Shown here: in pieces, positions 1 to 64,000 of the stretch
Numbering within the stretch: the stretch's first letter is position 1
Layout: each line of letters starts with the position of its first letter
DNA from: Gammaproteobacteria bacterium
GTDB lineage: Bacteria; Pseudomonadota; Gammaproteobacteria; Pseudomonadales; Porticoccaceae
Reading direction: 5' to 3'
DNA length: 64,000 nucleotides
Assembly (NCBI GenBank): GCA_003235325.1
Contig: QJWQ01000150.1
Location: 1-64,000 of the forward strand
Notes under the pieces: model-generated
Told to the model about the DNA's origin: nothing
Seen by the model: only the letters and a program-made list of their open reading frames with translations
The model's database searches: none
Translations under genes and position numbers: made by a program

Positions 1-461
1 AAGGAGTTTTGATTTTCACAAGGGGAAAAGCTCACTGTGCCAATGGCCCCAATTGTTCCCGAAGCTCTCTTGAACACCTTGGTTCCCCAGAAATTGCTGA
101 TGGTTTCCATCACGGTAAATGAACATTCGGAAATAACACCAATAACCTGAGCTTGATCATTTTCAGATTCGAATGCGGTGCCGTCCGCAAATAAAATATT
201 GTGATTGAGAGTGGAGCCACCGGTGCCATCCTGCGCAGTAATCCTGCCGACAATTGCACCGGTTTCGTCAAAGATTATGCGGCCGTTTATGTCAGAAATC
301 AGTTGCAAGTGAATGGTGCCCGCCTGTAAAACATCGCTAATATTGAAAGTGTTAACCGAGCCTGAAACAGAAGCTCTCGAATGACATTCCTCCTCGGCAA
401 GAAGACTGGTTGAAAATAACGCAACCAAAATCAATGACACACTAAACAAATAATTTTTCAT
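1..461 (-). CDS. Secreted protein of unknown function, C-terminus cut by window edge
   Basis: An open frame starts at the ATG whose first base is 461 and runs off the left edge with at least 153 codons and no stop. A strong Shine-Dalgarno (AGGAGGGG) lies a few bases upstream. The first 22 residues form a clear Sec signal peptide (Lys-Asn, a hydrophobic stretch, then SLLA before EEE). The mature part has no recognisable domain; it is rich in Gly, Thr, Ile and Asn, with three cysteines that could form disulfides after export. The stretch RIIFDETGAIVGRI and later Gly/Thr-rich strands suggest a beta-rich periplasmic or extracellular protein. It lies downstream of the alkaline phosphatase on the same strand, 206 bases away. 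Function unknown. Confidence 0.7.
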   Translation of the reverse strand, partial: MKNYLFSVSLILVALFSTSLLAEEECHSRASVSGSVNTFNISDVLQAGTIHLQLISDINGRIIFDETGAIVGRITAQDGTGGSTLNHNILFADGTAFESENDQAQVIGVISECSFTVMETISNFWGTKVFKRASGTIGAIGTVSFSPCENQNS

Positions 462-667
462 TTTCCCCTCCTGAGCAGTTTGTTGAGGGGTGGCATGATA
501 CGCAGGGAGAGACTGATAGTCACGGAAAATGGGTTGTCACCGGGAATCATCGCGGTCAACTAAAATTGTCCACCGGGTGATCGCTGACACCGGGTCCGAA
601 GTGTTCCGGCTGTTTTCGAGTGCTTCCGGATCGGCAGGCACTTTTATTCCGACAATGGAATATCAAA

Positions 668-2194
668 TCAATTTTTTTTATTCAAACTGACACCGCTGCT
701 ATCCGTGCTTTTATCGCCGCCATTCTCATCGAATTGCCAGCCCAGGGCATTCACGTGCTGTTCGATGACGCCGCCCACCAGGTGTGATTTCGGTCCCCTG
801 GCGAACAGCGCGACATCCTCGCCGCCGTGGGTTTCCGAGCCCATCCGGACACCCGTCTGTTGCCGGTAATCCCTGGCCTCTACCTGAGCACTGGTGAGCA
901 CCCCGTGATCGTCACTGCGCGGATTCGGACCATTCTGGTAGCCGAGTGTGGTGTAGGGTTTGCCGTCGCCGTCCAGCTGGTATGCCGTTGTTGAAGGCTC
1001 GCCTGCTGACGGGGGGCGCCGGACCAGGCCGAGAATCGGATTGCCGAGAGGCGGATAACCGGCCATGGTCAGCACGTGGGAGTGGTCGGCTGTGACCAGG
1101 ATCAGGGTTTCGCTGGCGTCGGTTATCCTGGCCGCGGTATCAACGGCGTCGGAGAAGGCGGCGGAATCCGACAAAGCACGAAAGGCATTGGTGGCGTGGT
1201 GGGCGTGATCGATGCGACCGCCTTCCACCATCAGGAAATAGCCGCTTTCGTTCCGGGACAGACGCTCGATGGCGAATCGGGTCATTTCCGCCAGTGACGG
1301 TTCGGCCTCGTTATCCCGGTCTGCCTCGAAGGCCATATGGGAATCCGAGAACAGCGCCAGGACCGGCGCCGAGCCTGGCTTCAGATCACGCATCGATTTG
1401 GCATTGTCGACATAGATGCGATTCTCAAACTTTTGTTGCCACTCCCGTACCAGGTTTCGACCATCCATTCGCCTGCCACCGGCATCAGCGGGCAGGAAGT
1501 TGGCCCGGCCACCCCCGAGAACCAGGTCGATACCGTTGCCCTGACTGAAATCCGCAAGTTGTGCGGCGATATCCCGGCAACCCCTGAGACGGGCCTCCTC
1601 CGGCATTTCAGCGTCGTTCTCCCAGTCCCGGTCGGGGGCGTGACTGTAGAAAGCGGCAGGAGTGGCATGGGTTATACGGGCAGTGCTGACCAGGCCGGTG
1701 GCCATGCCCCGCCGTTCGGCCCGCTCCACCAGGGTTGCCGGAAAGTCCCGGGATGGGCCGTAGCAGGCGTTCACGGGCTGGTCGGCGCGGAGGGCGATGG
1801 TGCCGATGCGGGCCTTGACTCCGGTGGCCATGGCGCTGGCAGTGCCGGCGGAGTCCGGCACCTGGGCATCGGCGTTGTAGGTCTTGACCAGGGCACTGTG
1901 GGGGAACTTTTCGAAGGCAAGAGAGTGTCCTTCCCCTGACAACCCCAGCCGTTGGCCAGCAAAGATACGGGCGGCGGTGATAGTGGATATGCCCATGCCG
2001 TCGCCGATAAACAGAATGACATTTTTCGCCCGGTGATTATTGGCCTCGACGGCCAGCCGCGTCTGCAAACCCTCCTGGCCAGTGCGCCACCAGGGGTCTT
2101 CCGCAGTCGACGTCGTATCGGCCAGAGTGGTCGAGCAAACAGCAAGACTGACTAACAAGATGCCTGAAAAATGTCTCTCTACTCTGCGCTTCAT
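668..2194 (-). CDS. Alkaline phosphatase, PhoA family (periplasmic)
   Basis: Phosphomonoesterase releasing phosphate from organic esters, 508 residues from the ATG at 2194. The frame stays open another 89 codons upstream, but that extension lacks family character, whereas starting at MKRRVERHF gives a Sec signal peptide ending near residue 25 (TTLA-DT). Family landmarks are in order: IGDGMG (Asp65, metal ligand), PDSAGTAS with the nucleophile Ser115, GGRIDHAHH, TADHSH and the late ETHGGEDVALFARGP metal-ligand segment. It is longer than E. coli PhoA and closer to the 500-residue PF00245 proteins of marine bacteria. I looked for a Pho box upstream and found none convincing, so control by phosphate is not shown. 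It is transcribed divergently from minC. Confidence 0.92.
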   Translation of the reverse strand: MKRRVERHFSGILLVSLAVCSTTLADTTSTAEDPWWRTGQEGLQTRLAVEANNHRAKNVILFIGDGMGISTITAARIFAGQRLGLSGEGHSLAFEKFPHSALVKTYNADAQVPDSAGTASAMATGVKARIGTIALRADQPVNACYGPSRDFPATLVERAERRGMATGLVSTARITHATPAAFYSHAPDRDWENDAEMPEEARLRGCRDIAAQLADFSQGNGIDLVLGGGRANFLPADAGGRRMDGRNLVREWQQKFENRIYVDNAKSMRDLKPGSAPVLALFSDSHMAFEADRDNEAEPSLAEMTRFAIERLSRNESGYFLMVEGGRIDHAHHATNAFRALSDSAAFSDAVDTAARITDASETLILVTADHSHVLTMAGYPPLGNPILGLVRRPPSAGEPSTTAYQLDGDGKPYTTLGYQNGPNPRSDDHGVLTSAQVEARDYRQQTGVRMGSETHGGEDVALFARGPKSHLVGGVIEQHVNALGWQFDENGGDKSTDSSGVSLNKKN

Positions 2195-2703
2195 GCTGTG
2201 CTCATGATGGTAGTGGTTAATCGTCGGGAGGTGCTTTGGCTTCCCGCAGTTGAAAACCGGACCCAGGGCCGTCGCGGCCAAATTATACGCCATGAAGCCG
2301 GATGGGCATTGCCTATGGGGCGAAGGAGCGGGAGCCCCGGGGGTTAATCCACCTGGCGACTGCAACAGGTCGATCGCCTGGAGGCCATTTGCCCAAAGCA
2401 CTACTGTGCGACTCTGGCACCCAGTCCGGGGGCTTGCCCGGATTTTAGTGCTATTGCGCACATTTCAGGCATTGCCCAGTATTTTTTACTTTTTTCCCGA
2501 TATCGGGCATTTAACGTAACCCGGGCGGGGATTGCCGGGAAAATGTCGAGGATTGCCGGGTCTCTGTCAGACAAAATTTGTTGCAGAACTTTTGCTGCGT
2601 TCAAATCCACACAATCCACTCTTTATTTGCTCGTGGATATGGGTACACTACGCGCTTTAAAAATTCTACCTCCCTGTTTCGCCTCTGAAGGATTTAAAAA
2701 CGA
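2195..2703. other. Divergent promoter region between alkaline phosphatase and minC
   Basis: A 509-base gene-free stretch. Visible structure: the 12-bp palindrome CCCGATATCGGG at 2496-2507; two exact copies of GGATTGCCGGG at 2529-2539 and 2550-2560, 21 bp apart; and a possible minC -10 hexamer TACACT at 2644-2649 without a good -35. Open frames here have no recognisable protein character. No tRNA or terminator is seen. Confidence 0.5.
2529..2560. repeat. Two direct copies of GGATTGCCGGG, 21 bp apart
   Basis: Exact 11-bp direct repeats at 2529-2539 and 2550-2560. A 21-bp period places both on the same face of the helix, as expected for a tandem regulator site. They lie about 145 bases before the minC start. 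No regulator is assigned. Confidence 0.55.
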
Positions 2704-3447
2704 ATGAATGCTGTAAACTTCCAACTCAAGGGAAGTGTGGTCACGGCAATCGTACTGGAACTTTACCAGTACGATCCAGAAACCTTTGCCACGGACCTGA
2801 AAGACAGGGTCCAACAGGCTCCCGCCCTGTTTGAACACTCGGCGGTCGTCATCAGCATGGACAAATTTGACGGTAGTTACGATCTGATCAACTTCATTAC
2901 CCTGGTAAAACAGTGTCGCGATGCGGGCATGCAGCCCATCGCTTTTCGCGGCGGTGAAAAGCATCTCCAGAGTGCCATTCGTTCCACGGGTCTTGCCTGG
3001 TTGCCGTCCACCGGAGCACGCAACAATGATCGTGAACTGGAAGCCCCCGCCGCGACACCGGAAGTGGAAAAAGTGGTGGAGACTGTCGTTGAGAAGGTGG
3101 TGGAGGAGAAAGTGGTTCATCGTGCCAGCAAGGTTCTCACCCGGCCGGTGCGTTCGGGGCAGCAGTTTTACGCCCAGGATGCCGACCTGATCGTTCTGAC
3201 CAATGTTGCCGAAGGCGCCGAAGTTCTGGCTGACGGCCATGTCCATGTCTACGGTGCCCTGCGGGGTCGGGCACTGGCTGGAGTCAGGGGCGACAAGAGT
3301 GCCCGGGTCTTCTGTCAGAGCCTTGAAGCTGAACTGGTTTCCGTGGGCGGAGTCTTCATGCTCAGTGATGAATTGCGGGAGCGCTGCTGGAAACAGCCAA
3401 GTTACGTATCCCTGGATGATGATCAGTTAACAATCAGTAAAATCTGA
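2704..3447 (+). CDS. minC: Septum site-determining protein MinC
   Basis: Inhibitor of FtsZ assembly away from mid-cell, 247 residues, usual size. Residues 1-105 are the MinC N domain (QLKGSVVTAIVLEL start, later FRGGEKH). Residues 155-247 are the beta-helical C domain with the HVYGALRGRALAG signature that binds MinD and FtsZ. The linker (about 108-150) is unusual: instead of a short Pro-rich link it holds the repetitive VEKVVETVVEKVVEEKVV (121-138), which could form an amphipathic helix. First gene of minCDE; minD follows after 130 bases, so minDE may also have its own promoter. Confidence 0.95.
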   Translation: MNAVNFQLKGSVVTAIVLELYQYDPETFATDLKDRVQQAPALFEHSAVVISMDKFDGSYDLINFITLVKQCRDAGMQPIAFRGGEKHLQSAIRSTGLAWLPSTGARNNDRELEAPAATPEVEKVVETVVEKVVEEKVVHRASKVLTRPVRSGQQFYAQDADLIVLTNVAEGAEVLADGHVHVYGALRGRALAGVRGDKSARVFCQSLEAELVSVGGVFMLSDELRERCWKQPSYVSLDDDQLTISKI

Positions 3448-3577
3448 AGTATCACGTTGCCTTTGCCAGCCTTCCCAGGTTTTTCCTTCATGACGTTTGA
3501 TCTCGCCCGGATTGGCAATCAACTTTTATTTACCTTTAAAACAACCAGCCCCCCGGAAGGGCTTTGAGGAGTTAATC

Positions 3578-4384
3578 GTGGCCAAAATAATTGTCGTCAC
3601 TTCAGGAAAGGGCGGTGTTGGCAAGACCACCAGCAGCGCATCAATTGGAACCGGTCTGGCATCTCGCGGCTTCAAGACCGTCATCATCGATTTTGATGTC
3701 GGCCTGCGTAATCTCGATTTGATCATGGGCTGCGAACGCCGTGTCGTTTACGATTTCGTCAACGTCATCAACACCGAAGCCTCCCTGAACCAGGCGTTGA
3801 TTCGCGACAAGCGTATTCCCACCCTGTCTATTCTGCCGGCTTCGCAAACCCGGGATAAGGAAGCCCTGACCAGAGAGGGAGTGCAGAATGTGCTGGATCA
3901 ATTGTCCAAGACTTTTGACTACATTGTTTGTGATTCACCTGCCGGCATCGAGCGCGGAGCCCAGATGGCGCTCTATTTTGCCGATATCGCCATTGTTGTC
4001 ACCAATCCCGAGGTATCCTCAGTAAGGGATTCGGACCGGATTCTGGGGATTCTGCAGAGCAAGTCCCGGCGGGCGGAGAAGGGCGAGATCATAGAGGAAC
4101 ACCTGTTGTTGACCCGCTATAACCCTCAGCGGGTAGCCATTGGCGAAATGCTCAGTGTCGAGGATGTCAAGGATATCCTGGCCATTCCCCTGCTGGGTGT
4201 CATTCCGGAATCAGAAGCTGTGCTGAAAGCCTCCAACCAGGGAACGCCGGTAATTCACGACCAGGAGTCCACTTCCGGTATGGCCTATGATGATGCCGTG
4301 CGCCGTCTGTTGGGAGAAGACATCCCCCATCGCTTCGTCGACATTACCAGGAAGAATTTCTTCAAGCGTCTGATTGGAGCTTGA
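3578..4384 (+). CDS. minD: Septum site-determining ATPase MinD
   Basis: Membrane-associated ATPase that carries MinC and is released by MinE, giving pole-to-pole oscillation. The GTG at 3578 is preferred to the more upstream ATG at 3497: it has a GAGGAG site just before it and puts the protein start at (M)[17 protein letters not shown], exactly where MinD proteins begin. Length 268 residues matches E. coli MinD (270). The deviant Walker A is at residues 10-17 (GKGGVGKT), and the C-terminus ([11 protein letters not shown]) is the amphipathic membrane-targeting helix. minE starts 2 bases after the stop. Confidence 0.97.
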
Positions 4385-4386
4385 TC

Positions 4387-4638
4387 ATGAGTATCTTTAA
4401 CTATTTTCTCAACAAAAGGCAGCCCGCGTCCGCGTCCGTCGCCAAGGAGCGGCTGCAAATCCTGGTGGCCCACGAGCGCAGCCGGCGCTCGCAGCCGGAC
4501 TATATGGAAAAAATGCAACTGGAAATCCTGGAAGTCATTCGCAAATACGTGGAGGTAGACCAGGAGCAGGTGAATATCCGTCTCGACAACAGCGATGACT
4601 GTTCCATTCTGGAGTTGAACGTTACTCTGCCGGATTGA
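4387..4638 (+). CDS. minE: Cell division topological specificity factor MinE
   Basis: Stimulates MinD ATPase and keeps MinC off mid-cell. 83 residues from ATG 4387 (a TTG two codons upstream is possible but overlaps the minD stop). The N-terminal helix SIFNYFL is the membrane-binding segment. The region [14 protein letters not shown] is the anti-MinCD helix, and the rest ([16 protein letters not shown]...) is the dimeric topological domain. Normal length, last gene of minCDE. Confidence 0.96.
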
Positions 4639-4689
4639 CCTTCCAGGGTAAAAGAAAAACCGGCTTTCCCTTTCCAGGTCCGGTTAGAT

Positions 4690-4980
4690 CTGCGCCAAAA
4701 TCCGGGTGAGTCACGCAGGGAAAGCCCGGGTCACAATTGGTGGCAGGTACAATGCAGTTACTCTGACCCTGCGTCTGGTGCAGGTCATGGGTGGCTCTGA
4801 TGCGAGTGCGGGGATGCCAGCGGTTTCACCCGGATGAAACGCTGGACAGCCCTGAACCATTGCCATAGAATTCCCGCTCAGGTTTACGCTGGCTGCTGAG
4901 CCTGAACATCCGGATAGGCAATGAACTGAATGCAAACACCAGGCGAGATGAAACAAATGCTTTCATCTCGCTTTTTTGCA
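4690..4980 (+). ncRNA. Candidate structured RNA or leader between minE and carA
   Basis: No protein-like frame is seen in this 426-base gap. It does hold a series of hairpins on the plus strand: 4765-4786 (GACC-TGC/GCA-GGTC, one bulged C); 4817-4845 (CCAGCGGTTTCA, loop CCCGGA, TGAAACGCTGG, one bulged G); 4876-4901 (GCTCAG/CTGAGC); and a strong intrinsic terminator at 4943-4977. A terminator here needs a transcript, and it stands upstream of carA, so the region is either a separate small RNA or a leader controlling carAB by attenuation. It does not match 6S, RNase P, tmRNA or a common riboswitch that I can recall. No convincing promoter was found (only TACAAT at 4748-4753). Confidence 0.45.
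4943..4977 (+). terminator. Strong intrinsic terminator upstream of carA
   Basis: Perfect 11-bp stem GCGAGATGAAA (4943-4953) / TTTCATCTCGC (4961-4971), 7-base loop, then six T. It ends about 90 bases before the carA start and over 300 bases after minE. Confidence 0.88.
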
Positions 4981-5064
4981 ACCTGAATAAAGGCATCGCC
5001 CGGTTCCGCCTCTACCTGTCAGCCGAGCATCCGTAGTTGTCCGTTTCCCCAAGAGGAGTCTGCG

Positions 5065-6204
5065 TTGAAATCCGATAGACATCGGCCCGCCTTGCTCGCG
5101 CTCGAAGATGGCACTATTTTCAAAGGCATCGCTATTGGCGCCGATGGCGTATCCAGCGGTGAGGTTGTTTTCAATACGGCAATAACCGGTTATCAGGAAA
5201 TACTTACCGACCCTTCCTACGCCCGTCAGATTGTGACTTTGACCTATCCACATATTGGCAATGTCGGCACCAATTCCGAGGATGAGGAATCCGCCAATAT
5301 CTGGGCCGCGGGTCTGGTAATTCGGGATTTGCCACTTCTGGCCAGTAACTTCCGCAGCCAGAAGACCCTGGGGCAATACCTTCGCGACCGGAATATCCTG
5401 GGTATTGCCGATATCGATACTCGAAAACTGACGCGGATCCTGCGGGAAAAAGGCGCCCAGAACGGTTGCCTGATGGCCGGGGATATCGATGTCCAGCAGG
5501 CGTTTGCGCTGGCCCGGGCTTTTCCCGGCCTCAAGGGGATGGACCTGGCCCGGGAGGTCACGGTCGCCGAGTCCTACCAATGGAGCGAAGGCAGCTGGCA
5601 GCTGGGCAGTGGCTTTCGATCCGGCCAGAACATCAGGTTTCACGTGGTGGCCTATGACTTTGGCGTCAAGCGCAATATCTTGCGCATGCTGGTCGATCGT
5701 GGCTGCCGGTTGACCGTGGTTCCGGCCAGCACACCGGCTTCGACGGTTCTGGCCATGAACCCCGACGGGGTGTTCCTGTCCAACGGACCCGGTGACCCGG
5801 AACCCTGTGACTATGCCATCGGTGCCATTCGGGATCTGCTGCAAACCCGGCTTCCCGTCTTTGGTATTTGCCTTGGCCACCAGCTGCTGGCGCTGGCCTC
5901 CGGGGCCAGATCGGTAAAAATGAAATTCGGTCACCACGGTGCCAATCACCCGGTGCAGAATCTCGACGACAGGACTGTCCTGATCACCAGCCAGAACCAC
6001 GGTTTTACCGTCGACGAGGCCAGCCTGCCCTCGACATTGCGGCCTACCCACCGGTCACTGTTTGATGGCAGCCTCCAGGGTATCCATCGCACCGACCGGC
6101 CGGCATTCAGTTTTCAGGGGCATCCTGAGGCCAGCCCCGGCCCCCACGATGCGGCACCACTGTTTGATCACTTCATTGAACTGATGGCGTCGCGTTGCGC
6201 CTGA
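5065..6204 (+). CDS. carA: Carbamoyl-phosphate synthase small (glutaminase) subunit
   Basis: Hydrolyses glutamine and channels ammonia to CarB for carbamoyl phosphate, the precursor of arginine and pyrimidines. 379 residues from the TTG at 5065, which has AGAGGAG about 7 bases upstream; no ATG or GTG gives a family-like start. The N-terminal CPSase_sm domain ([13 protein letters not shown]) is followed by a class I glutamine amidotransferase domain with nucleophile Cys269 in [12 protein letters not shown] and the His/Glu pair in [11 protein letters not shown]. Cys269 is the same number as in E. coli. carB follows after 20 bases. dapB, the frequent upstream neighbour, is absent. Confidence 0.97.
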
Positions 6205-6224
6205 CCACGGACAGTTAAAGACCC

Positions 6225-9200
6225 ATGCCTAAACGCTCAGACATCCACAGCATTCTGATTATTGGCGCCGGACCCATTGTCATTGGCCAGGCCTGCGAAT
6301 TTGACTATTCCGGTGCCCAGGCCTGCAAGGCGCTCAGAGAAGAGGGCTACCGGGTCATTCTGGTGAACTCCAATCCGGCCACCATCATGACCGATCCTTC
6401 CATGGCCGACGCCACCTATATCGAGCCGGTAGAGTGGCAGACGGTTGCGGCCATTATCGACAAGGAGCGTCCTGATGCCCTGCTGCCGACCATGGGTGGC
6501 CAGACGGCGCTTAATTGCGCTCTGGACCTTGCCCGCGAAGGCGTGCTGGAAAAGTACGGCGTGCGCATGATCGGCGCCGACCAGGACGCCATAGACAAGG
6601 CCGAGGACCGGGAACGTTTTGACCAGGCGATGAAGGCCATTGGCCTGGAGACCCCCAGGGCCGTGATCGTTCACAGCCTGGAAGAGGCACTGCAGGTGCC
6701 CGACCAGTTCGGTTACCCCTGTATTATCAGGCCTTCATTTACCATGGGTGGTTCCGGTGGCGGTATCGCCTATAACCGGGAAGAGTTCGAGGAAATCTGC
6801 CGGCGCGGTCTCGATCTGTCACCCACCTGCGAACTGTTGATCGATGAATCCCTGATCGGCTGGAAAGAATTCGAGATGGAGGTGGTGCGGGATAAAAATG
6901 ACAACTGCATCATCATCTGTTCCATAGAGAATTTTGACCCCATGGGGGTGCATACCGGCGATTCGATCACGGTCGCGCCGGCACAGACCCTCACCGACAA
7001 GGAATACCAGATCATGCGCGATGCCTCCATCAAGGTGTTGCGGGAGATCGGTGTCGAGACCGGGGGCTCCAATGTCCAGTTTGCCGTGGAACCATCAACC
7101 GGTCGCCTGGTGGTGATAGAGATGAATCCCCGGGTTTCACGGTCTTCGGCGCTGGCCTCCAAGGCCACGGGATTTCCCATCGCCAAGGTGGCAGCCAAAC
7201 TGGCGGTGGGCTACACCCTGGATGAACTGCAGAATGAAATCACCGGTGGCGCCACTCCGGCCTCCTTCGAACCCAGCATCGATTACGTGGTCACCAAGGT
7301 GCCGCGCTTTGCCTTTGAGAAATTTACCCAGGCCAATGCCACCCTGACCACCCAGATGAAATCCGTGGGCGAGGTCATGGCCATCGGCCGCACTTTCCAG
7401 GAGTCACTGCACAAAGCCCTGCGCGGTCTGGAGGTGGATTCATCCGGTTTTGAAACCCTTCTGGAAGAAGAGGGTGCCAGCCTGGAGCGGGTGCAACAAT
7501 GCCTGGCCGAACCCGGCGCCAAGAGAATCTGGCAACTTGGCGATGCCTTTCGCCTGGGGCTCGCCGTCGACGAGGTACACCGGGTGACCGGCATCGATCC
7601 CTGGTTTCTGGTACAAATCGAGGATTTGATCCTGACCGAACAACGCTTAGCCGGGACTCTCCTGGAGGATCTGGGTCGGGACCAGCTCTACCGACTCAAA
7701 CGCAAGGGATTCTCCGACAAGCGCCTGGCGCTGCTGCTGGGCACCCGGGAGTCTCAGGTTCGCCACTACCGGCAATCCCTGAGCCTGAGGCCGGTGTACA
7801 AGCGGGTGGACACCTGCGCCGCCGAGTTTGCCACGTCCACGGCTTACCTGTATTCCACCTACGAGGAAGAATGTGAGGCACAGCCATCGAACCGAAAGAA
7901 GATTCTGGTTCTGGGCGGCGGACCCAATCGCATCGGTCAGGGCATCGAGTTTGATTACTGTTGTGTCCACGCCGCCCTGGCGATGCGTGAAGACGGCTAC
8001 GAAACCATTATGGTCAACTGCAACCCGGAAACGGTTTCCACCGATTATGATTCCTCTGACCGACTCTATTTCGAGCCGGTCACCCTCGAGGATGTTCTGG
8101 AGATTGTCCACATCGAAAAGCCGGTGGGGGTCATCGTCCAGTTCGGTGGCCAGACGCCGCTGAAACTGGCCAGGGCGCTGGAGGCGGCAGGCGTGCCCAT
8201 TATCGGTACCACCCCGGATGCCATTGACCGGGCTGAGGACCGGGAACGGTTTCAGCAGATGATAGACAAGCTGGGTTTGCTGCAACCCCCCAACGCCATT
8301 GTCCGTTCCACCGACTCCGCGCTGGAGAAGGCGTCGATCATCGGTTACCCGCTGGTGGTCAGACCCTCCTACGTGCTCGGCGGTCGGGCCATGGAAATCG
8401 TCTACTCCGAATCCGAGTTGATGCGCTACATGCGCGAGGCGGTGCAGGTCTCGGAGGATGCTCCGGTTTTGCTGGATTATTTTCTGTCTTCGGCGGTGGA
8501 GGTGGATATCGATGCCGTATCGGACGGTGTCGACGTGGTCATCGGCGCCATCATGCAGCATATCGAACAGGCCGGCATTCACTCCGGTGATTCCGCCTGT
8601 TCCCTGCCTCCCTACAGTCTGCCGGTGGAGGTTCAGGACGAAATGCGCGGTATCGTCAGGGCCATGGCCGTCGAGCTTGGCGTCAAGGGGCTGATGAATG
8701 TGCAACTGGCCTGGCAGGATGGCAAAATTTATGTCATCGAGGTCAATCCACGGGCTTCACGCACCGTGCCTTTCGTTTCCAAGTGTATCGGCGTTTCCCT
8801 GGCCAAGGTGGCGGCTCGGTGTATGGCCGGCACCACGCTGGTAAACCAGAATTTCACCCGGGAAGTGGTACCCCCCTATTTCTCGGTCAAGGAAGCCGTG
8901 TTTCCGTTCAACAAGTTTCCGGGTATCGACCCGATTCTGGGGCCGGAGATGAAGTCCACTGGCGAGGTCATGGGTATTGGTGATACCTTTCCGGAGGCCT
9001 ATGCCAAGGCGCAACTGGGCGCCAGCGATGTAATCCCGATCAGGGGTACTGCTTTTGTCAGTGTCCGGGATAGGGACAAGGTCGGTGTCATTGGCATTGC
9101 CCGCTCTCTGATCGACCTGGGTTTCAGCCTGGTGGCCACCCGAGGCACTGCGGCGGTAATACGCGAGGCTGGCCTTGCGGTCGAAAGTATCAACAAGGTA

Positions 9201-9443
9201 CAGGAAGGCCGCCCCCACGTTGTCGATATGATCAAGAACGGCAAGATTCACCTTGTCGTCAATACCACGGAAGGGAGGCAGGCGATAGCCGATTCTTCCA
9301 CCATTCGGTCGACAGCCGAGTCCCATGGTGTCTACTACACAACTACCCTGGCCGGGGGTAATGCCGTGTGTATGGCCCTGCTGCACGGCAGTTCCATCAA
9401 TGTTCGGGCACTGCAACAGCTACACAGAGCGATTCAATCATGA
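6225..9443 (+). CDS. carB: Carbamoyl-phosphate synthase large subunit
   Basis: ATP-dependent synthesis of carbamoyl phosphate from bicarbonate and ammonia. 1072 residues, the full family length. Two homologous ATP-grasp halves are visible, each opening with a Rossmann-like segment ([20 protein letters not shown] near residue 10; [20 protein letters not shown] near 560). Each half also has a [14 protein letters not shown] metal-binding segment. The C-terminal MGS-like allosteric domain (about 935-1072) contains [12 protein letters not shown]. The stop overlaps the greA start by 4 bases (ATGA). Confidence 0.98.
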
Positions 9444-9916
9444 ACAAGATTCCAATGACCGTAAACGGCGCCGAGCAACTTCGCGCCGAACTTGAAAATT
9501 TGAAGCGGGTTGAAAGGCCACGCATTGTCCAGGCCATAGCCGACGCCAGGGAGCACGGCGACCTGAAGGAAAATGCCGAATACCATGCCGCCCGAGAGCA
9601 ACAGAGCTTCGCCGAAGGCCGAATCCAGGAAATCGAGGGCAAGCTCAGCCATGCCCAGATCATCGACGTTTCCAGGATTCCCGAGGCAGACAAGGTTATT
9701 TTTGGCTGTACCGTTACCATCATCAATGTCGAGAACGAGGCCAGCCAGACCTACACTATTGTCGGTGATGATGAGGCCGACCTTAAACTTGGCAAGATTT
9801 CCTACCAGTCACCAATTGCCCGTGCCCTGATCGGCAAGGAGGTCGGTGACGTGGTGCCGGTAAAAACCCCGGCCGGACTGGTGGAATACGAAATCGACAC
9901 GGTCAGTCATGGTTGA
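9440..9916 (+). CDS. greA: Transcription elongation factor GreA
   Basis: Stimulates transcript cleavage by backtracked RNA polymerase through its secondary channel. The ATG at 9440 overlaps the carB stop and gives 158 residues starting [18 protein letters not shown], the exact family start. The N-terminal coiled coil (to about residue 75) carries [17 protein letters not shown], whose Asp and Glu at the tip are the catalytic residues. The C-terminal FKBP-like domain includes GKEVGDVV. Co-transcribed with carAB, a common arrangement. Confidence 0.97.
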
Positions 9917-10075
9917 TTCTTCAGTTCTGCCTTCACGATCAGGATATTTTCAGCCGCCTGGAATGAAGCCTTCGATGTCCGGTTCAATATCGAGTCAGTT
10001 GTGTATACTACGCCGCCTTCGCCGTGCCGGTTATTTCAGCCGCCCTGACGGCAGCATTTAAGCAGAGGAACAGGT

Positions 10076-10489
10076 TTGGATTTTTTGGTCTTTATCAGCG
10101 GTGAGTGGCTTCTGGTCAGTGTCCTATTGGTGCTGGTCTACCTGTTTTTCCTTACCGAACGAATTCGGGGCGGCAAGCCAATCTCGTCTCATGAGGTAAC
10201 CCGGCTGCTCAACAGCGACAGTGGCATTCTTGTCGATATACGCGATGCCAAGGATTTCAATGGCGGCCATATAGCCGGGGCACTGAATATCCCTCTGGCC
10301 CGGTTTACCGAACGTATGGCGGAACTGGAGAAGTATCGTGACAAGACTATTGTTGTCGCCGACAAGATGGGGCAGCATGCCGGTGCAGTGGGCAAGAAAT
10401 TACAACAGGCCAGTTATACGGCCAGGCGGCTACAGGGTGGCATGGCGGAGTGGTCAAACCAGAACCTGCCCCTGGTGCGCAAAAAATGA
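10076..10489 (+). CDS. Membrane-anchored rhodanese-fold protein, YibN-like
   Basis: 137 residues: one N-terminal membrane segment (about 10-28, LLVSVLLVLVYLFFL), then a rhodanese domain (about 38-132) with VDIRDAKDFNGGHIAGALNIPL. The loop that carries the catalytic cysteine in sulfurtransferases reads VVADKMGQHAG, with no Cys, so it is probably not a sulfurtransferase. E. coli YibN, as I recall it, also has a non-canonical loop and also precedes grxC and secB. The TTG start at 10076 has AGAGGAA upstream and places the start just before the membrane helix. The stop overlaps the grxC start (ATGA), making a three-gene operon. Confidence 0.88.
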   Translation: MDFLVFISGEWLLVSVLLVLVYLFFLTERIRGGKPISSHEVTRLLNSDSGILVDIRDAKDFNGGHIAGALNIPLARFTERMAELEKYRDKTIVVADKMGQHAGAVGKKLQQASYTARRLQGGMAEWSNQNLPLVRKK

Positions 10490-10812
10490 TTATAAGACTG
10501 TACGGAACGCGATACTGTTCCTATTGCGTGGCTGCCCGCCACCTGCTTCGGCAACGGCGCCTGGCCTTCGAGGAGATTTCGCTGGATCTTGATTCTCGGT
10601 TACGGCAACAAATACGTGAACGCAGCGGCCGTTATACCGTTCCGCAGATATGGATTGGTGATACCCATATCGGCGGATACAGCGAACTGCTGGCCTGGGA
10701 TCATGCCGGTCATTTACAGGCCCTGGTAACAGAAAAACGGGCAGTTCGCTGCCGACAGACTACTGAAAACAACTCTACTACCCACGACATAACAGCAAAG
10801 GTTGAATCATGA
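10486..10812 (+). CDS. grxC: Glutaredoxin 3
   Basis: GSH-dependent thiol-disulfide oxidoreductase, 108 residues from ATG 10486. The active site is CSYC (residues 11-14) rather than the usual CPYC; both cysteines are kept. TVPQIWIGDTHIGGYSEL holds the cis-Pro and GSH-binding residues. The domain ends around residue 83; the remaining 25 residues (EKRAVRCRQTTENN...) are a polar tail not typical of Grx3. The start overlaps the rhodanese gene and the stop overlaps secB, both by 4 bases. Confidence 0.93.
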   Translation: MIIRLYGTRYCSYCVAARHLLRQRRLAFEEISLDLDSRLRQQIRERSGRYTVPQIWIGDTHIGGYSELLAWDHAGHLQALVTEKRAVRCRQTTENNSTTHDITAKVES

Positions 10813-11321
10813 CTTACGATACAGATACTTCCACAGATCAGAGCGCTGCTGAACCTCAGAAAGCACAGGCTCAGTTTGCCCTGCAAAGGCTTTTTCTCAA
10901 GGATATCTCGTTCGAGGCACCTCTTGGCGCCAAGGCTTTTCTGAAGCAACTGAAACCCCAGGTAAACCAGGATATATCCTCCCGGATCAACAAGCTTAAC
11001 GATGAAAACTACGAGGTGGTTCTGAACCTGACAATCACGGTTAAAAGCGAGGAAGAAACCCTCTACCTGGTTGAAGTACAGCAGGCCGGTATTTTCATGG
11101 TCAAGGGCCTACAGGATAACCAGTTGGCGCAGCTGCTCAACACCCAGTGCCCCAATATCCTGTTTCCCTATGCCCGGGAAACCGTGGACAACATGGTGGT
11201 CAAGGGTGGCTTTCCACCGTTGATGTTGCCGCCGATCAATTTCGATGCACTGTTCCAGCAGGCCGTGATGCAGGCCAAGGCCAAGGCCGAACAGGCTGCA
11301 TCAACAGGACAGGAGCACTGA
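10809..11321 (+). CDS. secB: Protein-export chaperone SecB
   Basis: Tetrameric cytosolic chaperone that holds preproteins unfolded and hands them to SecA. 170 residues. The core starts at QFALQRLFLKDISFEAP. It contains LNTQCPNILFPYARE and ends FPPLMLPPINFDALF, all strongly conserved in SecB. The first 20 or so residues are acidic and variable. Last gene of the rhodanese-grxC-secB operon; gpsA, which follows secB in E. coli, is absent. Confidence 0.97.
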   Translation: MTYDTDTSTDQSAAEPQKAQAQFALQRLFLKDISFEAPLGAKAFLKQLKPQVNQDISSRINKLNDENYEVVLNLTITVKSEEETLYLVEVQQAGIFMVKGLQDNQLAQLLNTQCPNILFPYARETVDNMVVKGGFPPLMLPPINFDALFQQAVMQAKAKAEQAASTGQEH

Positions 11322-11636
11322 AGCCAAAACCGGAATAGCAGATTCGAGGCCGGGTGGTTTCCTTTCCCCGGCCGCCTGGACCTTTCGGAGAAAGCCCAGA
11401 ACAGACTTTTGCCGGGTGCACCGAAAAGTAGGGGAAACTATCCGGATTTCCTTCGTCTTTCGAGGGCTGATGCTGTTCGGCGGCTCTTGACCGCGAATCA
11501 GTGCCAGCATCATGAAAACGGCAGTGATTCAGCAACGACCTTGTCGGATTAACATCCCCGTCTGCCCGTTATCGACCACTTGGTTGAAACCTGCTTCCAG
11601 ATTCCGGCTGAAACAGTTTCGTATCGAAAGCGGCAA
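11322..11636. other. Convergent intergenic region secB/ntrC
   Basis: 315 bases between the ends of secB and ntrC. It holds a 7-bp hairpin (GGCCGGG 11348-11354 / CCCGGCC 11367-11373) with no T-tract, so it is at best a weak or Rho-assisted terminator. Nothing else is recognised. Confidence 0.4.
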
Positions 11637-13073
11637 TCAGTCGTTGTCGATATCGATGTCATGGCCGTCGTCAGCCAGGCCCAATTCCTTTAATTTTCTG
11701 GTCAGCGTGTTTCGTCCCCAGCCGAGCAGATTTGCAGCTTCCTTTTTCCTGCCCGCTGTATGTTCCAGGGCCATTTCAATCATGGCCTTCTCAAATGCCG
11801 GTACCGCGATATCCAGAATTTGCTCCTTGCCGGACTTCAGCTGGGTTTGGGCCCAATGGCGAAGCGACATCTCCCAGTTTTCATGGGTGGCAACCGGCCG
11901 TGTCTCCGCGTTCAGCAGTTCCGGTGGCAGGTCGGAGAGATGGATATCCCGCCCCGACGCCATCACTGTTAACCAGCGGCAGGTATTTTCGAGCTGCCTG
12001 ACATTGCCTGGCCAGGGGATGTTCATCAGGTAGGTTTCCGCCTCTGTGGTCAGTACCTTGGGCTCAACATCCAGTTCCATGGCGGACTGCTTGAAAAAAT
12101 GCTGTATGAGCTTGGGTATATCCTCCCGGCGGTCCGACAGTTTTGGCAAATGGATGCGGATAACGTTAAGCCGGTGAAACAGGTCCTCCCGAAACCGGTG
12201 TTCAGCCACCAGTCCTTCCAGAACCTGGTGGGTGGCGGCAATGATCCGAACATTGACCTTGACCGGTGTATGGCCACCTACGCGATAAAATTCTCCATCA
12301 GCCAGCACCCGCAGCAGCCGGGTCTGTGCTTCGGCGGGCATGTCACCGATTTCATCCAGAAAAAGAGTGCCGGTATCGGCCTGCTCAAAGCGGCCGGGAC
12401 GCCGCTGGCTGGCACCGGTGAAGGCACCTTTTTCATGACCGAACAGTTCTGATTCAATCAGGTCCTTGGGAATGGCCGCCATGTTCAGGGCGATGAAGGG
12501 ATTCCCGGACCTGGGGCTGTGCCGGTGCAGTGCCCGGGCCACCAGTTCCTTGCCGGTGCCGGATTCACCGTTGATCAACACGGTGATATGGGAGTGCGAC
12601 AGTCGGCCTATAGCCCGAAAGACTTCCTGCATCGCCGGAGCCTCGCCAATAATTTCAGTCTGGGCATCCGACTCCTCTTCAGGTAGCGGACGATTCTGTT
12701 CCTTGACGAAATTGATGGCTCTGTTGGCAACGGAGACCAGATCGTTGACATCAAAGGGCTTTGGGAGATATTCGAAAGCACCGCCCTGGTAGGCTGCTAC
12801 CGCGCTGTCCAGGTCGGAATGGGCAGTGGTGATAATGATGGGCAGCCGCGGATTTTCGGTATGGATCTTGTCCAGTAGTTCAAGGCCGCTCATACCCGGC
12901 ATGCGAATGTCGCTGATAATGGTGTCGGGTTGTTCCCGGCTCAGGGCTGATATCAGGGAATTGGCATCCTCAAAGCTGCTGACAATGAACTCCTCCCTGC
13001 CCAGGGCTTTTTCCATAACCCAGCGAATGGAACGGTCGTCATCAACTATCCAGATTGTCGGCTTTTCATTCAT
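11637..13073 (-). CDS. ntrC: Nitrogen regulation response regulator NtrC
   Basis: Sigma-54 enhancer-binding protein switched on by NtrB phosphorylation under nitrogen limitation. 478 residues. Receiver domain 1-120: acidic pair at 11-12, phospho-acceptor Asp55 in [13 protein letters not shown], and Lys in YLPKPFD. AAA+ domain: Walker A GESGTGKE 169-176, the sigma-54-contacting GAFTGA loop 216-221, and Walker [11 protein letters not shown] 236-245. The C-terminal Fis-type helix-turn-helix (about 440-466, [24 protein letters not shown]) binds the enhancer. The start overlaps the end of ntrB by 8 bases. Likely targets in this window are the half-sites before glnA. Confidence 0.97.
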
Positions 13074-14142
13074 GGTCGTTATCGATCGGCAAGTAGACGG
13101 AAAATTGGGTGTATCCAGGTTCGCTTTCGCATTCGATCAGGCCCTGGTGGCGGTTTATGGCGGATTGCGCAATAGGCAACCCGAGACCACTTCCTGCCGG
13201 GCGACCGCTGATCATTGGGAAAAAGATTCTGTCGACGATATCGGGGTCAATGCCCGGCCCATTGTCGATAATATCCAGCCGGCAAAGGACCTTGTGGTTG
13301 GCCTTGCCGATGGTGATATTTCGCTGGACTCTGGTGCGCAGAATGATCTTGCCGCTGTCCAGCATGTCGTTGTCCACAAGTGCCTGCATGGCATTGCGAA
13401 CGATATTAAGTATCGCCTGGATCAATTGCTCCCGGTGGCCGCTGAATTCCGGAATGCTTGGGTCATAGTCCCTGACAATAGTCAGCGCGCCTCGCGTTTC
13501 GGCTGCAACCAGGGTCGCCACGTGCTCGATCACTTCATGAATATTCAGTCGGTTGAATTTCAGCGGCTGATTGGGCCCGAGAAGCTGGTCCACCAGCAGG
13601 CAGAGGCGTTCAACTTCTGCGATGATGATGTCGGTGTATTCCTGCATTTCCTCGCTGGCCAGCTCCGCTGCCAACAATTGCGCCGCACCGCGAATACCCC
13701 CCAGTGGATTCTTGATTTCATGGGCGAGACCCCGAATCAGGTTTCTGGAGGTATCGTGGGCCGAGAGCAGGGCCTCCTCGCGATTGATACGAAGAATCCT
13801 TTCCATGGGTTGCATCTCGATCAACAGAAATCTCTTTCCGGAATCGGTAAAGGGCGAAGCGGTAAAATCGACGATGGTGTAACTCTGATCCGACAACAGC
13901 AGTCTGGCTCTGCGTTCGGTAAACGGATGGGTGTTTTTAAGGGATGTTTTCAGGGCTTGAATCCGGTCTTCGGATTCGCTGAAAAAAGGTTTGCCAGAGG
14001 TGCCGGCAGCTCTCTGGAAACTGGTAGCCAGCAGGTTCTCAGCAGCCGGGTTCATATATTGAATCGTCAACCTGTCGTCCAGCAATACCAGAGCAGTACT
14101 CAGGTTCTCCGATAACAACAAATGTTGATTCCAGTTGCTCAT
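13066..14142 (-). CDS. ntrB: Nitrogen regulation sensor histidine kinase NtrB
   Basis: Cytosolic histidine kinase/phosphatase that responds to PII and controls NtrC. 358 residues. It has an N-terminal PAS domain (about 10-125, TALVLLDDRLTIQYMNPAAENLL) and an H-box with phospho-acceptor His141 (RGLAHEIKNPLGGIRGAA). The ATPase domain has an N-box (NIVRNAMQAL), IIDNGPGIDPD and SGLGLPIAQ. There is no membrane segment, as expected. Upstream is a NtrC-like palindrome (see 14262-14278), suggesting feedback by NtrC. Order glnA - DUF4124 - ntrB - ntrC. Confidence 0.96.
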   Translation of the reverse strand: MSNWNQHLLLSENLSTALVLLDDRLTIQYMNPAAENLLATSFQRAAGTSGKPFFSESEDRIQALKTSLKNTHPFTERRARLLLSDQSYTIVDFTASPFTDSGKRFLLIEMQPMERILRINREEALLSAHDTSRNLIRGLAHEIKNPLGGIRGAAQLLAAELASEEMQEYTDIIIAEVERLCLLVDQLLGPNQPLKFNRLNIHEVIEHVATLVAAETRGALTIVRDYDPSIPEFSGHREQLIQAILNIVRNAMQALVDNDMLDSGKIILRTRVQRNITIGKANHKVLCRLDIIDNGPGIDPDIVDRIFFPMISGRPAGSGLGLPIAQSAINRHQGLIECESEPGYTQFSVYLPIDNDHE

Positions 14143-14261
14143 GGATAAATCCGATAATTATTCCCCTTCATGACGCAAATACCGGGCCAATCTGCCAGGC
14201 CACGGAATAAAGCCATAAATTGGCTTTTATCAGTTTAAGTGTAGTTTAAAGCCGGATTATG

Positions 14262-14278
14262 CGCACATTTATAGTGCA
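14262..14278 (-). promoter_or_regulatory. Candidate NtrC site upstream of ntrB
   Basis: CGCACATTTATAGTGCA: half-sites GCAC (14263-14266) and GTGC (14274-14277) separated by 7 bases, the same geometry as the NtrC consensus TGCACC-N5-GGTGCA. It lies about 120 bases before the ntrB start. No sigma-54 promoter is evident next to it, so a repressor (autoregulatory) role is more likely. Confidence 0.45.
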
Positions 14279-14307
14279 ATAAAACGCCCTGAATTGTGGC
14301 AGGATCG

Positions 14308-14865
14308 CTAATTGGCAGGTCCTGGTTTAGGTCCCTGGTTGAGTCGTGACCCGCGTTTCACATAAATGGTCACTGATGGGGAGGAAGCTATAACTTCGCC
14401 GATATCATTGATTACTTGTGCCTGTAGTTGATGACTGCCGCGAATCAGATTATCGATGACAAAACTGGTGGCTGCAGCAGGGTCGCCCCAGGGCGCACCA
14501 TCAAAGAGCAATTGGATACGATGGTTCAGGGCAATTGCAGGGCTGGTGGAGATCTGTACAATCAAGTCCAGCTGACCTGGTGGAATTGTTGAGTCCGCCC
14601 CTGGCTGAACGATCCGAACTGAATCGTAAACTGAAACTGATGAGGTCTTCCCGGAGCTTTTTGTCTCCGGCGCCTTTAGCGCCGGTTGGGTGTTGGGTTG
14701 CTGGATACTGACCGGTTGCATTTGTTCATTATCGGCCGGGGGTTGATCAGTAAATGTTACGCGACCCTCACTGTCTACAACCCGGTAAACCTCCGCCGGC
14801 GCCTTTGGCGTTATGGCCAACGATACCGCCGCTATTAAAGCTAAAACCGGGTAACTTGCCTTCAT
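14308..14865 (-). CDS. Exported DUF4124-domain protein between glnA and ntrB
   Basis: 185 residues from the ATG at 14865, which has GGGAGG six bases upstream; this start exposes a signal peptide (MKASYPVLALIAAVSLAITPKAPA). Residues about 25-50 (EVYRVVDSEGRVTFTDQPP) are a DUF4124 domain. A Gln/Pro/Ser-rich linker follows, then a C-terminal segment (about 95-175) that looks like an Ig-like beta-sandwich (STIPPGQLDLIVQI, RGSHQLQAQVINDIGEVIASSPSVTIYV). A DUF4124 gene between glnA and ntrBC is, from memory, common in gammaproteobacteria. The role is unknown; periplasmic location is likely. Confidence 0.85.
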   Translation of the reverse strand: MKASYPVLALIAAVSLAITPKAPAEVYRVVDSEGRVTFTDQPPADNEQMQPVSIQQPNTQPALKAPETKSSGKTSSVSVYDSVRIVQPGADSTIPPGQLDLIVQISTSPAIALNHRIQLLFDGAPWGDPAAATSFVIDNLIRGSHQLQAQVINDIGEVIASSPSVTIYVKRGSRLNQGPKPGPAN

Positions 14866-14913
14866 TCCAGCCTCCCTTGTCTCTCCATCCAAGCCTATTA
14901 GTAATTGGACCAA

Positions 14914-14952
14914 AGAAAAAGCCCGTTATTCATGGAATAACGGGCTTTTTTA
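14914..14952. terminator. Bidirectional intrinsic terminator between glnA and the DUF4124 gene
   Basis: Stem AGCCCGTTATT (14920-14930) / AATAACGGGCT (14936-14946), loop CATGG, flanked by A-rich sequence on the left and T6 on the right. It ends glnA transcripts on the minus strand and would also stop plus-strand transcription. It implies that the DUF4124 gene and ntrBC need their own promoter or read-through. Confidence 0.9.
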
Positions 14953-14986
14953 TCAGAATCCGGACTTGGACTCGAAATAGCAGGGT

Positions 14987-16393
14987 CTAGACGCTGTAGT
15001 ACATCTCGAATTCGACCGGGTGCGTAGTCATGTTCAGACGTTCAACTTCATCCCGCTTCAGCTTGATGTAAGCATCGATGGCATCATCGGTGAAGACGCC
15101 CCCCTTGGTCAGGAAGCCCCGGTCCGCATCCAGTGAGTCCAGTGCCTGTTCCAGGCTGGAGCAGACGGTGGGAATGGCCAGTGCTTCTTCGGGTGGAAGA
15201 TCATAGAGGTCCTTGTCTGCCGCATCGCCCGGATGAATCTTGTTTTCGATACCATCCAGACCGGCCATCAACAGGGCGGCGAAAGTCAGGTAGGGATTGG
15301 CAGCGGGGTCAGGGAACCGGGTTTCAATGCGGCGGCCCTTGGGACTCGGCACATAGGGAATTCGAATCGACGCAGAGCGGTTGCGCGCCGAGTAGGCCAG
15401 CATAACCGGCGCTTCGAATCCGGGGACAAGACGCTTGTAAGAATTGGTGGAACCGTTGGTGATGGCATTCAGAGCCCGCGCGTGCTTGATGATGCCGCCA
15501 ATGTAATAAAGCGCCATGTCTGACAGTCCGGCATAGGCGTCGCCGGCAAACTGGTTGACGCCACCCTTGCTGAACGACTGGTGTACGTGCATGCCACTGC
15601 CGTTGTCGCCAACCAGGGGTTTCGGCATGAAGGTGGCCGTTTTGCCATAGGCGTGGGCGACGTTGTGTACACAGTACTTGAGTATCTGCACTTCGTCGGC
15701 TTTCTTTGTAAGGGTATTGGCGCCGACTCCGATTTCGCACTGGCCAGCTGTACCCACTTCGTGGTGGTGAACCTCGACATGTAAGCCCATTTGTTCCATG
15801 GCGGCACACATGGCAGCGCGGAGATCATGCAGGCTATCTACCGGAGGTACGGGAAAATAGCCGCCCTTGATACCGGGACGGTGGCCCATGTTGCCATCAT
15901 TAAAGGAGTGTTCAGATGACCAGGCTGCCTCTTCTGAGTTGATTTTGTAAAAAGCGCCACTGATCGATGCGCCCCATTTGATGTCATCGAAGACAAAGAA
16001 TTCGGGTTCAGGACCAAACAGGGCAGTGTCGCCGTAACCGGTGGTTTGCAGGTATTCCTCGGCGCGCATGGCGATAGACCGGGGATCCCGTTCGTAGCCC
16101 TGACGCGTAATCGGGTCGACGATATTGCAGCGCACGATGACGGTTGGTTCGTCGGTGAAGGGATCGAGGATCGAGGTTGAGTCATCGGGCATCAGAATCA
16201 TGTCTGATTCGTTGATGCCTTTCCAGCCGGCGATGGATGAACCATCAAACATTTTACCGTCGACAAAGAAGTCATCGTTGATTTCACCAATGGGCAGGGA
16301 TACGTGTTGTTCCTTGCCCTTGGTGTCAGTGAAGCGCAGGTCGATCCAGCGGGCTTCACTCTCTTTGATCAGACTAAGGGTTCTGTCAGACAT
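14987..16393 (-). CDS. glnA: Glutamine synthetase, type I (GlnA)
   Basis: ATP-dependent ligation of ammonia to glutamate, the entry point of nitrogen assimilation. 468 residues, the same length as the E. coli enzyme class. Visible motifs: [37 protein letters not shown] and [11 protein letters not shown]. The adenylylation site Tyr397 lies in [11 protein letters not shown], so activity is probably tuned by GlnE. GGAGGAAATA precedes the ATG at 16393. Expression is very likely NtrC/sigma-54 dependent: a -24/-12 element is at 16481-16497 and NtrC-type half-sites lie further upstream. Confidence 0.98.
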
Positions 16394-16480
16394 TATTTCC
16401 TCCAGGATATGATTCGGGTTGAAATCTTTGTGTTATCAGGGTGGTTTGGAAAAATTCCGCGGTGTTCAAGCGGTAGGCGA

Positions 16481-16497
16481 AGCAAATACTATGCCAC
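16481..16497 (-). promoter_or_regulatory. Sigma-54 promoter of glnA
   Basis: On the minus strand: TGGCAT-N5-TTGCT. GG (-24) and GC (-12) have the required spacing, and TGGCA/TTGCT are close to the consensus TGGCAC-N5-TTGCW. Start of transcription would be near 16470, giving a leader of about 77 bases before the glnA ATG. Confidence 0.75.
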
Positions 16498-16583
16498 GCA
16501 TTAAACGAGTTTTCAGGTGGACAATCTGGTCAATTAGAGACCGGTTTGTAAACCTGCTGTACTATTTGTTAACCCAATAAGCA

Positions 16584-16672
16584 TAATTTTTGGTGCGCTT
16601 TAATCTATGTTGCACCAAAATAGATCCTCATGCCTTATTGTCGGTGGCTATTTTGCACCAACTTGCTCATAA
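16584..16672 (-). promoter_or_regulatory. Cluster of NtrC-type half-sites (enhancer) upstream of glnA
   Basis: Three GCACCAA-type half-sites occur in under 90 bases: TTTTGGTGC near 16588 (GCACCAAAA on the minus strand), TTGCACCAAAA near 16610, and TTTTGCACCAACTT near 16651. The first two form an inverted pair around 15 bases. Each has one good NtrC half (TGCACC/GCACC) and a degenerate second half. They sit roughly 110-200 bases upstream of the predicted sigma-54 start, the usual enhancer distance. Confidence 0.55.
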
Positions 16673-16750
16673 GGTATAGACGTATTCTGATCGTTACCGG
16701 GCACTGGGTTATAATGCGGTGCCAATTCTAATGTTCCCGGAATCATCACC

Positions 16751-18220
16751 TTGTATTTTATCGTTAAACTGTTCCCGGAAATTACCATCAAGAGCAGTCC
16801 AGTACGAAAGCGTCTAACCCGGCAACTGCGCAACAATCTCAGGTCACTGTTAAAGCCTCTGGCCCCGACCATCGACGTACAGCGGGATTGGGAAAAAATC
16901 GAGATATCCGGTCCCACTGGGGATTTGACACTGAAAAACGAGGTGGTCCGGATTCTGAAAAATACGCCAGGCATCGCCAATTTCTCTTCGGTGGACTGCT
17001 ACCCCCTGGGCGATCTTGACGACATACTCGACAAAACCCTTGGCCATTGGCAGGGTAATCTCAAGGGCAAGACTTTCTGTGTCAGAGTAAAACGAAGCGG
17101 CAACCACGACTTCAGGTCAACGGATGTAGAGCGGTACGTCGGCGGGGGCATATTGCATCGCACAGATGCCAAAGCGGTCAGGCTCAAGAATCCTGAGGTT
17201 ACGGTTAATCTGGAAATCAGGCAGGATAAGCTGTTTGTAATTCAGGAAACGGCACCCGGATTGGGTGGCTTTCCCCTGGGTTCGCAAGATTCGGTACTCT
17301 CCCTGGTTTCCGGTGGATTCGATTCCACGGTGGCAAGTTACCTCAGTATCCGCAGAGGGATCAGAACCCACTTCTGCTTTTTTAACCTGGGTGGACGCGC
17401 TCATGAAATGGGGGTCAAACAGGTTGCAAATTTCCTGTGGAACAGTTTCTCTGCTTCGCACCGTGTAGAGTTTGTCAGTGTTCCCTTTGAATCCGTGGTT
17501 GCCGAAATTCTGCAGAAGGTCGACAACGCCTACATGGGTGTGGTCCTGAAACGGATGATGATCAGGGCAGCCACTCTAATAGCCAGGGAAATGAATGCCG
17601 GCGCTTTGGTAACAGGAGAGGCCGTCGCCCAGGTTTCGAGCCAGACACTGGCCAACCTCAAGGTTATCGATGGCGCTACGGACATGCTCACCATCAGGCC
17701 ACTGGCGTTCATGGACAAGGAAGACATCATTCGGATTGCCAGACAGATAGGCACCGAAGCCTTTGCCGCCAGTATGCCCGAGTACTGTGGCGTCATCTCC
17801 GTAAAACCAACCACGAGAGCCAAGCCTGAACGCCTGGTACACGAGGAACAGAAATTTGATTATGCCGTGCTTGACCGGGCAGTTGCGAACAGGCGTCGGC
17901 AAACTATCGACAGGGTGCTGGAAGCTGATTCATCCCATGTGCAGGACCAGCAAGAGTCTGGTGTTGAGATTTTCAGCGCCCCCCAGCCGGACCAGGTCGT
18001 CATTGATATTCGCCACCCGGACGAAGTTGATGCCCGACCTCTAAACGCAGGAACGGTGAAAATAATCAATATCCCTTTTTTTGAGCTGTCCAGAAATTAC
18101 GAGGCCCTTGACCAGAAAAAATCTTATCTGCTTTATTGTGGCAAAGGGGTAATGAGCCGACTTCATGCCGAAATCCTACATGACCTGGGTCACAGCAATG
18201 TCGGCGTATACCGACCCTGA
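16751..18220 (+). CDS. thiI: tRNA 4-thiouridine synthase / thiazole sulfur carrier ThiI
   Basis: Transfers sulfur to U8 of tRNA and to ThiS for thiamine. 489 residues from a TTG at 16751, where the protein begins MYFIVKLFPEITIKS, matching ThiI N-termini. Domains: NFLD and THUMP (1-165); the PP-loop ATPase with SGGFDSTVASYL (about 190-200); a conserved Cys346 in PEYCGVIS; and a C-terminal rhodanese domain with catalytic Cys463 in LLYCGKGVMSRL. The extra rhodanese domain is the enterobacterial type that carries the persulfide. A TATAAT at 16710-16715 may be its -10, with a poor -35. Confidence 0.95.
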   Translation: MYFIVKLFPEITIKSSPVRKRLTRQLRNNLRSLLKPLAPTIDVQRDWEKIEISGPTGDLTLKNEVVRILKNTPGIANFSSVDCYPLGDLDDILDKTLGHWQGNLKGKTFCVRVKRSGNHDFRSTDVERYVGGGILHRTDAKAVRLKNPEVTVNLEIRQDKLFVIQETAPGLGGFPLGSQDSVLSLVSGGFDSTVASYLSIRRGIRTHFCFFNLGGRAHEMGVKQVANFLWNSFSASHRVEFVSVPFESVVAEILQKVDNAYMGVVLKRMMIRAATLIAREMNAGALVTGEAVAQVSSQTLANLKVIDGATDMLTIRPLAFMDKEDIIRIARQIGTEAFAASMPEYCGVISVKPTTRAKPERLVHEEQKFDYAVLDRAVANRRRQTIDRVLEADSSHVQDQQESGVEIFSAPQPDQVVIDIRHPDEVDARPLNAGTVKIINIPFFELSRNYEALDQKKSYLLYCGKGVMSRLHAEILHDLGHSNVGVYRP

Positions 18221-18519
18221 TCAGCCCTGTTCCCTGACTGCGCCAATGACGTGCACTCATTTCCCCCGGCCAGTCCTGTCAGGATAAAACCAACCGCGGA
18301 ATTGGCCCATTTTCACCATCAGTCTCGATGAAATTTCAGTCTGGATTTCAGTGCCTTGGTGCTGAATCCATTTGTGACGAAGTTAACAGTATGGATCAAA
18401 CCCTGCGCCATTGACCGGCCGATATTTTCCGTTCGTCTTTAAGCAGCAGTCCGATTTTCCGGACCGACTTATATTGCGCCTGACCTCCAACATCCTGTTG
18501 ATTGCATTAGGTGACCAGA

Positions 18520-20883
18520 ATGGACTTTTCGCGGAACAATATCTTCGACACCGAGCCAAGGCTGAATCAGGAATTATCAGTGCTATCCGCGATGCGGCTC
18601 AGGGAGGGAGTGTTGGTCTCATTTTTACTGGTGTCGCTAACTGCCCTGATGTGCCATGAGAATTTTCACCAGTCGATGCTCCTGACAGTTGCGGCATTGA
18701 TCATCGCCATCATCCTGGGCAGATTCTTGCAGGTATCGAGGTTGGTCAGGGACTTTACTCCGGACGATAATGAATGCCGCACCAGACTGGACAGCCTCAG
18801 TCTGATTTCAGCAATTTCTGACGGGGTTTTCTGGTGGCTCATTGGCTGGATATTGCTGGCCAACGGCATGATCGATATCAACTTTTATATGGCCATCAGC
18901 GTAGCCGCAGCAGTCACCTACGGCTATATCTATCTGTTCAATCCCAGAAGCGCCCTGGCTGTATCCGGGATTATTCTACTGTCTTCAGTACCGCTGTCGC
19001 TGGTTTATGGTAATAGCATCGCCTACCAGTCCGCGTCCTTTGTCCTGGCATTTTCACTGGCCCTGGGTTTTGCAGTTTATAGGCAGAGAAGGTTGCTGAT
19101 TAATCAAACGGATGCATGTATTCGCAGCGAACATTTGGCCCAGCGTGCCAACGAGGCCAATTTTGTCTTTAATCAGCACTGGCAGAATACACCCCTTGCC
19201 GCTATTGAATGGGATCAGCGGTTCAGGATCTGCAGTTGGAACCCCAGTGCCGAGACCATTTTTGGATTTAGTGCCGAGGAGGCCCTGGGCCAACCCCTTA
19301 ACCTGATTTTTCATGGGGAGGATCTTGATAAAACCAAGAAAAAGTGGCGGGCACTGTGGCGTAACAGAAAGGGATTCAGAAGTATTCACACCTGCATCAA
19401 CAAGGATGGTCACGAGGTAAATTGTGAATGGCATGACGCAGCCATCATGCGCAATGGTCAGGCAATAGGCATTGCCTCTTTTGTCGAGGATATTACATCC
19501 CAGGTGAAAGCCGAGGCGATCATCAAGCAGCAGGCCAATTTTGACAGTCTGACCGGGCTGCCTAATCGAAGGCGCATGATGCAGGAAATTACCAGGTCCA
19601 TCAGCCGCAGCAAGCGCTCTCGAGAATACGCGGCGCTGGTTTTTCTGGATCTGGATCACTTCAAAGACATCAATGACACCCAGGGCCATGACGTCGGTGA
19701 TATCGTCCTGTCCGCCTTTGCCCGACGGGTCAGCGAACTGGTGCGCACAAACGATATGGTTGCCAGGTTCGGTGGTGACGAGTTTGTTGTCCTGTTTGAA
19801 AATCTGGGGATGTCTCAGGGTGAAGCCGCCAGGAACCTTGAAGGTATCACCCAAAAAATCCTTCACGCTGGCCAGGGCCTGTGCAAGGTCGGAGATGTCG
19901 AACACGACCTGGATGTCAGTGGTGGGGTGGTCCTGTTTGATGGCCACTGGGAGGAAAATGATATTCTGAAAAAAGCCGATCTGGCCATGTATCGTGTCAA
20001 GAATGAGGGCCGCAAGGGCATCAGTTTCTACGATGACTCCCTGAGCATAGAAACGGAATATCGGGTGGAACTGATACGCGGCCTTCGCCGCGGCCTGGAA
20101 AACAAGGAATTCGACCTGCACTTCCAACCCATTCTCGACAGATCAGGCGATATTATCTATACAGAGGCCTTGTTGCGCTGGATGCGCCAGCCCAACAAGG
20201 CGGTTGCCGCCGGATCTTTCATAGATATTTTATCCCAATCGCCGATTATGTCTTCGGTGGGATACTGGATCATTGACCGGGTTTCCCAGGGTATCAACCA
20301 GCTTATTCAGGAGGGACTTTGGGACGAAACCAGGGCGATATTCGTCAATGTCAGTCCCAGGCAGTTAATGGATGAACGTTTTACCGAAAAGGTGATGGCG
20401 ATTCTGCAGGAGAACAGGATTGACCCGACGTGGATTGTTTTTGAGATTACCGAAGACAGCCTGATCCAGAATTATGATGAGGTCTGTGAACAGTTAAGGT
20501 ATTTGGTGGACACGGGCATTCGAATTGCCCTGGATGATTTCGGTACCGGTTATTCCTCGCTGGCAATGTTGAAAAACCTGCCGGTGCATTTTGTCAAACT
20601 GGATCGGGAATTTATCAATTCCCTGCTGGATAACGACAATAACTATCAGATAGTCAGTGCCATCACCAAACTCTGTGAGGTGCTGGATCTCAAGGTGATT
20701 GCCGAGGGTATCGAAGAACGAAAACAATTTATTGCACTGAAAAAACTGCATTGCGATTACTTTCAGGGCTATATGTTTCACAAACCCATGCCACTGGCCC
20801 TGCTGGTTGATGAACTGTCCGATAAAAGCCCCGGTGATTTTGGTGGCAAGTTCAAAGTCGAACACCTCTGTCTTGTGGAATAG
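18520..20883 (+). CDS. Membrane PAS-GGDEF-EAL cyclic-di-GMP enzyme
   Basis: 787 residues from ATG 18520, preceded by AGGTGA with 5-base spacing (a GTG three codons upstream is less well placed). Residues about 25-190 hold about six membrane helices. A PAS domain follows (about 210-335, WNPSAETIFGFSAEEALGQPLN). The GGDEF domain has an intact GGDEF motif at 418-422 and an upstream RTND (RxxD) inhibitory site. The EAL domain has EALLRW (549-554), DDFGTGYSS and a KLDREFI segment, so the phosphodiesterase residues are present. Both activities are possible. The PAS input ligand is unknown. Stands alone between thiI and typA. Confidence 0.93.
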   Translation: MDFSRNNIFDTEPRLNQELSVLSAMRLREGVLVSFLLVSLTALMCHENFHQSMLLTVAALIIAIILGRFLQVSRLVRDFTPDDNECRTRLDSLSLISAISDGVFWWLIGWILLANGMIDINFYMAISVAAAVTYGYIYLFNPRSALAVSGIILLSSVPLSLVYGNSIAYQSASFVLAFSLALGFAVYRQRRLLINQTDACIRSEHLAQRANEANFVFNQHWQNTPLAAIEWDQRFRICSWNPSAETIFGFSAEEALGQPLNLIFHGEDLDKTKKKWRALWRNRKGFRSIHTCINKDGHEVNCEWHDAAIMRNGQAIGIASFVEDITSQVKAEAIIKQQANFDSLTGLPNRRRMMQEITRSISRSKRSREYAALVFLDLDHFKDINDTQGHDVGDIVLSAFARRVSELVRTNDMVARFGGDEFVVLFENLGMSQGEAARNLEGITQKILHAGQGLCKVGDVEHDLDVSGGVVLFDGHWEENDILKKADLAMYRVKNEGRKGISFYDDSLSIETEYRVELIRGLRRGLENKEFDLHFQPILDRSGDIIYTEALLRWMRQPNKAVAAGSFIDILSQSPIMSSVGYWIIDRVSQGINQLIQEGLWDETRAIFVNVSPRQLMDERFTEKVMAILQENRIDPTWIVFEITEDSLIQNYDEVCEQLRYLVDTGIRIALDDFGTGYSSLAMLKNLPVHFVKLDREFINSLLDNDNNYQIVSAITKLCEVLDLKVIAEGIEERKQFIALKKLHCDYFQGYMFHKPMPLALLVDELSDKSPGDFGGKFKVEHLCLVE

Positions 20884-21045
20884 GAAGCCAAGGCCGGCAC
20901 AGGCATTGAACAGGCCGGTAGTACCCCGTGGACAATGGTCTTTACCAGTGATTAAACGCCTGGCCCGGACGGAATTTTACGAATCTTCATGACGGCCCGC
21001 GGGCTTGTCTCTATAATCCGCCCCTTCATTTCAGGGGCTCCCTCC

Positions 21046-22866
21046 ATGTCAGTCAAACACCTGCGCAATATTGCCATTATTGCCCACGTTGACCACGGTA
21101 AAACCACGCTGGTCGACAAGCTTCTTCAACAGTCCGGAACTCTTGGTCGCAAAGACCAGGGAGCCGAGCGGATTATGGATTCAAACGATCAGGAACGGGA
21201 ACGGGGTATTACCATTCTGGCAAAGAACACTGCAATTCAGTGGCGGGGCTACCGGATCAATATTGTCGATACGCCCGGACATGCCGATTTTGGCGGTGAG
21301 GTGGAGAGGGTGCTGTCGATGGTGGATTCGGTATTGCTCCTGGTGGACGCCGTGGATGGACCCATGCCCCAGACGCGGTTCGTGACTCAGAAAGCCTTTG
21401 AACAGGGGCTGCGTCCCATTGTCGTCATCAACAAGATTGATCGCCCCGGGGCTCGCCCACACTGGGTCATGGACCAGGTTTTTGACCTGTTTGACCGCCT
21501 GGGGGCAACCGAGCAACAACTGGATTTTCCGGTAATCTATGCCTCCGCCCTTAACGGTGTCGCCGGACTGGAAATCGATGCCATCCAGAAGGATATGACG
21601 CCACTGTTGCAACTGATTATCGACCAGGTGCCCCCGCCGGCGGTGGATACGACCGGCCCCCTGCAAATGCAAATCAGCGCACTTGACTACAGCAGTTACG
21701 TCGGCGTCATCGGCATCGGCCGAATTGCCCGGGGCAGCATTGCCGTCAATGATCCGGTGGTGGTGGTGGATCGACATGGCAAGCAACGTCGCGGACGGGT
21801 TTTGCAAGTCATGGGCTATCACGGCCTGGAAAGAATCGAGGTTGAACGGGCTCATGCCGGCAACATCGTCTGTATTACCGGCATCGAGAAGCTCAATATT
21901 TCCGACACCCTGTGCCACCCGGCAAAGGTGGAGGCGCTGCCACCCCTCAGCGTTGACGAACCGACCGTCAGTATGACCTTCCAGGTGAACGATTCTCCCT
22001 TTGCCGGCCAGGATGGCAAATACGTCACGTCCAGAAATATCCGTGACCGGCTCGAGCAGGAACTGATCCACAACGTCGCTCTGAGGGTCAAACAGGGCGA
22101 TTCCCCGGATCGGTTCGTGGTTTCCGGGCGAGGTGAACTGCACCTGTCGGTGCTGATCGAAAATATGAGGCGAGAAGGCTTCGAACTGGGTGTATCCAGG
22201 CCGGAGGTCATTCAAAAAGTGGTGAATGGTGAAGTGCAGGAGCCCTACGAACAACTGGTCATCGACATAGAAGAACAGCACCAGGGCGCAGTCATGGAGG
22301 AACTCGGTCTGCGCAAGGCGGAAATGACCAATATGCAACCCGATGGCAAAGGCAGAGTCAGGCTTGAATTTATTATTCCTTCCCGGGGCCTGATCGGCTT
22401 TCGCTCACAGTTTCTGACCATGACCAGTGGCTCCGGTATCATGACCAGTATTTTTGATCATTATGGCCCGGTAAAGACGGGAGAGTTGGCCGGGAGGCAG
22501 AATGGTGTTCTGGTGTCCATGATCAAGGGCAAGACCCTGGCCTATGCACTGTTCAATCTGCAGGACCGGGGGCGCCTCTTTGTCGGTCACGGTATGGATG
22601 TTTATGAGGGGCAAATCATCGGCCTGCATTCACGCAACAATGACCTGCCCGTCAATCCCACCAAGGCCAAGCAATTGACCAACATTCGCGCCGCTGGTAC
22701 CGATGAAAACCTGATCTTGACGCCACCCATTCGCCATTCCCTTGAACAGGCTCTGGAATTTATTGCCGAGGATGAACTGGTGGAAGTGACGCCAAATTAC
22801 ATCAGGCTTCGAAAAAAACTGCTGACAGATACAGAACGAAAGCGAAATCAGAAGCGACCGGCCTGA
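21046..22866 (+). CDS. typA: Ribosome-associated translational GTPase BipA/TypA
   Basis: Elongation-factor-like GTPase that binds the 70S ribosome and aids 50S assembly and stress or cold growth. The ATG at 21046 gives [21 protein letters not shown] and 606 residues, one fewer than E. coli BipA. G1 [10 protein letters not shown]3 [11 protein letters not shown] and G4 [10 protein letters not shown] are intact, followed by EF-G-like domains II, III and V and the BipA-specific C-terminal domain ([23 protein letters not shown]). A TATAAT at 21012-21017 may be its -10. Confidence 0.97.
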
Positions 22867-23181
22867 GGTCTGGTAATACGCATTGAATTGCCGCGTTTAC
22901 ATTAGAAAGAGGCATGCTCCCGGGACTGGAGTACGGTGATACAACAGATCTGTTTCAGGTACTATTGATCAGGAAATCGAATAATCAGGAAAATGACCAG
23001 AAAACCTGTGATTACTTTATGAACGTTTCCAGAGACGATGCTGGAGTTACCGCAATTCCGGGTCTACAGAGATATCGCTGGTTGTAAGGCCGGTCTGTTC
23101 TTGTACCATTTTACAAATGCGGCATTTATTTCACTTGTAAAATTGCCGTTTTCAAATTGGCAATAGCCACCGGTTGTTCTT
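22867..23181. other. Intergenic region before the diguanylate cyclase gene
   Basis: 315 bases after typA without a gene. The only structure seen is the ATTTTACAA/TTGTAAAAT inverted repeat at 23108-23143 and a following TTGCC...GGCAA pair. No terminator with a T-tract was found after typA. Confidence 0.4.
23108..23143. promoter_or_regulatory. Inverted repeat ATTTTACAA / TTGTAAAAT (possible operator)
   Basis: Perfect 9-bp arms at 23108-23116 and 23135-23143 with an 18-base spacer, ending about 40 bases before the diguanylate cyclase start. Arm spacing of 27 bp centre to centre would suit a dimeric regulator or a pair of half-sites. AT-rich and in promoter position; no regulator assigned. Confidence 0.4.
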
Positions 23182-24258
23182 ATGCGGGAAGAAAGCACAT
23201 CGAGAAAGATTAAATCCGCCGGCGGATCAGAACTTCTCCAGACCTACGAGAACAGGTTCATTCTCTTTGTCATGTCAGTCGGCGTAGTGTCTGGCGGATT
23301 CCTTGCCGCGCTGGCTTTTTTCAGCGAAAACCCGCTGGATATATGGGTGTATTTTGTTATCAGTCTTGCCGTTGCTCTGGGTGTGTGCAGCCAGCTGATC
23401 TTCGGTTTGAATCCCGGCATTCGTGTCTTCTACACAGTCTGTCTGTTAGCTATTTTCTTTTACCAGTCGACTGTGGGCAGAGAGGGCGAAACGGGGCTTT
23501 TCATTTGTCTGGCTGTCACCCCGGCAATTGTTGCCCTTTCAGGTTTTCGAATGGGTGCCATTCTGCTGACGACTGTCTTTCTGGTTCTGGCTGCTTTTTT
23601 TCGATTTGACCTCTACTTATTTCCTGATCTGGCCTTTTCTTCACTGACCGAAATCAGGTTTCTGATTAACTTTGTCTGGTTGTCACTGTTTGCCATCGGA
23701 CTCGATTATTCCCGATCCAGAATACAGTCCACACTGATAACGCTTAATCGATCAATGAATGAAATCGCACAACGCGACCAGCTGACCGGACTGGCTAATC
23801 GCCGGGAAATGGACGAAAAGTTGCAGCTGCAATGGCAAAATTTCCAGTCAGCGGCGAAAATCTTCAGTGTGCTTCTCTGTAATATCGATGATTTCAAGGG
23901 CTTCAATGACCGCTATGGTCATGATTTTGGTGACCGGATTATTGCTGTGATCGGCCAGCGATTGCAGAATGCCCTCAGGGGCAATGATCTTGTGGCAAGG
24001 TGGGGCGGCGATGAATTCCTGATTTTGCTACCCGGGCAGACCAGTCGCTCAGCGGTTCTCATCGGTGAGAGGCTGCGCAAACGGGTGGCGGAAACAGCGC
24101 TGGAGCATGGAGGTTTTGAAGTTCGGGTCACCCTCAGTGCCGGCGTCGCCTGCGTCGACAGCGTTTCAGACCTGAATGAGCTGTTGAAACAGGCTGACGC
24201 CGGCCTCTATCAGGCCAAGAACATGGGCAAGGATCGGTTGGTTAACGCTCGAGGTTAA
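23182..24258 (+). CDS. Membrane diguanylate cyclase (GGDEF)
   Basis: 358 residues. About six hydrophobic segments span residues 25-185 (no recognised sensory domain name), then a GGDEF domain starting at RDQLTGLANRREMDEKL. The GGDEF motif is intact (275-279, ARWGGDEFLILLPG) and is preceded by RGND, an RxxD product-inhibition site. No EAL domain follows, so this should make cyclic-di-GMP with feedback control. It sits 315 bases after typA behind an AT-rich inverted repeat that could be an operator. Confidence 0.92.
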   Translation: MREESTSRKIKSAGGSELLQTYENRFILFVMSVGVVSGGFLAALAFFSENPLDIWVYFVISLAVALGVCSQLIFGLNPGIRVFYTVCLLAIFFYQSTVGREGETGLFICLAVTPAIVALSGFRMGAILLTTVFLVLAAFFRFDLYLFPDLAFSSLTEIRFLINFVWLSLFAIGLDYSRSRIQSTLITLNRSMNEIAQRDQLTGLANRREMDEKLQLQWQNFQSAAKIFSVLLCNIDDFKGFNDRYGHDFGDRIIAVIGQRLQNALRGNDLVARWGGDEFLILLPGQTSRSAVLIGERLRKRVAETALEHGGFEVRVTLSAGVACVDSVSDLNELLKQADAGLYQAKNMGKDRLVNARG

Positions 24259-24393
24259 AAGAATGTAGCCCGGATCAGCCACCGCCGCCTAAAGCCAGGT
24301 CAAACCGGAAAACAGGAACATTGGCAAAAGTCGTCTGTTACCTGGCTGTTCCAAACAGATCACCGTTTACTCGACCGCCAGGTAGTCACTTCG

Positions 24394-24987
24394 TTATGCA
24401 GGTGGCAATCCCGCCTGAAAGACGCCGCATTCATTATGGCGAAAACACTGCAGTAAATGATCATTGACCATGCCGGTCGCCTGCATGTGTGCGTAGCAGA
24501 TGGTGCTGCCGAAAAATTTAAAGCCTCTCTGTTTCATATCCTTGCTGATCTGGTCTGACAGGGGCGTGGTGGCGGGAACCTGATCGGGTGACCGCCAGTG
24601 GTTTTTGATCGGTTGGCCATCGGTAAACTGCCAAAAGTAGTTGGCGAAACTGCCGTACTGTTCTCGCACACCGAGAAACAGGCGCGCATTGCTGATGGCG
24701 GCCTCGATCTTCAGCCGATTTCGAACAATTCCAGAATCAGCCAATAGACGCTCGATGCTTTTGCTGTTGAATCGGGCGACCTTTTCCGGATCGAAACCGG
24801 CAAAAGCCCGTCGATAATCCTGTCTTTTCCGAAGGATCGTGATCCATGCCAGACCCGCCTGGGCGCTTTCAAGCAGCAGGAATTCGAACAGGACCAGGTC
24901 ATCAAAGCAGGGTACCCCCCACTCGGTATCGTGATATTGCCGGTACAATGGATCGCCGGTGCACCAGGGACAACGTTCCAGGGACAT
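24394..24987 (-). CDS. tag: DNA-3-methyladenine glycosylase I
   Basis: Base-excision repair enzyme removing 3-methyladenine. 197 residues starting MSLERCPWC. The Tag family zinc ligands are present: Cys6, His in YHDTEWGVP, and the C-terminal NDHLLQCF His and Cys. Also conserved are LLLESAQAGLAWITILRKR (with the catalytic Glu) and KQRGFKFFGSTICYAHMQATGMVNDH. Convergent with the diguanylate cyclase gene and divergent from pip. Confidence 0.95.
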   Translation of the reverse strand: MSLERCPWCTGDPLYRQYHDTEWGVPCFDDLVLFEFLLLESAQAGLAWITILRKRQDYRRAFAGFDPEKVARFNSKSIERLLADSGIVRNRLKIEAAISNARLFLGVREQYGSFANYFWQFTDGQPIKNHWRSPDQVPATTPLSDQISKDMKQRGFKFFGSTICYAHMQATGMVNDHLLQCFRHNECGVFQAGLPPA

Positions 24988-25235
24988 GGATCTGAGACTC
25001 CGTTGGTTTAGCGGATTTGCGTATTACCTGACAGGATATCAAATTGCCCGAAGCGTCATGATATGAATCGGAGGCCGGATCCCTGGCAACCGGGACACAG
25101 GTTTTGGGGGGATTGTTTCCTGCCAAAGCCATGCCTATGCTAGCCGGATCGCTGCGACCCGGTCCGGGTCGGGATAATGCGATTCTTGCACCCATACCAG
25201 TTGGTGCCGGAAGACGTGTAAATCAAGGACTCTCG

Positions 25236-26207
25236 ATGCGTAGCCAATATCCGGCCATTAATCCCCATGTCACCCATACCCTTGCCACAGCAGGGCCCCA
25301 TGTCCTCCATATTGAGGAGTGCGGTAATCCGCAGGGCATTCCGGTGGTGTTTATACACGGCGGCCCCGGCGGTGGATGTCAGAAATCAGATCGCTGTTTT
25401 TTTAATCCGGAAATCTATCGAATAGTGTTGTTCGACCAGCGGGGCTGTGGCCGCTCAACTCCCCACGCCTGTCTCGAGGCCAACGATACCCAGGGGCTGG
25501 TCGAGGACCTGGAAGCGATCCGCAATTTCCTGGATATTCAACACTGGCTGGTATTCGGTGGTTCCTGGGGATCGACCCTGGCCCTGGTCTATGCCCAGAC
25601 CTGCCCGGAAAATGTGCTGGGGTTGATTGTCCGGGGAATTTATTTGTGCCGGCCTCAGGATATTCACTGGTTCTATCAGGCAGGTGCCAGTCGCGTATTT
25701 CCCGACTACTGGCGGGATTTTATTGCCCCGGTGGCGGAGATGGAGCGCGAAGACCTGCTCGATGCCTATTACCGAAAACTAACGGGTGAAAATGAACTGG
25801 AACGCATGGCCGCCGCCAAGGCCTGGTCTGTCTGGGAGGGTCGCTGTGCGACCCTTGATCCACAGCCGGAACTGGTGGCGCGCTTTGAGGGCCCGCGCAT
25901 GGCCCTGGCCCTGGCGCGAATTGAAGCTCATTATTTCGTCAATCACTGCTTCCTCGAACCTGACCAGATTCTTGCCAATGGCCACCGTCTGGCGGGTATA
26001 CCAGGGTATATAATTCACGGCCGCTACGACATGATTTGCCCCGTGGATCAGGCGCTGGCCCTGAGTGAAGTCTGGCCCGAAGCGACTCTCGAAATCATTC
26101 GCAATGCCGGACATGCCTCTGGAGAGGCGGGCATTATCGATGCCCTGATACGGGCCACGGACGCCATGGCAAACCGCCTTTCGGCGCACTGGACAGGATC
26201 GCCTTAG
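25236..26207 (+). CDS. pip: Proline iminopeptidase
   Basis: Alpha/beta-hydrolase releasing N-terminal proline from peptides (MEROPS S33). The ATG at 25236 has AAGGA 6 bases upstream and gives 323 residues; the 44 codons before it lack family character. Oxyanion motif HGGPGGG, FDQRGCGRSTPH, nucleophile elbow GGSWGS, then HGRYDMICP (Asp) and NAGHASGE (His) complete the triad. The stop codon TAG is the first three bases of the terminal repeat of the element at 26205-26509, so the insertion touches the very end of the gene. Confidence 0.95.
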   Translation: MRSQYPAINPHVTHTLATAGPHVLHIEECGNPQGIPVVFIHGGPGGGCQKSDRCFFNPEIYRIVLFDQRGCGRSTPHACLEANDTQGLVEDLEAIRNFLDIQHWLVFGGSWGSTLALVYAQTCPENVLGLIVRGIYLCRPQDIHWFYQAGASRVFPDYWRDFIAPVAEMEREDLLDAYYRKLTGENELERMAAAKAWSVWEGRCATLDPQPELVARFEGPRMALALARIEAHYFVNHCFLEPDQILANGHRLAGIPGYIIHGRYDMICPVDQALALSEVWPEATLEIIRNAGHASGEAGIIDALIRATDAMANRLSAHWTGSP

Positions 26208-26509
26208 GGCCTGTTAACACTAATTGGATTGACGTTGTTGAGTCTAAAAATTCACCAATCAAGGCGCGAGGAGTGTAGTTTGGTTACTCCAAATAAGCGA
26301 CGAGCAACGCTGAGTGGTGAATTTTTAGACTCAACCCGGAGGGCTGGGTCCATTTTTTGCCCCGCTTCGTTATCAATACCCAAGGCACTCGCTGTGCTCG
26401 CGGGGCAGGCTCTCGCTCATGTAGAGTCACTACAGCACGCTCATTCTGCCTCGCCGGGCAGAAAAATGGCCACCAGCAACGATAAAACCATTAGTGTTAA
26501 CAGGCCCTA
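26205..26509. mobile_element. 305-bp MITE-like palindromic element between pip and dtd
   Basis: Perfect 20-bp terminal inverted repeats: TAGGGCCTGTTAACACTAAT at 26205-26224 and its reverse complement at 26490-26509. Both ends carry TA, consistent with a TA target duplication. Inside are a second perfect 21-bp inverted repeat (26237-26257 / 26315-26335) and further imperfect palindromes (a TCCATTTTTTGCCC segment near 26350 against GGGCAGAAAAATGG near 26455). There is no coding capacity for a transposase. Small size, TIRs, nested foldback structure and intergenic position fit a non-autonomous miniature element. The left end supplies the pip stop; the right end stops 4 bases before the dtd ATG. 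Confidence 0.75.
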
Positions 26510-26513
26510 GCGC

Positions 26514-26963
26514 ATGCGAGCACTGATTCAGCGGGTCCATCACGCCAGCGTCGTGGTTGCCGGTACCACCATCGGTGCCATCGACCGCGGCATCCTGGTG
26601 TTTCTGGGCGTTCAGCGACAGGACAGCGCCAGCCACTGTGACCGTCTGGCAAGCAGGGTGCTGAACTATCGGATTTTTGCCGACGCCGGGAGCCGCATGA
26701 ACCTCAGTGTCCGGGATGTCGGTGGCGCCGCCCTGGTGGTATCCCAGTTCACCCTGGCTGCGGATACGGCAAAAGGCTTGCGTCCGAGCTTCACCCCGGC
26801 AGCGGAGCCGGAAATTGCGGAGAGTCTGTATCGGCGCTTCGTCGATGGATTGCGGGCGGGTGGCATCGAAGTGGCTACCGGCAGTTTTGGCGCCGATATG
26901 CAGGTCAGTCTCTGCAACGACGGGCCGGTGACCTTTCTTCTGGAAGTGCCAGCGGGCCATTGA
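26514..26963 (+). CDS. dtd: D-aminoacyl-tRNA deacylase
   Basis: Hydrolyses D-amino acids (and glycine on tRNA-Ala) from mischarged tRNA. 149 residues starting [15 protein letters not shown], the usual family start and length. The two active-site motifs are present: SQFTLAAD (near residue 78) and [10 protein letters not shown] (near 136). The MITE-like element ends 4 bases before the ATG, so the natural ribosome-binding region has been replaced by the terminal repeat. Only a weak AGG is present, and translation may be reduced or depend on read-through from pip. Confidence 0.95.
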
Positions 26964-27027
26964 GGAGGGCGCGTCCATATGCCCTTTCAGTTGCGGACAT
27001 CAAGCCGGCCTGCTTCCAGACCTCTTC

Positions 27028-28290
27028 TCAGGTTTCGAATCCAGCGACGATTTTTTTGGGTACCTGCTGCAATTTCAGGCGGGCATAAACGGGAATGCCG
27101 TTGTTGTAGGGCGGGTAGTCTTCACCCTGGATCAGTGGCAACAGATATTCCCGGGCACTGTCGGTGATTCCGTAACCATCTCCGGAAATAAAGTGTCTTG
27201 GCAACGGCTTTTCAACATTGGTGACCTTCCCCAGGGGCGCCTTGCCCAGTGTCCAGGAATAGCGTTTGCCCTTGCCCCGCTCGATAGTCACCATCACCGC
27301 GTTTTCCCCGTCGATGGCGTATTCCACCGCGGCGGCTCCGACAGCATAGGATTGCTCAACATCCGTCGCCGAGGCGATGTGCCGGGCGGAGCGCTGCAGG
27401 TAGTCAGCGACGGCCCAGTGGTATCTGTACTCCAGGGAGTGCTTGATCATGCTGGCCAGGGTTGGCGCCACGCCTCCCAGTTGCCGGTGACTCAAATCAT
27501 CCGTCTGCAGAGACGAGGTCAGGGGTGTGCCATTTCTGTAGTGAATCCCCTCGGCAGCGACAATGGAACAGAATCCATGTTTCAGTACGTTGCGCCGGAC
27601 ATGGTCGATGAAGTGATCGCGGTCAAAGGGGATCTCGGGAAACAGGATTATTTGGGGCGGATCGCCTTGCTGCCGGGCCGCCAAGCCGCCGGCTGCCGCG
27701 ATCCAGCCGGCGTTGCGACCCATCACCTCGAGGATGAATACCTTGGTGGAGGTTTCACACATGGCGGCAAGGTCGCGGCTGGCTTCTTCGATGGATACCG
27801 CGACATATTTGGCCACCGAGCCGAATCCGGGGCTGTTGTCGGTCAGGATCAGGTCATTGTCGATGGTTTTCGGGATATGAATCGCCTGGATCGGGTAACC
27901 CATTTTTTCCGAGATTTGCGATATCCTGAGGCTGGTATTTGCCGACCCATTGCCGCCATTATAGAAAAAATAACCGATATTGTGGGCCTTGAACACCTCG
28001 ATAAGACGGTGATACTGGGCCGGGTTCTCATCGATATCTTTCAGTACGTAACGACAGGAACCAAAGGCAGCGGCTGGTGTGTGGCGCAGGGCGGCAATGG
28101 TTGAGGGAGATTCCCGGTAGGTATCGATCAACTCTTCCCGCAGGGCACCGATGATGCCGTTGCGGCCGGCATAAACCCTGCCGATTCGATCCCGGTGTCG
28201 CTTAGCCGTTTCGATGACGCCACAGGCGCTGGCATTGATGACCGCGGTGACGCCGCCGGCCTGGGCGTAGAAAGCGTTTCTTCTGGTCAT
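27028..28290 (-). CDS. pfp: 6-phosphofructokinase, probable PPi-dependent type
   Basis: Phosphorylates fructose 6-phosphate in glycolysis. 420 residues from the ATG at 28290 (MTRRNAFYAQAGGVTAVINA); the longer open frame upstream is not family-like. Substrate motifs are present: PKTIDND (140-146), in which Lys replaces the Gly of ATP-dependent enzymes and points to PPi use, and MGRNAGW (190-196). The phosphoryl-donor loop reads GGNGS (112-116). ATP enzymes have GGDGS and classical PPi enzymes GGDDT, so the Asp is Asn and the second determinant is Gly. The donor therefore cannot be settled from sequence alone. Divergent from mpl. Confidence 0.88.
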   Translation of the reverse strand: MTRRNAFYAQAGGVTAVINASACGVIETAKRHRDRIGRVYAGRNGIIGALREELIDTYRESPSTIAALRHTPAAAFGSCRYVLKDIDENPAQYHRLIEVFKAHNIGYFFYNGGNGSANTSLRISQISEKMGYPIQAIHIPKTIDNDLILTDNSPGFGSVAKYVAVSIEEASRDLAAMCETSTKVFILEVMGRNAGWIAAAGGLAARQQGDPPQIILFPEIPFDRDHFIDHVRRNVLKHGFCSIVAAEGIHYRNGTPLTSSLQTDDLSHRQLGGVAPTLASMIKHSLEYRYHWAVADYLQRSARHIASATDVEQSYAVGAAAVEYAIDGENAVMVTIERGKGKRYSWTLGKAPLGKVTNVEKPLPRHFISGDGYGITDSAREYLLPLIQGEDYPPYNNGIPVYARLKLQQVPKKIVAGFET

Positions 28291-28468
28291 TATTATGCCG
28301 ACTCCATTGAACCTGTAAGCATTGCCAAATCGGGTCGATTTATACCGCCGGATCATACGGGATAGCCGTTGCAATGCCCAGCGGCCCCGCAGACAAGGGG
28401 TCGGTGCCGATGGCGAATCAACGGGCACAATGCCATAATTGCCGGCCATTAATCCGACCGGTCAGCCT

Positions 28469-29848
28469 ATGCACATCCATATCCTCGGTATCTGTGGAAC
28501 CTTCATGGGCAGCCTGGCCCAACTGGCGAAAGCCGCCGGTCACCGGGTTTCCGGCAGCGATGCCAATGTCTATCCGCCCATGAGTACGCAACTGGAAAAT
28601 GCCGGTATTCACCTGGTGGAGGGCTTTGATCCCGGCCAGCTGGAACCCGCACCGGATCTGGTGGTGGTGGGCAATGCCTTGAGTCGTGGCAATCCCTGTG
28701 TCGAGCACCTGCTCAACAGGGGCCTGCCCTATACCTCCGGTCCCCAGTGGCTGGGGGATTTTTACCTTCGGGACAAGTGGGTGCTGGCGGTTGCCGGCAC
28801 CCACGGCAAAACCACCACTACCAGTATGCTGGCCTGGGTGCTGGATCACGCCGGCATGGCACCGGGTTTTCTGGTGGGAGGGGTGCCGGCCAATTTCGGC
28901 GTTTCGGCACGGCTGGGTGATACCCCCTTCTTCGTGGTCGAGGCCGACGAGTACGACACCGCCTTTTTTGACAAGCGCTCCAAATTTGTCCACTACCATC
29001 CCCGTACCCTGATTCTGAACAACCTTGAATTCGACCACGCGGATATTTTTCCCGACCTGGCGGCGATCCAGACCCAGTTCCACCACCTGGTGCGGACCGT
29101 GCCGTCCGAGGGTTTGATACTGGCGCCAGGTAACGATTCGAACATTCGCCAGGTACTGGAGCGTGGTTGCTGGACGCCGGTACAGCGTCTCGGTCAGGTG
29201 AATGGACAGGACGGCAACGATTGGCGGGCGGAGCTACAGGCGTCTGACGGCAGCCGTTTTGGGGTGATATTCGACGGTCAAACGGCAGGGCAGGTGCGCT
29301 GGCAGCAGAATGGGCTGCACAATGTCGCCAATGGCCTGGCAGCCATAGCCGCGGCTCATCACGTCGGCGTCCCGGTAGCCCTGGCCTGCGAGGCGCTGAA
29401 CCGATTTGCCGGGGTCAAGCGGCGTATGGAACTGCTGGACAGTATTGATGGTGTGCAAATCTATGACGATTTTGCCCACCATCCCACCGCCATTGCCACA
29501 ACCCTGGACGGCCTGCGCAAAAAGGTTGGCGGTGACAGGATACTGGCGGTGATCGAACCCCGCTCCAACACCATGAAACTGGGTATTCACAAGGCCCAAC
29601 TGGCTGCCGCCACCGCGGCTGCCGATCGGGTGATCTGGTTTCAACCCCCTGACATCAACTGGTCCCTGACGGAAGTCGCCCGGCAAGGGCCCGTACCGGC
29701 GACAGTCGCCAGCACCATGACGGAGCTGATGCAAATGGCCCTGGCGGCAGCGGAAGATTGCGACCATATCCTGATCATGAGCAACGGCGGCTTTCAGGGC
29801 TTTCACCTCAGATTGCTGGAGGCATTGAAGGAGCACAGTGATGCCTGA
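28469..29848 (+). CDS. mpl: UDP-N-acetylmuramate:L-Ala-gamma-D-Glu-meso-Dap ligase
   Basis: Reattaches recycled murein tripeptide to UDP-MurNAc. 459 residues from ATG 28469, with [20 protein letters not shown] matching Mpl start sites. Rossmann N domain (1-100), ATP-binding [11 protein letters not shown] (near residue 110), Mur ligase centre ([12 protein letters not shown]) and C domain ([24 protein letters not shown]). NYPPMSTQL-type signature [14 protein letters not shown] separates it from MurC. It overlaps ubiX by 8 bases. Confidence 0.96.
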
Positions 29849-30449
29849 CTTTGCCCGAACCGTCACTCTGGCCATGACCGGCGCTTCCGGTGCCATCTAC
29901 GGCATTCGCCTGCTGGAATCATTGGTGCTGGCCAATTGCCGGGTCTACTTTTTGCTTTCCGATGCCGCCAGGGTCGTGATTGAGACGGAAACCAACCTGG
30001 AGTTGCCGCCGGAAACGGAGCTGGACTATTTTCTCCAGGTCAATTTTGACGCCGACGAGGGGCAGATTGAGGTCTTCAGCCGGGAGGACTGGTTCGCCCC
30101 GGTGGCTTCCGGGTCCGCCTCACCGGCGTCGATGGTGGTCTGCCCCGCCAGTGGTGGCACCATCGCCGCCATCGCCGCCGGCGCCAGCAACAACCTCATT
30201 GAACGGGCAGCGGATGTCGCTATCAAGGAAAAGCGGCAACTGATCCTGGTGCCCCGGGAGACGCCCCTGTCCGTCATTCACCTGGAAAATCAACTGAAAC
30301 TGGCTCGCCTCGGGGTGACGATTCTGCCCGCCAGTCCCGGTTTCTACCAGAACCCCGAATCGGTGGAGGACCTGGTGGATTTTGTCGTCGCCCGCATCCT
30401 GGATCAACTGGGCATCGAACAGACCCTGTTGCCCCGCTGGGGGGAGTAA
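29841..30449 (+). CDS. ubiX: Flavin prenyltransferase UbiX
   Basis: Makes prenylated FMN, the cofactor of the UbiD decarboxylase in ubiquinone synthesis. 202 residues from ATG 29841 (AAGGAG 7 bases upstream; a GTG one codon earlier is worse spaced). FMN-binding [15 protein letters not shown] at the start; then the conserved [27 protein letters not shown]; then [15 protein letters not shown] and LPASPGFY. Overlaps mpl by 8 bases and is followed after 1 base by the yjdF-like gene. Confidence 0.95.
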
Positions 30450-30450
30450 A

Positions 30451-31080
30451 GTGGCATCCGGGAGGGAACTGCTGGCGCTGCTGGCCGCTGTCGCGGCTGT
30501 TTTTATCTGGTCCCTGATTGATCCCTACGACCGCCTGACCTGGTGGATGGAGGCGATGCCGGTCATCGTTGCCGTACCCATACTGCTGGGCAGCCACCGT
30601 GGCTTTCCCCTGACACGGCTGGCCTGCTACCTGATCGCCTTTCACGCGGTGATCCTGTTATTGGGCGCCCACTATTCCTATGCCCGGGTGCCAGTGGGTA
30701 ACTGGGTGCAGGACTGGCTCGACCTGTCCCGAAATCATTACGATCGATTCGCCCACGTGGTCCAGGGATTTGTCCCGGCAATTCTGGCCAGGGAGATCCT
30801 GGTGCGCCTGCAGGTGTTGCGCCCCGGGGGCTGGCTGTTTTTCCTGGTCTGCTGTGTTTGCCTGGCGATCAGCGCCCTCTACGAAATTATCGAGTGGCAG
30901 TCTGCGGTATGGGGCGGTGACAGTTCCCTGGATTTTCTCGGGGTCCAGGGGGACGTCTGGGATACACAGTGGGACATGCTGCTGGCCCTGATCGGCTCGA
31001 TCCTGGGTCAGTGGCTGCTGACCGGGGCGCATGCCCGCCAGATCAGGCTGTTAGACGGCGCTTCGGCCACGCGCCACTGA
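30451..31080 (+). CDS. Inner-membrane DUF2238 protein, YjdF-like
   Basis: 209 residues from GTG 30451, with GGGGAG just upstream and one base after the ubiX stop; E. coli YjdF is also about 209 residues. About six hydrophobic segments: 5-21, 30-45, 53-70, 100-115, 125-145, 175-192. Conserved polar residues lie in YDRFAHVVQGF and LYEIIEWQSAVWGGD, and in DFLGVQGDVWDTQWDM, typical of the family. Function unknown; co-transcribed with mpl-ubiX. Confidence 0.9.
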   Translation: MASGRELLALLAAVAAVFIWSLIDPYDRLTWWMEAMPVIVAVPILLGSHRGFPLTRLACYLIAFHAVILLLGAHYSYARVPVGNWVQDWLDLSRNHYDRFAHVVQGFVPAILAREILVRLQVLRPGGWLFFLVCCVCLAISALYEIIEWQSAVWGGDSSLDFLGVQGDVWDTQWDMLLALIGSILGQWLLTGAHARQIRLLDGASATRH

Positions 31081-31178
31081 CCAACCTCTGTTGTTTGCCG
31101 GGCACGGGTAACCGACTGTCCCGGCAGTGCAATCGGCCGGGAAGACCTTGATCAGATCCATTTGCAAGTGCTTTGCAG

Positions 31179-31853
31179 CTAGGGGCTGTTAGCGGCGGCA
31201 AACCGGGACGAACCGTTGTCCGCCCGGGACCGGCCCCCGGTTCCGGCGCCAGGTGACGGAAATTCCGCTGCCGGCGGCAATTGGTCATCATTCGCCGAAC
31301 CGCCGCGACTGCGCCCCCGATGCTGGCCGGAAAGGTTGTTTCCCGGAAAACTCCTGTCTGGATAAAACCCCTCGGGATAGTTGGGGTACGTGGGCTGCAG
31401 GAAGGGTGCTTGCGGGTAGTCTTGGCGTTGGTGAGTGCGGCCCTGCGAGCTGCGGGTCCTGTGGCGATAGTTGCGCGGGTAGTAAGGCGCGGGGCGGTAA
31501 TAAACAGGTGGTCGGTAGACGGTCTGCGGTTGATAGGCCACAGCCGAATCGGCCTCCTGCTGCGACAGGTCTCTGCGGGCCTCCCGTTCAATTCGGTCCT
31601 GTTTTAGCCGGTCGGCGGTAGCGGCGATCAGCTCCAGTTGGTCTGAATCGGTTGTCGGCACGTTGGCTGCCAGGACCGGTTCGAGTCTGATTTCCTCGAC
31701 CTGAACGGCGCCGGGCCTCGGATCATCGCCAAAACTGACCCGACCCTCGGCGTCGATCGACTTGTAAATGATCTCGCCCCGGGCAAGGCTGCTCATCAGC
31801 AGCAAAAACATCAGTTGCGAAACGAGAATGACGGAGAATGCTGATCCTTTCAT
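31179..31853 (-). CDS. Exported DUF4124 protein with Pro/Tyr/Arg-rich tail
   Basis: 224 residues. N-terminal signal peptide (about 1-26, ends SSLARG-EI), a short DUF4124 domain (EIIYKSIDAEGRVSFGDDPRPGAVQVEEI), a charged helix (about 70-100, DRLKQDRIEREARRDLSQQEA), and then a long low-complexity tail rich in Pro, Tyr, Arg, Gln and Gly (YRPPVYYRPAPYYPRNYR, then GRSRGGS). Only the first third is conserved in type. Function unknown. Convergent with the yjdF-like gene. Confidence 0.78.
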   Translation of the reverse strand: MKGSAFSVILVSQLMFLLLMSSLARGEIIYKSIDAEGRVSFGDDPRPGAVQVEEIRLEPVLAANVPTTDSDQLELIAATADRLKQDRIEREARRDLSQQEADSAVAYQPQTVYRPPVYYRPAPYYPRNYRHRTRSSQGRTHQRQDYPQAPFLQPTYPNYPEGFYPDRSFPGNNLSGQHRGRSRGGSANDDQLPPAAEFPSPGAGTGGRSRADNGSSRFAAANSP

Positions 31854-31996
31854 GGTGATAGTTTAGACCGGTTTACAGGCCTTCGTTCCCCGTCTTTACT
31901 GCAACAGTCCATAGTATCCCCGGTACTTTCTGTTTCTCCAGTGGTTTTTTCCTTTGCAGCTATGGTATGAAGGGACCCTGGAGTGAGGCCGATTCC

Positions 31997-32608
31997 ATGA
32001 CCGAACATTTGCCAATTTTTCCCCTGCGCCACTGCCTGCTTCCCGGGATCAGTCTTCAGTTGCAGATTTTTGAACAGCGTTACCTGTCCCTGGTACGTGA
32101 ATCCCTGAAAAACAGCGAACCCTTCGGGGTGGTAGCCATTGAGCAGGGTGAGGAGGTGATGATAAACCCGAACAGATCTCCGGTGACCGGGACTGCCCCG
32201 GTGATTTACCCCTGGGGAACCCTGGTGGACATACGGGACTGGTCACAGCTGGACAACGGCTTGCTGGGCATCGTTGTTCGGGGTGATCGTCGCATTCGGG
32301 TCGACAGCACCAGCATCGGGGAGGACGGCCTGATGCAGGGGCTTGTGCAGATATATCCTCCGGACCCCCTCATGCCGGTTTCAACCAATGTGCGTGATCT
32401 GCAGATGCTGCTGCAAGACCTGGCGCAACACCGCGGCGTTTCGGACCCGGAAATGACGACAGGTAATGATATCGCCAGTCTCTGCTGGCAATTGTCAGCA
32501 CTATTGCCCCTGTCGGTGGGCCAGAAGCAGGTCCTGTTGTCCCTGGATCAACCCGGTGACCGGCTGGTGCAGCTTCGCCATTGGTTGCAGGAAATGGCCC
32601 GCGGCTAA
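31997..32608 (+). CDS. LON substrate-binding-domain protein (no protease or ATPase)
   Basis: 203 residues from ATG 31997 (GAGG upstream). The opening LPIFPLRHCLLPGISLQLQIFEQRYLSLVRESL is the N-terminal LON domain (PF02190). The frame ends after that domain, without AAA+ or protease parts, as in many stand-alone bacterial LON-N proteins. Role unknown; possibly a protein-binding adaptor. A DUF4124 gene is divergent on the left; proA follows after 116 bases. Confidence 0.9.
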   Translation: MTEHLPIFPLRHCLLPGISLQLQIFEQRYLSLVRESLKNSEPFGVVAIEQGEEVMINPNRSPVTGTAPVIYPWGTLVDIRDWSQLDNGLLGIVVRGDRRIRVDSTSIGEDGLMQGLVQIYPPDPLMPVSTNVRDLQMLLQDLAQHRGVSDPEMTTGNDIASLCWQLSALLPLSVGQKQVLLSLDQPGDRLVQLRHWLQEMARG

Positions 32609-32724
32609 TCCGGGATCCGGTTGTCTAATATCCCCTAACCCGATGTCCACTTGGCAGGTATAATGCCCGGCTTTACCTGTTGGCCGGTCGAGGCCGACCG
32701 GGGACAGTCCTAATGAGAGGTTGA

Positions 32725-33978
32725 ATGGATATAAAGCACTACATGCGAACAGTGGGCCAGAATGCCCGGCAGGCCGCAAGGCAGGTTGCCCGGGCCGGTA
32801 CCGGACAAAAAAATGCGGCATTGCTGGCCATTGCCGGCTATCTGGACCAGCAACGGCAACAACTGCTCGAAGCCAATGAACGGGACATGGCGCGGGGCCG
32901 CAGCTCTCAGCTGGAGACGGCCCTGCTTGACCGGCTGGAAATTACCGGGGCCCGCATCGATGCCATGATCGAAGGGCTGCATCAGGTGGCCACCCTGGCG
33001 GACCCGGTGGGAGAAATCACCGATCTGCGCCACCGGCCCAGCGGTATTCAGGTGGGCAGAATGCGGGTACCCCTGGGTGTCGTCGGCATCATTTATGAGT
33101 CCCGGCCCAATGTCACCATCGATGCCGCCAGCCTCTGTCTCAAGTCCGGCAACGCCACCATTCTCCGGGGTGGATCCGAGGCTATCGATTCCAATCAGGC
33201 CATTGCCGGGGCCATTGCCCGGGGTCTCAAAGACGCCGGTTTGCCTGAAACTGCTGTCCAGGTTATCAATACCACGGACCGCTCGGCGGTGGGCGAATTG
33301 ATCGCCATGCCCGAGTTTGTCGATGTCATCGTGCCCCGGGGCGGCAAGGGGTTGATTGAGCGTATCAGTAGGGATGCCCGGGTGCCCGTAATCAAGCACC
33401 TGGACGGCAACTGTCATGTCTACATCGATGACCGGGCGGACCCGGAAAAGGCATTCGCTATCGCCATCAATGCCAAGACCCACCGCTATGGTGTCTGCAA
33501 CGCCATGGAATCCCTGCTGGTGGCCGAGGCGGTTGCGGCGGCCGCGCTGCCCCGGCTGGCCGAGGCCTTCCGGCAGAAGGCCGTGCTGCTTAGAGGCTGT
33601 GAGGTGACCCGTCGATGGATCGACTGCCTGCCGGCGGTCGAGGCCGACTGGTCGACTGAATACCTGGCGCCGGAACTGGCCATCAAGGTGGTTGCCGGGC
33701 TCGATGAGGCCATCGACCACATCAATCGCTACAGCTCAGGTCATACCGAGGCCATCGTGACCGAGGACTATACCCGGGCCCGCCGGTTTCTGGCCGAGGT
33801 AGATTCCAGTTCGGTCATGGTCAATGCCTCGACCCGTTTCGCCGACGGCTTTGAATACGGGCTCGGCGCCGAAATCGGCATCTCCACCGACAAGATTCAC
33901 GCCCGCGGTCCGGTGGGCCTGGAAGGGTTGACCAGCCAGAAATGGATCGTGCTCGGCAACGGAGAGATTCGGCAGTAG
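32725..33978 (+). CDS. proA: Gamma-glutamyl phosphate reductase
   Basis: Second step of proline synthesis: NADPH reduction of gamma-glutamyl phosphate to the semialdehyde. 417 residues, usual length. Conserved stretches: [51 protein letters not shown] and the catalytic Cys in [16 protein letters not shown]; the end is [13 protein letters not shown]. nadD follows after 2 bases. Confidence 0.97.
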
Positions 33979-33980
33979 CC

Positions 33981-34646
33981 GTGGCTGTGACGCAATCTCG
34001 TGGCACCGGCGTTTTTGGCGGCACCTTTGATCCGGTCCATATCGGTCACCTGCGCACCGCCCTGGAACTGAAATCCCGGCTGCAAATGTCTTGCATGCGA
34101 CTGGTGCCCTGCAGTATTACGCCGCACCGGGCGCAACCCGTGACCGCAGCCCATCACCGGCTGGCGATGCTGCAGGCCGCCGTCGCGGGTGAACCGGGTC
34201 TGGTGGCTGACGACCTTGAACTGAAGCGGTCCGGGCCCTCCTACAGCATCGATACCCTCCGGAAGATCCGGGCCGAAATCGGCGATACTGAGCCGCTTTA
34301 CCTCTGTATCGGCATGGATTCCCTGGGAACACTCCCCGAATGGCACTGTTGGCAGCAACTTATCGACCTGGCGCATATCGTTGTCGCCGGCCGGCCCGGT
34401 TGGCAATTGCCGTCATCAGCGCAGATGCGGTCATGGATTGCGGCACATCGGGTCCGGGGCCTGGAGGATCTTTGCCAATTTGCCGCCGGCAAACTGTTGC
34501 TGCTGGAACTGACGCTGTTGCCGGTGTCTTCGACCCAAATCAGGGCCGCACTGGCATCCGGACAGTCGGTGCGCTACCTGGTGCCCGACCCGGTGCTGCG
34601 CTACGTCGAGGAAAATGGGCTTTACGCCTCGGCCGGAACCGCTTGA
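33981..34646 (+). CDS. nadD: Nicotinate-nucleotide adenylyltransferase
   Basis: Adenylates nicotinate mononucleotide in NAD synthesis. The GTG at 33981 is the likely start (221 residues, 11 residues before GVFGGTFDPVHIGHL). A GTG two codons later and an ATG at 33942 inside proA are alternatives, and no clear Shine-Dalgarno decides. Nucleotidyltransferase motifs: GGTFDPVHIGH at the N-terminus and the C-terminal SSTQIRAAL (the ISSTxxR motif). Placed between proA and rsfS as in many gammaproteobacteria. Confidence 0.95.
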   Translation: MAVTQSRGTGVFGGTFDPVHIGHLRTALELKSRLQMSCMRLVPCSITPHRAQPVTAAHHRLAMLQAAVAGEPGLVADDLELKRSGPSYSIDTLRKIRAEIGDTEPLYLCIGMDSLGTLPEWHCWQQLIDLAHIVVAGRPGWQLPSSAQMRSWIAAHRVRGLEDLCQFAAGKLLLLELTLLPVSSTQIRAALASGQSVRYLVPDPVLRYVEENGLYASAGTA

Positions 34647-34712
34647 GGCTTTCCGGCAGAACCTGACGACTGATAATGGCGCACGAATTATGACACTGAC
34701 AAAGGATAGGGT

Positions 34713-35081
34713 ATGAGTAAAGATCTGGCCGAACTGGTCGTGACGGCACTGGAGGATATCAAGGGGCAAGACATCGTGACCCTGGATGTCACCGGCCTGA
34801 CAGATATCATGGATACTCTGGTGGTTGCCAGCGGCACATCCGGTCGCCAGGTCAAGGCACTGGCCGACAACGTCGTCGAGGAAGCGAAGAAGGCAGGCTT
34901 CAGGCCCATCGGCGTTGAGGGCCAGGAAGGGGCCGAGTGGGTGCTGGTGGATTTTGGTGATGTCGTGGTTCACGTCATGCTGCCGACAACCCGGGTTTTC
35001 TATGATCTGGAAAAATTGTGGTCAATTCGCCCCGACGATGTCAGGAAGAAGACCGATGATGTCAGGAAGAAAAGAGACTGA
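34713..35081 (+). CDS. rsfS: Ribosome silencing factor RsfS
   Basis: Binds ribosomal protein L14 (uL14) and blocks subunit joining in starvation. 122 residues from ATG 34713 (AAAGGA upstream). Core motifs: [52 protein letters not shown] and [11 protein letters not shown]. The last 15 residues are an internal duplication (DDVRKKT then DDVRKKRD) from a 14-base DNA repeat, 21 bases apart. The last base of the stop is the first base of the rlmH ATG. Confidence 0.95.
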
Positions 35082-35548
35082 TGCGATTGCGGATTCTGGC
35101 CATAGGTACACGTATGCCCGCCTGGGTCAGCCGGGGTTACGACGACTATGCGAAGCGCATGCCGCCGGAAATCCGGCTGGAACTGGTGGAATTACCCCTG
35201 GGCTCCCGCACCCGGGGTGGCGATATCAGGCGCAGTATCGCCCGGGAAGGGGAAACCATGCTCAGGCAGATAGAACCGGATGACGGGGTCATTGCCCTGG
35301 ATGTGGCTGGCCGGCCCTGGACTACCCCGGAACTGGCTGCACGGTTGCAGGACTGGCAAATGTCCGGCCGCAACCATTGTCTGCTCATCGGCGGCCCCGA
35401 TGGCCTGGCTCCCGGGTGTCTAGCCCGAGCGGAGCAAAAATGGTCCCTTTCCAGCCTGACCCTGCCTCACCCCCTGGTGCGAATCGTCCTGGTGGAACAA
35501 CTGTACAGGGCCTGGAGCATCAATGTCGGCCATCCCTACCATCGCTGA
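35081..35548 (+). CDS. rlmH: 23S rRNA pseudouridine-1915 N3-methyltransferase
   Basis: SPOUT methyltransferase of helix 69. 155 residues, same as E. coli. Conserved: [44 protein letters not shown]; the SAM-binding knot with [11 protein letters not shown]; and the C-terminal [28 protein letters not shown]. Overlaps the rsfS stop by one base. Confidence 0.97.
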
Positions 35549-35670
35549 GGAAAGTATTGAACCTGCTAATTTCGTCTGGAAGGGGCCATGCCGCGACTGC
35601 ACTTTGCCCGTATTTGGCTGTCCTATCTCCAGTCCGATAGGCTGTCGGTGATTTCAGGATTTTTCGCTTG

Positions 35671-37527
35671 ATGATTCACGAACGCGCCATCAAAGACCAT
35701 AACCGGGAAATCCGGCTCTTTTTCTTTCGACTCAGCTTTGCCGCCCTGTTTGTATTGATGCTGGTTGTGCTGCTGCTCTGGCGTTACTACAGCCTGCAGG
35801 TACTGCACCACCAGGATTTTGTCACCCAGTCGGAAAACAACCGGATCCATGTGCTGCCAATTCCTCCGACCCGCGGTCTGATCTACGACCGCAACGGTGT
35901 CCTTCTCGCTGACAACCGGGTGGGTTTCAGCCTGTCACTGGTGGTCGAGCGCAGCAACAATCTCGACGAATTGCTGGACAAACTGGATCAGTTGCTGGAT
36001 CTCGAAGCCAACGAACTGGAACGCTTTGCCAGCCTGCTCAAACGCAGAAAGCCCTACGAACCGGTACCTCTGCGCTACAACCTGACCGAGCAGGAACAGG
36101 GCTTGCTGGCCGTCAACGAGTATCGCCTGCCGGGGGTGGAAATTACTGCCGAGATGATTCGCCACTATCCTGTTGGGGAGTACCTCGGCCATGTCCTCGG
36201 GTATGTTGGCCGCATCAACGACCAGGAAATTCGCGAACTCGATCCGGTCCGCTACAGTGGTACTCACGTGACCGGTAAAAGTGGTATCGAAAAATTCTAT
36301 GAATCCGAGCTGATGGGTACGGTCGGTTACGAATACGTGGAAACCAATGCCCGGGGCAGGGTAATGCGTCTGCTGGAACGCATCGACCCGAAACCGGGAA
36401 TGGATTTGCAATTGTCCCTGGATATCAGGCTGCAGGAAATTGCCTACAATGCGCTCGGCGAGGAAAGGGGTGCCGTGGTTGTGCTGGACACCAGAACTGG
36501 CGGTGTTTTGGCGCTGGTGAGCAAGCCCGGGTTCGACCCCAATCCCTTCGTCACCGGCATCAGTTTTGCCGATTACAGGGCACTTCAGGATTCGCCGGAC
36601 CAGCCGTTGTTTGACCGGGCCATGCAGGGGCAGTATCCGCCCGGCTCCACGGTGAAGCCGGTTTTTGCCTTTGGCGCTCTGGAAAGTGGTGCCGTCAGCG
36701 AGGACACACGAATCTCTGATCCGGGCTTTTACAGCCTGGAAAACAGCATTCACCGATACCGGGACTGGAAGAAGGGCGGGCACGGCGCTCGGGTGGACCT
36801 GCATGACGCCATCGTTCAATCCTGCGACACGTTTTTTTACACCGCCGGGGTAAAAATGGGCATTGACCAGCTCAACCATTACGGCATCCGCTTTGGTTTC
36901 GGCAAAAGGACCGGTATTGATTTGCCCTCTGAACGCACCGGCATCATGCCCTCCCGGGACTGGAAACGGGGAGCACGGGGTGTGGCCTGGTACCCGGGTG
37001 ATACCGTCAATACCAGTATTGGCCAGGGGTTCATGCTGGCGACACCCCTGCAACTGGCGGTGGCGGCCAGCCGACTGGCGACCCGTGGCGAGATACGTTC
37101 TCCCCGTCTGGTTAGTCATATCGAGGGCATGGAAGATCCGCCAACGCCACCCGCCGGACACATTCCGGGGACTGACCAGCACTGGGATTATGTGCTCAAC
37201 GCCATGAAGGATGTGGTACACGGCGCCAGGGGTACCGCCAAGGGTATTGCCAAGGGGCTGACCTATACTATCGCCGGCAAAACCGGTACTGCCCAGGTGG
37301 TTGGTATCCGCCAGGATGAAAAATATGACGCCGAACAGCTGGCCAAACGCCAGAGGGATCACGCTCTGTTCATTGCCTTCGCTCCCGCCGACAATCCCCG
37401 AATTGCCATGAGTATCATTGTCGAAAATGGCGAGCACGGCAGTTCCACTGCGGCGCCCATTGCCAGAGTCATGGCGGATTCGTACCTGCAACTGTATTCG
37501 CAGGAAATTGCCGATGCTGCAAACTGA
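35671..37527 (+). CDS. mrdA: Penicillin-binding protein 2 (elongation transpeptidase)
   Basis: Monofunctional transpeptidase of the elongasome, partner of RodA. 618 residues from ATG 35671 (a TTG one codon upstream is equally possible). One N-terminal membrane helix (about 20-42), then a dimerisation domain (PTRGLIYDRNGVLLADN). The transpeptidase domain has Ser326 in PGSTVKP (SxxK), SCD in QSCDTFFYTAG (SxN-type motif) and KTGTA in AGKTGTAQVVG. Overlaps rodA by 14 bases. Confidence 0.97.
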   Translation: MIHERAIKDHNREIRLFFFRLSFAALFVLMLVVLLLWRYYSLQVLHHQDFVTQSENNRIHVLPIPPTRGLIYDRNGVLLADNRVGFSLSLVVERSNNLDELLDKLDQLLDLEANELERFASLLKRRKPYEPVPLRYNLTEQEQGLLAVNEYRLPGVEITAEMIRHYPVGEYLGHVLGYVGRINDQEIRELDPVRYSGTHVTGKSGIEKFYESELMGTVGYEYVETNARGRVMRLLERIDPKPGMDLQLSLDIRLQEIAYNALGEERGAVVVLDTRTGGVLALVSKPGFDPNPFVTGISFADYRALQDSPDQPLFDRAMQGQYPPGSTVKPVFAFGALESGAVSEDTRISDPGFYSLENSIHRYRDWKKGGHGARVDLHDAIVQSCDTFFYTAGVKMGIDQLNHYGIRFGFGKRTGIDLPSERTGIMPSRDWKRGARGVAWYPGDTVNTSIGQGFMLATPLQLAVAASRLATRGEIRSPRLVSHIEGMEDPPTPPAGHIPGTDQHWDYVLNAMKDVVHGARGTAKGIAKGLTYTIAGKTGTAQVVGIRQDEKYDAEQLAKRQRDHALFIAFAPADNPRIAMSIIVENGEHGSSTAAPIARVMADSYLQLYSQEIADAAN

Positions 37528-38656
37528 ATACGTACGCCGGTTACACACCGGCGCCTCTGGCATCTACTCGGATCGCAGCGGCTGGCAGAAGATTCACGTG
37601 GATATTCCCCTGGTGCTGTTGCTGATGGCACTGGCCGCCGTGGGGCTGGTGGTGCTCTGGAGCGCCAGCGGCCAGAGCGCCTACTATGTCAAGCGGCAGG
37701 GGATTTTTCTCGGCTTGGGCTTCCTGGTGATGCTGACCGCCGCCCAGTTCAGCCCGCGCATCCTGCAGCGCTGGGCCTTTATACCCTACTTCACCGGGAT
37801 ACTGTTGCTGGTGGCCGTACTCTTTCATGGTGCCGATGCCAAGGGTGCCCAGCGCTGGCTCGACCTGGGATTTTTCCGGTTCCAGCCCTCGGAGATACTC
37901 AGGGTGGCCAGCCCGCTGATGCTGGCCAGCTATCTGGGCCGTCGCCATTTGCCCCCGTCCGTCAAGCACATGCTGATTGCCCTGTTGCTGATTGCCCTGC
38001 CTGCGGTGCTGGTGGGGCTCGAGCCCGACCTGGGCACGGCTTTGCTGATCTTTGCCGCAGGTTTTTTTGTGCTTTTTCTCGGGGGGCTGGACTGGCGGTA
38101 CCTCTGTGGCGCAGTTCTCGGCGCCATGGTGGCGGCACCGGTTTTCTGGTTTTTCCTGCTGCGTGAATATCAGAAGCAGCGCATTATGACCCTGCTCGAT
38201 CCACAGGCAGATAAACTCGGCGCTGGCTGGAATATCATCCAGTCCACCACCGCGATCGGTTCCGGTGGCCTCGACGGCAAGGGCTGGATTCAGGGCACCC
38301 AGTCGCAACTGGACTTTCTGCCCGAAAGCCATACGGATTTCATAATCGCTGTGCTGGCTGAGGAGTTTGGTCTGGTAGGCGTGGTGGTGTTGCTCAGTCT
38401 GTACCTGCTGATTATCAGCCGGGGTGTGTTGATCAGCCTTCGGGCCCAGTCAATGTTTGGACGTCTGCTGGCGGGCAGTATCACCCTGACTTTTTTCGTC
38501 TATATTTTTGTCAATATGGGTATGGTTTCCGGTATCCTGCCGGTGGTCGGCGTGCCCCTGCCCATGGTCAGTTATGGCGGGACGTCGATTGTGACGTTGA
38601 TGCTGGGCTTTGGTATGCTGATGTCCATCAGTACTGAAAAGAAACGACCCGGGTGA
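37514..38656 (+). CDS. rodA: Peptidoglycan glycosyltransferase RodA
   Basis: SEDS-family polymerase of the lateral wall. 380 residues from ATG 37514 within the end of mrdA. About ten membrane helices. SEDS landmarks: GAQRWLDLGFFRFQPSEILR, LEPDLGTALLIF (the essential Asp lies in this motif), and PESHTDFIIAVLAEEFG, with the C-terminal GVPLPMVSYGGTSIV. Followed by mltB after 13 bases. Confidence 0.97.
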   Translation: MLQTEYVRRLHTGASGIYSDRSGWQKIHVDIPLVLLLMALAAVGLVVLWSASGQSAYYVKRQGIFLGLGFLVMLTAAQFSPRILQRWAFIPYFTGILLLVAVLFHGADAKGAQRWLDLGFFRFQPSEILRVASPLMLASYLGRRHLPPSVKHMLIALLLIALPAVLVGLEPDLGTALLIFAAGFFVLFLGGLDWRYLCGAVLGAMVAAPVFWFFLLREYQKQRIMTLLDPQADKLGAGWNIIQSTTAIGSGGLDGKGWIQGTQSQLDFLPESHTDFIIAVLAEEFGLVGVVVLLSLYLLIISRGVLISLRAQSMFGRLLAGSITLTFFVYIFVNMGMVSGILPVVGVPLPMVSYGGTSIVTLMLGFGMLMSISTEKKRPG

Positions 38657-38669
38657 GGATAGGGTAAAA

Positions 38670-39680
38670 ATGAGAAAACTATTACTATTGCCTGCGGCTT
38701 TCATCGCAGTGGCCTGCTGGGCTGCCGGCATTCCATATTCCGGAGATGGCGCCGGTTATTCGGGGCACCCTCTGGCGGAAAAATTCATTGATCGAATGGT
38801 CAGTAAGTACGATTTTGGTCGGGATGAACTGGAAGCCCTGTTCGCCAGTGCAGAAAAGAAGCAGGACATTATCGATCTGATGGAGCGCCCCGCGGAAAAG
38901 GTCAAGGAATGGAAGGACTACCGCAAGATATTCATCCAGGAAAAGCGCATTGACGAGGGTGTGCAATTCTGGCGAAAAAACCGGGAAGTTCTGCGTCGAG
39001 CCGAGAATGAATACGGGGTGGACCCGGCAATTGTCGTTGCCATTATCGGCGTTGAAACCTTTTATGGCCGCATCATTGGCAAAAACCGCGTCATAGACGC
39101 CCTGTCGACTCTGGCTTTTGATTACCCCAAGCGAAGCACCTTTTTTACCAAGGAACTGGAAAATTTTCTGTTGCTGGCCAGGGAACAAAAACAGGATCCC
39201 CTGACAATCAAGGGCTCTTACGCCGGCGCCATGGGTTACGGCCAGTTCATGCCCAGCAGCTACCGCAATTACGCGGTGGATTTCAACGGTGACGGTTTCA
39301 CCGATATCTGGAACAGTGAAACCGATGCTATCGGCAGTGTGGCCAATTATTTTGCACGCCATGGCTGGCAGCCCAGGTCGCCGATTATGACATCGGCCAG
39401 AGTTTCCATCAGTCACGATGAGGCCCTGATCAACAAGGTGACCAAGCCCAGCCTGTCGTTGCGGGAATTGTCAACCCTCGGTTTTACCCCGGGCGAAAAG
39501 TTTGGCGAGGAACTGACCGCTATCCCCCTGCGTTTTGAAGGTGAAAGTGGGCCGGAATTCTGGTTGGGTTTTGCCAATTTTTACGTGATTACCCGCTACA
39601 ACCACAGTCATCGCTACGCTATGGCTGTTTACCAACTGAGCCAGTTGATCCAGGAGCGCATGGGCAATGAAACCGGCTGA
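38670..39680 (+). CDS. mltB: Lytic murein transglycosylase B
   Basis: Cleaves glycan strands with 1,6-anhydro product formation. 336 residues with an N-terminal signal peptide (about 1-19, ACWAAG). The predicted mature start Cys16 is not in a perfect lipobox, so it may be soluble periplasmic rather than lipid-anchored. Catalytic Glu is in AIIGVETFYGRIIGKNRV; YAGAMGYGQFMPSSYRNYAVDFNGDG holds the conserved peptidoglycan-binding and calcium-loop-like segment. Overlaps rlpA by 14 bases. Confidence 0.95.
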   Translation: MRKLLLLPAAFIAVACWAAGIPYSGDGAGYSGHPLAEKFIDRMVSKYDFGRDELEALFASAEKKQDIIDLMERPAEKVKEWKDYRKIFIQEKRIDEGVQFWRKNREVLRRAENEYGVDPAIVVAIIGVETFYGRIIGKNRVIDALSTLAFDYPKRSTFFTKELENFLLLAREQKQDPLTIKGSYAGAMGYGQFMPSSYRNYAVDFNGDGFTDIWNSETDAIGSVANYFARHGWQPRSPIMTSARVSISHDEALINKVTKPSLSLRELSTLGFTPGEKFGEELTAIPLRFEGESGPEFWLGFANFYVITRYNHSHRYAMAVYQLSQLIQERMGNETG

Positions 39681-40494
39681 ATTTGCCATGGTGGCAGGCC
39701 TTTTTCTGCTGACAGCTTGTGGCGAATCACCGGTTCTGCGCGACGGACCTCCACCCCGGGAAATTGATGTCAGTACTATTCCCGACGCGATGCCCAGGGT
39801 GGAGCCGATAACCATAGCCGGCAACAAGAGTCCCTACACGGTTAATGGTGAAACCTACCGATTGCTGCCCACCAGCAAGGGCTATCAACAGCAGGGCTAT
39901 GCTTCCTGGTACGGCAGCAAGTTCCATGGCCGCAAAACCTCCAACGGCGAGGTTTACAATATGTATGGCATGACCGCGGCCCACAAGACACTGCCGATTC
40001 CTTCCTATGTCGAGGTGACCAATCTGGACAATGGTCGCAAGGTTGTGGTCCGGGTCAATGATCGGGGGCCTTTTCATTCCGACCGGATTATTGACCTGTC
40101 CTGGACGGCGGCAAAGAAGCTGGGATTCCATCAAACGGGGACAGCCAGGGTGAGAGTGGTCGCTGTAGAGCCTTTGGCCAGCCAGCAAGCCGCAGCCCCG
40201 CTACCACCTAACCCGACAGCTACCGGGCCGGTACCTGGCGAAAGCACCAACAGTCTGCCGGCCAACACTTTTCTCCAGACAGGCGCATTTGCTTCTCGCG
40301 AGTCTGCGGAAAACCTCAGAAGGCGGATAGCCAGTCACACGGCCTATCCTGTCGAGATTCACCAGGGGCTCGGCAAACAGTCCGGTATATTCAAGGTCAT
40401 GGTCGGACCCATTGCCGGCAATAATGAACTCCTGTATCTGCGCTCGCTGCTGAAGCAGAAAGAGAACCTGGTACCTTTTGTGGTTTATCTCTGA
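39667..40494 (+). CDS. rlpA: Septal/ lateral wall lipoprotein RlpA (DPBB + SPOR)
   Basis: 275 residues. Lipoprotein signal with lipobox LTAC at about residue 18. Double-psi beta-barrel domain (about 75-165, QGYASWYGSKFHGRKTSNGEVYNMYGMTAAHKTLP, VVVRVNDRGPFHSDRIIDLS) with the conserved lytic transglycosylase residues (Glu of SNGE; Asp of NDRGP). A Pro/Ala linker and a C-terminal SPOR domain (about 200-275, LQTGAFASRESAENL) that binds denuded glycan follow. P. aeruginosa RlpA is a lytic transglycosylase with this layout. Confidence 0.95.
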   Translation: MKPAEFAMVAGLFLLTACGESPVLRDGPPPREIDVSTIPDAMPRVEPITIAGNKSPYTVNGETYRLLPTSKGYQQQGYASWYGSKFHGRKTSNGEVYNMYGMTAAHKTLPIPSYVEVTNLDNGRKVVVRVNDRGPFHSDRIIDLSWTAAKKLGFHQTGTARVRVVAVEPLASQQAAAPLPPNPTATGPVPGESTNSLPANTFLQTGAFASRESAENLRRRIASHTAYPVEIHQGLGKQSGIFKVMVGPIAGNNELLYLRSLLKQKENLVPFVVYL

Positions 40495-40583
40495 GTGCGT
40501 CCTGATGCCCAGGGCGAGCCTCGATCTATGGGCCAGAGCCGGGCCTGCATCGGTGCCGGTCATGGTACACTTGCGTTCCGTTT

Positions 40584-40626
40584 TCGCCGCCAGATGTTAC
40601 CAGCGGTCTCAGGCGATTTTTTTCTT
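40584..40626 (+). terminator. Weak intrinsic terminator candidate after rlpA
   Basis: TCGCC (40584-40588) pairs with GGCGA (40612-40616), followed by seven T then CTTTT. The stem is short and the loop long, with an inner CCGC/GCGG alternative pairing; only the T-rich tail is strong. Confidence 0.3.
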
Positions 40627-40699
40627 TTAACCCTGTAGGTGGCTTCGGTATTTTCATAACCCTGGCCCCTATTCATAGGACAATTCAGGCAGGTAAAAA

Positions 40700-41878
40700 T
40701 TGAGCAAGTCTATAAAACTGGCATTCACGGGATGCCTTTTTGCATTGATAGTGCTGATCGTACCGGCTCAGGCCGACGTTCTCATGCCGGCGGCGCCGGA
40801 ACTGTCTGCCAAGGCGTGGATTCTGGTGGATGCCAATACCGGCAAGGTCCTGGCGGAGAATAATGCCGACGAGCAACTGCCACCGGCCAGTCTGACCAAG
40901 TTGATGACCAGTTATATCGTGTCCGAGGAGATCAAGTCCGGACGGGTCAAGGAAACCGACATGGTCAGGATCAGCGTCAATGCCTGGGAGAAGGGCGGCT
41001 GGAAGAGTGGCAGTTCCACCATGTCCCTGGCTCCCAACACCGAGGTGCCGGTCATTGACCTGATGCGCGGGGTGATCATCCAGTCCGGCAACGATGCCTC
41101 CATCGCCCTTGCGGAGCATATCGCCGGTGGTGAAGATGCCTTTGCCCAGGTTATGAATCAGCAGGCGGCCCTGCTCGGTATGAATAATTCCAACTTCCAC
41201 AATGCCACGGGCTGGCCGGCGGAGGGTCATTTGACTACGGCGCGGGACCTGTCGATCCTGGCCAGGCACGAGATCAACGACCATCCCGAGCATTACAAGA
41301 TCTACTCCGAACGCTATTTCGAATACAACGGCATCAACCAGCCCAACCGCAACCGGCTGCTCTGGCGCGACAGTTCCGTCGATGGCATGAAGACGGGACA
41401 TACCGAAAATGCCGGCTATTGTCTGGTGGCTTCCGCCGAACGTCATGGCATGCGTCTGGTCTCTGTGGTCATGGGGACAAGCAGTGAAGAGGCCAGGGCC
41501 AGGGAATCCCAGAAATTGCTGTCTTACGGTTTCCGCTACTATGAAACTGCAAGGGTCTACAATGCCGGGGATGTCCTGCAGGAAAACAATCGGGTCTGGT
41601 ATGGCGATTCCGACAATCTCAATCTGGTGGTTGCCGATGACCTTTATCTGACCATACCCCGTGGTGCCAGGGATGAACTGGAGGCGGGCATCGAAGTTGA
41701 TTCTGTGCTGGAGGCCCCCATTGAAGCAGGTCAGGAACTGGGTCGTCTTCGGGTCAGTTACCAGGGGGAAACCCTGCTGGATGCGCCGCTGGTTTCCGAC
41801 CGCGCGATACCGGAGGCTGGACTGTTTTCAAAATTGTGGGACGCCATCGTCCTGTTCGTTCTCAACCTGCTGGGTTGA
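40700..41878 (+). CDS. dacA: D-alanyl-D-alanine carboxypeptidase (PBP5/6 type)
   Basis: Trims the terminal D-Ala of pentapeptide stems. 392 residues from a TTG at 40700 behind AGGTAAAAA. Signal peptide about 1-25 (LIVLIVPAQA-D). Active-site Ser64 in SLTK, SGND (SxN), and KTG in DGMKTGHTENAGYC. After the catalytic domain comes the PBP5 C-terminal beta domain (GARDELEAGIEVDSVLEAPIEAGQ). The last helix (LFSKLWDAIVLFVLNLLG) is the amphipathic membrane anchor. Confidence 0.96.
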   Translation: MSKSIKLAFTGCLFALIVLIVPAQADVLMPAAPELSAKAWILVDANTGKVLAENNADEQLPPASLTKLMTSYIVSEEIKSGRVKETDMVRISVNAWEKGGWKSGSSTMSLAPNTEVPVIDLMRGVIIQSGNDASIALAEHIAGGEDAFAQVMNQQAALLGMNNSNFHNATGWPAEGHLTTARDLSILARHEINDHPEHYKIYSERYFEYNGINQPNRNRLLWRDSSVDGMKTGHTENAGYCLVASAERHGMRLVSVVMGTSSEEARARESQKLLSYGFRYYETARVYNAGDVLQENNRVWYGDSDNLNLVVADDLYLTIPRGARDELEAGIEVDSVLEAPIEAGQELGRLRVSYQGETLLDAPLVSDRAIPEAGLFSKLWDAIVLFVLNLLG

Positions 41879-41883
41879 ACGCC

Positions 41884-42150
41884 TTGACCGCCGATGCTCC
41901 CAGGATAGTTTTTCCCTGTGATTATCCGATCAAGGTGATGGGTTATGCCCACGACGATTTCCAGGGGCATGTGCTGACCGTGATGGCAAGACACGCCCCC
42001 GGTTTTGACCAGACCAGCGTCAGGATTCGGGACAGTCGCAACGGCAGATTTCAGTCCATCACGGTGACTATCACGGCCACCGGCACCGAGCAGTTGCAGG
42101 CCATTTTTGAGGACCTCAAGACCAGTGAACTGGTCCAGATGGTTCTTTGA
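41884..42150 (+). CDS. ybeD: DUF493 family protein, YbeD-like
   Basis: 88 residues from a TTG at 41884, 5 bases after the dacA stop; E. coli YbeD has 87. Conserved: FPCDYPIKVMGYAHDDFQ, RNGRFQSITVTITATGTEQLQAIFEDLK. The fold resembles an allosteric ACT-like domain in E. coli YbeD. Its fixed position between dacA and lipB suggests a link to lipoate metabolism or the cell wall, but no function is established. No strong Shine-Dalgarno; translation is probably coupled to dacA. Confidence 0.9.
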   Translation: MTADAPRIVFPCDYPIKVMGYAHDDFQGHVLTVMARHAPGFDQTSVRIRDSRNGRFQSITVTITATGTEQLQAIFEDLKTSELVQMVL

Positions 42151-42168
42151 GGCCGACAATTCCTGAAC

Positions 42169-42858
42169 ATGACCTCCCTGCAAGTCATACAACTGGGACT
42201 GCAGCCCTACGAAAGAATTTTTCGGGCCATGCAGCGGTTTAATGACGTCAGGGATTCAAATTCTCTCGACCAGGTCTGGCTGGTCCAGCACCAGCCGGTG
42301 TTCACCCAGGGGATGGCGGGCAAGGCCGAGCATATCCTGATGCCGGGGTCCATACCCGTGGTCCAGGTGGACAGGGGCGGACAGGTGACCTATCACGGTC
42401 CCGGGCAGATCGTAGCCTACCCACTGATCGATATTCGCCGGCGTGGTCTGGGTGTGCGGCAACTGGTCAGTGCCATCGAAGCCAGTATCATCGGTGTTCT
42501 TGCCGGGCTCGGCATTAACGCCTATGCCCGGCCCGATGCCCCGGGTGTTTACGTCGACATCGACGGGGTGACCGGTGCCAAGATCGCCTCGCTGGGTATA
42601 CGCATCAGGAAAGGTTGCAGCTATCACGGACTGGCCTTCAATGTCGATATGGACCTGTCGCCGTTCCAGCGAATAAACCCCTGCGGCTACCAGGGATTGC
42701 AAATGACCCAGTTGAGAAACATTTTGCCCCTTGAAGCCTTGCCCGGTTTCAGCGAGACTGAAGAACTGCTACTGGATAGCCTGGCAGCCCATCTGGGCTA
42801 TCCTGACTGGCAATATAACAACAATGAAACCCCACATTGGGAACAGTGCGATGAGTGA
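42169..42858 (+). CDS. lipB: Octanoyl-ACP:protein octanoyltransferase
   Basis: Transfers octanoate from ACP to lipoyl domains. 229 residues. Conserved: [18 protein letters not shown], the Lys in [14 protein letters not shown] and the catalytic Cys in [13 protein letters not shown] (the acyl-enzyme Cys of LipB). The stop overlaps lipA by 8 bases. Confidence 0.96.
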
Positions 42859-43828
42859 AGCAGATCTGGTACCGGTAAAACGCACCCGCCGAATCAAGCC
42901 CGGAGAAAAATTGCGCAGTGCCGACAAGGTAGAGCGCATACCGGTCAAGGTCATTCCCACAGAAACCGTCCAGCGCAAGCCGGAATGGATGCGCATTCGC
43001 ATGAGGGCCTCACCGGAAATTGACCGGATCAAGAAAATTCTGCGCAAGAACAAGCTGGCCACCGTATGCGAGGAAGCCTCCTGCCCGAATCTCGGCGAGT
43101 GTTTCGGGGGAGGTACCGCGACGTTCATGATCATGGGGGAAATCTGCACCCGCCGCTGTCCGTTCTGCGATGTCGGTCACGGTAAACCGCTGCCGCTGGA
43201 CCCGGAAGAGCCGCGACACCTGGCCCAGGCTATCGCCGAGATGGGACTCAAGTACGTGGTCATCACATCCGTCGACCGCGACGACCTGCGGGATGGCGGC
43301 GCGGGTCACTTCGCCGAGTGCATCCGGGAGTCACGAATCCTGTCCCCCAACCTGCAAATTGAGGTTCTGGTCCCCGATTTTCGTGGCCGCATGGAACCGG
43401 CCCTGGACATTCTCAGTGAGGTGCCGCCGGATATCTTCAACCACAATCTGGAAACCATATCACGGCTTTACCGGGAGGCCCGGCCCGGTGCCAATTACAA
43501 GTGGTCCCTGAGCCTTATGAAGGAATACAAGGCTCGTAATCCCGAGGTACCAACCAAGTCCGGTCTGATGGTCGGCCTCGGTGAAACCAGGGATGAATTG
43601 CTGCGGGTGCTGGACGACTTGCGCCAACACGATGTCGAGATGCTTACCGTTGGCCAGTACCTGCAGCCCTCGCGCAATCATCTGGCGGTGGAACGATTCG
43701 TCCACCCGGACGAATTCCGGGAGTACGAGGAATACGCCTATTCCATAGGGTTTACCCATGCGGCCTGCGGCCCCCTGGTACGGTCTTCCTACCACGCCGA
43801 TAAACAGGCCAAGGGCGAGGCCATCTGA
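42851..43828 (+). CDS. lipA: Lipoyl synthase
   Basis: Radical SAM enzyme inserting two sulfurs into the octanoyl chain. 325 residues from ATG 42851 in the end of lipB. The auxiliary cluster motif ([12 protein letters not shown]) and the SAM cluster motif (CTRRCPFC) are both intact, as is the C-terminal Arg-Ser-Ser-Tyr (VRSSYHA) whose Ser binds the auxiliary cluster. The N-terminal 60 residues are basic and variable. Confidence 0.97.
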
Positions 43829-43853
43829 TTCCGGTAAGGGTCAGGGCAAGATC

Positions 43854-44252
43854 ATGACAACATTGAAGAAATTGCCACAATTTTTGACTGTGACATTCGG
43901 CGTCTGCGTGGTCTGGCATTCGACTGCTATTCTGGCTGCTGACTGTGGCCTGCCCCCCGAAGAGCCCGTCATTCCCGATGGCACCCGTATCAGCTTCGAT
44001 CAGTTGCGGCGATCCAGCGAAGCGGTCAGGGTTTTTATCGAGTCCGCTGGCAACTACCTGGTCTGTGTCTTACAAAATCGCGACGATGAAATGGCGCCAT
44101 TGGACTACGAACAGCAGGCGGCCTGGCTGCAGCGCATAGAAGCCCTGACCGAGGCGCGCAATACTATAGCCGACCGCTTCAATGGCCAGGTGGCGGCATT
44201 CCAGACGGCCAATCCGGAGGAGTACCCCATTGACAAACACGACCGACAGTAA
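43854..44252 (+). CDS. Small exported protein of unknown function
   Basis: 132 residues from ATG 43854 (AGGGCAAG upstream). Signal peptide about 1-28 (VTFGVCVVWHSTAILAA-DC). The mature part has two Cys (in ADCGLPP and YLVCVLQ) that could pair, and is otherwise helical and charged (DEMAPLDYEQQAAWLQRIEALTEA). I do not recognise a family. It lies right after lipA and overlaps the next gene by 23 bases. Confidence 0.65.
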   Translation: MTTLKKLPQFLTVTFGVCVVWHSTAILAADCGLPPEEPVIPDGTRISFDQLRRSSEAVRVFIESAGNYLVCVLQNRDDEMAPLDYEQQAAWLQRIEALTEARNTIADRFNGQVAAFQTANPEEYPIDKHDRQ

Positions 44253-44547
44253 AACCGGTGACGCCGGCGACACCACTGCAATCGAGGCGGCAGTGTTCAG
44301 ACGATTGCTGAAGCATCTCGATGACAACCGGGACGTGCAGAATATCGACCTGATGAATCTGGCCGGTTTCTGTCGCAATTGCCTGGCTAAATGGTACAGG
44401 GCGGCTGCCGAGGAAAGGGGGCAGCAGCTCGACTATGAGGTCGCGCGGGAAATTGTCTACGGCATGCCCTACAGTGAGTGGAAAGAAAAATACCAGAAGG
44501 AAGCCTCTCCCGATCAACTCCGGTCGTTTAACAACCGCCAGCCGTAG
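44230..44547 (+). CDS. DUF1244 family protein
   Basis: 105 residues from the TTG at 44230, chosen because GGAGGAG lies 7 bases upstream; the frame has no ATG nearby. It has the DUF1244 core FRRLLKHLDDNRDVQNID...FCRNCLAKWY and YEVAREIVYGMPYSEWKEKYQ. A structure exists for the S. meliloti homologue (helical, small) but no function. Two conserved Cys in CRNC might bind metal. The 23-base overlap with the upstream gene suggests one transcript. Confidence 0.85.
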   Translation: MTNTTDSKTGDAGDTTAIEAAVFRRLLKHLDDNRDVQNIDLMNLAGFCRNCLAKWYRAAAEERGQQLDYEVAREIVYGMPYSEWKEKYQKEASPDQLRSFNNRQP

Positions 44548-44648
44548 CAAAGACTCATCAAATCCCTGTCAATTTCATTGTCCTCCGTCGGGTCAGGGTC
44601 TGGCTCGAAAGTACACTGCCTGATACTTCGATACACAGGACTAAAACC

Positions 44649-44870
44649 ATGACCGATACAATTGATCCGGATATCGTCGCCGCCCTCAAGATCGCTTTCT
44701 GCTATATGCCAAAAGCCATTGAAGTTAACCGGTATGAATACGGTGACCGCTATCAGAAAGTCATATCGGATATCGACAGGGTGCGTGAGGTTCTGCTGGG
44801 TCTGGGTATTGATCCCGACGAAGTCTACGCTGAAATTAATCCCGATGAAGATTCAAGTTCCTGTTACTAG
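44649..44870 (+). CDS. Small acidic protein of unknown function
   Basis: 73 residues, ATG 44649, with a weak AGGACT upstream. Acidic and helical: MPKAIEVNRYEYGDRYQKVISDIDRVREVLLGLGIDPDEVY, ending PDEDSSSCY. Not recognised. The coding character is supported by its codon use and regular composition only. Confidence 0.55.
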   Translation: MTDTIDPDIVAALKIAFCYMPKAIEVNRYEYGDRYQKVISDIDRVREVLLGLGIDPDEVYAEINPDEDSSSCY

Positions 44871-44928
44871 TTTTGCCGGGCCCTTTTTGCTGAGGCCTTT
44901 TTGCCGGACCTTTTTCTTTGGAACCTGA

Positions 44929-45321
44929 TCAGGGCATCCGGATTTTGCCGCCTCCGGGGATTGCGCCGACGCCGCCCATGCCCTCCTGCCCCGGCAAAAC
45001 GATGGAAGACTGCATTTCCCGCCGCATTTCCTGCAACTTTTTCAGCGTATCCGATGCCGCTTGCTGGGCGGCGTCATTGAATTTGTCGGCGGCTTCGGCG
45101 AGTGAGGCGGCCTCGATCTCAAAATTGATGGGCAGGGGATTGTTGCCAAGCAAAATCTGGGTTTCGCCGGCATAAATGACCTGGCGGCTACTGTCGGATT
45201 CGCCGTTACCCTTGACCGGTGACAGGCGCTTGATGGCGCCAACTCTTCTGTCAGTGAAGATTTCTTCCTTGTACAGGTCCTCGGCGTTCATGGCGGGGCT
45301 GTTCTGGTCTGCATTATTCAT
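44929..45321 (-). CDS. Conserved-looking hypothetical protein
   Basis: 130 residues, ATG at 45321, no strong Shine-Dalgarno. Cytoplasmic, no signal peptide. N-terminal half is beta-like and carries polar stretches (DLYKEEIFTDRRVGAIKRLSPV, RQVIYAGETQILLGNNPLPINFEIEA). A helical alanine-rich middle (SLAEAADKFNDAAQQAASDTLKKLQEMRREM) is followed by a Gly/Met/Pro-rich tail ending GGGKIRMP. I do not recognise a family. Convergent with the preceding small gene. Confidence 0.6.
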   Translation of the reverse strand: MNNADQNSPAMNAEDLYKEEIFTDRRVGAIKRLSPVKGNGESDSSRQVIYAGETQILLGNNPLPINFEIEAASLAEAADKFNDAAQQAASDTLKKLQEMRREMQSSIVLPGQEGMGGVGAIPGGGKIRMP

Positions 45322-45467
45322 ACTGATTCCCGAAATTTTAAAGTAACATTTTGAGCACCCTCAATCAGGTCAAGGGTCCCGGACGAAACGGCCACACCCT
45401 ACCAGATAATGCCGGCATGACAAGTGCCTATGGTTATAATTCCCCCTCATGCCTCGGATAACAGACC

Positions 45468-46862
45468 GTGAATCTCGTCTGGTTTCGCAATGATCTTCGC
45501 CTTCAGGACAATCCCGCCCTTCACGCGGCCGCCGATCGCGGACCCGTGCTGGCCTGCTACCTGTTGACGCCGGGGCAATGGCGTCGGCACCGGATGGCCG
45601 GCGCCAGGGTGGATTTTATTCTGCGCAGCCTTCGATATCTGAGTGAGGATCTGGCGAGGCTGAATATTCCCCTGGTAATCGAGCAGGCGAACTTTTTTGA
45701 CGATGTTGCCCCGGTCATACTGTCGCTGGCGAAGAGATTCAAGGTCAGCGCCGCGTTCTGGAATGAGGAATATCCCCTGGATGAACAGCGCCGGGATGAG
45801 GCGGTTGCTGACCTGTTGCTGGCCAGCGGGGTGGTTGTGAACCGGTTCCACGATCGGGTCATCGCCCCTCCGGGCACGGTGCTGAAGTCCGATGGCAGGC
45901 CCTACAGGGTATTCACGCCCTTCAAGCGTACCTGGTTGCAACTGGCGGATGCCGGCGTGCCGGACATACTTCCGGTCCCGGCCGCCCAGGCCGCCGTCCC
46001 GATACCATCATCCGCCATTCCGGAGACACCGGCCGGCTTTTCCACCGGTGTTGACCCGGGCCTTTGGCCCGCCGGGGAAAGAGAAGCCATGAAACGGTTG
46101 CGACTGTTTGGCCGTCTCAAGCTCAAATCCTACCCAGAGCAACGGGATATTCCGGCCGTTGCCGGCACGTCAATCTTGTCTCCTTACCTGGCGGTGGGCG
46201 CAGTTTCGCCCCAGCAATGCCTGCGCCTGGCCCTGCAGCACAGGCAGGAGGCCGGGGAGGGTGCTGCATGCTGGATCAATGAACTCGCCTGGCGGGATTT
46301 TTATCAGCACCTGGTAGTGGCCTTCCCCCAGATCTGTAAGGGTAGGCCATTCAAGACGGAAACGGCTCGTATTGCCTGGCGCGACGCCCCCCACGATTTT
46401 GAGCGCTGGTGCCAGGGCAATACCGGGGTGCCCATCGTCGATGCCGGTATGCGCCAGTTACTGGCCACTGGCTGGATGCACAACCGGGTGCGGATGATCA
46501 CTGCCATGTTCCTGAGCAAGAATTTGTTGATCGACTGGCGCCGGGGAGAAGCTTATTTCATGGAACACCTGATCGATGGTGATTTTGCTGCCAATAATGG
46601 CGGTTGGCAGTGGAGCGCCTCGACCGGTACCGATGCAGTGCCTTATTTTCGGGTTTTCAATCCCTTTAGTCAGGCTGCCCGATTTGATCCGGAAGGAATC
46701 TACATTCGACGCTTCGTGCCTGCTCTCAAGACGGTAGATACAGCGGACCTGCACGACCCATTGAGGCTGGAAAAGGTCCGGCCCAGCGGTTATCCTGAAG
46801 TCATTGTGGACCTGAAAAAATCAAGACTTGCCGCTATTGCTGCGTTCAAATCTGTTGGTTGA
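45468..46862 (+). CDS. phrB: Deoxyribodipyrimidine photolyase (class I CPD)
   Basis: Light-driven repair of cyclobutane pyrimidine dimers. 464 residues from GTG 45468, starting MNLVWFRNDLRLQDNPAL as class I photolyases do. The N-terminal antenna domain is followed by the FAD-binding helical domain with ELAWRDFYQHLV, TGWMHNRVRMITAMFLSKNLLIDWRRGE and WQWSASTGTDAVPYFRVFNP. A TATAAT at 45435-45440 may be its -10. Photolyase genes often belong to LitR/CarH regulons; here it is 4 kb upstream of the LitR operon with no shared operator seen. Confidence 0.95.
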   Translation: MNLVWFRNDLRLQDNPALHAAADRGPVLACYLLTPGQWRRHRMAGARVDFILRSLRYLSEDLARLNIPLVIEQANFFDDVAPVILSLAKRFKVSAAFWNEEYPLDEQRRDEAVADLLLASGVVVNRFHDRVIAPPGTVLKSDGRPYRVFTPFKRTWLQLADAGVPDILPVPAAQAAVPIPSSAIPETPAGFSTGVDPGLWPAGEREAMKRLRLFGRLKLKSYPEQRDIPAVAGTSILSPYLAVGAVSPQQCLRLALQHRQEAGEGAACWINELAWRDFYQHLVVAFPQICKGRPFKTETARIAWRDAPHDFERWCQGNTGVPIVDAGMRQLLATGWMHNRVRMITAMFLSKNLLIDWRRGEAYFMEHLIDGDFAANNGGWQWSASTGTDAVPYFRVFNPFSQAARFDPEGIYIRRFVPALKTVDTADLHDPLRLEKVRPSGYPEVIVDLKKSRLAAIAAFKSVG

Positions 46863-46970
46863 TCGACAAAATCATTATCACCCCTGGTTTACTCTGTTAT
46901 AGCATTGGCTAATCGAGGTGATTCCAGGTGTGGGATTTCGGTCCCCCGAAACCCGATCAAGGAGCTTGTA

Positions 46971-47285
46971 ATGACGCTTAATACTTTTTCTTCCCTGCTA
47001 GAGGAATGGCAGGAACATGCGGCCAAACAGGAAGGCAAGGTCAAACGGGAAGTCAGTGTCTATGAATCAGACATGGTCAAGGTAGAGGCCCTGGCAGCCG
47101 TTTACAGCCTGCCGGTTGACGAGATAATGGCCAGCATCCTGCACAAGGCGCTGGTGGCAGTGGAGGAAAAAATGCCCTATGTGCCCGGACCCAATGTGAT
47201 TCGTGTGGAAGAGGGCGCCGAGATCTACGAGGACATTGGTCCCATGGTCAAGTATCTCGAAGCCCAGAAAGCCATTCGCGACTGA
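46971..47285 (+). CDS. Small conserved protein (104 aa), function uncertain
   Basis: ATG 46971 with AAGGAG 7 bases upstream. Cytoplasmic: LEEWQEHAAKQEGKVKREVSVYESDMVKVEALAAVYSLPVDEIM, then MPYVPGPNVIRVEEGAEIYEDIGPMVKYLEA. The pattern (helical N-terminus, YVPG and YEDIGP) resembles a small pseudomonad family sometimes labelled 'type 1 pili tip component / pilin assembly', a label without experimental support that I know of. No pilus genes are in the window. Confidence 0.7.
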   Translation: MTLNTFSSLLEEWQEHAAKQEGKVKREVSVYESDMVKVEALAAVYSLPVDEIMASILHKALVAVEEKMPYVPGPNVIRVEEGAEIYEDIGPMVKYLEAQKAIRD

Positions 47286-47469
47286 CCAGTCTGTCCCGCG
47301 CCGGGATTCCAGACAACGCTTCACCGGCATTACAATCCCCTGGCCTGTATCCGGCCAGGGGGCAGGGTAGCCTCTACCCGGCATTCTCCTGTTTGACTTG
47401 CCCTTTTGGTTGGCCGGCAAGGAACAGCCTCCAGCATCGATAACCCGAATAGTGTTACCAGGCACTAAT

Positions 47470-47880
47470 CTACTTGACTACGGGCGGTGTGGTTCGAGGC
47501 AGCCACTCCCACCATTCATGTTGCCCCTCGGCAGTGTTCTCCCTGGTCTGGTGTATGTCCCAGGTCACCAGGAAATCCGGATTCTCTATCAGCAATCGTC
47601 GATCCGGGTCCCGGTACTGGCCGGACGGTGCCCGGTACCAGCCACTCAGTGATGCGGGGAGGATAAAATTGGCTGCCTTGTCAGTATCAGTGGCAATGGT
47701 GTTGTGGGGCGCGGACTGATGAACCCCGTCCAGGGGGTGCAGGCGTACGGTTATGCCGTTTTCCCTGTCAACGGCGATGACAGTGCCGGCATATTGCGCC
47801 TGCTTGAGCAGTTCTCCCCGGGTGTTGAAATAACTCAGGCCAATGAGGCAGGTTTTGTTGATCAGTTCGGTCAGTTGCAT
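47470..47880 (-). CDS. Conserved hypothetical protein (136 aa)
   Basis: Start taken at the ATG at 47880 (MQLTELINKTCLIGLSYF), 19 codons into the longest frame, because MQ... begins a folded domain. Residues 1-65 (QAQYAGTVIAVDRENGITVRLHP) look like a small beta-barrel. The rest (FILPASLSGWYRAPSGQYRDPDRRLLIENPDFLVTWDIHQT) holds conserved-looking Trp and Pro residues. I believe it belongs to a widespread proteobacterial hypothetical family, with no known function. Confidence 0.7.
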   Translation of the reverse strand: MQLTELINKTCLIGLSYFNTRGELLKQAQYAGTVIAVDRENGITVRLHPLDGVHQSAPHNTIATDTDKAANFILPASLSGWYRAPSGQYRDPDRRLLIENPDFLVTWDIHQTRENTAEGQHEWWEWLPRTTPPVVK

Positions 47881-48090
47881 GGTGTTCCGTGAATGGGATT
47901 TCGGTCTGCGGACGTTGTGGGCAGCAGCGGCTACCATAGGAGCAATTCAGGCGGGTTTCAAGCCAGACAGGTTTCATGGAAAGCCATGCTGGCCGGGGGC
48001 CAGTGGTTAAACTGGCGCTGGTGATCGACGGGATTTATTTACGCGGATTCTGTACAATCCCACTCCCCGTGCCAGACCCTCGCCAAATCC

Positions 48091-49407
48091 ATGTCAAATA
48101 AAGTCGGTTTTATCTCCCTGGGATGCCCCAAGGCCCTGGTGGATTCAGAGCGAATCCTGACTCAGCTGAGGCTCGACGGCTATGAGGTTTCCGCCACCTA
48201 TGAGAATGCCGACGTGGTTGTGGTCAATACCTGCGGATTTCTCGACAGCGCCAAGAAAGAATCCCTGGATGCCATAGGCGAGGCCATGGCTGAAAACGGC
48301 AAGGTCATTGTCACCGGCTGTATGGGCAAGGATGAGCAGGCCATTCGCGACGTTCATCCCGGGGTACTGGCGGTAACGGGGCCTCAACAGTACGAGGCCG
48401 TGGTCGGCGCTGTACACGACTGGGTTCCCCCCGTCAGGAAGCACGATCCCTACGTGGATCTGGTGCCGCCCCAGGGCATCAAGTTGACCCCCCGGCATTA
48501 TTCCTACCTGAAAATTTCCGAGGGTTGTAATCACCGTTGCAGTTTCTGCATTATTCCGTCCATTCGCGGCGATCTGGTCAGCCGACCCATCGGCAATATC
48601 CTCGACGAGGCCGAGCGCCTGGTGGCGGCGGGCACCAGGGAACTACTGGTCATTTCCCAGGACACCAGCGCCTACGGCGTCGATATGCGCTTTCGCACCG
48701 GTTTCTGGCAGGGCCGGCCGATCAGGACCCACCTACAGCAACTGTGCGAGTCCCTGGGAGAAATGGGTATCTGGGTGCGCCTGCACTATGTCTATCCCTA
48801 CCCGCACGTGGATAACCTGTTGCCGCTGATGGCCGAGGGCAAGGTTCTGCCCTATCTGGACATCCCCTTCCAACACGCCCACCCCGATGTGCTCAAGGCC
48901 ATGAAGCGGCCGGCCAACGAGGAGAAGGTGTTGAACCGGATTCGCCAGTGGCGGGAAATCTGTCCGGACCTGACCATTCGCAGTACTTTCATCACCGGAT
49001 TCCCCGGGGAGACCGAGGCTCATTTTCAGTACCTGCTGGACTGGCTTGAGGAAGCCCAGCTTGATCGAGTCGGTTGTTTTCAATACGAACCGGTGCAGGG
49101 AGCACCTGCCAACGCCCTGGCCGGAGCCGTTGCCGGGGAGGTCAAGCAGGAACGCTGGGACCGGTTCATGGCAACCCAGCAGGACATCAGTGCCCGGCGA
49201 TTACAGCAGAAAGTTGGCACCACTGTAGACGTGATCATCGATGAGATTGCCGAGGAGGGGGCTGTGGGGCGCACCACCGCCGATGCCCCGGAAATCGACG
49301 GCACTATCTTTCTCGACGGCCAGACCCGACTGCAACCCGGAGACCGGGTTCGGGCTCTGGTGGAAGAGGCCGATGAATACGATCTCTGGGGCGTCCTGGT
49401 CGACTGA
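48091..49407 (+). CDS. rimO: Ribosomal protein S12 methylthiotransferase
   Basis: Radical SAM methylthiotransferase modifying Asp89 of S12. 438 residues. UPF0004 domain (about 1-110, [38 protein letters not shown]) has three Cys for the auxiliary cluster. The radical SAM motif CNHRCSFC has Cys146, Cys150 and Cys153, and a C-terminal TRAM domain (about 370-438) binds substrate. TSAYGVD is the RimO signature. The downstream 431-base gap leads to the LitR gene. Confidence 0.97.
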
Positions 49408-49838
49408 TTCCGACGTCACAAACCTCTCTCTACACCCTGACCAACTGAGAACCGCCCTCAGTCCCGGCTGTTTGAACTCGCTTCCCTGCTGCCAGGGACC
49501 GGCAAAACCGTTTGCGCTGCCTCCGGCGTCTTTACCCCTTCAACTAGACATGAGAAGCAGTTTCCCGGCTGTTTTATCACGTCTTCAACTTCCCTCCTCC
49601 TCCGATCGGCAAGCTCCCCTAGACACTGACTGATTCTGACCCGGAAGGGAACGTCTCAGGTTCGGTGGCGATTCCCGGCGAGAAGTATCGCGGCGAATTC
49701 CGGTGAAAGGAAGATCCGGTGAAAAGACATCCGGAGAATAGTGCGTCGGCATTTCAATTACGACGGTTCAATTATGACTTGAAAAAACTATGCATTAGGT
49801 GTACAAATAACTATACAAAACTGTATAGATTTAAGGGT
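49408..49838. other. Intergenic region rimO/LitR gene
   Basis: 431 bases. The first 270 hold nothing recognised. At 49700-49743 lie three imperfect copies of a 15-16 base unit (CCGGTGAAAGGAAGAT, CCGGTGAAAAGACAT, CCGGAGAATAG). The last 60 bases before the regulator contain a possible -35 TTGAAA (49779-49784) and the TGTACA/TATACA/TGTATAG motifs described at 49800-49828. Confidence 0.5.
49800..49828 (+). promoter_or_regulatory. Candidate LitR/CarH operator before its own gene
   Basis: TGTACA (49800-49805), then a perfect inverted repeat CTATACA (49811-49817) / TGTATAG (49822-49828) with 4 bases between arms. T(G/A)TACA-type motifs are, from memory, the kind bound by LitR/CarH-family MerR proteins. 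The site lies 10 bases before the chosen ATG and downstream of a weak -35 (TTGAAA 49779-49784), so autorepression is likely. Confidence 0.5.
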
Positions 49839-50792
49839 ATGTCCGCAAATACTCATTCAAATGATGTTCCTGAGGATCAGGAACTCTTTCCCATCAGCGT
49901 AGTGTCCGAGGCCACCGGCGTGCCGGCAGTGACACTTCGCGCCTGGGAACGGCGCTACGGATTTCTGAATCCACACCGCACCGAAACCGGTCGCAGACTT
50001 TACAGCGTCGAGCATATCGGCCTGATCAGGCGGGTGCTCGGGCTCCTGGATTCCGGTGTGTCGGTGGGCAGGGTGGAGGCCATTCTCAGGGGCGAAGGCC
50101 AGGGAACCACCGCAGTGGGTGAGACCGCCTGGGAACGTTACCGGGCCAATATGGCGGAGGCCATACAGAGTTTCGATGAACGCCGGCTGGATGGCATCTA
50201 CAACGAGGCACTGGCCTATTACTCCATTGAACTGGTCACCCGGGAGTTGATCATTCCCATACTGGGGCAACTTGGAGATACCTGGAACAACAAGACAACG
50301 GGCATTGCCGAGGAACATTTTTTCAGTCTGTATATTCGCAACAAACTGGGGTCCAGGTGGCATCACGGCGAGCCCCCCGCATCCGGACGCCGGGTTCTCG
50401 CCTGTTGTCTGCCGGGGGATCTGCACGAATACGGCCTGATGCTTTTTGCCCTCTCCGCCCGTTCCCGCGGGCTGGACCTGACCCTGCTGGGTGCAAACAT
50501 GCCACTGGAATCTCTGCCGGAAGTGGTTACCAGAATCCGCGCTGCCGCCGTCGTGCTGTCGTCGACGGTAGAGCCCGGATGGCAGGTCATCGAGCGTGAC
50601 ATCAGAAGCCTGGTCAGTGGCATGTCCGTACCGGTGTTTGTCGGTGGCGCAGGTGTGGCGCAGAAGTCGGCTGCTCTTGAAGCCGTGGGCGCCGTGCCCG
50701 TGGGCAGCCAGTTGTCAGCCGGAGTCGAGGCGATTTTCAGTTACCTGGCGGAGCATAAGGCCCGTCCGTCGAGAGGTGACAGTGGTCATTAA
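49839..50792 (+). CDS. MerR-family regulator with B12-binding domain (LitR/CarH type)
   Basis: 317 residues from ATG 49839; a longer frame from 49719 would put the operator inside the gene and adds no family sequence. The Shine-Dalgarno (AAGGG) is only 1 base from the ATG, so the start is not certain. N-terminal MerR helix-turn-helix about 18-85 (ISVVSEATGVPAVTLRAWERRYG). The B12 part carries Trp149 with Glu159-His160 (the W-x9-EH cap motif of CarH) and Asp194-x-His196-x-x-Gly199 (DLHEYG), where His ligates cobalt. It should bind adenosylcobalamin and release DNA in light. The residue after Trp149 is Asn, where TtCarH has His132. Overlaps the next gene by 11 bases. Confidence 0.9.
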   Translation: MSANTHSNDVPEDQELFPISVVSEATGVPAVTLRAWERRYGFLNPHRTETGRRLYSVEHIGLIRRVLGLLDSGVSVGRVEAILRGEGQGTTAVGETAWERYRANMAEAIQSFDERRLDGIYNEALAYYSIELVTRELIIPILGQLGDTWNNKTTGIAEEHFFSLYIRNKLGSRWHHGEPPASGRRVLACCLPGDLHEYGLMLFALSARSRGLDLTLLGANMPLESLPEVVTRIRAAAVVLSSTVEPGWQVIERDIRSLVSGMSVPVFVGGAGVAQKSAALEAVGAVPVGSQLSAGVEAIFSYLAEHKARPSRGDSGH

Positions 50793-51402
50793 TCTCTGGA
50801 ATTTTATCCAGTTCCAGGTCGGCTGGTTTGCCCTGGTGCTATCTGCCGCGGCAGGTGATCCCCGGTGGGGCGGTGGAGTTATGGTTGTCCTGGTGATCAT
50901 ACACCTGCTATTGGAGCGACAACCCCTTGTCGAGGGATCTTTGTTGCTGGTGATCGCCATTGTCGGCTGGTGCTGGGAGACCCTGGTCCAGACCACCGGC
51001 TGGTTACAGTTTGCCGGCTACGCCGGTGATGGTGTCGTGGCCTCATGGCTAGCGCCGCTGAAGCCGGCGCCGTGGTGGATGGCCCTGCTCTGGGTCAATT
51101 TCGCCACCACTCTTGATTACTCACTGGCCTGGCTAAGGTCCAGAAAGTGGCAGGCAGCCCTGGCCGGTGCGGTCGGCGGCCCGCTGGCCTTTGTCGCCGG
51201 CGAAGAACTGGGTGCGGTCAGATTGCTGCACCAGCCGGAAATTTTTGTCCTGCTGGCTATGGGCTGGCTGGCTATCACTCCCGCAGTCCTGACGCTGGCC
51301 GGATGGTTGAAATCCGGTGGTTCGGCTCAAAAGTCCATGCTTCCGGCCTGTAACCCGGCCAGGAGAAACAGCACGGGATCAATGAAAGGTGTCTGTTCAT
51401 GA
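50782..51402 (+). CDS. DUF2878 membrane protein in the LitR operon
   Basis: 206 residues from GTG 50782, chosen for GAGAGG 5 bases upstream and an 11-base overlap with the regulator gene. Seven or so membrane segments (starting WNFIQFQVGWFALVLSAAAG; later WWMALLWVNFATTLDYSLAWL). Found next to litR, DUF1295, FAD oxidoreductase and cfa genes in other bacteria. Function unknown; a role in membrane lipid change is inferred from context. Confidence 0.82.
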   Translation: MVINLWNFIQFQVGWFALVLSAAAGDPRWGGGVMVVLVIIHLLLERQPLVEGSLLLVIAIVGWCWETLVQTTGWLQFAGYAGDGVVASWLAPLKPAPWWMALLWVNFATTLDYSLAWLRSRKWQAALAGAVGGPLAFVAGEELGAVRLLHQPEIFVLLAMGWLAITPAVLTLAGWLKSGGSAQKSMLPACNPARRNSTGSMKGVCS

Positions 51403-52175
51403 CGATATTATTTCCGCCGTTGATCGCCAATGTGCTGCTGGTGACGGCCATCTGGCTCCTGAGTCTGTATCGACACAATGCCAGCCTGATAGATATGGCC
51501 TGGTCCCTGCTGTTCCTCCTGGCTCTGGGCATCTGGTTTGATCCGTCCAGGGCCGATGTCAGCCAGTGGCTGGTTCTGATACTGATCCTGTGCTGGGGGC
51601 TGCGGCTGCACCTGTACCTGCTCTGGCGCAACTGGGGACAACCGGAAGACCGGCGCTATGCCGCCATCCGGCAGAGAAACTCCCCGGGCTTCTGGTGGAA
51701 AAGTTATTTCATCGTTTTTCTGTTGCAGGCGTTTCTCGCCTGGATCGCCAGTTGGTCAATATTCGGCGCTGTTCAGTCCCAGGGGGTGAGCCTGCTGGTG
51801 ATCCTGGGCATCCTGCTCAGCCTGGCGGGGCTTCTTTTCGAGGCGGTTGGCGACTGGCAGTTGGCGGCTTTCAAGGCCAGGCCGGAAAACCAGGGTGCTG
51901 TGATGTGCCGGGGTCTGTGGCGTTACAGCCGCCACCCCAATTACTTTGGCGAGTGCTGCTTCTGGTGGGGTATCTATCTGGTCGCACTGGATGCGGGGGC
52001 CTGGTGGACACTGATATCGCCGCTGCTGATGACGGTGTTGCTGCTGCGGGTATCCGGCGTCAGTCTGCTGGAGAGCGATATGGCCGACCGACGACCGGAA
52101 TACGACCGATACCGACGCATTACACCGGCTTTTTTCCCGGGCAGACCCGCCCGTCCACAGGAGGGCAATCGATGA
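51399..52175 (+). CDS. DUF1295 membrane protein (steroid 5-alpha-reductase-like fold)
   Basis: 258 residues, ATG overlapping the previous stop by 4 bases. Membrane segments throughout; the C-terminal third has RPENQGAVMCRGLWRYSRHPNYFGECCFWWG, the conserved DUF1295/ICMT-like motif with RHPNYFGE. Such proteins are membrane oxidoreductases or methyltransferases of lipids. In this operon type it probably acts on fatty acids or isoprenoid-derived lipids together with the CFA-family enzyme. Confidence 0.88.
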   Translation: MTILFPPLIANVLLVTAIWLLSLYRHNASLIDMAWSLLFLLALGIWFDPSRADVSQWLVLILILCWGLRLHLYLLWRNWGQPEDRRYAAIRQRNSPGFWWKSYFIVFLLQAFLAWIASWSIFGAVQSQGVSLLVILGILLSLAGLLFEAVGDWQLAAFKARPENQGAVMCRGLWRYSRHPNYFGECCFWWGIYLVALDAGAWWTLISPLLMTVLLLRVSGVSLLESDMADRRPEYDRYRRITPAFFPGRPARPQEGNR

Positions 52176-52930
52176 ATCGTCTGCTCATGTTGTTACTCTG
52201 CCCGGTTCTGGTGCTGCTCAGTCAGCAGCTTTCCGCTGGCGCCGAATCCCGGGATTTCAGGGCGCCGGAGCCGGTCCAGACATCCCGTGATCTCGATGCT
52301 TCCGGGGATAACGCAGCGCGACAATCCCGGGAATGGCTGTTTCAGGTGGTCCTGGATGACAGACCGATCGGCACCCATCGTTTCCGGCTACTGCCGGATG
52401 GTGACAGATTCCGCGTTGTCAGTACGGCCAGCTACCAGGTCAAGTGGCTGTTTTTCACTGCTTACAGTTATCGTCATCGCGCCGAGGAGGTCTGGCAGGA
52501 TGGCTGCCTGAGATCGATTGAATCAACCACGCTGGACGGCGGTAAGTCCTATGAATTACATGGTGAACCTTCAGAGGGTGGTATGCGCCTGGTGGTCAAC
52601 GACAGCGTCAACGACTATCCCCAGAACTGTATTCGCTCGTTCGCTTACTGGGATTCTTCGCTGCTGGAACAGACCCGGTTACTCAATCCCCAGACCGGCG
52701 AACTGGAGCCGGTAGAGCTGTTGGATAAGAGCCCGGAACAACCCGCCTGGCTGCCGGTTACTGCGGCGACCAAACTGCGCCTCAGTACCCGGAAGATGCC
52801 CATCGATCTCTGGTACAGCCAGGATGGCCGCTGGTTGGCTCTGGAGGCCAGACTGGAAAGCGGTCAGGTTGTGCGCTACCTTCCACTGCCAACGACGGTC
52901 GATCTGCAGGAACTTGCCGGGGAATTCTGA
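52172..52930 (+). CDS. DUF6134 exported protein
   Basis: 252 residues from ATG 52172 (AGGAGGG 8 bases upstream; overlaps the previous stop by 4 bases). Signal peptide about 1-24 (LLMLLLCPVLVLLSQQLSAGA). The domain starts WLFQVVLDDRPIGTHRFRLLPDGDRFRVVSTASYQVKWLFFTAYSYRH, matching the DUF6134 pattern of beta strands, with late Trp and Tyr. Periplasmic. Function unknown; the family travels with LitR-CFA clusters. Confidence 0.8.
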   Translation: MNRLLMLLLCPVLVLLSQQLSAGAESRDFRAPEPVQTSRDLDASGDNAARQSREWLFQVVLDDRPIGTHRFRLLPDGDRFRVVSTASYQVKWLFFTAYSYRHRAEEVWQDGCLRSIESTTLDGGKSYELHGEPSEGGMRLVVNDSVNDYPQNCIRSFAYWDSSLLEQTRLLNPQTGELEPVELLDKSPEQPAWLPVTAATKLRLSTRKMPIDLWYSQDGRWLALEARLESGQVVRYLPLPTTVDLQELAGEF

Positions 52931-52931
52931 T

Positions 52932-54209
52932 ATGAAAATTGCCGTGATTGGTGCTGGTATCGCCGGCAATGTTGCCGCCTATCATCTGAGCCGTGATCAT
53001 GCAGTGACCGTTTTTGAGGCCAATCAGTATCTGGGCGGCCACAGCCATACCCACGATATTGACATTGGCGGTCAATCCTTGCAGGTGGATACCGGTTTCA
53101 TTGTCTTTAATGACCGGACCTACCCCAATTTCATTGCACTGCTTCGAGAACTGGGTGTGTGCTGGCAGCCTGCGGATATGAGCTTCAGCGTCCATTGTGA
53201 AAGGTCCGGATTTGAATATGCCGGCACCAACCTCAATACCCTGTTTGCCCAGCGCATCAACCTGTTGCGACCGTCATTTTATTTTTTCCTGCGGGATATT
53301 CTGCGTTTCAACCGGGAGGCCCAGGCTCTGCTCGACCGCCCTGATAACAGTATCAGCCTTGCCGATTTTCTCCGTGATTGCGGCTTTGGCCAACGCTTTA
53401 TCGACCAGTATATCCTGCCGATGGGCGCCGCTATCTGGTCAATGAATACTGAACAGATGCTGGCTTTTCCAGCAGTCTTCTTTCTGCGTTTTTTCTCCAA
53501 CCACGGTCTGCTTTCAGTCAATGACCGGCCACAGTGGTACGTGATTAAAGGCGGATCCAGGGCTTATGTCGAAAAACTGACTGCCCGGTATGCTCAGGGT
53601 GTCCACAAGGGCACGCCGGTAACGGCGGTCCGGCGCTTTGCTGACTTTGTCGAAGTCGTCTGTGCCGACTTCCGCCAGCGCTTTGACGCGGTATTTATGG
53701 CCTGTCACAGCGATCAGGCCCTGGCCCTGCTGGCCGACCCTTCCCTGGCGGAGACCGCCGTACTGAGTGCCATTCCCTACCAGAAAAACAATGCCATCCT
53801 GCACACGGACCAGGGATTGTTGCCCCGGCGGCGACGTGCCTGGTCCAGCTGGAATTACCGACTGCCGGTGAAAAAATCCGATGCCGCCACCGTGACCTAC
53901 CACATGAATCGGCTGCAATCCCTGACGTCACCGGTGGAGCTCTGTGTCACCCTCAACAGCCATGTGGATATCCCCGAGGCCAGCATTTTGAAGACCATGA
54001 GTTACTCCCATCCGGTCTTTACCCGCGAGGGCGTTGCAGCTCAGCAGCGCCAGGGAGAAATCAACGGCCAGCATCGTACTTTCTACTGTGGTGCCTACTG
54101 GCGCTACGGTTTTCACGAAGATGGTGTGGTCAGCGCCCTCGATGCCCTGCAACACTTCAATCAATGGTTGAACGTCAGTGAACAGCTGCCTGTACGTCGG
54201 GTGGGTTAA
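52932..54209 (+). CDS. FAD-dependent oxidoreductase (amine-oxidase fold)
   Basis: 425 residues. Starts MKIAVIGAGIAGNVAAYHL (FAD dinucleotide motif GxGxxG) and continues VFEANQYLGGHSHTHDI. The C-terminal half has YHMNRLQSL, SYSHPVF and YWRYGFHEDGVVSAL. This is the NAD(P)-binding amine oxidase-like family found in LitR and ChrR-type lipid operons. It probably oxidises or desaturates a fatty acyl chain on the membrane. Starts one base after the previous stop; overlaps the next gene by 32 bases. Confidence 0.85.
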   Translation: MKIAVIGAGIAGNVAAYHLSRDHAVTVFEANQYLGGHSHTHDIDIGGQSLQVDTGFIVFNDRTYPNFIALLRELGVCWQPADMSFSVHCERSGFEYAGTNLNTLFAQRINLLRPSFYFFLRDILRFNREAQALLDRPDNSISLADFLRDCGFGQRFIDQYILPMGAAIWSMNTEQMLAFPAVFFLRFFSNHGLLSVNDRPQWYVIKGGSRAYVEKLTARYAQGVHKGTPVTAVRRFADFVEVVCADFRQRFDAVFMACHSDQALALLADPSLAETAVLSAIPYQKNNAILHTDQGLLPRRRRAWSSWNYRLPVKKSDAATVTYHMNRLQSLTSPVELCVTLNSHVDIPEASILKTMSYSHPVFTREGVAAQQRQGEINGQHRTFYCGAYWRYGFHEDGVVSALDALQHFNQWLNVSEQLPVRRVG

Positions 54210-54984
54210 CCACCGCAGGTTGGTACCCAGGGAACACCGATTTCAATACCGGTTGTGTCTCGCCTACCTTGATCTTGAGGAAATTTCGTCTATTTTTGAA
54301 AAGATGCCCGGTTGTTCCAGTCGCTGGCCGGCGCCTTTCCGGTTTCGACGTCGAGATCACATGGGCGATGAAAATGTGCCCCTGGCGGATGCCGTTCGGT
54401 CCCGGGTACTAGAAGTGACGGGGAACTGTCCTGAAGGGCCGATCCGGCTGTTGACCGGCCTCGGCTTTCTCTGGCAGCGATTTAATCCGGTCAGCTTTTA
54501 TTACTGTTTTGACACTTCCGGAGAGCGATTGCACTATGTGGTGGCGGAGGTGACAAACACGCCCTGGGGAGAACAATACAGTTATGTGCTGGATGCCAGG
54601 CAACAGTTGCATGGTGACGGGAATTCCTCTGTCGAGGCTGGCGCACTTGTCGAGACTGCCGCACTACGGTTCGTCACCGAAAAGAGATTCCACGTGTCGC
54701 CATTCCTGCCCATGGACCTGGTCTATTACTGGAAAATTTTGCCTCCTGGAGAGCAACTGGCGGTGGCTATCACCGAAAGAAGAGCAGCAGTAACCGTATT
54801 CCATGCGGGCATGTCGCTGCAACGGCAACCGTTATCCGGTCTGATGCTGGCCAGGAATTTCATTCGTGTGCCAATGGTGACAATGAAAATTGTCGCCACC
54901 ATCTACTGGCAGGCATTTCGGCTCTGGTTGAAAGCCACACCCTTTTTTTCGCACCCTGCCACTGACACTGGAGAATCGAAGTGA
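54178..54984 (+). CDS. DUF1365 protein
   Basis: 268 residues from GTG 54178 inside the end of the oxidoreductase gene. Opens CLYVGWVNHRRLVPREHRFQYRLCLAYLDLEE and has GLGFLWQRFNPVSFYYCFD, VAEVTNTPWGEQYSYVLDARQQ and FHVSPFLPMDLVYYW. DUF1365 proteins are almost always encoded between an FAD oxidoreductase and a CFA-like enzyme, as here, and in Rhodobacter belong to the singlet-oxygen (ChrR) regulon. Function not established. Confidence 0.88.
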   Translation: MNSCLYVGWVNHRRLVPREHRFQYRLCLAYLDLEEISSIFEKMPGCSSRWPAPFRFRRRDHMGDENVPLADAVRSRVLEVTGNCPEGPIRLLTGLGFLWQRFNPVSFYYCFDTSGERLHYVVAEVTNTPWGEQYSYVLDARQQLHGDGNSSVEAGALVETAALRFVTEKRFHVSPFLPMDLVYYWKILPPGEQLAVAITERRAAVTVFHAGMSLQRQPLSGLMLARNFIRVPMVTMKIVATIYWQAFRLWLKATPFFSHPATDTGESK

Positions 54985-56258
54985 ATCTGACCAAACAATT
55001 CCGGTTGCTGGAAACCAATCCCTCTCTGCTGCAGGGAAGATTCCTGGAACGGCTTGCCCGAAAAGGCCTGCTGGCCAAGCTGGTCAATCTGAGCCGGGGC
55101 CAGTTGTTAATCATTGACGGCGAGCAGTCATGGCGATTTGGTGCGATCACCCCGGCTTTTCCTGTGCCGGTGGTGCTGGAAGTGCTGAATCCGGCCTTTT
55201 ATCCGGAAGTGGCCTTCGGTGGCACCATCGGCGCAGGGGAGTCCTACATGCTTGGCTACTGGCGCTGTAACAGTGTCACTGATCTGGTCCGGCTGATGGT
55301 TTGTGATCGGCAGGTGATGGAGGCCATGGAAGGGGGTATCGGACGATTTCTGGCGCCTCTTAACCAGCTGTTTCATCGCTGGCATCGAAATACCCTTAAC
55401 GGCAGCCGTCGCAACATATCGGCCCACTACGATCTCGGAAATGCCTTTTTCCAGCAGTTTCTGGATCCCACCATGATGTATTCCTGTGGGGTCTTTGAAG
55501 AACCGGCGCATACCATGGAGCAGGCGTCGTTCGCCAAGCTGGAACGGATTTGCCGCAAACTCGATCTGAAACCCGAGGATCATGTGCTGGAAATTGGTAG
55601 TGGCTGGGGTGGCTTTGCCATTTATGCCGCCGGGCACTATGGCTGCAGGGTGACTACCACTACCATTTCGGAGGCACAGTACCAACTGGCCCGGGAACGT
55701 GTCGCCAGCGCCGGACTCGGTGATCGTATCACCCTGTTGAACAGGGATTTTCGCGAGCTGGAAGGCCAGTTTGACAAGCTGGTATCTATTGAAATGATTG
55801 AGGCTGTCGGCGAACAGAATATCGGGGTTTTCTTCGAAATCTGTAATCAGCGGCTTAAACCCCAGGGCAAGATGTTATTGCAGGCAATTACCATCGCCGA
55901 TCAGCTCTACGATAGTTACCGCAAGTCGGTGGACTTTATACAACGCCATATCTTTCCCGGCGGCTTTCTGCCTTCACTGTCATCAATGGCGGTCTCCGTC
56001 GCCGAAAGAACCGATATGCGCCTGTTCCACCTGGAAGATATCGGACCTCACTACGCCACTACCCTGAGTCGCTGGCGCCAGGCCTTTTTTGATAACCTCG
56101 GGGAGATCAGGGCGATGAATTACCCGGCGGAATTTATCCGCATGTGGGAGTTCTATTTTTGTTACTGCGAGGGAGGCTTTATCGAACGGTCGCTGGGGAC
56201 CGTTCAGATGTTGCTGGTCAAATCCGGTGATCGCTCGGCACCGGTGCTTCGCGTCTAG
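54981..56258 (+). CDS. cfa: Cyclopropane-fatty-acid-synthase family methyltransferase
   Basis: 425 residues from GTG 54981. SAM-binding VLEIGSGWGGFAIYAA (near 205), and YSCGVFE with Cys169, VSIEMIEAVGEQN with Glu271, HYATTL with Tyr, and Cys in FCYCEGGF. These map onto E. coli Cfa Cys139, Glu239, Tyr317 and Cys354. Unlike E. coli, the residue equal to His266 (a bicarbonate ligand) is Gln301 in LLQAITI. This class may use the methyl group without making a cyclopropane ring (for example in furan fatty acid or methylated lipid synthesis). Last gene of the LitR operon. Confidence 0.87.
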   Translation: MNLTKQFRLLETNPSLLQGRFLERLARKGLLAKLVNLSRGQLLIIDGEQSWRFGAITPAFPVPVVLEVLNPAFYPEVAFGGTIGAGESYMLGYWRCNSVTDLVRLMVCDRQVMEAMEGGIGRFLAPLNQLFHRWHRNTLNGSRRNISAHYDLGNAFFQQFLDPTMMYSCGVFEEPAHTMEQASFAKLERICRKLDLKPEDHVLEIGSGWGGFAIYAAGHYGCRVTTTTISEAQYQLARERVASAGLGDRITLLNRDFRELEGQFDKLVSIEMIEAVGEQNIGVFFEICNQRLKPQGKMLLQAITIADQLYDSYRKSVDFIQRHIFPGGFLPSLSSMAVSVAERTDMRLFHLEDIGPHYATTLSRWRQAFFDNLGEIRAMNYPAEFIRMWEFYFCYCEGGFIERSLGTVQMLLVKSGDRSAPVLRV

Positions 56259-56399
56259 TCGGGGTTTCGATTGTCGAGCGGCCAAGTTCCCTGTGCCGGG
56301 TAAGCGCGCCCGGCGACAGTGAGAGACCTTGTGCTGGCTGTTGCTACGCAACCTTCGCCGCCACAAGTGCAAAACCCTCGAGCATTCGTTTCCGTTTGT

Positions 56400-56428
56400 T
56401 TGAGGCATGTCTGCCATTCGGGTATACA
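56400..56428 (+). promoter_or_regulatory. Promoter of nrdJa-nrdJb
   Basis: -35 TTGAGG (56400-56405), a 17-base spacer, and -10 TATACA (56423-56428). Start of transcription would be near 56435, leaving a leader of about 85 bases. Confidence 0.6.
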
Positions 56429-56441
56429 CTTTAGATAGCGT
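56426..56441 (+). promoter_or_regulatory. Candidate NrdR box overlapping the nrdJ -10
   Basis: ACACTTTAGATAGCGT agrees with the NrdR consensus acaCwAtATaTwGtgt at 13 of 16 positions by my count and overlaps the -10 hexamer, where a repressor would act. NrdR sites usually come in pairs about three helical turns apart; I see no second good box, which weakens the call. The nrdR gene is not in the window. Confidence 0.45.
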
Positions 56442-56520
56442 TATCGGCGCCTGGGGTCGTGGTAGAGCCTGAACAGGTTCCGATGTACACCAACACCAGT
56501 TACTGATTCGAAGACAGAAC

Positions 56521-58674
56521 ATGTCCATAGAGGCCCTGAAAACCGACAACAACTCTCCCGCCGTCCACGTCCGGTTGCAACCCGCTTCAGAAGATATCTG
56601 GGACCGAAAATACCGCCTCAAGGACAAGCTGGGAAATCCGCTGGATGACAGTATCGACGGTACCTACCGTCGGGTTGCCAGGGCTCTGGCAGATGTCGAA
56701 CAGGAGGATCGCAAGGAAAAATGGTATCAGCGTTTTCTATGGGCCCTGCGCAACGGCGCGATTCCCGCCGGCAGGATCATTGCCAATGCCGGCGCGCGGG
56801 AGCACAAGCCGGCAACTTCCACCGTCAATTGCACGGTATCCGGAACCATCCCGGATTCCATGAAAGGCATCCTGGAGAAGAACCTGGAAGCGGGTTTGAC
56901 CCTGAAGGCTGGCTGCGGCATCGGTTTCGAGTTTTCCACTCTTCGACCCCGGGGGGCTTATGTCAGCGGTGCCGGTGCCCATACCTCCGGCCCTCTCTCC
57001 TTCATGGATATCTTCGACCGCATGTGTTTTACAGTGTCATCTGCCGGTGGCCGACGCGGCGCCCAGATGGGCACTTTTGACATCAATCATCCGGATGTGG
57101 TGGATTTCATACGGGCGAAACGCGTGGATGGCAGGCTCAGGCAATTCAATCTGTCACTGCTGATCACCGAAGAATTCATGGAAGCGGTCAAGGCCGATGC
57201 CGACTGGCCGCTCTCCTTTCCGCTCACAGCCAGGGAAGTGGAACTGGGCAATATCGACCTCACCGACGAATCCCGGGTCATCTGGCGCCAGTGCCCGCCG
57301 GGCGGCGATTATGTCACTGATAAGGTCGGCAGGGCGGCCTGCCGAATCTATCGGACCGTCCAGGCCGGCAAGCTCTGGAACGTGATCATGACCTCAACCT
57401 ACGATTTTGCCGAACCCGGCTTTATCCTGATCGACAAGGTTAATGAACTCAATAACAACTGGTTTTGCGAAACAATTCGGGCCACCAATCCCTGTGGTGA
57501 GCAGCCCCTGCCACCCTATGGCAGTTGCCTGCTGGGTTCGGTAAACCTGACACGTTTTGTGTGCAATCCCTTTACTGACAAGGCCAGCTTTGACTGGGCC
57601 AGCTACCGTGAGGTTGTGGCGGTCTTTACTCGCATGCTGGATAACGTTGTCGAGATCAATGGACTGCCCCTGGAGCAACAGCGTCGTGAAATCAGCTACA
57701 AGCGTCGTCACGGTATGGGATTTCTGGGACTGGGATCGGCCATGGTCATGTTGCGCCTTCGATACGGCAGCCGGGAATCCCTGGAATTTACCGAGCAGGT
57801 CAGCCGCGAGATGGCCCTGGCCGGCTGGCGTATCGGTGTCGAGCTGGCCGAGGAAAAGGGACCGGCTCCGATCATGGATGATGAATTTGAAGTCACTGAT
57901 GCCATGCTGCGCCAGCGCCCCGAGATGGTCGCTGATGGTTACAGGTCGGGTGACCGGGTCAAGGGCAGGGTGTTGCATGCCCGCTACAGCCGCTATATGC
58001 AGAAAATTGCTGACGCGGAGCCGGAGATCACTGAAGCCATTGCTAACACAGGCTGTCGTTTCAGCCACCATACTTCCGTAGCGCCCACGGGTACCATTGC
58101 CCTGTCATTGGCCAACAACGCCAGCAATGGCATAGAACCCAGTTTTGCCCATCACTATGCCAGGAATGTCATTCGTGAAGGCCGGAAATCAAAACAGAAG
58201 GTCGATGTTTTTTCCTACGAGCTGCTCGCCTACAGGGAGTTGATTAATTCCTCGGCCATGCCCAGCAGCGACAGGCCCGGTGAACAACTTCCCGATTACT
58301 TTGTCTCCAGCGAAACGATTCCTCCCCGTCAGCATGTCGATGTTCAGGCAGCAGCGCAGCGCTGGGTGGATTCCTCAATATCCAAAACCATCAACGTTCC
58401 CACTGATTTTCCGTTTGAAGAATTCGAAGATATTTATCTTTATGCTTACGAAAATGGTCTCAAGGGTTGTACTACTTTTCGCTTCAATCCCGAGGCGTTT
58501 CAGGGTGTGCTGGTCAAGGATAAAGACCTGGAGAATACGATTTACCAGTTTACCCTTGAGGACGGAACCGTCGTTGAACTCAAGGGCAATGAACAGGTGG
58601 AGTACGACGGTGAGGTGCACACGGCGGCCAATCTTTTTGATGCCCTGAAGGAAGGTTACTACGGAAAATTCTGA
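56521..58674 (+). CDS. nrdJa: Class II (B12-dependent) ribonucleotide reductase, large part
   Basis: Adenosylcobalamin-dependent reductase making deoxynucleotides with or without oxygen. 717 residues, close to P. aeruginosa NrdJa. The 10-stranded barrel opens FLWALRNGAIPAGRIIANAG. NPCGEQP places the conserved Cys at residue 325, and the first active-site Cys pair is in TVNCTVSG and following. Residues SVAPTGTIALSLANNASNGIEP are the substrate loop. The C-terminal reducing cysteines are not here but in the next gene. It lies just after the B12-sensing LitR operon. Confidence 0.95.
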   Translation: MSIEALKTDNNSPAVHVRLQPASEDIWDRKYRLKDKLGNPLDDSIDGTYRRVARALADVEQEDRKEKWYQRFLWALRNGAIPAGRIIANAGAREHKPATSTVNCTVSGTIPDSMKGILEKNLEAGLTLKAGCGIGFEFSTLRPRGAYVSGAGAHTSGPLSFMDIFDRMCFTVSSAGGRRGAQMGTFDINHPDVVDFIRAKRVDGRLRQFNLSLLITEEFMEAVKADADWPLSFPLTAREVELGNIDLTDESRVIWRQCPPGGDYVTDKVGRAACRIYRTVQAGKLWNVIMTSTYDFAEPGFILIDKVNELNNNWFCETIRATNPCGEQPLPPYGSCLLGSVNLTRFVCNPFTDKASFDWASYREVVAVFTRMLDNVVEINGLPLEQQRREISYKRRHGMGFLGLGSAMVMLRLRYGSRESLEFTEQVSREMALAGWRIGVELAEEKGPAPIMDDEFEVTDAMLRQRPEMVADGYRSGDRVKGRVLHARYSRYMQKIADAEPEITEAIANTGCRFSHHTSVAPTGTIALSLANNASNGIEPSFAHHYARNVIREGRKSKQKVDVFSYELLAYRELINSSAMPSSDRPGEQLPDYFVSSETIPPRQHVDVQAAAQRWVDSSISKTINVPTDFPFEEFEDIYLYAYENGLKGCTTFRFNPEAFQGVLVKDKDLENTIYQFTLEDGTVVELKGNEQVEYDGEVHTAANLFDALKEGYYGKF

Positions 58675-58678
58675 ACCT

Positions 58679-59374
58679 ATGACCACGAAGATCGAAAAAA
58701 GGATAGTCAGCTACAAGGTCAAGAATGAAGCGGAACCGGTAAAGACTTCTGCCGCGGCAGTACCGGGGGATCATCTCGAGCGGGCTGTCGAGCAGATGGA
58801 TGAAAACGTTACCCGCCCGGAGGTCCTTCACGGGTCGACCTACAAGATCAAGACCCCATTATCGGATCATGCCTTGTATATCACTATCAATGACATCGTC
58901 CTGAACGCCGGTACAGACCACGAGCAGCGCCGACCCTTTGAGGTCTTTATCAATTCCAAGAACATGGACCACTTTCAGTGGGTCGTCGCCTTGACGCGGG
59001 TTCTCTCTGCAGTATTTCGCAAGGGCGGGGACTGCACCTTTCTGGTGGAGGAAATGAAGGCGGTTTTTGACCCTAAAGGAGGCTATTTCAAAAAGGGTGG
59101 CAAGTTCATGCCATCACTGGTCGCAGAAATTGGCGACGTTCTGGAAACCCACATGAAGAGCATCGGCTTGCTGGGTGCACCGGAAATCAGCGAGCACCAG
59201 CAAAAAATCATGGATGAAAAGCGTGCTCAATACGAAAATCGCAAAAGTCGAGAAAATGCTGGCAACAGTTATCCGGAAGGCGCGCAACTCTGTACCAGGT
59301 GTATGACCAGGGCCATGATTCTCATGGACGGCTGCATGACCTGTCTCAGTTGTGGTGAGTCCAAGTGCGGTTAG
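58679..59374 (+). CDS. nrdJb: Class II ribonucleotide reductase, NrdJb (C-terminal part)
   Basis: 231 residues, the same length as P. aeruginosa NrdJb. A TSCPD domain (about 45-160, YITINDIVLNAGTDHEQRRPFEVFINSKN) is followed by a Cys-rich tail, LCTRCMTRAMILMDGCMTCLSCGESKCG, with seven Cys that provide the external reductant-exchange pair. Starts 4 bases after nrdJa; the two chains together equal a single-chain class II enzyme. The stop codon is the first of three TAGs created by a 15-bp tandem repeat. Confidence 0.92.
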   Translation: MTTKIEKRIVSYKVKNEAEPVKTSAAAVPGDHLERAVEQMDENVTRPEVLHGSTYKIKTPLSDHALYITINDIVLNAGTDHEQRRPFEVFINSKNMDHFQWVVALTRVLSAVFRKGGDCTFLVEEMKAVFDPKGGYFKKGGKFMPSLVAEIGDVLETHMKSIGLLGAPEISEHQQKIMDEKRAQYENRKSRENAGNSYPEGAQLCTRCMTRAMILMDGCMTCLSCGESKCG

Positions 59375-59405
59375 GCCAAGTGCCGTTAGGCCAAGCGCAG
59401 TTAGA
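59361..59405 (+). repeat. Three tandem 15-bp units across the nrdJb stop
   Basis: Units CCAAGTGCGGTTAGG (59361-59375), CCAAGTGCCGTTAGG (59376-59390) and CCAAGCGCAGTTAGA (59391-59405). Exactly in frame with nrdJb, so each unit repeats a TAG stop after an SKCG/AKCR/AKRS-like codon run. Confidence 0.85.
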
Positions 59406-59465
59406 CCAGTTCATGAATGATTCCGGCACTTGGTGCATGAGGGTTGGCGCATAAGCGAAAGATAA

Positions 59466-59492
59466 AAAAAGGCGGGGTTACCCCGCCTTTTT
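59466..59492. terminator. Bidirectional terminator between nrdJb and the phasin gene
   Basis: AAAAAGGCGGGG, loop TTA, CCCCGCCTTTTT: stem of 12 bp (59466-59477 / 59481-59492) with A and T tracts as arms, so it can end both converging transcripts. Confidence 0.9.
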
Positions 59493-59528
59493 GTGCTGCA
59501 TGCAGTGCGCTGGATCGCGATGATTAAA

Positions 59529-60035
59529 TCAGGCCGTGGGCTTTTTAGCCCTTGGAGCAGCCTTTCGCGCTGCGGGTTTGGCTGCCGGTTTTTTGGCCGC
59601 GGGTTTTTTCGCCGGGGTCGGAGTTGCTGCAGCTGATGGGAACATATCTCCCGCCGCTTTTTTGGCCGACGCAACAAATTCCTCGGAAACTTTTTGAATC
59701 TGGCTGACCAGGTCGTTATCCAGATCATGGAGTTCCTTCAGTTCCTCCTGTAGCGATTCCCAGGCTTTTGTGTTTTCCTCATAGAGTTCCTGCAATTTAT
59801 TGCGCAGGACTTCCTCAAAGTTGACATTGCTTTCAAAGGCCTCGGTAAAACTCTTGGCTCCTGATATTTGCTGGAAACTGTTTACTCTGGCTTCTGCCAG
59901 GTCCGAGAAAACGGTGGTGTTGCGTTTCACCAGATCCTCAAAGTATTTGGTCTGTGCTTCCCAAGCCTTGAGATTGGATTTAGCGGCTTTCTCAAAATAT
60001 TCCTGAAACTTTTGCGGATCGAAATCCAGCGCCAT
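59529..60035 (-). CDS. Phasin family protein
   Basis: 168 residues from ATG 60035 (GGAGG upstream). Opens FDPQKFQEYFEKAAKSNLKAWEAQTKYFEDLVKRNTTVFSDLAEARVNSFQQ, the phasin_2 pattern of amphipathic helices that coat polyhydroxyalkanoate granules. The tail is an Ala/Lys/Pro repeat (KKPAAKKPAAKPAARKAAPRAKKPTA), which may bind DNA as in PhaF-like proteins. Transcribed divergently towards phaR, with a palindrome near its promoter. No PHA synthase gene lies in this window. Confidence 0.88.
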   Translation of the reverse strand: MALDFDPQKFQEYFEKAAKSNLKAWEAQTKYFEDLVKRNTTVFSDLAEARVNSFQQISGAKSFTEAFESNVNFEEVLRNKLQELYEENTKAWESLQEELKELHDLDNDLVSQIQKVSEEFVASAKKAAGDMFPSAAATPTPAKKPAAKKPAAKPAARKAAPRAKKPTA

Positions 60036-60070
60036 AACGAGCCTCCGTCTGTTTTGATTAATGAATAGCT

Positions 60071-60085
60071 TTGTGCGACGCACAA
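60071..60085. promoter_or_regulatory. Candidate PhaR operator at the phasin promoter
   Basis: TTGTGCGACGCACAA, a perfect 7-bp inverted repeat around one base, core TGC-GAC-GCA. It falls just downstream of the predicted phasin start site, a repressor position. A related core lies before phaR at 60713-60724. Confidence 0.5.
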
Positions 60086-60095
60086 CAAACCCGTA

Positions 60096-60124
60096 ACTTT
60101 ATCGGGACAATTGTTGCAAGTCAA
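60096..60124 (-). promoter_or_regulatory. Phasin gene promoter
   Basis: On the minus strand: -35 TTGACT (60119-60124), 17-base spacer, -10 TAAAGT (60096-60101). Start of transcription would be near 60089, about 55 bases before the phasin ATG; the palindrome at 60071-60085 covers roughly +4 to +18. Confidence 0.6.
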
Positions 60125-60712
60125 TATAAATTGGTATTGAAAAGTAAATAAATGGAAATAAAAAACAACTGCTTATGCGCAATATTGGACGGCCCGGCTG
60201 CCTCTGTCAAATTTCTACCAATGGTGCCCGGACAGGTAACAGGAATCTCCCCGACGCCTCCTCGCCGAGAGCCGCTTTAGATCAGGCATCTTTGATGGTT
60301 TTTGACAGGATATTCGATGGGCTGGGATATCCCTGTCTGTCCCGATTTTGGTGTCGAGGTCGCTACCTCCGGTCAGAGAAGAGTTGGTCCTGCCCTGGCC
60401 GGCTCTATTGCCTGACGGCAGCCAGTCAAGTTTCAGTGACTCTCTGTGCCATGACCTGTACCTTGACGAGTACGGCCGTACCTTGACGATAACGGTGCTG
60501 TCAGCGGCAGAGAACTCTTCCATTTGGCCTTGAAGTCTTTTCGGCTGTGGTCCTGGTGCTATTGAGACTGCCCTGATTTTTTGCAGAGGCTATTGCAAAA
60601 GCTATCCAGCATTTCCTGTCACTTATTAATCGAGACATGGTTCAGGTCAACTTGTGTGACGCAGGGGTCGCTTATGCCCCTGCGTTCGGGAACCCGGCAT
60701 CAAGAGTGGGGA

Positions 60713-60724
60713 TGCAGTGCACAA
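60713..60724. promoter_or_regulatory. Candidate PhaR site upstream of phaR
   Basis: TGCAGTGCACAA shares TGC-N3-GCACAA with the phasin palindrome (TGC-GAC-GCACAA). It overlaps the -35 region of a TATAAT at 60739-60744, about 160 bases before the phaR start, which would fit autoregulation. Confidence 0.4.
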
Positions 60725-60881
60725 ATTTTTTATTCCCCTATAATCAGCAATAGATGGTTGGCCCGGGATCTGGAGTGTAAATTCAGGTTATTTGATCAAG
60801 ATTGCCGGAAATTCATGCAGTAGGGGTTTGACCTGGTTGTGTATATAATGGTCGTCTCATGAACGTACGCAGGTATCAACA

Positions 60882-61418
60882 TTGCATATTCTCAAGAAAT
60901 ATCCCAATCGACGTATCTACGACACCGAGAAGAGTTGTTACATCACCCTTCATGATGTCCGCAAGATGGTCATGGCCAGAGAGCCATTCCAGGTAGTTGA
61001 CTCCAAAAGTGGTGAGGACCTTACACGTGCTGTCCTGATGCAGATTATTGCCGAGATGGAGAATGACGGACACCCCACCCTGCTCACCAACAGGGTGCTG
61101 GAAGAATTGATCTGTTTCTACGGTGACAAGATGGTTGGTATGCTTGGACCCTTCATTGAGAAGCAAATTGTCGGATTCCTGAGTCAGCAGGAAGCGCTGA
61201 GGGAGCATTTTCGCCAGGTAGCCTCCGGGGGTGCGCCTCCAGCCGCCCAGGCCCCGCCCATGGGTCTGTTTACCGGCAACGCTGCGATGCCGTCACCGGA
61301 CCAGTTCATCGAACAAATGTCAAAGCAGTACCAGCAGTTATTTCAGCCTTTTTCGGTCAAGACCAAATCCAAGTCCAGCAAGAGCAAAAGCGATGCCGAA
61401 CAGGAAGAAAAAAGCTAG
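60882..61418 (+). CDS. phaR: PHA synthesis repressor PhaR
   Basis: 178 residues from a TTG at 60882 (AGG about 8 bases upstream), beginning (M)HILKKYPNRRIYDTEKSCYITLHDVRKMV, the strongly conserved PhaR DNA-binding domain (PF07879). The accumulation-regulator domain (to about residue 110) follows. The C-terminal tail is variable, low complexity and Lys/Ser-rich (KTKSKSSKSKS). PhaR senses free PHA granules and represses phasin and itself; shared palindromes at the two promoters fit this. TATAAT at 60844-60849 may be a second -10. Confidence 0.93.
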   Translation: MHILKKYPNRRIYDTEKSCYITLHDVRKMVMAREPFQVVDSKSGEDLTRAVLMQIIAEMENDGHPTLLTNRVLEELICFYGDKMVGMLGPFIEKQIVGFLSQQEALREHFRQVASGGAPPAAQAPPMGLFTGNAAMPSPDQFIEQMSKQYQQLFQPFSVKTKSKSSKSKSDAEQEEKS

Positions 61419-61683
61419 TTTTGCTTGACCAATTCACCGGATTTGAAAATCTCATCTGCCACAGGCCTTGCGGGAAGCCTGTCCCATTCCCTTTGTCCTG
61501 TCCCTACCGGGCAGTGATTCAGGGACTGTGGTTTTCGCTGCAGTGCCCTGTATACCAGTCCGGAGAAAAGCAGGAGAATTTATCCGAAAATGTCCACAGT
61601 TTTCTTCGGGCGCATACACCTCCAGTCTGCACTTTAACCGGGAGGCGAGGGCATCTTTTTATAAAAAGAATTCGCGTTTGAAT

Positions 61684-62196
61684 TCAGAATTCCAGATTTT
61701 CCCTCAGATAGCGGAACAGCTTTCGGCTACAGGATGGCGGCTTTCCCTCTGACTGCTCCCTGCAGGCGAGTCGAACCAGTTGTCGTAGCTGTTGTCGATC
61801 CAGTTGAGGGTTTTCCCGCACCAGTGGCTCGATGAATTCGTCGCCGCCGGCGATCAGGCTATCCCGCAGTTTTTCCAATTTGTGGAAATGCTGACGAAAG
61901 AACTGATCCTGATCATTCAGGTGCTGAATGGCACTGGCAATTTTTTCATGGTCCTCCTTCCTCATCTGCTTGCCGATAAACTGCAACTGGCGCCGCAACG
62001 CTTCACGTTGCTTCAGACGCCTGGCCAGGGCCAGCGCCTCCCTGAGATCCTCAGAAAGCGGGATATCAGCAAGTTTGGCCTCTGGCAGGTCCAGCAGGGA
62101 TTTGCCGAGGTCCTGCAGGGCAGCCATTTCTCTTTTTCGGGCCGACTTGCTGGAGGCCTGGTCACCATTGTTCAGTTCATCGGTAGTCTGATTCAT
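61684..62196 (-). CDS. darP: Ribosome biogenesis factor DarP (YjgA, DUF615)
   Basis: Assists 50S maturation. 170 residues from the ATG at 62196, 1 base after the mgtE stop. DUF615 motifs: SKSARKREMAALQDLGKSLLDLPEAKLADIPL, QREALRRQLQFIGKQMR, RDSLIAGGDEFIEPLVRENPQLDRQQLRQLVRLA, and the C-terminal KLFRYLRE. The middle is coiled-coil-like. Co-transcribed with mgtE. Confidence 0.93.
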   Translation of the reverse strand: MNQTTDELNNGDQASSKSARKREMAALQDLGKSLLDLPEAKLADIPLSEDLREALALARRLKQREALRRQLQFIGKQMRKEDHEKIASAIQHLNDQDQFFRQHFHKLEKLRDSLIAGGDEFIEPLVRENPQLDRQQLRQLVRLACREQSEGKPPSCSRKLFRYLRENLEF

Positions 62197-62197
62197 G

Positions 62198-63574
62198 TCA
62201 TACAAAGAAAATACTGGCCAGGCCTAGAAAGGAAAGAAAGCCGACTACATCGGTAATGGTGGTCAGGGCAACACTGCCCGCCAGTGCCGGATCGATTTTT
62301 GCCTTTTTCAGTATCACTGGCAGAGCGGCACCCGCCAGGGCGGCAGTGAGCAGATTTATTACCATGGCGGCGCCGATGATCAGGCCGATCAGGTAACTGT
62401 GAAACCACAGGGTAGCTACAGCGCCGATTACCACCGCCCAGAGCACGCCATTAATAATCCCGACAATGAACTCCTTGCTGAGCAGCCACTTGAGATTGCT
62501 TGGGCTGACTTGTCCCAGCGCAAGGCCGCGAACGACCACGGTCAGGGTCTGGCTGCCGGCAACGCCACCCATACTGGCAACAATGGGCATGAGGATGGCG
62601 AGCGCCACAACTTTATCCAGAGTCGCTTCAAACAGATTGATTACCGCAGAGGCCAGTATCGCGGTCAGGAGGTTGAGCCCCAGCCATACGGCTCGCCTGG
62701 GAGCGGAGCGAATCACCGGTGTGAAGGTTTCCTCTTCATCACTGAGTCCCGCGAGGCCCATTAGCGAGTGGTCCGCATCTTCCAGAATGACATCGACAAC
62801 GTCGTCGATGGTGATCCGTCCCACCAGTCTCGAGTGCTCGTCGATCACGGGCGCGGAAACCCAGTTGTGTCGCTCAAACAGATGGGCCACATCCGAGTCC
62901 GGCATACTGGCCGGAATCGCCTCGACGTCGGTAACCATCACTTCCCGCACGGTGATGTTCGGGCTGCTGGTGAGCAATTTCCTCAGGGGCAGGGTGCCCA
63001 AAAAAATATCCTTGCGGTTGACAACAAACAGGCTGTCGGTGACTTCGGGAATTTCTTCGTGGCGGCGAAGATAACGCAATACCACATCCACGGTCAGGTC
63101 TGGCCTGACGGTGATGGTATCCGTATTCATCAGACCGCCGGCGGTGTACTCCCCGTAGGAAAGGACAGATTCGACACGTTGTCGATCCTGTTCCGACATC
63201 GCCTCCAGGACTTCCGGGATTACCTCCTCCGGCAAGTGCTGCAGGATATCCGCGACGTCATCTGCATCCAGCCCCTCGAACAGGGCTGCCATCTCCTCAC
63301 TGTCCTTGTCCCGAAGAAAGTCGTTGCGCAGTTCCTCATTGAGTTCTCCGAGGACTTCGCCGGCAAATTCGGTATCCAGCAGTTCCCACAGAATCTGCCT
63401 GGCCTTTGGTGGCGCAGTCTCAATATGGTGGGCTATGTCGGGAATGGACAGATTATTGAGGTTGTGAGCCAACCGGTTCAGGGCAGCTGTATCAAGAGTC
63501 TGGTCGATTCTTGGTAGCAGTGATAATTGGTTTGTCCCTTTGACCACCCTGACTGGCTCCGGCTCTATTGGCAA
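62198..63574 (-). CDS. mgtE: Magnesium transporter MgtE
   Basis: Mg2+-gated channel-like transporter. 458 residues if started at the TTG at 63574, which has no clear ribosome site; a GTG at 63547 with CGGAG upstream is an alternative that shortens it by 9. N-terminal MgtE_N superhelix (about 30-130), two CBS domains (about 135-255, YTAGGLMNTDTITVRPDLTV; VREVMVTDVEAIPASM) and five membrane helices (about 285-458) with MPIVASMGGVAGSQTLT. Downstream of npr and upstream of darP on one strand. Confidence 0.95.
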   Translation of the reverse strand: MPIEPEPVRVVKGTNQLSLLPRIDQTLDTAALNRLAHNLNNLSIPDIAHHIETAPPKARQILWELLDTEFAGEVLGELNEELRNDFLRDKDSEEMAALFEGLDADDVADILQHLPEEVIPEVLEAMSEQDRQRVESVLSYGEYTAGGLMNTDTITVRPDLTVDVVLRYLRRHEEIPEVTDSLFVVNRKDIFLGTLPLRKLLTSSPNITVREVMVTDVEAIPASMPDSDVAHLFERHNWVSAPVIDEHSRLVGRITIDDVVDVILEDADHSLMGLAGLSDEEETFTPVIRSAPRRAVWLGLNLLTAILASAVINLFEATLDKVVALAILMPIVASMGGVAGSQTLTVVVRGLALGQVSPSNLKWLLSKEFIVGIINGVLWAVVIGAVATLWFHSYLIGLIIGAAMVINLLTAALAGAALPVILKKAKIDPALAGSVALTTITDVVGFLSFLGLASIFFV

Positions 63575-63616
63575 AATCGCAATGGGCCGTAGTGTATGTT
63601 AGACAGGGTAGCGGTT

Positions 63617-63886
63617 CTACTTTTCTTCGCCGAATCGGTTCTCAATCAGGGTGAGTACGGCCTCATATGCATCGTCCTCGTCGTCCCCGTGAAACTGGAA
63701 AGAGAGGGTGGTTCCCTTGCAGGCGGCGAGCAGCATCAGTGACATCACGCTTTTGGCATCCACCATTTTGCCATTGCGACCGGTGCGAATAGTGCAGGCA
63801 AAACGCCCGGCCGTCGACGCCAGCTTGGTGGCTGCTCTGGCGTGAAGACCCAGCTGGTTGATGATGGTAATGTCTTTTTCAATCAT
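63617..63886 (-). CDS. ptsO: HPr-like phosphocarrier NPr (nitrogen PTS)
   Basis: 89 residues from the ATG at 63886, overlapping the rapZ stop (ATGA). Phosphorylated His15 in [14 protein letters not shown], and the second HPr helix with Ser in [19 protein letters not shown]. The rapZ-npr order is typical of the rpoN-hpf-ptsN-rapZ-npr cluster, so the other members probably lie just beyond the right edge. NPr passes phosphate to PtsN, which affects potassium and nitrogen responses. Confidence 0.95.
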
Positions 63887-64000
63887 GAGAGGTCCAGTTC
63901 CCGGTGCTGCAACTGGACATTGGGGTACTCCTGCCGGAAATGATCGGCAAGGCGTCGGCTGATATAGACTGACCGGTGCTGACCGCCGGTACAACCGATG
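63883..64000 (-). CDS. rapZ: RapZ, C-terminal end (partial, runs off the right edge)
   Basis: Only the last 38 or so codons are present, read on the minus strand: [21 protein letters not shown]...[10 protein letters not shown] and stop. The [10 protein letters not shown] motif is the signature of the RapZ C-terminal domain (RNase adaptor for GlmZ/GlcN6P sensing). The stop overlaps the npr ATG by 4 bases. Confidence 0.9.

Follow-up and report, generated by a model that had tools for sequence, protein, structure and literature searches.

A predicted light-switched furan-fatty-acid operon headed by a class I LitR regulator

The seven-gene operon

The window, a 64,000-nucleotide stretch of DNA, carries seven genes on its forward strand between positions 49839 and 56258, in the order LitR, DUF2878, DUF1295, DUF6134, FAD oxidoreductase, DUF1365 and CFA-family methyltransferase. 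Neighbouring genes either overlap by 4-32 bp or are separated by a gap of 1 bp; LitR and the DUF2878 gene share 11 bp and the chain continues without a break to 56258. All seven products match Pfam families above the curated cut-offs. The earlier note on this DNA had described a B12-binding MerR regulator followed by six nearly contiguous genes, and both the Pfam matches and the coordinates confirm this. The features referred to below are as follows.

49779..49807, + strand: weak promoter-like pair TTGAAA-N17-TACAAA, read from the sequence, which would overlap the first operator box
49800..49827, no strand assigned: putative LitR operator TGTACA-N6-TATACA-N4-TGTATA, three boxes 12 and 10 bp apart
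49839..50792, + strand: class I LitR/CarH, 317 aa (Pfam MerR, B12-binding_2 and B12-binding)
50782..51402, + strand: DUF2878, GTG start (Pfam, 112 bits)
51399..52175, + strand: DUF1295 (Pfam, 220 bits, plus Steroid_dh)
52172..52930, + strand: DUF6134 (Pfam, 134 bits)
52932..54209, + strand: FAD oxidoreductase, predicted UfaD-like fatty-acyl desaturase (Pfam FAD/Amino_oxidase)
54178..54984, + strand: DUF1365, predicted UfaO-like furan-forming monooxygenase (Pfam, 237 bits)
54981..56258, + strand: CFA-family SAM methyltransferase, GTG start, most likely UfaM (Pfam CMAS, 272 bits)
56521..58674, + strand: NrdJ, adenosylcobalamin-dependent ribonucleotide reductase, a neighbour outside the operon (TIGR02504, 562 bits, above cut-off)

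The predicted furan-fatty-acid genes and the accessory genes

Judged by family and order, the last three genes of the operon appear to match the published UfaD-UfaO-UfaM trio, in which UfaD is the FAD enzyme and UfaO the DUF1365 protein (PMC7380195). The statement in the earlier note that four of the six families have no biochemical role is, therefore, out of date. A UfaD-type FAD enzyme, a DUF1365 UfaO and a CFA-family UfaM, which together make up a complete trio, are all present here. Among related genomes the UfaD-UfaO-CFA trio was found in 34 of 58, and the trio in the window groups with Pseudomonas modules both by gene order and in the tree. The Ufa pathway proceeds from 11Me-12t-18:1 through a diene to the furan. 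Comparison of gene order in relatives, which had been proposed as a check, showed that the UfaD-UfaO-CFA order is kept in more than 100 loci. The LitR-headed block with DUF2878, DUF1295 and DUF6134 also recurs, in other Gamma- and Betaproteobacteria, and with both arrangements recurring chance can be excluded. In relatives, operons of this type frequently also contain a second methyltransferase (for example at L064:4189-5283), a lipocalin and a desaturase. Among cultured bacteria the operon type is present in Pseudomethylobacillus aquaticus H-5 (locus L111). The AlphaFold2 model of the UfaO-like protein has a pLDDT of 89.9; a fold search with it gave only weak matches to fatty-acid-binding or lipocalin-type barrels, none with E < 0.001, and no relative was found by sequence in the PDB.

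It could be argued that the product of the CFA-family enzyme is a cyclopropane or just a methyl-branched fatty acid, with UfaD and UfaO acting on another lipid, and that the operon provides general membrane protection without furan rings. Both Pfam and NCBIfam assign the enzyme to the CFA family, and it aligns over 350 residues with the E. coli CFA synthase, retaining the active-site Cys and Glu. The active-site His of the E. coli enzyme, however, is replaced by Gln, and the NCBIfam cut-offs for a cyclopropane fatty acid synthase are not reached. The motif SVGMFEHVG is also changed, to SIEMIEAVG, with S(I/V)EMIEAVG found at this position in nearly all trio enzymes. Co-occurrence with DUF1365 is strict, with strong CMAS genes in all 34 genomes that have DUF1365 versus 4 of the 24 that do not (p 6e-12). 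The CMAS gene in the window is the only strong one in its genome, leaving no other CFA-family enzyme for the first step of the pathway. As it is the sole strong CFA-family gene and the order of the trio is conserved, furan lipids are favoured over cyclopropane lipids, and we consider the alternative unlikely. Of the products that the earlier note had envisaged, the furan is supported by the sequence, while the His to Gln replacement, the motif and the co-occurrence with DUF1365 make the cyclopropane much less likely. Gene position alone would not prove UfaM function, since the ufaD-ufaO operon of R. sphaeroides does not include ufaM.

The three genes between LitR and the trio encode proteins of quite different character. 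DUF2878 is hydrophobic, with two transmembrane stretches predicted by hydropathy, and is probably a membrane protein; a literature search found no biochemical function assigned to it. DUF1295 is a polytopic membrane protein with six hydrophobic stretches and a profile match to 7c83 (E 1.4e-4); it is distantly similar to the steroid 5-alpha- and delta-14-sterol reductases. DUF6134, on which a literature search found nothing, has a hydrophobic N-terminus and was modelled by AlphaFold2 with a pLDDT of 85.6. Foldseek matched this model to the DUF1849 protein 6ntr (E 1.6e-4) and then to VioE, LolA, RseB and LprG. The predicted fold resembles EipB (DUF1849), LolA and RseB, with the structurally aligned sequences only 7-11% identical and a TM-score of only 0.54 to 6ntr. 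DUF6134 is a candidate lipid binder, predicted to be a periplasmic, EipB/LolA-like open beta-barrel. When DUF6134 genes were surveyed without bias, 13 of the 17 strong ones lay within a DUF2878-DUF1295-DUF6134 block. That DUF6134 is exclusive to furan genes was rejected, as only about half of its genes have a DUF1365 gene within 10 kb. The fold match and the proximity of the genes hint that the three proteins could form an accessory envelope arm.

The LitR regulator and its putative operator

LitR has the domains of class I LitR/CarH, a MerR HTH followed by B12-binding_2 and B12-binding. In an alignment with Thermus CarH (E 1e-30) the equivalents of W131, E141, H142 and H177 are retained. The signature motifs of AdoB12 photoreceptors, GxxW, EH, GxxH and GxxxP (PMC11796333), are all present, as GDTW at 146, EH at 159, GDLH at 193, which has the axial His, and GANMP at 218. 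Domains and motifs thus support the earlier proposal that an AdoB12-type LitR, here of class I, stands at the head of a membrane-lipid operon. Against the NCBIfam CarH equivalog NF052513 it scores 134.7 bits, where more than 400 are required, and it is a homologue outside the curated equivalog.

Directly 5' of the LitR ATG are three TGTACA-type boxes. This is the sole such cluster in the 64 kb, and the only one of its kind to precede any LitR in the genome; among 50 order-1 shuffles no triple was found. The same layout is seen ahead of LitR in one other locus (L064), and four other class I LitR loci have 11-bp tandem boxes. Tandem boxes overlapping the regulator's own promoter are characteristic of class I LitR/CarH and are seen here, with spacings of 12 and 10 rather than 11 and a weak promoter match. 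The promoter-like pair at 49779-49807 is absent from the list given by the sigma-70 consensus scan. That scan gave three weak matches at other places in the region, one of them at 51382, ahead of DUF1295; this number is not above that in shuffled sequences. A longer LitR frame starting at GTG 49719 would contain the operator, which makes ATG 49839 the likely start.

The spacing of the boxes differs between the classes, each LitR class having its own operator geometry. Of 41 class II LitR loci 32 have the published N12 sites, which are absent from all 13 class I and all 17 ChrR loci. Paired boxes 4-6 bp apart, on the other hand, are found in the window and in 5 of the 13 class I loci, with none in the 17 ChrR loci; with the window included, just 6 of the 14 class I loci show such boxes. 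At this locus, where the boxes are spaced by 6 and 4 bp, the class II operator T(G/A)TACA-N12-TGTA(C/T)A was not found. An ECF/ChrR-type promoter motif was discarded as a discriminator, the pattern used having failed to separate ChrR loci from others. A search of the genome for further LitR targets gave, besides the operon, only two sites, which is about the control count. The site C131:1469, before an outer-membrane-like gene, was rejected as a target and is probably due to chance. A photolyase gene lies within the window at 45468-46862; no box cluster was found before it in the scan.

For the supply of AdoB12 the genome has the adenosyltransferase BtuR and, for B12 uptake, a TonB-dependent receptor preceded by a cobalamin riboswitch, and its B12-dependent proteins include NrdJ and a MetH-like B12 protein. 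PF02607 was abandoned as a class-wide probe for LitR, being swamped by MetH. The link that had been drawn between such gene sets and the ChrR regulon holds, but in this genome, which is 94.5% complete, no sigma-E/ChrR pair (ECF11 sigma plus ChrR) was found above cut-off. The best ChrR-like match is a cupin fragment at 34 bits versus a cut-off of 124.5.

Proposed mechanism and comparison with known systems

We consider it likely, with a probability of about 0.7, that light switches this operon on for the synthesis of furan fatty acids. As CarH/LitR biology and the placing of the boxes suggest, LitR-AdoB12 would, in the dark, occupy 49800-49827, overlapping its own promoter, and repress the whole operon, itself included. 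Light would break the Co-C bond, causing LitR to release the DNA and the operon to be transcribed. UfaM would methylate cis-vaccenoyl chains of membrane phospholipids, UfaD would introduce a second double bond and UfaO would insert O2 to form the methyl-furan ring; these roles, shown in Rhodobacter and Rhodopseudomonas, are assigned here on the basis of family, gene order and the completeness of the set. Furan fatty acids, which are lipids of the membrane, react with singlet oxygen formed in the light, and the furan chains would scavenge it in the lit membrane. The accessory arm, with its membrane protein, membrane reductase-like protein and periplasmic LolA-like lipid carrier, might perhaps move or repair modified or peroxidised lipids.

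LitR may, alternatively, be mainly a sensor of B12 level (coenzyme availability) or of redox state, with light incidental and the operon answering AdoB12 supply or oxidative stress. CarH-type repression requires AdoB12, hence low B12 would derepress too; the next gene downstream is a B12-dependent reductase, and a V. cholerae MerR-like protein has been proposed to react to ROS generated by blue light (PMC5241685). We nevertheless regard this as improbable, given that LitR retains all of the photoreceptor signature motifs and that the target genes would answer photo-oxidative damage, with parallel operons either light-induced under the other LitR class (PMC9758184) or in the ChrR singlet-oxygen regulon (PMC6852236). 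It seems very improbable that LitR does not control the operon at all, with the boxes purely autoregulatory or the operon constitutive or under an unknown sigma factor. The LitR promoter lacks a strong sigma-70 match and the weak ones, including 51382, are at shuffle level, but the 11-bp overlap of LitR with DUF2878, the unbroken chain to 56258 and the lack of another box cluster in the window all speak against it.

In the light-switched furan operon favoured here a known pathway is wired in a new way; the pathway itself is not new, and control of a ufa cluster by LitR and light is less new than the earlier note implied, as this has been shown in Pseudomonas for class II LitR (PMC9758184). Activation of the ChrR system in Rhodobacter requires the furan fatty acids that it controls, so that protection is inseparable from signalling. 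A genome that combines the complete pathway with a B12 photoreceptor, and in which no ChrR exceeds the cut-off, would allow the protective role to be tested by itself. In addition, the operon places the uncharacterised DUF2878, DUF1295 and DUF6134, the last with its predicted lipid-carrier-like fold, in a concrete context. More speculatively, this may be a distinct, recurring operon type of Gamma- and Betaproteobacteria, with the synthesis of furan lipids and the DUF2878-DUF1295-DUF6134 envelope arm together under the direct command of an AdoB12 photoreceptor. Such operons often also have a lipocalin, a desaturase and a second methyltransferase that is FufM-like. The furan lipids would then be a light-anticipating shield outside the ChrR loop, and the three DUFs would traffic or repair them.

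One of the closest parallels is the Pseudomonas pmlR1/pplR1 operon, which has a class II LitR with a short LOV protein, phrB, an SDR, an FAD oxidoreductase and ufaM. A LitR-family repressor, an FAD oxidoreductase, a DUF1365-type gene and ufaM are clustered in both, and in Pseudomonas ufaM is induced 25-33-fold by light under class II LitR (PMC9758184). The Pseudomonas LitR, however, is without a full B12 domain, needs the LOV protein and uses TGTACA-N12-TGTACA operators, whereas the window LitR is of the B12 type with boxes 10-12 bp apart. The operon in the window is also without the photolyase, RudS, SnoaL and SDR, and has DUF1295 and DUF6134 in addition. In Rhodobacter sphaeroides (RSP1091-1087) and Rhodopseudomonas palustris (RPA2571-2568) UfaD and UfaO are adjacent, as here; in R. 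palustris they form a consecutive run with ufaM, and the three genes suffice (PMC7380195). The R. sphaeroides furan operon is controlled by sigma-E/ChrR (PMC6852236) and has neither ufaM nor a LitR, while the window has all three genes and LitR. Thermus CarH and class I LitR share domain order and all key AdoB12 residues with the window LitR, though known CarH/LitR targets are mainly carotenoid genes and the target predicted here is lipid modification. In the VC1118-1123 region of Vibrio cholerae the CFA-like gene VC1122 is induced by blue light (PMC5241685) and the DUF2878 gene VC1123 is listed in the regulon of the MerR-family PhrR (PMC12971978). That blue-light response has been attributed to ChrR and to VCA0056, a MerR-like protein whose gene lies elsewhere, whereas the window LitR heads its own operon. 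With furan operons wired to class II LitR in Pseudomonas, to ECF/ChrR or, as here, to class I LitR, the comparison suggests that one lipid module has repeatedly been attached to different photo-oxidative sensors.

The operon and its predicted furan fatty acid genes

The operon and the site upstream of it comprise:

49839-56258, forward strand: seven-gene operon encoding LitR, DUF2878, DUF1295, DUF6134, an FAD oxidoreductase, DUF1365 and a CFA-family methyltransferase (Pfam, above curated cut-offs)
49800-49827: putative LitR operator, TGTACA-N6-TATACA-N4-TGTATA (sequence scan)

The earlier note gave the operon coordinates correctly, and every family it named scored above its curated cut-off in the profile search. 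The tiny gaps or overlaps it described are also present, with junctions that overlap by 4-32 bp or stand 1 bp apart and no real gap between 49839 and 56258. A RimO gene lies upstream (spacer 430 bp) and the gene for the adenosylcobalamin-dependent ribonucleotide reductase NrdJ (TIGR02504) downstream (spacer 262 bp). Directly 3' of the operon, 56521-59374 holds NrdJ and a separate TSCPD-domain protein resembling the NrdJ C-terminus; at the related loci L064 and L065, too, the operon is succeeded by the reductase gene. An ordinary CPD photolyase gene at 45468-46862, 3 kb upstream of LitR, has no LitR-type boxes.

The furan fatty acid pathway is established in Rhodobacter sphaeroides and Rhodopseudomonas palustris, where methylation of cis-vaccenate by UfaM and desaturation of its product by UfaD (RSP1091) are followed by O2 insertion to give the furan, catalysed by the DUF1365 protein UfaO (RSP1090); three consecutive R. 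palustris genes, RPA2569-2571, suffice (PMC7380195). By sequence, the last three genes of the operon appear to correspond to UfaD, UfaO and UfaM. The statement that four of the six families have no biochemical role therefore fails for DUF1365, as this is the family of UfaO, which makes the furan ring (PMC7380195). The comparison of gene order in relatives, proposed earlier, found the order of this trio kept in 34 of 58 related genomes, and the same order holds at almost all of another 80 named loci from several phyla. All 34 relatives with DUF1365 have a strong CMAS (CFA-family) gene, against 4 of the 24 that lack DUF1365 (Fisher p 6e-12). The CMAS gene of the trio is the only strong one in the window's genome (274 bits; next 29.5) so, if the pathway runs, it must supply the first step. 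The model of UfaO (54178-54984) is confident and matches every solved fold poorly, the nearest being fatty-acid-binding and nitrobindin-like barrels.

On alignment with E. coli CFA synthase, the trio CMAS has a glutamine in place of the catalytic-pocket histidine and EMIEAVG in place of GMFEHVG; of the 111 trio enzymes, 108 have S(I/V)EMIEAVG or a near match to it. These features favour UfaM over a cyclopropane synthase but fall short of proof, since plant cyclopropane synthases share some of them.

LitR, its predicted chromophore and the putative operator

LitR combines a MerR head with the two B12 domains. In its alignment with Thermus CarH (E 1e-30), the equivalents of CarH W131, E141, H142 and the cobalt-ligating H177 are retained. 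It also carries the four motifs GxxW, EH, GxxH and GxxxP that have been proposed as a light-response signature (PMC11796333). As its score falls under the curated CarH equivalog cut-off, we regard it as a class I LitR homologue (the AdoB12 type) and not as an annotated CarH. The host cell can supply the AdoB12 chromophore: besides NrdJ, the genome encodes a BtuR-type adenosyltransferase and a MetH-sized B12 protein, and the contig that holds the operon also has a cobalamin riboswitch ahead of a TonB-dependent receptor.

The putative operator ends 11 bp 5' of the LitR ATG and overlaps a weak TTGAAA-N17-TACAAA pair. The 64 kb window contains no other box triple, and no box pairs outside this site; 0.05 pairs are expected by chance and no triples arose in 50 shuffles; elsewhere in the genome the pair pattern occurs at two sites only, about the control count. 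L064, of the same family and with the same neighbours (RimO upstream, reductase downstream), has TGTACAAATACCTATACAGAATTGTATAG at the equivalent position. At four other class I LitR loci the boxes lie exactly 11 bp apart, one helical turn, as in CarH operators. The published operator of class II LitR proteins, T(G/A)TACA-N12-TGTA(C/T)A (PMC9758184), was searched as a positive control. It was found at 32 of the 41 loci whose LitR lacks B12 motifs and at none of the 13 class I LitR loci or 17 ChrR loci searched, so the type of operator follows the class of regulator. At the related locus L108 the intergenic region (4338-4488) that separates LitR from a divergent photolyase/cryptochrome gene contains a TGTACA box, which suggests that LitR there may also control this gene.

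Regulators and accessory genes across related loci

The nearest regulator at 114 UfaD loci was class I LitR in 13, another LitR in 41 and an ECF sigma factor with ChrR in 17; none was seen at the remaining 43, some of which end at contig edges. A UfaD tree places the window with L042, L064 and L065 (support 99). This group falls within a clade of 39 rows (95) to which 13 of the 14 class I cases belong, the window counted, along with three ChrR cases. On the Pseudomonas-Vibrio-Halomonas side, SnoaL, SDR, RudS and photolyase are accompanied by class II LitR, or ChrR. In R. sphaeroides, furan lipids belong to a loop activating the ChrR response (PMC6852236). In the window's genome (a 3.26 Mb draft, 94.5% complete) nothing scores as ChrR above cut-off, and that role cannot apply here unless ChrR sits in the missing 5%. 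The one trace is a cupin fragment, a short ChrR-like reading frame (G000:C1:2400-2663; 34 bits) that lacks the anti-sigma part.

Recurring at class I LitR loci are DUF1295 (12/13), a second CMAS (11/13), DUF2878 (11/13), DUF6134 (8/13), a lipocalin (7/13) and a fatty acid desaturase (7/13); at class II loci all are rare except DUF2878. The second CMAS (~350 residues) lies between LitR and DUF2878 in L042 (3642-4691), L064 (4189-5283) and many other relatives. Its identity to the UfaM candidate of the window is ~26%, the figure also given for FufM, the enzyme that introduces a further methyl group (PMC7380195); it is a candidate FufM that would yield dimethyl-furan. No second CMAS was found in the window or the rest of its genome; a lipocalin of the same family is encoded elsewhere in that genome. 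In L108-L125, from several Gamma- and Betaproteobacteria including the isolate Pseudomethylobacillus aquaticus (L111), the full operon runs LitR-methyltransferase-DUF2878-DUF1295-DUF6134-lipocalin-desaturase-UfaD-UfaO-CFA.

DUF1295 shows similarity to steroid 5-alpha-reductases. DUF6134 (52172-52930) carries a hydrophobic helix at its N-terminus and was modelled with confidence (pLDDT 85.6). Among solved structures the model comes closest to DUF1849 (6ntr, E 1.6e-4), with VioE, LolA, RseB and LprG next. These are open barrels, mostly binding lipids or lipoproteins, and the fold predicted for DUF6134 is likewise an open barrel, as in EipB/DUF1849, LolA and RseB. Two cysteines are invariant across 14 homologues. 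A separate survey, covering 232 genomes, found 17 strong DUF6134 genes, of which 13 were part of a DUF2878-DUF1295-DUF6134 block. The block thus forms a unit of its own; about half of the 17 genes lay near DUF1365.

Proposed light response and known systems

Gene content, order and conservation, the LitR residues, the operator, the B12 economy and the lack of a ChrR above cut-off were read from sequence. From studies of homologues, LitR would repress the operon in the dark and release the DNA in the light, and UfaM, UfaD and UfaO would perform their three chemical steps. We infer that the operon as a whole answers to light, that furan lipids may shield the membrane and that DUF2878, DUF1295 and DUF6134 may handle envelope lipids.

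In Vibrio cholerae a CFA-like gene is induced by blue light (PMC5241685) and the regulon of the MerR-family PhrR contains a DUF2878 gene (PMC12971978). No direct form under AdoB12-LitR that includes the DUF1295/DUF6134 block was found in the literature searched. LitR-controlled, light-induced ufaM is already published for Pseudomonas, where the ufaM operon is under a LitR protein and light induces ufaM 25-33-fold (PMC9758184); what appears new here is an AdoB12-LitR joined directly to the ufa genes, together with the DUF1295/DUF6134 block.
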